This document shows, in pieces, positions 1-20,074 of a DNA stretch of 20,074 nucleotides; the stretch's first letter is position 1; each line of letters opens with the position of its first letter. A program made the translations under genes and the position numbers. Under the pieces are notes generated by a model. The model was given only the letters and a program-made list of their open reading frames with translations. It was not told the DNA's origin and did not search any database. The stretch spans positions 1 through 20,074 of the IMG/VR virus record IMGVR_UViG_3300010354_000906; one strand, given 5' to 3'. This DNA comes from a virus.

Positions 1-223
1 CGAGCATTGTTGCGAACTCGCTGAGGCCCGAAGAGAGGTTCTTGATAACGTCGTAAATCGCCATGAACATCGCTTTCGGGATTTCGATGGTCTCGCCACC
101 TTCCGCGCCCATTCCGGCCCCTTCTGGGGGCATCCCTGCTGCTGCTGGAGGCATTTCTGCGCCCATTCCTGAATCTATCCCTGCTGCCGGAGCAGCACCC
201 ATTGACATTTCGTTTTGTTTCAT
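1..223 (-). CDS. Hypothetical phage protein, N-terminal part only
   Basis: An open frame starts with ATG at 223, 10 bases below the fibre 2 stop, and reads without a stop to the window edge, so the gene is partial at its 3' end. The first 45 or so residues are low complexity, rich in Met, Gly, Ala and Pro, with no charged core. After that the sequence becomes ordinary and amphipathic (about residues 46-74, containing IEIPKAMFMAIYDVI), as in a helical domain. The leader is A/T-rich with no Shine-Dalgarno sequence, like many other genes here. The place after a fibre gene and in the same operon suggests a minor virion or accessory protein, but I do not recognise the family and assign no function. 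Confidence 0.7.
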   Translation of the reverse strand, partial: MKQNEMSMGAAPAAGIDSGMGAEMPPAAAGMPPEGAGMGAEGGETIEIPKAMFMAIYDVIKNLSSGLSEFATML

Positions 224-232
224 ATTTTTACG

Positions 233-3200
233 TTAAACTCCAAACGGATATCCATTAAGTATTGGGGAGAATCTCACAAATGTAATCTCGGCTGAATCTG
301 CAAGCGCACCGCTGCTTGCGTTTTGCACAATCAGCGAGCAACCTGTCGTTGTTTTACTCCGGATTTGCGTTGCCATGTTTGTGCTCGTCGCTGCGCTCGC
401 GCCCATTGCTTGAGAGTACGCTACATAATTAGCGTCGTATGGTTGAGCATAATCTGAAAAATCAATATTATACACGCCAGTACCAGTCCTTGTTATGTTT
501 TTGATACTTGCAGAATCTTTAATTGCAAGAGTTTGCGTGACAGCGGCAGTCGCGGATGCTGTAGTGCTATTGAATTCGTCAACAAACTCGAATTGACTTG
601 CCGATACAATAGCGGTTACACTTCTCCAGCCGTCCGTTGGTTTATTTGCAGTGCTTCCTGAGAAAATTAAATATACATATTGGTATACGGCAAGATTGTG
701 ATTTGCCATAGTCACAGTTACAGTGCTTGTGCCGTTCACTATTGCGCGGCTCCATGCTGTTCCTGCTATTTGCGCCCCACTAAAAACAACAGAAGCAGCA
801 AGTATCCCGCCAATGCTGTTAAACTTATTGTCAACATACGTTTTTGTTGTTGCGTGCGAGGGAAGCGTTGGCGTTGGAACGGATATCGGGACTGCTGCCG
901 TTATCAGCGTCGAGTCAATTGTTAGTTTTGTTACCTGCGTTGCGCTTTCGATGAATCGCAGCACCCCAGATATGTTTCCGCTTCCGCTTTGGTCAATAAT
1001 CCAAGCCGAAGTGTTATCGGAAGCCCTGCAAAACTCTAACTGACCACCTTCTGACGTAGAGTTCATTCGGCCTAAAAACAACTTCCCGTTGCTGTCAAGT
1101 CGAACGTCACCGTGAACAGTTAATTTTGAAATCGCACTCCCCGTGCCAACTACCAAGTTTCCTCCGCCGGAAGCAGCAAAAACATTTTGGGGCGAAACAT
1201 CGTTGAGATAAAGCGGGCCAGTAGTGCCACAATTCAATCTTGACGCAGTCCCGTCAGTCGATATACGCAAATCGTAATCGTCGGTATTTGGCTTTTTGAA
1301 ATCGATGTAAACATTTCCGTCGCCACCAAGCTCAATGCTTGAATCGCCACCCGTGTTGTTTATCACGGCCCCTTTGGCTAACAGATACGCGCCAGATACG
1401 TTTGCGGTGGTCGTTATGTTGCCAGAAGAGCTTATGCTCGATGCGGTTAGAGTGTTCGTTACCGTGAATGGCGTTGCTGTCGAAACAAGCGTTTCAGTCA
1501 AACTAAGCCTCACTGTGCCACCAGCATCCAGAATTCTCAACGCCCCATTACCCGTCGTGCCAGCTTGGTCGATGCGCCAAGCGACTGCGTTATCCGAAGC
1601 TCGCGCAAATGCAATCTCGCCTCCCTCGGATGTTGTATCGATGCGGCTAAGTCTCACGACTCCATTTACATCCAATGCATCAAGCGGAGAGGATGTTTTG
1701 ATGCCGACATTCCCAGAAGCGTCAACAACGAACGGACTTGTATCGCTCAACTGGTCGCCAACAAACAGCGAGTTGCCAGAACCTTGATTTACGATGGAAA
1801 CGCAGTCCGAAGTTGATGCTGACGTGTTGGCAACAACGAACGATGAACCCGTCCCGTTGTTCGTTGCTCCAAGTGTTGGAGAGGTGCCGCTCGAAACCAA
1901 AACGCCACCACCGCTTGTTAGCGCGGCAGTGTTTTGAATCGAGCCGTCTGGGAACTCAAGACCTCCACCGGATATCCGCAGAGCCGCTGTCGTCGCTGCT
2001 GCACCGATGCCGACCTTCCCTGTTTTGGTGATTTCAAAGCGCGTCGTTAACCCAGACTCGCGAACAAGCATCGCAGAACCAGACATTCCGGTCTGGGGAA
2101 TCACGTTTATGTAAAGCCCGTGCGCTGTGTTTTCAGGAACCGTGTAAATCGCTGTCGAGGAAGACGTTGGAAGCACGTTCAGGTTGGCAAAAGTGCCAGC
2201 CCCAACAACCTGCAACTTGTCGCTTGGCGCGGAAGTTCCAATCCCGACGTTTCCGCTTGCATCAACAACAAATGGGCTTGTATCTCCATTTGAGTCATTT
2301 ACAACAAATGACCTCCCAGAGCCGTTATTTGTTATGGAAAAGCAATCTGCTGTTGCGGTGCTTGCATTCCTGACATTGACAAGGATGGTCGAGTTGTACG
2401 CAGATTGCGTTTGTGTATCTACGTTTATGTTGCCGTAGAAACTTGAGTTTGATTCTGATATAAACGTATTTTTTACGCTAAACTGCGACTGAGTTAATGT
2501 GACTCTGGCGAGCGTGGTTTGATGGTCAAAGATTCTGAGCGTGCCAGAATTTGTGCCTGTGTCTGTTCCGAAGCAATCGATTACCCACGCCTTCGCGTTG
2601 TCTGAAGCGCGACAGAAGTCTATCTGGCCCCCTTCGTCTACGGAATTTTGCCTCCCAAGCTGAACATTTCCCTCGACTTGCAGCTTTGCAAGTGGAAGAC
2701 CGTCAATGCCTATCCCGACATTTCCTCCCGAATCCACAACGAATGCGGTTGTGTCTGGAATTGTTTGGTCATTGATTATCAGCGACTTGCCAGTGCCAAG
2801 ATTTGTTATCGTCAGAACATCCTGAGTTGCAGTTGCCGTTGAATTCAACGTCAATACGCCCCCCGTACCATTGTTTGTTATCGTTAAGACTTGAGTCCCC
2901 TGATTTGCGGATAATGCTCCTCCGGATGTCGAAAGCCGTCCAGTATCGCTGGGATGCTTGTGGTCTTCTCTTGCGTAAAGAAGCGATGTTCCGACAGTTG
3001 CGGTTCCGTCAATGAGCGGCAATGCTATTGCTGGGTTTGCGGCAGCAGTTTGAATCGTCCCCCCAGAGAACGTGATTCCGGATGCGCCAACCGTTAATCC
3101 AGCGGCAGTGATTGCGCCAGTACTGGTGCGCTGAACAATTGTTCCAGCCGTTGCGGACTCCGAAAAATCAATCCAATTCAAGTTCTGCGAGCCGACAGAT

Positions 3201-3496
3201 ACGGAACGCAACAACTGAGAATTACCCGTTGCTTGCGGAACAGCAACAACGCGAGTGTCTTGGAACGCTCGCAAAAAGTAACACATCAACCCCTCGCCAG
3301 CCAAACGAGGAATTCCAAAGACCACTGCCTGTTGATTTACGTCGCACGTTGACCAAACAACGCGCCCATCGACAACGGTTTTCGTGACTGTTCCGTAAAG
3401 CGCGGAGGTCAGGTTGCCGAGGATGCTCGCAACACTCTCCTGAGACACAATGGGATACGGAATATCCTGTCTGCAAACATCTGATTCACAACTCAT
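233..3496 (-). CDS. Tail fibre / receptor-binding structural protein (fibre 2)
   Basis: A 1087-residue protein rich in Gly, Ser, Thr, Asn and Val with the repeat character of phage fibres. Residues 1-110 form a unique, probably virion-anchoring, N-terminus. A short motif REDHKHPSD near residue 175 resembles linkers seen in other phage fibres. The middle holds at least three copies of a module reading roughly ITNxGSGxSFVV then DTSPFVVDASGNVGI, and three copies of an EGGxIxFxRASDN block followed by AWxID and LRIxD. The C-terminal 150 residues are unlike the repeats and may form the tip. The start overlaps the endolysin stop as ATGA and has a good Shine-Dalgarno sequence (AGGAG, 5 bases upstream at 3502-3506), rare in this window. 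The role in host recognition is inferred from composition and context; no receptor-binding fold can be proven by eye. Confidence 0.85.
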   Translation of the reverse strand: MSCESDVCRQDIPYPIVSQESVASILGNLTSALYGTVTKTVVDGRVVWSTCDVNQQAVVFGIPRLAGEGLMCYFLRAFQDTRVVAVPQATGNSQLLRSVSVGSQNLNWIDFSESATAGTIVQRTSTGAITAAGLTVGASGITFSGGTIQTAAANPAIALPLIDGTATVGTSLLYAREDHKHPSDTGRLSTSGGALSANQGTQVLTITNNGTGGVLTLNSTATATQDVLTITNLGTGKSLIINDQTIPDTTAFVVDSGGNVGIGIDGLPLAKLQVEGNVQLGRQNSVDEGGQIDFCRASDNAKAWVIDCFGTDTGTNSGTLRIFDHQTTLARVTLTQSQFSVKNTFISESNSSFYGNINVDTQTQSAYNSTILVNVRNASTATADCFSITNNGSGRSFVVNDSNGDTSPFVVDASGNVGIGTSAPSDKLQVVGAGTFANLNVLPTSSSTAIYTVPENTAHGLYINVIPQTGMSGSAMLVRESGLTTRFEITKTGKVGIGAAATTAALRISGGGLEFPDGSIQNTAALTSGGGVLVSSGTSPTLGATNNGTGSSFVVANTSASTSDCVSIVNQGSGNSLFVGDQLSDTSPFVVDASGNVGIKTSSPLDALDVNGVVRLSRIDTTSEGGEIAFARASDNAVAWRIDQAGTTGNGALRILDAGGTVRLSLTETLVSTATPFTVTNTLTASSISSSGNITTTANVSGAYLLAKGAVINNTGGDSSIELGGDGNVYIDFKKPNTDDYDLRISTDGTASRLNCGTTGPLYLNDVSPQNVFAASGGGNLVVGTGSAISKLTVHGDVRLDSNGKLFLGRMNSTSEGGQLEFCRASDNTSAWIIDQSGSGNISGVLRFIESATQVTKLTIDSTLITAAVPISVPTPTLPSHATTKTYVDNKFNSIGGILAASVVFSGAQIAGTAWSRAIVNGTSTVTVTMANHNLAVYQYVYLIFSGSTANKPTDGWRSVTAIVSASQFEFVDEFNSTTASATAAVTQTLAIKDSASIKNITRTGTGVYNIDFSDYAQPYDANYVAYSQAMGASAATSTNMATQIRSKTTTGCSLIVQNASSGALADSAEITFVRFSPILNGYPFGV

Positions 3497-3957
3497 AACA
3501 ACTCCTGATTTTTGTTGTGACGCTCAAGCAGCGTCGCGATTGGCAAACCTTTTGAAAACTCGAAATGTGGGGCGTCGTACAACCCCTTGAAAGTCCCTCC
3601 CCACGTCAAGCCGTGTTTCTCTGCAATCGCTCCGGCTCGATGGTGCATGAGGTCGGCAGTTTTTGGCTCGCTGTCATCGAGGTATGACTTGCCTCGAAAA
3701 ACGCCACAGTCGATGGCTAGGCCATAATTGTGGTAGCTCTGACCCGCCTTGGCGTTGGTGACCCTCGGAAGGCTTTTGTTGGTGCGTCCTTGGGCGTATA
3801 GAGCGTCCTGCTCGGCAAATGTTCGCAAACTGGAAATGGCTCGATACTCGACGCCGAGTTCTGCCGCAATGGATTGAGCCTCAATCAAAAAGTCGCGAAA
3901 GCGTTGTTGCACTTTTGGGTGCAGCTTCGCGAGATTCTTCTCAGAGCGTTCATCCAT
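3493..3957 (-). CDS. Endolysin, M15-family L-Ala-D-Glu / D-Ala-D-Ala type peptidase
   Basis: A 154-residue protein with the motifs of the VanY/M15C zinc peptidases used by phages such as T5 to cut peptidoglycan cross-links at lysis. SSLRTFAEQDALYAQGR (residues 42-58) is the substrate-side motif. SYHNYGLAID (74-83) supplies zinc ligands H76 and D83. DAPHFEF (128-134) supplies the likely catalytic acid D128 and the third ligand H131. D128 and H131 are three residues apart, as in the T5 enzyme. Length is normal for a single-domain endolysin; no cell-wall-binding domain and no signal peptide are visible, so a holin is expected to release it. The start overlaps the stop of the upstream membrane protein as TAATG, which suggests coupled translation. 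The family call is firm; the exact bond cut is inferred. Confidence 0.93.
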   Translation of the reverse strand: MDERSEKNLAKLHPKVQQRFRDFLIEAQSIAAELGVEYRAISSLRTFAEQDALYAQGRTNKSLPRVTNAKAGQSYHNYGLAIDCGVFRGKSYLDDSEPKTADLMHHRAGAIAEKHGLTWGGTFKGLYDAPHFEFSKGLPIATLLERHNKNQELL

Positions 3958-4160
3958 TACCGTTCAGCGAGTTCCGCAACACGTTGCCAAAGTCTCTCCC
4001 TGTCTTTCTCGCAAGCCTCAGCCCGCGCTTCGACAGCGTCAATGCGCTTATCTGCTTTCCCCTCAGATTCTTTTAGCCGAGCGGCGAGCCACCATATGCC
4101 TCCACCAAGAACGGCTGCAATCGGGCCTTGAGCAATCAGACTTTCAAGGATTTTTTCCAT
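3957..4160 (-). CDS. Small membrane protein with coiled coil, lysis-associated (holin or spanin-like)
   Basis: A 67-residue protein with one hydrophobic segment at about residues 7-28 (including PIAAVLGGGIWWLAARL), then a charged helical tail full of Lys, Glu, Arg and Asp with heptad spacing. The layout of one N-terminal membrane helix and a coiled-coil tail is typical of small phage lysis proteins found beside endolysins: inner-membrane spanin-like proteins or accessory holins. It begins inside the 3' end of the holin-like gene (17-base overlap) and ends with TAATG coupling to the endolysin. A strong Shine-Dalgarno sequence (AGGAGG at 4164-4169, only 3 bases from the ATG) supports this start. 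Without a lipoprotein partner in view I cannot choose between spanin and holin. Confidence 0.8.
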   Translation of the reverse strand: MEKILESLIAQGPIAAVLGGGIWWLAARLKESEGKADKRIDAVEARAEACEKDRERLWQRVAELAER

Positions 4161-4323
4161 TGCCCTCCTTGCGAAGAATCTGGATGGCTGCGTAAACGCT
4201 TGCCCCAGCGGTAACTATGCTTTCGGCAGCTTCCGGCCTTGCTTTCGCAGAAAAAACCGTAATCAGTGCAACCAGCCCTCTCCATGTCGAAGGCTCTAAC
4301 AGTCTGTCAATGAGGTATTTCAT
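4144..4323 (-). CDS. Holin-like small membrane protein
   Basis: This 59-residue frame begins with MKYLIDRLLEPSTWRGLVAL and ends in a basic tail (RKEGNGKNP). It has two moderately hydrophobic stretches, about residues 16-26 and 38-50, separated by a short polar turn with Ala, Arg, Pro and Glu. The 'LLEPSTWRGL' opening followed by two membrane segments and a charged tail resembles small two-helix phage holins. The position, directly upstream of the one-helix membrane protein and the endolysin, supports a role in opening the inner membrane at lysis. The ATG lies one base past the preceding gene's TAA, and its 3' end overlaps the next gene by 17 bases. The hydrophobicity of segment one is modest, so the holin name is likely but not proven. 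Confidence 0.75.
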   Translation of the reverse strand: MKYLIDRLLEPSTWRGLVALITVFSAKARPEAAESIVTAGASVYAAIQILRKEGNGKNP

Positions 4324-4324
4324 A

Positions 4325-4585
4325 TTAGCTACAGTTCCAACGTCTTAAACTTGCTCTTGCCCGCTCGGCTGGCCCCTTTGAATTACGAACCACACCTTTC
4401 ATTCTGGCGCAGAACGACTTCTTACGCCCCTTGTCTGCCTTGGTTTTTGGATTTGGTGCCGGAGCCTTGAGGTTGCTCCCCGTTGCACGGTTGTAAGCAC
4501 GACGCCCCTTCTCTGTCAACCCAGCACCTCGCGATACCGGAAGCTTTTCTCCATCGCCGACTGAAAGTGAAACGCCTTTAGACAT
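4325..4585 (-). CDS. Small basic protein, DUF6321-like
   Basis: An 86-residue, strongly basic protein. The start chosen is the ATG at 4585 (MSKGVSLSVGDG), which overlaps the stop of the preceding small gene by 8 bases; the frame stays open to 4624, but the extra 13 residues duplicate that gene's coding sequence. The core reads GLTEKGRRAYNRATGSNLKA, then a Lys/Pro linker, then KKSFCARMKG and a run of Arg/Lys/Ser. The Gly-Leu-Thr-x-Lys-Gly...Asn-Arg-Ala-Thr-Gly core with a KKSFCARM element is a pattern I associate with DUF6321 proteins of phages; the function of that family is unknown. High charge would suit nucleic-acid contact, but that is only an inference. Confidence 0.8.
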   Translation of the reverse strand: MSKGVSLSVGDGEKLPVSRGAGLTEKGRRAYNRATGSNLKAPAPNPKTKADKGRKKSFCARMKGVVRNSKGPAERARASLRRWNCS

Positions 4586-4757
4586 TTTCAGTGAATGTTC
4601 CGTCCCCATTGTATAGCCACCCAATTCTCACATAATCAGGAGCTTTTACCAAAAAATTTGACTCAGCAACGGCATACTCAGAAACACCGTCGTAAAGAAT
4701 TACCTCAAGAACAATTCCGGTTGCTTTTTCAACAATTGCCCAACCTTCGATTTTCAT
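4578..4757 (-). CDS. Small hypothetical protein downstream of fibre 1
   Basis: A 59-residue frame starts with MKIEGWAIVEKATGIVLEV and ends RIGWLYNGDGTFTENV. It begins one base after the TAA of fibre 1, and its stop overlaps the next gene's start (ATGTCTAA), so it fits perfectly between two accepted genes. The sequence is predicted mostly beta, acidic, and ends in a 'GWLYNGDGTF' motif. Short motifs of the type 'vGw-x-Y-x-G-x-x-F' are common in small phage proteins coded next to tail fibres, so an accessory role with the fibre is plausible. There is no Shine-Dalgarno sequence, only an A/T-rich leader, as for its neighbours. No specific function can be assigned. Confidence 0.75.
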   Translation of the reverse strand: MKIEGWAIVEKATGIVLEVILYDGVSEYAVAESNFLVKAPDYVRIGWLYNGDGTFTENV

Positions 4758-4758
4758 T

Positions 4759-7700
4759 TTACTTGTATGTTACAATTTTCACTCCGCCAGCGGCTCCGAT
4801 ACCACCGAATCCGGCAACGGTTGCATACATGAGCGTCACGTTCGACTGCGTTAAAAGAAGCGGCGTGTCAAGTGTGATTTGAGTCAAGCTGTCGATTGAT
4901 TTAATTCTGACATAAGAGTGACCGCTTGAGTTTGGAACTGTTGACGTTCCGCCATAGCGGTTAAAATAACCCTGCAAATTTGAGCCAGTTGCAACGACTT
5001 CACTGCTGGTTACGGTTATGTTTGCGTTTGCCGTCACCCCAGAAACGATTGGAGAATAAGGTCTTAGGCAAGGCCCAAAAATTCTTTGATTTACAAAGGC
5101 TGCAAGCCCCGTCGTGTTTGCCACAGTTATCGTTCCGTTTCCGCTGGTGCAGGAATAGGTAAATGGCCAAACAATTTCAATCAGCATCCCGACCTGCAAG
5201 GCTGCACTATTTGGGACGGTCACAACTGCGGAGCTTGCAGTGCAGCTCACACCGTCCAAAAAGCCAACCGCATTGGCAACATATAGCGTTTGACTCGTTC
5301 CCGCAGAGGTTGCTGGGTGCGAAAGCGTTACCGCAGTTGGAGAGACTGACGCAACGTGCGAGAAGCTTCCGTTAGATGCGCTTGCGGGTGTCAATGCGGT
5401 TGCCATGAGCCCTTGCCCCCAAGTCAATCCAAGAGTTGAGCCTATCTGGCTCGATACACTGCTGCCGTTCGATATGTGGAAATTTGATATCTCGCCACGT
5501 CCATTCGCTACTGCATAAGAGCCGCTCAACGAACTTGTTGCAGCAGCAGAAAGCACAAATGTGGTTTCATCCGTGAGCGAGGCAATGGTCGTGTTTGCTG
5601 GAATGCCATCTCCAGTTATCGCCATAAATGGAATTATCCCGCGAGTTGAATTGCAAGTAACTGTGGTGGTTCCACTTGTGAGATTTATATTTTGAACAAG
5701 AATAGGAGTGCTGCCAGTTGTTGACCCCCCTCCGCCTCCGCCTCCGCCAACGCCAGCGGCAACCGTAAGCGTTACCCCAGAAGCTGTTGCAGTCGCTGCC
5801 GCATTCAAGCTGAATGATGTTGCGCTATTTATTGTCGTTACAAAATTGCCAATGCGTATCGCCGGATTTCCGGTAATCGCCATGCCAGCTGACAGTCCAG
5901 CAGTCGAAGCGCAGGTAACATTTTGGCTTCCAGATGTTAACGACACGCTTGTAAGCGTGAACGGCTCAAACCATCCGCCGCCATCTCCGCCATTGTAAAT
6001 TGCCATTTGCGGGGACGTTTGGTCTCCACGCGCCGCTGGGCCGCTGGGCCCGCCAGAAGTGCAGTTTGGGCCGATATCGCCCGCCCAACGCATTGGTCTC
6101 TGTTTTTCTGCTGATGAGTTTTTTGTTATTGTCCCACTAACGCCTGTGACCGCGATATTTACAAAACAAAAATAACTGTTAAGTGCTGCCGTGGAATTAC
6201 TTGCATTCCCAGTTGAGCCTCCAGTAGACCCATCGCTGAATGCGGCCCCTGCGCTTGACACTGCCGAAACATTCGACGTTGGCGCAACAATGCCAAGGGA
6301 TGTCAATGGCGTTGCTGCGGTCGCAACAGATGTCCACCCTGAGTTGCCATTAATGCTAACTGGTGCGGTGAGCGAAATGATGTCGTTTGTCCCCTCTGCA
6401 ATTTTTGTCTGCGCCCCAGACGTGCCTCCTCCATATGAGCTTTGGAAGAAAAATGCTGGGATTGTTCCATTGTACGCTGGTTTTGCGATGGTTATGTTCA
6501 GCGAAGCTGGAATGTTGTCTGCGCTTGCGTCAATTTTTTGGAATATTCCGCTGGCCCCGCCTGTACCCCCATAAACGACTGGGCCGCTTGCACCAAGCAT
6601 TCCCTTTGAACCGCACGCTCCGGTTCCGCCAGCAGAAACAAAGAAGATTTCAATTCTTTTTGCTCCTGTCGGCTTTGTCCAAGTGCCTGAAGATAAGAAT
6701 GTTGAGACCTCTACTCCGCCTCCTCCACTTGCAGATGTCGTTGGTTCCCATTGACTTGTAGTTGAATTCCAAGTCAGCGTCTGTCCAGAAGTCGGAGCCG
6801 TAGAGGCAACGGCTCTGCCTTGTATCCTTGCGACCGTAGCTGCTTGCGAGCCTGAGCCTGAAGCAGTTACGTCGCCCGTGAGGGCAGTGATTCCAGTGTC
6901 CGTATCGGCTGCTGGTGCCCAGTTTGTGCCATCGTATTTAAGCACCTGACCTGTCGTTGGTGCTGTCGTTGAGACGTTTACACCACGAATGCGAGCAACT
7001 GTCGCGGCTTGCGACCCAGACCCAGATGCGGTCACGTCCCCAGTCAATGCGGTGATTCCGCTTGCCGCTGACGAGGATGGCTCCCACTGGCTCGACGTTG
7101 CATTCCACGTCAAGACTTGACCTGATGTCGGCGCAGTGTTTGCAACGGCTCGCCCTTGAAGTTTCGCGACAGTCGGTGACGGCAGCGTGCCGGATAGGTC
7201 TCCGCCAGCGACAAGCGTCGTGAGCGTGTTGTTGTCGCTGAATTTAATCCCGCCAGCATCAACAACTAATGCGGCTGATGCATCGGGAGCAACCCCAATC
7301 CCAACTCGACCCGAAGCCGAAATGGCGAATGGTGTCGCATCGGGAGTTGTCGAATCTTCGACAACCAAACAATTGCCTGTCCCTAAGTTTGTTATGCGAA
7401 CTGCCGCTGCTGTTGATGCAGTGTTGTTGAGGTCAACCGTCAGGCCGATTCCAGTCCCAGTTGCATTTTGCGTTGCTGAAATCGCTGCCCCTGAGCCAGT
7501 TGTCTGCGTAACTCCAAGAACTGCTCCTGATGTTGAAGCTGAAATTCCTTGTGCAGCAGAAAACGAATTTATTGCGTTTGTTGCTGCAACAGAACGCGTT
7601 GCGGTTGTCCCGCGATACGAAAGAATATCTCCTGCAATATAAATATCCCCTGACGTTGGAGATGTCGGTGCAGTACCCGCGCCAATATTCAATCCGGCAT

Positions 7701-8850
7701 TGCTCGTGGTGGATGCTGGCGTATTCAACTTACCAGTCATCGTGTCTCCAGCCTTCAAAACCGTGGTGCCTCCCTCTGTTATTTTGCCAGTTGTAGTCCC
7801 GAAGTCCGCTGCAACCGTGCCAGAAGTCGTTATCGTCCCGCCAGTTAACCCTGTCCCTGCCGTGATGCTTGTTACCGTGCCGCTGCCTCCGCCAGTTGCT
7901 GCGGTCGTTTGAACCGTGCCGTCACTGAACTTAATGCCTGTCGCATCGAGCTTTAACCCAACAGTTGCATCTGGGTCTGTCCCTATCCCAACGCGCCCAC
8001 TTGCCGAAATAACAAATGCAGTTGCGTCTGGGTTTGCTTCATCCTCTACCCTAAATGCTTCTCCTGTGCCAGTTTGCGTTATTCTTACTGCCGTGGACGC
8101 GCCTTGAGCAGTAAAGGTTGCAGCTTCACGAGTTCCCGTATTTGAAACTGAGAGTACAGCAGATGCATTTGACGTTGAGCCAATGACTTGCGGCTGGCTG
8201 AACGTATTCTGCTGCGTTAGCCCTGCCGCATTGAATGTGGATGTACCTGCTCTCCAAGACAATCGGCTCTGGTTGGAAATCCAAATGTCGCCGGAGGCAA
8301 GCGTTGACGGACTTCCTCCAGAGAGGGGCGCACCGATGTTGAGCTTGGCCTCAGTGTCGGTCGCAGCGACAGTGAGCTTCCCTGTCATTGTGTCGCCAGC
8401 TTTCGCGACTGCGCCCAATGCAGTCAAAGCTGCCGCTGCGGTCGTTGCGCCAGTGCCCCCATTCGCAACATTCAGCGTCCCCGCAAGCGTTATCGTTCCG
8501 CTCGTCGTTACGGTTGGGTTCGTTACTGTAAAGCCCGTTGTTCCAGCAGATAGCGTGACGCTTGTCACCGTCCCCCCTCCCCCGCTGCTTGCGGCTGGAG
8601 CCCATGCTGTCCCATTCCAAGCGAGGACTTGGCCCGAAGTCGGAGCCGTCGCCAAAACATTTCGGCCTTGAATCTGCGTCGCATTTCCGCTTGCTCCCCC
8701 GCCCTGCGCGAGGACGGTCAGCAAATCGACGACGAGCCCACGGTACTCTGCGGTGCCGAGAATGGTTGGGATTTGGATTGTCAGACCAGTTGCTTGTTGA
8801 AGCAAATCAACAACATACTGCCGGAATTGAGCGGTTGAGTAAGTGGGCAT
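4759..8850 (-). CDS. Very long repetitive tail fibre / structural protein (fibre 1)
   Basis: A 1363-residue protein. The N-terminal 50 residues are a compact non-repetitive head (MPTYSTAQFRQYVVDLL...), probably the virion attachment. Then follow fibre-type repeats: IQGRxVAxTAPTSGQVLxWN blocks ending in W-x-P, ITALTGDVTASGSGSQAATV blocks, TAPTSGDIYIxxxxLSYR blocks, and ITNLGTGxCLVVED plus DATPFxISASGRVGIG blocks that recur in related form in fibre 2. NVANGGTGATTAAAAL near residue 127 is a common phage fibre motif. A GTWTKPTGAKRIEIFFV element starts a Gly-rich C-terminal third, with an eight-Gly run near residue 1040 and loose repeats of the form LTSGxxxVTCxSTxG. It starts 61 bases after the capsid gene with no Shine-Dalgarno sequence. 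Host binding is inferred from repeats and context. Confidence 0.87.
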   Translation of the reverse strand: MPTYSTAQFRQYVVDLLQQATGLTIQIPTILGTAEYRGLVVDLLTVLAQGGGASGNATQIQGRNVLATAPTSGQVLAWNGTAWAPAASSGGGGTVTSVTLSAGTTGFTVTNPTVTTSGTITLAGTLNVANGGTGATTAAAALTALGAVAKAGDTMTGKLTVAATDTEAKLNIGAPLSGGSPSTLASGDIWISNQSRLSWRAGTSTFNAAGLTQQNTFSQPQVIGSTSNASAVLSVSNTGTREAATFTAQGASTAVRITQTGTGEAFRVEDEANPDATAFVISASGRVGIGTDPDATVGLKLDATGIKFSDGTVQTTAATGGGSGTVTSITAGTGLTGGTITTSGTVAADFGTTTGKITEGGTTVLKAGDTMTGKLNTPASTTSNAGLNIGAGTAPTSPTSGDIYIAGDILSYRGTTATRSVAATNAINSFSAAQGISASTSGAVLGVTQTTGSGAAISATQNATGTGIGLTVDLNNTASTAAAVRITNLGTGNCLVVEDSTTPDATPFAISASGRVGIGVAPDASAALVVDAGGIKFSDNNTLTTLVAGGDLSGTLPSPTVAKLQGRAVANTAPTSGQVLTWNATSSQWEPSSSAASGITALTGDVTASGSGSQAATVARIRGVNVSTTAPTTGQVLKYDGTNWAPAADTDTGITALTGDVTASGSGSQAATVARIQGRAVASTAPTSGQTLTWNSTTSQWEPTTSASGGGGVEVSTFLSSGTWTKPTGAKRIEIFFVSAGGTGACGSKGMLGASGPVVYGGTGGASGIFQKIDASADNIPASLNITIAKPAYNGTIPAFFFQSSYGGGTSGAQTKIAEGTNDIISLTAPVSINGNSGWTSVATAATPLTSLGIVAPTSNVSAVSSAGAAFSDGSTGGSTGNASNSTAALNSYFCFVNIAVTGVSGTITKNSSAEKQRPMRWAGDIGPNCTSGGPSGPAARGDQTSPQMAIYNGGDGGGWFEPFTLTSVSLTSGSQNVTCASTAGLSAGMAITGNPAIRIGNFVTTINSATSFSLNAAATATASGVTLTVAAGVGGGGGGGGSTTGSTPILVQNINLTSGTTTVTCNSTRGIIPFMAITGDGIPANTTIASLTDETTFVLSAAATSSLSGSYAVANGRGEISNFHISNGSSVSSQIGSTLGLTWGQGLMATALTPASASNGSFSHVASVSPTAVTLSHPATSAGTSQTLYVANAVGFLDGVSCTASSAVVTVPNSAALQVGMLIEIVWPFTYSCTSGNGTITVANTTGLAAFVNQRIFGPCLRPYSPIVSGVTANANITVTSSEVVATGSNLQGYFNRYGGTSTVPNSSGHSYVRIKSIDSLTQITLDTPLLLTQSNVTLMYATVAGFGGIGAAGGVKIVTYK
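5729..5746 (-). repeat. Three tandem hexamers coding a poly-glycine run
   Basis: Three perfect copies of CCTCCG on the plus strand (CGGAGG on the coding strand) lie within a run of eight Gly codons in fibre 1. The unit is six bases, so copy-number change would lengthen or shorten the glycine linker without breaking the frame. Confidence 0.8.
6829..6894 (-). repeat. Fibre 1 repeat copy A (22 codons)
   Basis: Encodes GITALTGDVTASGSGSQAATVA, identical in protein to the copy at 6994-7059. By codon-by-codon comparison 17 of the 22 codons differ between the copies, every change being synonymous. Confidence 0.9.
6994..7059 (-). repeat. Fibre 1 repeat copy B (22 codons)
   Basis: Second copy of the 22-residue block encoded at 6829-6894, with the same protein sequence but different codons at 17 of 22 positions. 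It is followed in translation by an IRGVNVSTTAPTTGQVL segment that parallels the IQGRAVASTAPTSGQTL segment after copy A. Confidence 0.9.
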
Positions 8851-8860
8851 GGCAGCAAAA

Positions 8861-8911
8861 GTGACGTGACTTGACGGGGGACGTTTCCATCCCCCGTCCC
8901 TGTCACATCAC
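8861..8911 (-). terminator. Large hairpin after the capsid gene, attenuator or leaky terminator
   Basis: Two nested stems lie directly below the capsid stop codon. An inner perfect 9-bp stem pairs 8873-8881 with 8890-8898 around an 8-base loop. An outer 10-bp stem pairs 8861-8870 with 8902-8911 with a single G-U pair in the minus-strand RNA. They are separated by a small internal loop (2 and 3 bases). Only four U residues follow (8857-8860), so complete termination is unlikely. A partial terminator or a 3' stabiliser for capsid mRNA, reducing readthrough into the fibre genes, is the best reading. Confidence 0.65.
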
Positions 8912-10117
8912 TTAGATGGTGCAGGTCGTCACACCCAGATTTTCACCGCAACGCTTGTAAGCGATTGCAGCTACGTTCTGCGGGCGAATCGGCTGATACG
9001 CACGCTGAATCTGGTAAATATGCTGACCGTAGTCCCCGTACATATTGCAGTCATTGTCGCGAAAGTACGTCCACTCCAACTCGCCAGCGAACAACTGAGG
9101 TGCCCACTTAAAGGTTCCCTCGCCCGTGTAAGCCTCTGGCGTAAGCCGCTTAAACGAGTCTCCACCAATGACCAACGCGATTTCATATGTCGCATTGACC
9201 CAATCCGCATTGCGTCTTGTTGCAAACCCGAAGCTGGCATTGGCCTTTGCGATTGGGCTGATGAAGTTTGGCCTACCGTTAGCGTCTAACGTGTTGAACC
9301 GCAAAGGCTGCTGGTCAATCCCGAATGCAAACCCGCGATAGCCTTGGAACTGATACCCCTTGATGGACTCTTCCCCCAGCTTGAAGGAACCTGCCGACAG
9401 GTAGTTCAGGTCTTCCTTTACGTCCGCGTCGTTACGCAGCTTTTCGATTGCGTCCGCACTGGCGATGACCTTGAAGAATTCCCCTTCAGCCGTCGTAAAC
9501 GGCTCTGCGAGCATTTCTTCGCGGAGGAAGCTGCCGAGACGATAAAGAGTCCGGAAGTTCAAATCTCCAGTCGGAAGATTGGTTGATGCACCAAACGTCG
9601 TGTTGATTTGCTGCATATCCCCAATCACATTTGAGTTGAAAGCCGTAGCAGCCTTCACCACATATTTGATGCCGCATTGATACTGCAACTGGTAGCGAAT
9701 GTCTGCGTTGATGATTTGCAGAATCGTCTTCTCCAGAGCGATTTGCGCTTGCAGGTACGCATTTTTAAATGCAGTGCGAGCGGTTTTAACGCAAACACGC
9801 GGCCCACGTCCGCGAAGCGATTGGAGCTTGAACGAATATTCGGTCGAGCCGACATCGTCAGGAGTCGCTCCGGTTCCGCACATATTGATGTCGTCCGTAA
9901 ATGCTGGCGCAGCAATGTTTTGTACGGAGTTCGGATACGCGATTTCCTGCACAACGCTGCGAACAGTGTCGGACACATTCGGGAGCGTCCCGCCTTCAAG
10001 CACGTTGATGTACGGACTCTTACGAGCGAGCGTCTTTGCGATTTGACCAACAATGCGGTTGGTGTCTTTTGCAGCGAAGTTGTTCGCTACTGCGATATCA
10101 ATACAGTCATTAGGCAT
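8912..10117 (-). CDS. Major capsid protein
   Basis: A 401-residue protein preceded by portal and scaffold genes, the usual place of the major capsid protein. The N-terminus (residues 1-50) is followed by a sequence alternating short beta segments and helices, with a central helix around AFKNAYLQAQIALEKTILQI and an Arg/Gly loop (LRGRGPRVCVK) that would suit the E-loop or an inter-subunit contact. There is no signal peptide or membrane segment. The length fits HK97-fold capsid proteins (about 300-450 residues). Eight cysteines are present, several near the C-terminus (KRCGENLGVTTCTI), which is many for a capsid protein. The start has an A/T-rich leader without a Shine-Dalgarno sequence. The gene is isolated by a terminator before and a hairpin after, which suits a highly expressed product. 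The HK97 fold is inferred, not seen. Confidence 0.82.
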   Translation of the reverse strand: MPNDCIDIAVANNFAAKDTNRIVGQIAKTLARKSPYINVLEGGTLPNVSDTVRSVVQEIAYPNSVQNIAAPAFTDDINMCGTGATPDDVGSTEYSFKLQSLRGRGPRVCVKTARTAFKNAYLQAQIALEKTILQIINADIRYQLQYQCGIKYVVKAATAFNSNVIGDMQQINTTFGASTNLPTGDLNFRTLYRLGSFLREEMLAEPFTTAEGEFFKVIASADAIEKLRNDADVKEDLNYLSAGSFKLGEESIKGYQFQGYRGFAFGIDQQPLRFNTLDANGRPNFISPIAKANASFGFATRRNADWVNATYEIALVIGGDSFKRLTPEAYTGEGTFKWAPQLFAGELEWTYFRDNDCNMYGDYGQHIYQIQRAYQPIRPQNVAAIAYKRCGENLGVTTCTI

Positions 10118-10360
10118 ATGATTTTAAAGAAGTTAGAGAGTTGGAGGTTGTGTGCTCTGCTCGCGGATTTTGGCGAGACAAAGCGATGCCACCGATGGTG
10201 ACAGTTTGGTTCTCGCCCACGGCACGCTTGGGCAGTTATTGCGGCCTGATTGCAGGTTTTGTTGACTCCTGCTAGTCGCTCCCATTCGGAGGGAGTGCGC
10301 CGAGCTATTTCTGGAACTAGCTCAAACCTCGATTGAGGTCAATAGGCTTTTTTGATGAAT
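10118..10360 (-). promoter_or_regulatory. Structured non-coding leader of the capsid gene
   Basis: The only long non-coding gap in the window. Besides the terminator at its upstream end it holds four small inverted repeats: 10326-10339 (5-bp stem, 4-base loop), 10302-10323 (6-bp stem GAGCTA/TAGCTC, 10-base loop), 10279-10295 (5-bp stem, 7-base loop) and 10245-10256 (4-bp stem, 4-base loop). Because a strong terminator precedes it, the capsid gene probably needs its own promoter here, but I find no convincing -35/-10 pair; the best, TTGACC near 10341 with TAGTTC 17 bases on, is weak. A 50-codon frame from 10285 to 10133 exists but looks non-coding. Confidence 0.5.
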
Positions 10361-10363
10361 CGA

Positions 10364-10401
10364 CAAAAAAATAACCCCCGCCCCAAAAAGGAGCGGAGGT
10401 T
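10364..10401 (-). terminator. Rho-independent terminator upstream of the capsid gene
   Basis: The minus-strand RNA forms a 12-bp stem (bases 10390-10401 with 10373-10384, two G-U pairs, otherwise Watson-Crick and G/C-rich) closed by a loop of five U residues. It is followed by an A and a run of seven U residues (10364-10370). It lies 16 bases past the stop of the glycosyltransferase-like gene. This is the clearest terminator in the window and should end the terminase-to-scaffold transcript. Confidence 0.9.
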
Positions 10402-10416
10402 GATTTGCTTCTCAGC

Positions 10417-11319
10417 CTAGAACACTGGGATTGCCAAATCGATGTGCGGGATATGCCCACTGGCTTGTGCCATCCTGCAAAACGCCTCATCTCCAGTGAG
10501 TTCTGGTTGAGGCGTGAAGAATTGAAACGGCTTGCTGTCAACCGCTCGCGCAGGGAATGTCTTTATAATGTCCTGAAGCGCACTGCGATGGATGAGCATA
10601 CAGTCGCTGCTAGTCCATTTTACACCTTCAATGCGATTCGGGAGGATGTCTGCCATTTCTGGGTTGATGGCTGAATCGGCCTTCAAGAGTCCGTTTCGAG
10701 GTGAGCCAACAAGCGCACCCACAACGGTTTTTCCAGCCGCAAACATTCGCTTCAAAACGTGCCGCTCTAAAATGTCATCAGAGAATGCTTTGGAACGCTC
10801 AACAAAAAGCCCGCGCAGCACTCCCGCTCGCCCAACAGCGGGCGTGTATTGCTCGCCGAGCAGGAAGAGCCACTGGCTTTCAGCTTCCTTGAGGAATCGG
10901 TCGCAGATGCTGTTTTTCGCGTCGTGAACAGTGTCCTGTGAGAACTCCCAATCAATCCGCAACCGCTCTTTTCCGCAATCAACAGCAAGAGCCAGCAATG
11001 CGATAAGCGTGCGCTTGCTCGCCTCATGCACCCAAGGAAGGCCCAGTGTGATTTCGCGCCCCTCCCAGTCCGGCGTGAATCGATTGTTGCCGCGCTCGGT
11101 TTTCGACTCGTTCAGCGCGAGTGATTTGCGCTTTCGCTCAACGGGCTGAGGCTCCGGCTCTGACTTCACTTCAGGTTCCGGCTCAGGCTCCGGCTGCGCC
11201 TCCGCAAGTTGCTCAGGAGCAGATTCCTGCACGTCGTCAAACGAGTCGGTCTCAAACGGGTTGAGGGATATCTCTTCGCCTTCCTTTAGGTCTTTTGTTT
11301 TCGTTCTGATTATTTTCAT
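10417..11319 (-). CDS. Glycosyltransferase (GT-A)-like protein lacking the DxD motif
   Basis: A 300-residue protein. Residues 1-65 are acidic and Pro/Glu-rich with EPEPEPE repeats. Residues 95-300 follow the plan of GT-A nucleotide-sugar transferases common in phages: a helix with the start AKNSICDRFLKEAESQWLFL (134-153), matching the usual 'ARN..v..fL....dwllf' segment; a strand-helix DDILERHVLKRMFAAGKTVVGALV (181-204, cited in two parts); a CMLIHRSAL strand (240-248); and GDEAFCRMAQASG (276-288), matching the usual '(G)EDxxFCxRAxxxG' acceptor-side motif. Where GT-A enzymes carry D-x-D after 'wllf', this protein has LLGEQ (153-157). It sits between scaffold and capsid. The fold is a pattern-based inference; catalysis is doubtful. 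Confidence 0.6.
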   Translation of the reverse strand: MKIIRTKTKDLKEGEEISLNPFETDSFDDVQESAPEQLAEAQPEPEPEPEVKSEPEPQPVERKRKSLALNESKTERGNNRFTPDWEGREITLGLPWVHEASKRTLIALLALAVDCGKERLRIDWEFSQDTVHDAKNSICDRFLKEAESQWLFLLGEQYTPAVGRAGVLRGLFVERSKAFSDDILERHVLKRMFAAGKTVVGALVGSPRNGLLKADSAINPEMADILPNRIEGVKWTSSDCMLIHRSALQDIIKTFPARAVDSKPFQFFTPQPELTGDEAFCRMAQASGHIPHIDLAIPVF

Positions 11320-11327
11320 GGCTTTAT

Positions 11328-12551
11328 TTATCTTTCAGCTTCACTGAGTCCTGCCTCGATTGCGTCAAGCGGATTCATGCTAATCCTTGAGGCAGAAGAC
11401 ACTTGCGGTTGAGTAACAACAGTGGATGCGTTTGACTTCGGCATCCGGCCCGCTCCGCTCACGGCTCCCATCCGCCCACGAAGTTGATTCAACTCGGCGA
11501 GCAGCGAAGCCTTTTCCTTCTGCTCGACCTCTAGTTGGTGCGTCAGAATGTGCGAGAGCGTCGCCGCTGCTGCAACCGTCGCCGCATCCTTCACCGTCTT
11601 CGGGTAGAGAGCAGACATATACTTGCCCTCCAAGTCTTTAACGTATTCGTTGTGTGAGTTGATTTTCGCAAGCTCTTCTTGAGAAGCATTTTGCGGAACT
11701 TCTTTGTATCTGAAGGCGGGAATGTCCTTGGTCAGTTCGTCAACGTGCTTCCAAGCCTCTTCGTGGTTTTTGTTAAAGTTCTGCTGGAACTCCTCCATCT
11801 TGTTTTTGTACCACCCGTCCGCATTCTGCTTTGCGTTTTCAATCTCGGACTGCATCTCAGCTTCGATGTCGTCGAGTTGCGCCAGTGCGTTTTCGATTTT
11901 TCGAGCGTCGAGGTAGGTCTCTTCGGAAGCAGCCAGCTTGTCGATGACGTTGGTTTTCCACCATGACAACGGAACCTTGCTCGGCCCGCCCACGTTTTGA
12001 ATTGCGGTGATGGTCTCATCGCTCGCTTTCCACTTCTTGAGCAACCCGTAAATCCCTTGCGATGCCTTGTCGATTTGGTCAGAGAACTTCTGGCGGAATG
12101 ATGGGTCATTCTGAATGTCGAACGTCGCCTTGAACTTTTTGAGTTCCTCATAGTCCTCCGGCGCAGTCGTTTGCGGTTGCCCCTTTTCAAGCTCCGCGAT
12201 GCGCTGCCTAAGCTGTTCAGCTTCAGCGGCTTGCTTTTTGTATGTCGCAGCGGTTTCTCGGAGCCTCTGCCAGTTTGAGCGATTCTTCTCGCTCATACCC
12301 TCCGGCTCTGCAATCGCAGAAATGTCGTCGTCAGGCGTTTGCTGTTGTTGTTGCTGCGGCGTTGACTGCTGAGATTCAGCGAGCTTCTGAGCCTGTTCAG
12401 CAAGTCCTCCTTCCGACGTGTTGTCGCCTGACGCGCCAGAATTTGCTGACTCTTCAGCGTCTAACATCGAGTCGATGTGCGCCTCTAATTCGCCGATACT
12501 TGCTTCGCTGTCGAGATTGTCTCCGCCAAAATCATCTTCGGTTCCGTCCAT
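11328..12551 (-). CDS. Capsid scaffolding protein
   Basis: A 407-residue acidic, hydrophilic protein placed after the portal and two genes upstream of the capsid gene. The N-terminal 80 residues are Asp/Glu/Ser-rich and contain a six-Gln run (66-71). About residues 85-120 form a coiled coil (containing ETAATYKKQAAEAEQLRQRI), and further heptad-like stretches occur around 225-265 and 340-365. Such an elongated, charged, cysteine-free helical protein with this position is what phage scaffolding proteins look like; they guide capsid assembly and leave before packaging. Ala and Ser-rich C-terminal residues could contact the capsid protein. No protease domain is visible. The start follows the previous stop by 2 bases, with no Shine-Dalgarno sequence. 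The call rests on composition and context, not on a recognisable family signature. Confidence 0.75.
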   Translation of the reverse strand: MDGTEDDFGGDNLDSEASIGELEAHIDSMLDAEESANSGASGDNTSEGGLAEQAQKLAESQQSTPQQQQQQTPDDDISAIAEPEGMSEKNRSNWQRLRETAATYKKQAAEAEQLRQRIAELEKGQPQTTAPEDYEELKKFKATFDIQNDPSFRQKFSDQIDKASQGIYGLLKKWKASDETITAIQNVGGPSKVPLSWWKTNVIDKLAASEETYLDARKIENALAQLDDIEAEMQSEIENAKQNADGWYKNKMEEFQQNFNKNHEEAWKHVDELTKDIPAFRYKEVPQNASQEELAKINSHNEYVKDLEGKYMSALYPKTVKDAATVAAAATLSHILTHQLEVEQKEKASLLAELNQLRGRMGAVSGAGRMPKSNASTVVTQPQVSSASRISMNPLDAIEAGLSEAER

Positions 12552-12553
12552 AA

Positions 12554-12787
12554 TTACATCTGCGCGTGTTTGGTTCCCCCGTCGTTGTCTTCATCCTGCG
12601 CTTTAAGCAGCCCCATGATAATATCCACGGCTCGCTCGTAGCCCTGTTTGTACTTTGCCTCCAAGGCTACCTCTTCAATGTTTGCGCCTAAAACAGGCGG
12701 GCACTGCGATTTAAGAAGCTCGATGAGCTTCCCTTTTGCTTTTGCGTTGTAATCGCGCAAAAGTGTTGTGTCTTCTGGTTTCCACAT
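12554..12787 (-). CDS. Small hypothetical protein between portal and scaffold
   Basis: A 77-residue, mostly helical, charged protein opening MWKPEDTTLLRDYNAKAKG and ending in an acidic DEDNDGG tail. No membrane segment or signal peptide. It lies 6 bases after the portal stop and 2 bases before the scaffold start, so it is translated from the same head-gene transcript. The leader is AAACACAT directly before the ATG, without a Shine-Dalgarno sequence. A role in head assembly is suggested by position only; the family is not recognised. Confidence 0.8.
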   Translation of the reverse strand: MWKPEDTTLLRDYNAKAKGKLIELLKSQCPPVLGANIEEVALEAKYKQGYERAVDIIMGLLKAQDEDNDGGTKHAQM

Positions 12788-12793
12788 ATGTGT

Positions 12794-15211
12794 TTATACT
12801 GCTGATGTTTGCGGTTTTGGCGGATTGGAAATCTCCGAAATGACTTGATTCTGCGATGGGCCGCTTTGGTTTGTATACGCCTCTCCGGCAACTCCTTGCA
12901 TTGCTGCGCTTGGGCGACGCGGAGCACCTCCACCTCTTGGAGGAGCGGCTGCTGGCTCGATATCTGGCGGAGGCGGAACATTTTGCCCGCGCTGAATCTG
13001 TTGCGCGGCCAGCTTGTAAAGCTCCTTGAACGGCTCCAACTGCTCGCGAGGTGCTCCTTTGGCTTCGGCGTTTTGAATGTGCTGCGCGAAATGTCCAAAG
13101 GCCGCGACGAGCGGCATGATTCCCTCCGGCGGAAGTCCGTTTGGCGGAATGTTTTGAATCACCGGAGCGAGCTTCGCTGCCATCGTGTTGAGGTGAACCA
13201 TGTCATTGTCGCGAGGAGAAATCGGGACTTCCTGACCAGCGATAATCGATTGCAACTCAATGATTTGCTGGCGAGTCGCTTCGATTGCAATCGCCTCAAC
13301 AGAGTCTTTCGGAAGGATGACTTCGTTTGCAATCGTCTCGCCCAGCTTGCGCGTCCAATCCAGCTTCATCAGCTTGTCTTGGTCGATGTTCGGATTGCCC
13401 ATGTACTTGGTAATCATCAGGTCGAGAATCTGTAAATCCTGAGCCGTCGTATCTGGGTTCAGTTCAGCCGCTGGCGAGAATGCCATGAGCAAAATGTCAG
13501 ACGGAGGCAGGTTGCGCTCCATCATCTGGTAGCAGCAGTTGACCGCATCTTCGTCGAGATGGCGCGGGACTTCAAACGCCACAAGGAACGGAGGCATCTG
13601 CATTGAAGACTGCTCAAACGCATCGACGACTTCGCGTCGTGCCCAAACAGCGTTCGGGTCAACCTGCCGTGCTAGGTCAACCTTGAGCTTCAGGTCGGCT
13701 GCTGCCTTGATATGCTCAGGATGAGCAATCCCGCGCTGCATCCGCTCGACAGCGAGTGAGAACTGCCGCGAGAAGCGCGTCAGGATGCCCTCGCGAATCT
13801 GATTTTCGATGGAGGCGATGCGATTGATTTCCGAAGCCGTCTTTGGGTCGCCTTGATTCATCGCTGACGACGGCAAGAACGTGCCAATCTGGATTTCAGC
13901 GAGTCTCGACTGGAAGTTGTCGAGCATGATGAAGTCTTGAATGTCGGCAGGAGGCGACTGGGGGATGACTTCGTAACCTTCTGAAACGATTGCGATTGGG
14001 TTGCTAACCGTGAGAGGAGCAATGTTTGGCTTTGCGAGCGGCCCCTTTTTTAGGAGCAGCAGAGAGCGCACTAAAGTGTTGTCAACTACAAGGTTGCGCG
14101 ACTTGTCGATGGCAACGTGCGTGTTGTAAAGGTCGCGACCGACACCGCGAGAAGACATCAAGTTGCCGTTCCCGATATCAACAGAGAAGAGCGCGAGCGC
14201 GTCCGACATCTTTGCGTAGCGGTCAAGCTGAGTGCAAATTTCGTCGCCCGTTTTGTCGTCAACGAGGTAGCGGGAGACGCGCCCATGCGGCTCACGAACA
14301 ACGACTTCGCCCAAGTCAACGTACTTTGCGTCCGACTCGTAGGAAGCCCCGTAACTGCCCTCGCGAATCCAATCCTCTACCCGCCGAGCGTCGTCGTCGC
14401 TATTAAGCGAGCGTCCAGTGGGAGTCGCGCTGTTGATGGCTTTGATGAGGTTTTTGAGGTGCCATCCCGCCATCACCGAAATGTCCGGAACCTCCAGCAC
14501 GGGCAACAACTCCGCAATGAGATACCGACGCTTGCGTGCAAAAATCGGCGTCGCATCAGCCACTTGCGGCTGCTCGACGGAGAAGAAAACGTAGTCTTGC
14601 CGGAGGAAGTCGGGCTTCCAGTCGCGTAAATCGTCCCAAATCAACGCACAATAACCAAAGACCGTGTTTTCATGCACAACCTGCGCCACAAGGTCATCAA
14701 AGCCGCGCCAAGACCGAATGCACTTGGTTATCTCTTCGCGGAAGATTTTCGTTTTACGCTCCGAGTCAACCGACTCAATAGGGTACTTCGCAAACGTCAG
14801 GGAAGCAGCCTGTTCCACCGTCGCCTTGAATGGTGCCTGAACGCGGCCAGCCATCGTCGAGAGGAATCCGGTCGGGCGATTGCTGCGCCAGTTTTGGCCC
14901 ATGCTCTCCAGCTTCTTCGGCTCGTATGGAGTTTCGTTGTTTAACTTCTTCTGAATCAACTGGTTCTTGCGGTTGCGCTCCAAGTTCTGCTGTTTCAGGC
15001 GTTTATAAGCCGAATACGCCTGAGCAGCGTCGCGGAACGTGCGTCGAACCTTTAGCGTCTTTGGGTCAACGGTATCGTTGCTGTCGTTCGTTTTGTCGCT
15101 GACATCAAGACGCAGCCCACGCGGCCTATCCCCGACATTTTCAATGCGAGGTGCTTTGTCCGCGAACTTGTCCGTTATGCTTGGGTCGAAGGGTTTTGCT
15201 ACGTCTGCCAT
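12794..15211 (-). CDS. Portal / head-tail connector protein
   Basis: An 805-residue protein, large for a portal. The N-terminal 100 residues are charged and linker-like with a helical segment rich in Lys and Gln. The core (about 110-560) has the features of portals: a conserved-looking hydrophobic-aromatic region around 170-215 (HENTVFGYCALIWDDL), and a KTASEINRIASIENQ helix (457-471) of the kind that precedes the crown/wing helices in podoviral connectors, followed by a long helix through residue 495. The C-terminal part (about 735-805) is Pro/Gly/Ala/Gln-rich and probably disordered. It stands before scaffold and capsid genes and after a terminase module. The dodecameric ring role is inferred from family knowledge. 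No protease or lysozyme fusion is visible to explain the length. Confidence 0.8.
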   Translation of the reverse strand: MADVAKPFDPSITDKFADKAPRIENVGDRPRGLRLDVSDKTNDSNDTVDPKTLKVRRTFRDAAQAYSAYKRLKQQNLERNRKNQLIQKKLNNETPYEPKKLESMGQNWRSNRPTGFLSTMAGRVQAPFKATVEQAASLTFAKYPIESVDSERKTKIFREEITKCIRSWRGFDDLVAQVVHENTVFGYCALIWDDLRDWKPDFLRQDYVFFSVEQPQVADATPIFARKRRYLIAELLPVLEVPDISVMAGWHLKNLIKAINSATPTGRSLNSDDDARRVEDWIREGSYGASYESDAKYVDLGEVVVREPHGRVSRYLVDDKTGDEICTQLDRYAKMSDALALFSVDIGNGNLMSSRGVGRDLYNTHVAIDKSRNLVVDNTLVRSLLLLKKGPLAKPNIAPLTVSNPIAIVSEGYEVIPQSPPADIQDFIMLDNFQSRLAEIQIGTFLPSSAMNQGDPKTASEINRIASIENQIREGILTRFSRQFSLAVERMQRGIAHPEHIKAAADLKLKVDLARQVDPNAVWARREVVDAFEQSSMQMPPFLVAFEVPRHLDEDAVNCCYQMMERNLPPSDILLMAFSPAAELNPDTTAQDLQILDLMITKYMGNPNIDQDKLMKLDWTRKLGETIANEVILPKDSVEAIAIEATRQQIIELQSIIAGQEVPISPRDNDMVHLNTMAAKLAPVIQNIPPNGLPPEGIMPLVAAFGHFAQHIQNAEAKGAPREQLEPFKELYKLAAQQIQRGQNVPPPPDIEPAAAPPRGGGAPRRPSAAMQGVAGEAYTNQSGPSQNQVISEISNPPKPQTSAV

Positions 15212-15215
15212 ATCG

Positions 15216-15800
15216 TTATTGGTTGAGCCAGCACGCTTTAGGAAGCGGACTTGCAGGATTCAGGAAAGCGGTTTTGTCGAGCCAAACAGCGGTGCGGTTG
15301 CAGTGCCGCATGACGTTGCACGCTCCAAGTCTTTTGCTCGTCGTTGTGTCCCTCGCGGAGCGGATTGCAGCCGTCGTTCGCTCGACCGCATTAATGCAAC
15401 TTCCGCATCCGCTCTTCCACTTCACGTTGTGGTCGCACCGCTTGCAAATCTCAGCCCGCGCTTCTGCGACGCCCGCATCAACCCCAAGCGGTTCATTTTG
15501 CTGGTTGATTATTGAGGCAGACCATGCTTGCAAATCGTTAAGCAATGCTGGCTCGGCTACTGGCGAAGTAAGTGGACGCTGTAAATGCTGCTCTGTGTCA
15601 TAAAAATGACAAAAATAAGGCCAGCGCAAACAGAAGTATTCGTGAATCTCAGGCTCAACGTCTTTGTACGGAATGCCATTCTCTGCGCGATACGCCTCAA
15701 TCACGCTCACAAGATGCTCCACTGAATCTCCGCGCAGAATCACATCCCCTTCTGGGAAGTGAAACCCGTTTGGTGGAATCATTCCTTCAATCAGCTTCAT
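15216..15800 (-). CDS. Cysteine-rich hypothetical protein, putative zinc ribbon
   Basis: A 194-residue protein with nine or so cysteines. The C-terminal half has CKRCDHNVKWKSGCGSC, a CxxC-x9-CxxC pattern typical of a zinc ribbon, then GACNVMRHCNRTAVWL with a further CxxxxxC pair. The N-terminal half is unlike any family I know. Start overlaps the preceding gene's stop as ATGA, so it is translationally coupled to the ParB-domain protein; the portal begins 4 bases past its stop. Zinc binding is inferred from cysteine spacing only; a role in head assembly or in DNA handling is possible. I do not recognise a named family. Confidence 0.8.
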   Translation of the reverse strand: MKLIEGMIPPNGFHFPEGDVILRGDSVEHLVSVIEAYRAENGIPYKDVEPEIHEYFCLRWPYFCHFYDTEQHLQRPLTSPVAEPALLNDLQAWSASIINQQNEPLGVDAGVAEARAEICKRCDHNVKWKSGCGSCINAVERTTAAIRSARDTTTSKRLGACNVMRHCNRTAVWLDKTAFLNPASPLPKACWLNQ

Positions 15801-16300
15801 AACACAAACTCATGCAAGCACTTAGGGCAAATCGTCGTATCTTTCTTCGGCTTTTCCTCTTTCGGCTCAGGCACTTCCGCTGGCGAGCCAATCATATCCG
15901 CAATCTCCTGCTCTGTGAATCCGACGACCGTCTTGAACGATGGGTCTGCCTCCAGAATCGCATCGAGTTCCGAAGACAGAACGTCGTCGTCCCACGCCGA
16001 AAGCTGCGCGAGTCGGTTGTCTGCGATGGTGTACGCCCGAATCTCAGCCTCGGACAGGCCGGAGAGGCGGATGCACGGCACCTTCTCAAGCCCCAGTCGG
16101 CTCGCTGCCAACGCTCGACCGTGACCAGCGACAATCCTGTTGTTCTCGTCAACGAGAATCGGCACCGTCCAACCGAATCGCTTTATGGACTCAGCGATGA
16201 GGTCGATTTGCGAATCGGTATGGGTGCGCGGGTTGAATGCGTAACGTGTTAACGCAGACAGGTTTGTTTCTTCGACTTGAAATGGTTTCTTTTTGCTCAT
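15797..16300 (-). CDS. ParB/sulfiredoxin-domain protein with C-terminal zinc-knuckle-like end
   Basis: A 167-residue protein. NPRTHTDSQIDLIAESIKRF (23-42) and the box VAGHGRALAASRLGL (57-71) match the N-terminal ParB/Srx nucleotide-binding domain, in which a GHGR-type loop contacts the nucleotide. The segment IRAYTIADNRLAQLSAWDDD (88-107) is the usual continuation in phage and DNA-methylase-linked ParB-like proteins. The tail after an acidic-basic Pro/Glu/Lys linker ends CPKCLHEF, a single CxxC that may pair with other cysteines. No methyltransferase domain follows, and the neighbour is the Cys-rich gene. Plausible jobs are DNA binding, nuclease or partition-like activity; the family name is firm and the role is not. 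Confidence 0.88.
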   Translation of the reverse strand: MSKKKPFQVEETNLSALTRYAFNPRTHTDSQIDLIAESIKRFGWTVPILVDENNRIVAGHGRALAASRLGLEKVPCIRLSGLSEAEIRAYTIADNRLAQLSAWDDDVLSSELDAILEADPSFKTVVGFTEQEIADMIGSPAEVPEPKEEKPKKDTTICPKCLHEFVL

Positions 16301-16845
16301 TCGACGGAGTATTTATGCTTTGCCCGCTTCAGTCCGGACGGGAACTTGATTGATTCGCTGGTGAACGACCGCTCACTGAATACCACTCGGTTCGTCGGCT
16401 GACTAGTAAATCTCCCGTTGTCAAGTGCGGCGAACACGAACTCCTTGGACTGCTCAGGCTCGTCAGAGAATCCGTCGTCGAACGGAGCGGCAGTGAATAT
16501 GTACTTCCCTTTGTATCTCCGGCTCCCGCACTGGGCTACGAGCGGAAGGCCGCACAGGTAAGTATACGCGATGGTCGAGAACTGCCAGCCGTAGCAGCCC
16601 CACTCCTGCGCTGCTCGCATTCCCCAGCCGCTCACGGGTCGCTCACGGCTCGCCAGAGCGTGCAGCGGTAAGCCCCTGTAAATGGCTCCGTTCTCAAGCA
16701 TTACGGAGCAGCCCCACATCCTTGCTGGCGTGGAGGTTAACGCAAACCAAACCGCAGGGACGAATCCCTGCGGTTTGACGTGAGTGAACTTAGAGTCCAC
16801 CCAAACATACTGATGGCGAGGCAGTTCGCCAGCGAACGAATACAT
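16297..16845 (-). CDS. Hypothetical phage protein with aromatic/Trp-rich core
   Basis: A 182-residue protein, rich in Trp, Tyr, Phe and Cys, with a compact globular look. Notable segments are PARMWGCSVMLENGAIYRGL, EWGCYGWQFSTIAYTYL and the C-terminal QPTNRVVFSERSFT. No signal peptide or membrane helix. The start overlaps the previous gene's stop as TAATG and its stop overlaps the next start as ATGA, so it sits in a translationally coupled series. I recognise the general appearance of a conserved phage protein but no named family or active site. The coding sequence for residues around 23-33 contains a perfect inverted repeat with a UUCG loop (see separate entry). Confidence 0.85.
   Translation of the reverse strand: MYSFAGELPRHQYVWVDSKFTHVKPQGFVPAVWFALTSTPARMWGCSVMLENGAIYRGLPLHALASRERPVSGWGMRAAQEWGCYGWQFSTIAYTYLCGLPLVAQCGSRRYKGKYIFTAAPFDDGFSDEPEQSKEFVFAALDNGRFTSQPTNRVVFSERSFTSESIKFPSGLKRAKHKYSVE
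16748..16777 (-). promoter_or_regulatory. Perfect 13-bp intragenic hairpin with UUCG tetraloop
   Basis: Bases 16748-16760 and 16765-16777 are exact reverse complements. In the minus-strand RNA the loop between them is UUCG, the extra-stable tetraloop class. The hairpin lies within codons for KPQGFVPAV, 68-97 bases after the ATG. It is followed by GTTTGGTTTG-like sequence rather than a clean U run, so termination is uncertain. A role in mRNA processing, pausing or attenuation is possible. Confidence 0.85.
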
Positions 16846-17162
16846 TACGGCTCTTCGCCCTCAGTTTTGATGATTTCTTTGACCGACTTGCTCAACTCAG
16901 CCGCAATCGCTCTCAACAAGTTTGGGTTGTATAAACTCGTCCCGATGTTGACTGCGATGGACACAATCCCTTCTTCGTTTTCCTTAGCGCACATTGTAAC
17001 GACTCCGTCCAAAGCAAATCTCGCCAGCAAAAATCGCGATGCTTCTGTCAAAATGTCGTGCGCCGCTTGCATACCCGCCTCTCGGCTAGGCTTCTGCTCC
17101 TCCACGTCGTCGAGGTCGTCGTCGAGGTCGCCATCGAAGTCGTCTGGGCCTGTTCTAATCAT
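16845..17162 (-). CDS. Acidic hypothetical protein
   Basis: A 105-residue protein. The first 22 residues are extremely acidic (DDFDGDLDDDLDDVEEQ). The rest is ordinary and helical/beta: a helix around GMQAAHDILTEASRFLLARF, a beta-like GIVSIAVNIGTSLY segment and a basic-acidic helical tail. No membrane segment. The ATG overlaps the stop of the MazG-like gene as ATGA, and its own stop overlaps the following start as TAATG. The acidic stretch could be a disordered or DNA-mimic-like tail, but that is speculation. No family recognised. Confidence 0.8.
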   Translation of the reverse strand: MIRTGPDDFDGDLDDDLDDVEEQKPSREAGMQAAHDILTEASRFLLARFALDGVVTMCAKENEEGIVSIAVNIGTSLYNPNLLRAIAAELSKSVKEIIKTEGEEP

Positions 17163-17518
17163 TGCCCCTCCTTCTGGAAAACGCCCGATGGCAGCATCTT
17201 ACCTTTGCGCTCGCGGATTTGCTCCCATGCGAACTGAAGGCAGTGCTGCAATGAAAGCCCCTCAAGGTAAGCCACATTGATGAGGCAAACGAGAATGTCC
17301 CCGATGGCGTCGGTGACAGCGTCGCGCTGGGGCGAGAACGTGACGCTCCCGCGATTATCTGTCCGGCCCGCCCGCATGAGAGCGTCAGCCAACTCGCCAG
17401 TCTCCGAAATCATTTTCATGAACTGAGCGAGGCTCGTCGAATGCTCATAAATGCCTCTGTCCATTGCCCATTGGCGGACGAGGACTTCCAACTCCCTCAA
17501 TGTCGCACCGTCGAACAT
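17159..17518 (-). CDS. MazG-like nucleotide pyrophosphohydrolase
   Basis: A 119-residue protein from the ATG at 17518 (MFDGATLRELEVL). It has the layout of the all-alpha MazG/dUTPase-like pyrophosphohydrolases, which hydrolyse NTPs or dNTPs to the monophosphate and PPi. ETGEL (39-43) gives the ExxE metal motif, and TDAIGDILVCLINVAYLEG (69-87) gives the second acidic motif with D70 and D74, a phage-type variant of the usual EExxD. The size is that of single-domain phage members. The same frame is open up to 17752, but the added N-terminus is Ser/Lys/Gln/Pro-rich and lies opposite the better-looking 81-residue gene, so the shorter start is preferred. In phages such enzymes clean the nucleotide pool or blunt stringent signals; the substrate here is unknown. 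Confidence 0.85.
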   Translation of the reverse strand: MFDGATLRELEVLVRQWAMDRGIYEHSTSLAQFMKMISETGELADALMRAGRTDNRGSVTFSPQRDAVTDAIGDILVCLINVAYLEGLSLQHCLQFAWEQIRERKGKMLPSGVFQKEGQ

Positions 17519-17690
17519 CGAACTGGTTTTCTCTACTGCACACCCACGCCCCTTTGCCCGCTGCGTACTCTGCGAATTCGGTGATTCCGCCTTCGGCCTT
17601 TGCGCTTGCGAGCGCGGCTTCGATTGCTCGCCTTTTTGTTTTGAAGGCAAGCTCGATTTTCCTTCCGTTGATTTTAATGACATAGTGCAT
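17445..17690 (-). CDS. Small hypothetical protein overlapping the MazG-like gene
   Basis: An 81-residue frame, MHYVIKINGRKIELAFKTK... followed by an Ala/Glu helix (RRAIEAALASAKAEGG) and a beta-like end. The pattern of two strands and a helix looks like a genuine small fold, unlike the low-complexity reading of the other frame over the same bases. Its last 74 bases overlap the MazG-like gene in another frame. No Shine-Dalgarno sequence; an A/T-rich stretch (CAATAAATATATG) lies 26 bases upstream and contains an ATG in the MazG frame. I call it real because of composition; no family is recognised. If the longer MazG form were correct, this would be a shadow. Confidence 0.65.
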   Translation of the reverse strand: MHYVIKINGRKIELAFKTKRRAIEAALASAKAEGGITEFAEYAAGKGAWVCSRENQFDVRRCDIEGVGSPRPPMGNGQRHL

Positions 17691-17792
17691 TGTGTTTGGT
17701 CTGGATATCCGCCCATATATTTATTGATTTTTGCAGTCTCTCCCGCTGTCACACCACTTTCCTCGGCACTACCCGTGAAGACGCAAGGTGTC

Positions 17793-17808
17793 GCGTAATT
17801 GGTTACGC
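17793..17808. promoter_or_regulatory. 6-bp dyad overlapping the HTH gene stop
   Basis: GCGTAA and TTACGC flank a 4-base spacer (TTGG on the plus strand), including the stop codon of the HTH gene. The downstream gap (17717-17792) contains no clear promoter. It may be a weak hairpin, or a second operator ahead of the 81-residue gene; no U run follows, so it is not an intrinsic terminator. Confidence 0.4.
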
Positions 17809-18147
17809 CAGAACAGGTTCCGCCTTGGGTGCGGTAACCTCCGCGATGAAGGCATCGACCTGCGCTACGAGAGGCGCGTCGATGTGCGTTGCAGCCAACT
17901 TTTGAAGCAGCGTAATCGCCTGAGCAAGACGAGCCTTCGGGCCTTTGCGAGTGGCTTTGCGGCCTTTTGGCGCGAGCAACTCAGCAGCCCGCTCAAAACC
18001 AAGCGCGTGCAATCGCGTCCAGTTTGAAACGGTCACGCCAGAGATGCCGTACTTCTGAGCGATTTCGGCAATGTTGTGGGTTTTACGAGCGTTTGCAACA
18101 GCTTCAACTTTGTCCCAACGCTCCCGCAGTTTTTCGATTCTTGTCAT
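17803..18147 (-). CDS. Helix-turn-helix protein, regulator or small-terminase-like
   Basis: A 114-residue basic protein starting MTRIEKLRERW. Residues 25-47 (NIAEIAQKYGISGVTVSNWT) form a classic helix-turn-helix; a basic linker (KGRKATRKGPKAR) and a C-terminal helix with heptad-like spacing follow. The frame stays open to 18198, but that start would lie upstream of the expected transcript start from the candidate promoter at 18178-18206, so the ATG at 18147 is chosen. Its leader is AATAAATAT with no Shine-Dalgarno sequence. An operator-like palindrome lies 10 bases upstream of the start. It is most likely a DNA-binding regulator of this gene block. The terminase neighbour also allows a small terminase subunit, which would bind packaging-site DNA. 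Confidence 0.75.
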   Translation of the reverse strand: MTRIEKLRERWDKVEAVANARKTHNIAEIAQKYGISGVTVSNWTRLHALGFERAAELLAPKGRKATRKGPKARLAQAITLLQKLAATHIDAPLVAQVDAFIAEVTAPKAEPVLA

Positions 18148-18157
18148 ATATTTATTG

Positions 18158-18171
18158 TCGTCACTTGACGA
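18158..18171. promoter_or_regulatory. Operator-like palindrome at the HTH gene leader
   Basis: A perfect inverted repeat TCGTCA-CT-TGACGA lies 10 bases upstream of the ATG of the HTH gene and just downstream of the predicted -10 box, where an operator for the HTH protein would block transcription. It is also able to fold as a hairpin, though with a 2-base loop it is poor in RNA, which favours a DNA-binding site. Confidence 0.5.
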
Positions 18172-18177
18172 GCAGTG

Positions 18178-18206
18178 CTTATGCCTCTGATTCACCAAAA
18201 CGTCAA
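18178..18206 (-). promoter_or_regulatory. Candidate sigma-70-type promoter for the HTH gene block
   Basis: On the minus strand TTGACG (18201-18206, 5 of 6 to TTGACA) is followed after exactly 17 bases by CATAAG (18178-18183, 4 of 6 to TATAAT). The expected start point near 18171 lies between it and the HTH gene ATG at 18147. It lies within the short gap after the terminase stop (18211). Confidence 0.5.
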
Positions 18207-18210
18207 CGTG

Positions 18211-20070
18211 TTATTCGCTGAAGTCCACAAATATGCTTGTGTCGTCGATGACTGAACGCATCCCAACCTGCTCGCGTTGAGGCTTTTCCTTGAGCATCCG
18301 CTGCTCAACGCCAAATCTGTGTCGAACGAGGTAAACCAGCAGCGACAACGAATCCAGCGCGTCCGGCGATGGTCTTCGTGTTCGCTTGCAGTACTCTTCC
18401 TTGCTTTCAACACGAACGAGTCCCAGCCCTTTTTGTTTGTATCTGCGTGCAGTCGCCTGACTTACAAGGTCGCTCGAAATGTGACCGTGCCGGATTTTGA
18501 GGTACTCAAACTCGACCCAGCGTGCGACGCCGAAGACAAGCTCAGTGACGACTCCGTTGTAAAGCTCTGATGCGGAGCGACTATCGTCAGCGAATATCGG
18601 TATATCCGACGCCGCGCTGCTGAAGTTAAGCCCCATCGTTTCCTCGCCAAATCGCGAGCACAGAACGTCATGGATGCCCGCCCCGTTCCCAGTTCTGTCA
18701 ACGATAAGTCCGGACGGTGCGATTTTCATCTCGCGGCAGAAGGCAGCGATTGCGTCAGCCTGTTCCAGCGTTGGCTTCTTCGGAAACGGCATCTGCGCGT
18801 CGAGTTGCAGCACGTTGCGCGGCCCATCCGGAAACTCTCTGAACGTGCCGTCCAGCCCTTTCCAGCCGTCAGAGAGTCCGTAACGCCCGTGCGAGCACAT
18901 GACCTTGTCGTTGCCCTCCAGAGCCAAGTCGAATGCGGCGAGCGGCACCACTGGCCCGATGAAGCGAGCGATGCCCATCGCCTTGTCCATCAGGTTCGGG
19001 CCGATGATTGCCATCGCGGCTCCCTCCTCCGGAAACCAGCCGCGAGCCATCGTCATTGCCTCAGCCGTGTGACCTCGGCTCATGTAGGACATAAACCCCT
19101 CGTAGGTTTGCAGCCCGTGGTGGACGATGCGACGTTCCATCACGTTCTCGCAGCGTGCGGCGTCGAGTCGCAAGACGTGGAACCCCATGCCGGAGTCCCA
19201 CTCCCAATCCTCCTCGCAATCCACGCTGCCCCAGCCTGTCCTCGGCTCGCACCGCTGCCCGAAATCTGACGTGCGGTCTTTGGGGTTGCTGGCTGCGAAA
19301 ATCTTAACACGGTTGCGGTCGTGCTTTAAATCGACCGTTGAGAGGATGTTGTTGATGCCCTCCCAGACTCCCGCCGGAATCTCCTCGGCCTCATCGAGGA
19401 CGACGTGAGTGCGGCTCAAACGCCCCCAGCGCGGATGCTCCGGCCCAGAGCGCGGGGACGGATGGAACCCACGCAACGTACCGTGCCCGCTCTCGCCCCT
19501 TGGGATTGCGACGAGATGGATGCCCTGCTTGCTGTCCGCCGTGACCTGCAACGAACCTTGCAGGTCGTCCGCAACCTCGGTCAGCGGACGCACCAACGCG
19601 CTCCGGTGAAAGTTCCGGATGGACGCGAAGATGTTGCGCTCGGCGTGCTCACGGGTGAGCGAGACGACCTTGATTGCTGTCCAAGCTGGGTCGCGATACC
19701 AGTCGAGGTAAAACCATGCTCCGGCCCCATACGATTTGCCCATCGCCCCCGCCCCCTGAATGAGGAGCTTGTCGTGCTCGAACAGGCAACGCCAAGTCTC
19801 GCGTGATGAGAGCGGAGTCCAGTCGTATGCGCTTGAACCCCAAAGGATTGTGGCAGCAGCCTCAAACTGGTCGTTGTTGAGCAGTGCCATAACGTACTGC
19901 CGCACAACGTCTTCGGCTTGTTCAAGCGTCAGTCTCCTTTGTCCTCGGAGCGTCGAGAAGTTCTGCAGGATGATTCCGGCAGCGTGAAGGATGCCGGACT
20001 CCTCATCGGCCTCAGCGGCAGCGCGGATGCTCTCGGCAGCGGCGAGTGCGCGTTGGACGGGCGTTATCAA
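18211..20070 (-). CDS. terL: Terminase large subunit, ATPase and nuclease
   Basis: The DNA-packaging motor of the phage: an ATPase that pumps DNA into the procapsid through the portal and a nuclease that cuts the concatemer. Residues 106-113 (GAGAMGKS) are the Walker A loop, 223-230 (VVLDEAEE) Walker B with catalytic Glu, and 258-263 (FAASNP) the coupling motif. The C-terminal nuclease has D381 in AAFDLALEGND, D458 in GLIVDRTGNG, and D570/D573 in SPDALDSLSLL, the usual metal-binding acids. 619 residues is normal length. The start shown is a TTG four bases from the window edge; the frame is open upstream, so the true start may lie outside. The protein ends FVDFSE*. Position before the regulatory and portal genes suits a packaging-to-head operon. 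Confidence 0.92.
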   Translation of the reverse strand: MITPVQRALAAAESIRAAAEADEESGILHAAGIILQNFSTLRGQRRLTLEQAEDVVRQYVMALLNNDQFEAAATILWGSSAYDWTPLSSRETWRCLFEHDKLLIQGAGAMGKSYGAGAWFYLDWYRDPAWTAIKVVSLTREHAERNIFASIRNFHRSALVRPLTEVADDLQGSLQVTADSKQGIHLVAIPRGESGHGTLRGFHPSPRSGPEHPRWGRLSRTHVVLDEAEEIPAGVWEGINNILSTVDLKHDRNRVKIFAASNPKDRTSDFGQRCEPRTGWGSVDCEEDWEWDSGMGFHVLRLDAARCENVMERRIVHHGLQTYEGFMSYMSRGHTAEAMTMARGWFPEEGAAMAIIGPNLMDKAMGIARFIGPVVPLAAFDLALEGNDKVMCSHGRYGLSDGWKGLDGTFREFPDGPRNVLQLDAQMPFPKKPTLEQADAIAAFCREMKIAPSGLIVDRTGNGAGIHDVLCSRFGEETMGLNFSSAASDIPIFADDSRSASELYNGVVTELVFGVARWVEFEYLKIRHGHISSDLVSQATARRYKQKGLGLVRVESKEEYCKRTRRPSPDALDSLSLLVYLVRHRFGVEQRMLKEKPQREQVGMRSVIDDTSIFVDFSE

Positions 20071-20074
20071 TTGA

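Follow-up and report, generated by a model that had tools for sequence, protein, structure and literature searches.

A DxD-less protein of predicted GT-A fold, encoded just behind the scaffold gene in an uncultured phage lineage, is a candidate pseudo-glycosyltransferase

The window, by which we mean the whole stretch of DNA analysed, is an IMG/VR phage record of 20,074 bases in which the recognisable phage genes, tail genes included, all lie on the minus strand (Table 1). A PHROG 3704 protein and a ParB-N-domain protein sit between the terminase and the portal, inside the packaging-head cluster. The portal showed no convincing match to Pfam and none among annotated phages, and the scaffold-like protein showed no convincing match to Pfam or PHROG; the latter was recognised from its position, composition, size and large family, and a small ORF lies between the two genes. 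Downstream of the scaffold-like gene is the gene for the protein studied here, which we call GT1, followed by a terminator, a structured RNA leader and the major capsid gene. The window also encodes, at 3493-4160 on the minus strand, an M15 peptidase (PF13539, E 9.5e-16) that is a likely endolysin, and beside it a 67-aa protein that opens with a possible membrane helix and could be a holin or spanin.

Table 1. Positions of the genes and features described in the text (window coordinates unless a locus is named).
Feature	Position	Strand	Basis
Terminase	18211-20070	minus	PHROG 2
ParB-like gene (ParB-N-domain protein) and PHROG 3704 protein	15797-16845	minus	PHROG 620, E 2.4e-50 (ParB-N-domain protein); PHROG 3704
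Portal	12794-15211	minus	Named by position, size, large family
Scaffold-like protein of 407 aa, the gene immediately before GT1	11328..12551	minus	Synteny, position, composition
GT1, 300 aa, DxD-less protein of predicted GT-A fold, candidate pseudo-glycosyltransferase	10417..11319	minus	ORF, AlphaFold2 model, PDB matches, PHROG 1574 in 44/44 of aligned family
GT1 N-terminal extension, residues 1-85, mostly disordered; NPF peptide and Pro-Glu linker	11065..11319	minus	Low pLDDT over 1-68; N-terminal comparison
GT1 LLGEQ, residues 153-157	10849..10863	minus	G155-E156-Q157 aligned to DxD of relatives
GT1 GDEAFC, residues 276-281	10477..10494	minus	D277 family-invariant, matches GT-A helix Asp (catalytic-base position; putative equivalence)
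GT1 early C-terminal end (IPVF-stop)	10417..10431	minus	Relatives run on as HVGYKTY, including conserved His
Intrinsic terminator between GT1 and capsid leader, 12 pairs, 8 G-C, then ATTTTTTT	10373..10401	minus	
Structured RNA leader of capsid operon (hairpin, H-type pseudoknot, second hairpin)	10209..10305	minus	No Rfam match
Major capsid protein, 401 aa	8912..10117	minus	Weak PF03864, position; 163 viral relatives
Leader examples in other loci	L090:8611-8708, L149:5302-5402, L113:8798-8894, others		

The GT1 ORF opens with ATG and recurs in five further IMG/VR records at 93-100% protein identity, and an assembly artefact was therefore rejected. On its own, the window protein gave no useful match to Pfam, PDB sequences or annotated phages, and a weak one to PHROG 1574 (E 0.027). 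AlphaFold2 modelling with a 44-sequence alignment predicted, with high confidence, that residues 85-300 form a GT-A domain; block-mean pLDDT was >90 over most of residues 91-300, with a few blocks at 80-90, and residues 1-68 were disordered in the model. GT-A enzymes led the matches of this model in the PDB (Foldseek and VIA-align), with Z scores of up to 17.2. The structures matched were COLGALT1, LH3 (residues 293-514, Z 17.2), STIV A197 (Z 17.1, 159 residues, 2.2 A), mimivirus R699, Mnn9, SpsA and TarP, and more weakly PBCV-1 A64R. A relative with an intact DxD motif (L032) yielded the same kind of model and matched the same structures. The sequence-only reading of this DNA was thus confirmed for the ORF and its LLGEQ and GDEAFC motifs, and the GT-A fold it had proposed is supported by structure prediction and fold search.

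Portal and capsid protein scans of viral contigs yielded 160 loci, and phmmer detected a GT1 homologue in 125 of the 166 loci in the set at that stage. A further family-profile scan gave 106 distinct GT1 sequences and two outgroups. Two scans of bacterial genome contigs, with the GT1 and portal alignments, found no relative. PHROG 1574 was matched by every member of a diverse aligned subset (best 1.9e-13), and the glycosyltransferase PHROGs 2456 and 34859 by 32 and 30 of these 44 members. Matches of the family to Pfam (Glyco_tranf_2_3 and Anp1) were both weak, and PF00535 was found in none of four window-lineage records and three intact relatives, the family being invisible to that model. By homology, its place after the scaffold gene and its NPF-type N-terminal peptide, window GT1 belongs to this scaffold-linked, PHROG 1574-like family. 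All homologues carry an N-terminal extension of 74-153 residues (median 115.5; window 84) in which the NPF-type peptide is conserved (residues 20-22 in the window), so the suggestion that the acidic Pro-Glu N-terminus was added to this protein is not supported. The extension was of low confidence in the models of both window GT1 and L032, and such a disordered N-terminus with an NPF peptide would suit a tether.

We then considered gene order. GT1 was present, right after the scaffold gene, in all 69 distinct portal- or capsid-anchored contigs with scaffold and capsid genes. In a wider set of 83, which includes contigs fetched with GT1 itself, all 83 had it between these two genes and on their strand. 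Between scaffold and GT1 the median gap is 18 bp (8 bp in the window); between GT1 and capsid it is 1888 bp across the whole set, and the window lineage has 294-299 bp there; the 299 bp of the window hold the terminator, a promoter-like site and the structured RNA leader. GT1 lies between scaffold and capsid, as placed earlier, but its description as next to the capsid gene needs correcting, since the scaffold gene is by far the closer.

Outside the window lineage, GT1 heads a sugar-modification island of variable content ahead of the capsid gene. ORF2 comes next after GT1 in 67 of the 69 contigs, the two without it being the window lineage. It encodes a protein of about 195 aa with a conserved SDYDV, whose GGGWMSDYDV motif resembles the DxD of sugar transferases by eye only, and gave no convincing match in Pfam, PHROGs or the PDB. 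Other island genes are GT9-like (weak), GT34 (PF05637) and methyltransferases, the last two above Pfam cut-offs. Example islands between scaffold and capsid are L094:6257-8770, L099:6109-8720 and L173:6990-8887. Only the window lineage is without an island beyond GT1, and it also lacks the GT1 C-terminal tail. No partner sugar enzymes were found in this lineage, and no second GT1 or ORF2 was found elsewhere in the longer relatives of the window, the ORF2 search having positive controls. A second, intact GT1 copy was considered and none was seen in five related records of up to 61.6 kb (possibly incomplete). The position of the islands suggests that they modify the virion, probably by glycosylation, and the GT1 family is most simply read as a glycosylation enzyme of the head operon. 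The literature searched contained no description of sugar-modification islands between scaffold and capsid.

The leader of the capsid operon covaries strongly: it showed two-sided changes in 18 of 19 pairs, with 90.5% of cells pairing across 29 distinct leaders, and its covariation score was 0.756, whereas shuffling gave 0.27 and sliding the partners gave 0.11-0.22. It carries a conserved AGCGTGCCG hairpin loop and a CAGGCCG linker, and in most of the 50 sources that were searched, some of which were used to build the model, it is located some 100 nt ahead of the capsid start or of a gene inserted there. In part of the group a sulfatase-modifying-factor-like gene (PF03781, E 6.9e-23) is inserted between the leader and the capsid gene (L021:14781-15764, L091:7933-8955 and L075:8370-9485), some copies having a signal-peptide-like N-terminus; the leader then precedes this gene. 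No paper on RNA leaders of phage capsid genes turned up in a literature search of partial coverage, and the element may be a new cis-regulatory RNA in the capsid operons of phages. A comparison of window 8912-12551 with L003 gave a dS of about 0.2 in GT1, scaffold and portal and of 1.19 in capsid, a jump that suggests a recombination boundary within the GT1-capsid gap.

Alignment of the family showed D-x-D, the metal- and nucleotide-sugar motif that in GT-A enzymes ends the donor-site strand, intact at exactly the position of G-E-Q in the window in 91 of the 106 distinct relatives. The absence of the motif from the window protein, pointed out in the sequence-only reading, is therefore a true loss, with GEQ in all six records of the lineage, and is not general among homologues. 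A shifted or frameshifted DxD was rejected; the motif columns align gap-free and GEQ is seen in both sub-lineages. The degraded forms are GEQ (window lineage), GND (L031), AND (three sequences) and DNN (nine). When the motif columns were left out of the alignment, a bootstrapped tree had four DxD changes, with DNN and AND each beside DND sisters (support 99/94 and 98/90), indicating that these two losses were independent. GEQ and GND were joined in a quick tree and apart in a careful one, and as both are long branches their exact placement is unsure. Loss is the simpler direction of change because the outgroups carry DSD and DHD. Taken together, the sequences suggest that DxD was lost about four separate times (GEQ, GND, AND and DNN).

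We also compared the degraded forms at the 64 columns that are at least 95% conserved among intact-DxD members. DNN differs at four (the third motif Asp, the C-terminal His and two R-to-K changes) and AND at three (the first Asp, T-S and I-V), so that in these two forms the non-conservative changes hit the metal site and the rest is kept. GND differs at 13 columns and GEQ at 29. The C-terminal His, present in 98% of DxD-intact relatives, is absent from window GT1, which ends at PVF. Overall, 13 of the 15 degraded sequences lack it, as do 2 of the 91 intact ones, counts that represent few independent events; it is missing in three of the four DxD-loss lineages and in one of the three AND sequences, and a tree-aware test of whether the His and DxD are lost together was not significant, with too few events. 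Asp 277, at the catalytic-base position by a role inferred from A197, is invariant across the family and kept in the window; W235, H244, R245, G163 and R164 are kept there too.

The DxD-less GT1s with close pairs (GEQ, AND and DNN) are under strong purifying selection, with a dN/dS of 0.02-0.10, and are therefore working, maintained proteins. Core dN/dS (NG86) in the window lineage was 0.10, from 27.7 synonymous and 10.3 nonsynonymous changes (Fisher p 2e-11) in one close pair representing the two GEQ sub-lineages. It was 0.020-0.027 for DNN, 0.084-0.096 for AND and 0.012-0.14 for intact pairs; GND has no diverged pair and so fell outside this comparison. Window-lineage GT1 has nevertheless diverged fast, with an identity to the rest of 0.32, where other pairs of comparable scaffold or portal identity have a median near 0.60, and a very long stem branch of 3.8 changes per site.

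Known systems provide partial parallels. STIV A197 (PDB 2C0N) is a viral GT-A glycosyltransferase with DxD and a helix Asp base and a candidate for coat-protein glycosylation (PMC4187194). It resembles window GT1 in being viral and in the GT-A fold over GT1 residues 88-300; unlike GT1, it keeps DxD and the Mn site, comes from an archaeal virus and was matched as a chain without an N-terminal tether, at 13% identity. PBCV-1 A64R (PDB 2P72; Foldseek rank 49) is a GT-A enzyme that has been connected with the glycosylation of a major capsid protein, but belongs to an algal virus, is presumed active and matched weakly (E 1.8e-3). The accessory (AC) domain of human LH3 is GT-A-like and reported to be non-catalytic (PMC6082870). 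The LH3 match of window GT1 falls on this domain, and the second domain of mimivirus R699 is a further counterpart. Window GT1 itself has a predicted GT-A fold and has lost conserved residues, and may be of this type. The non-catalytic use of the fold thus has a precedent, so the suggestion that it would be previously unstated is not supported. The AC domain is, however, one domain of a multi-domain enzyme beside an active GT domain, whereas the window encodes no active partner nearby. Among phages, mycobacteriophages Che8 and Rita are cited, in PMC11256854, for phage-encoded glycosyltransferases and glycans on their major capsid proteins. In the related Maravista, the glycosylation genes lie near the genome 3' end, in contrast to the GT1 island between scaffold and capsid (PMC11256854); that paper describes no pseudo-enzyme. 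A literature search of partial coverage found no paper on a phage pseudo-glycosyltransferase.

We propose, as the best supported of the readings but with confidence about evenly poised, that window GT1 is a pseudo-glycosyltransferase derived from a probable virion-glycosylation island and retained for a non-catalytic role linked to the head. Its ancestor would have been a metal-dependent GT-A glycosyltransferase heading an island that, in this uncultured phage group, separates scaffold from capsid. A single deletion, starting at the GT1 end and reaching the capsid promoter, may have taken both the GT1 tail and the partner enzymes; it would account for both losses because the IPVF stop lies just before the HVGYKTY of relatives and is followed by the terminator and the capsid leader. 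The protein would no longer transfer sugar, and selection would keep a role in binding that is tied to the assembly or the surface of the head. In this picture the NPF peptide, on its flexible linker, would act as the tether, and the GT-A domain would serve for recognition as a rigid module. Persisting selection after loss of the metal site and partner sugar genes suggests a non-catalytic job, probably head building or decoration. Recruitment to such a role also fits the tight linkage to scaffold and the loss of all partner sugar genes, along with purifying selection on a DxD-less gene.

More tentatively, about four lineages may have lost the metal site yet kept GT1 because it already had a second, structural role, in assembling or decorating the capsid; the window lineage would then retain that role alone, using the GT-A fold as a head morphogenesis or virion protein. 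We find it doubtful that window GT1 is instead an active, metal-independent glycosyltransferase whose donor may have changed. Certain GT-A families that lack DxD, such as that of the GT14 core-2 enzyme, work metal-free, and sugar transfer is conceivable because D277 and many other conserved residues, those listed above among them, are kept. Strong purifying selection and the fall of E156 within the old motif are consistent with this, and a new enzymatic specificity would also fit the window lineage, since its 29 changed columns reach beyond the metal site. On the other hand, the conserved His has gone as well in most of the DxD losses, partner sugar enzymes were not found in the lineage, and no gain of basic residues was demonstrated.

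Many phages encode glycosyltransferases that change the sugars on the host surface, and island content varies, as might be expected if the family modified host surface glycans, in superinfection exclusion or receptor masking, and not the virion; the window copy would then act either as a decoy or as the regulatory subunit of some host enzyme. We consider this unlikely, as GT1 is fixed inside the head operon, close behind scaffold in every contig, and its viral structural neighbours A197 and A64R are tied to coat-protein glycosylation. It is quite improbable that GT1 is a vestige, an islandless glycosyltransferase drifting to loss, for although the long stem branch and low matched identity would fit, the frame is open in every record of the window lineage, core dN/dS is low and the predicted fold is intact.

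That the metal site was lost repeatedly and selectively, the remainder of the protein being conserved, amounts to a natural experiment that parts a binding or structural role from catalysis. A pseudo-glycosyltransferase retained for a head-linked role, as we favour for the window lineage, would supply a phage example of this class of protein. In addition, environmental phages carry a large number of sugar-modification islands in this fixed place between scaffold and capsid, which makes virion glycosylation in uncultured phages testable.
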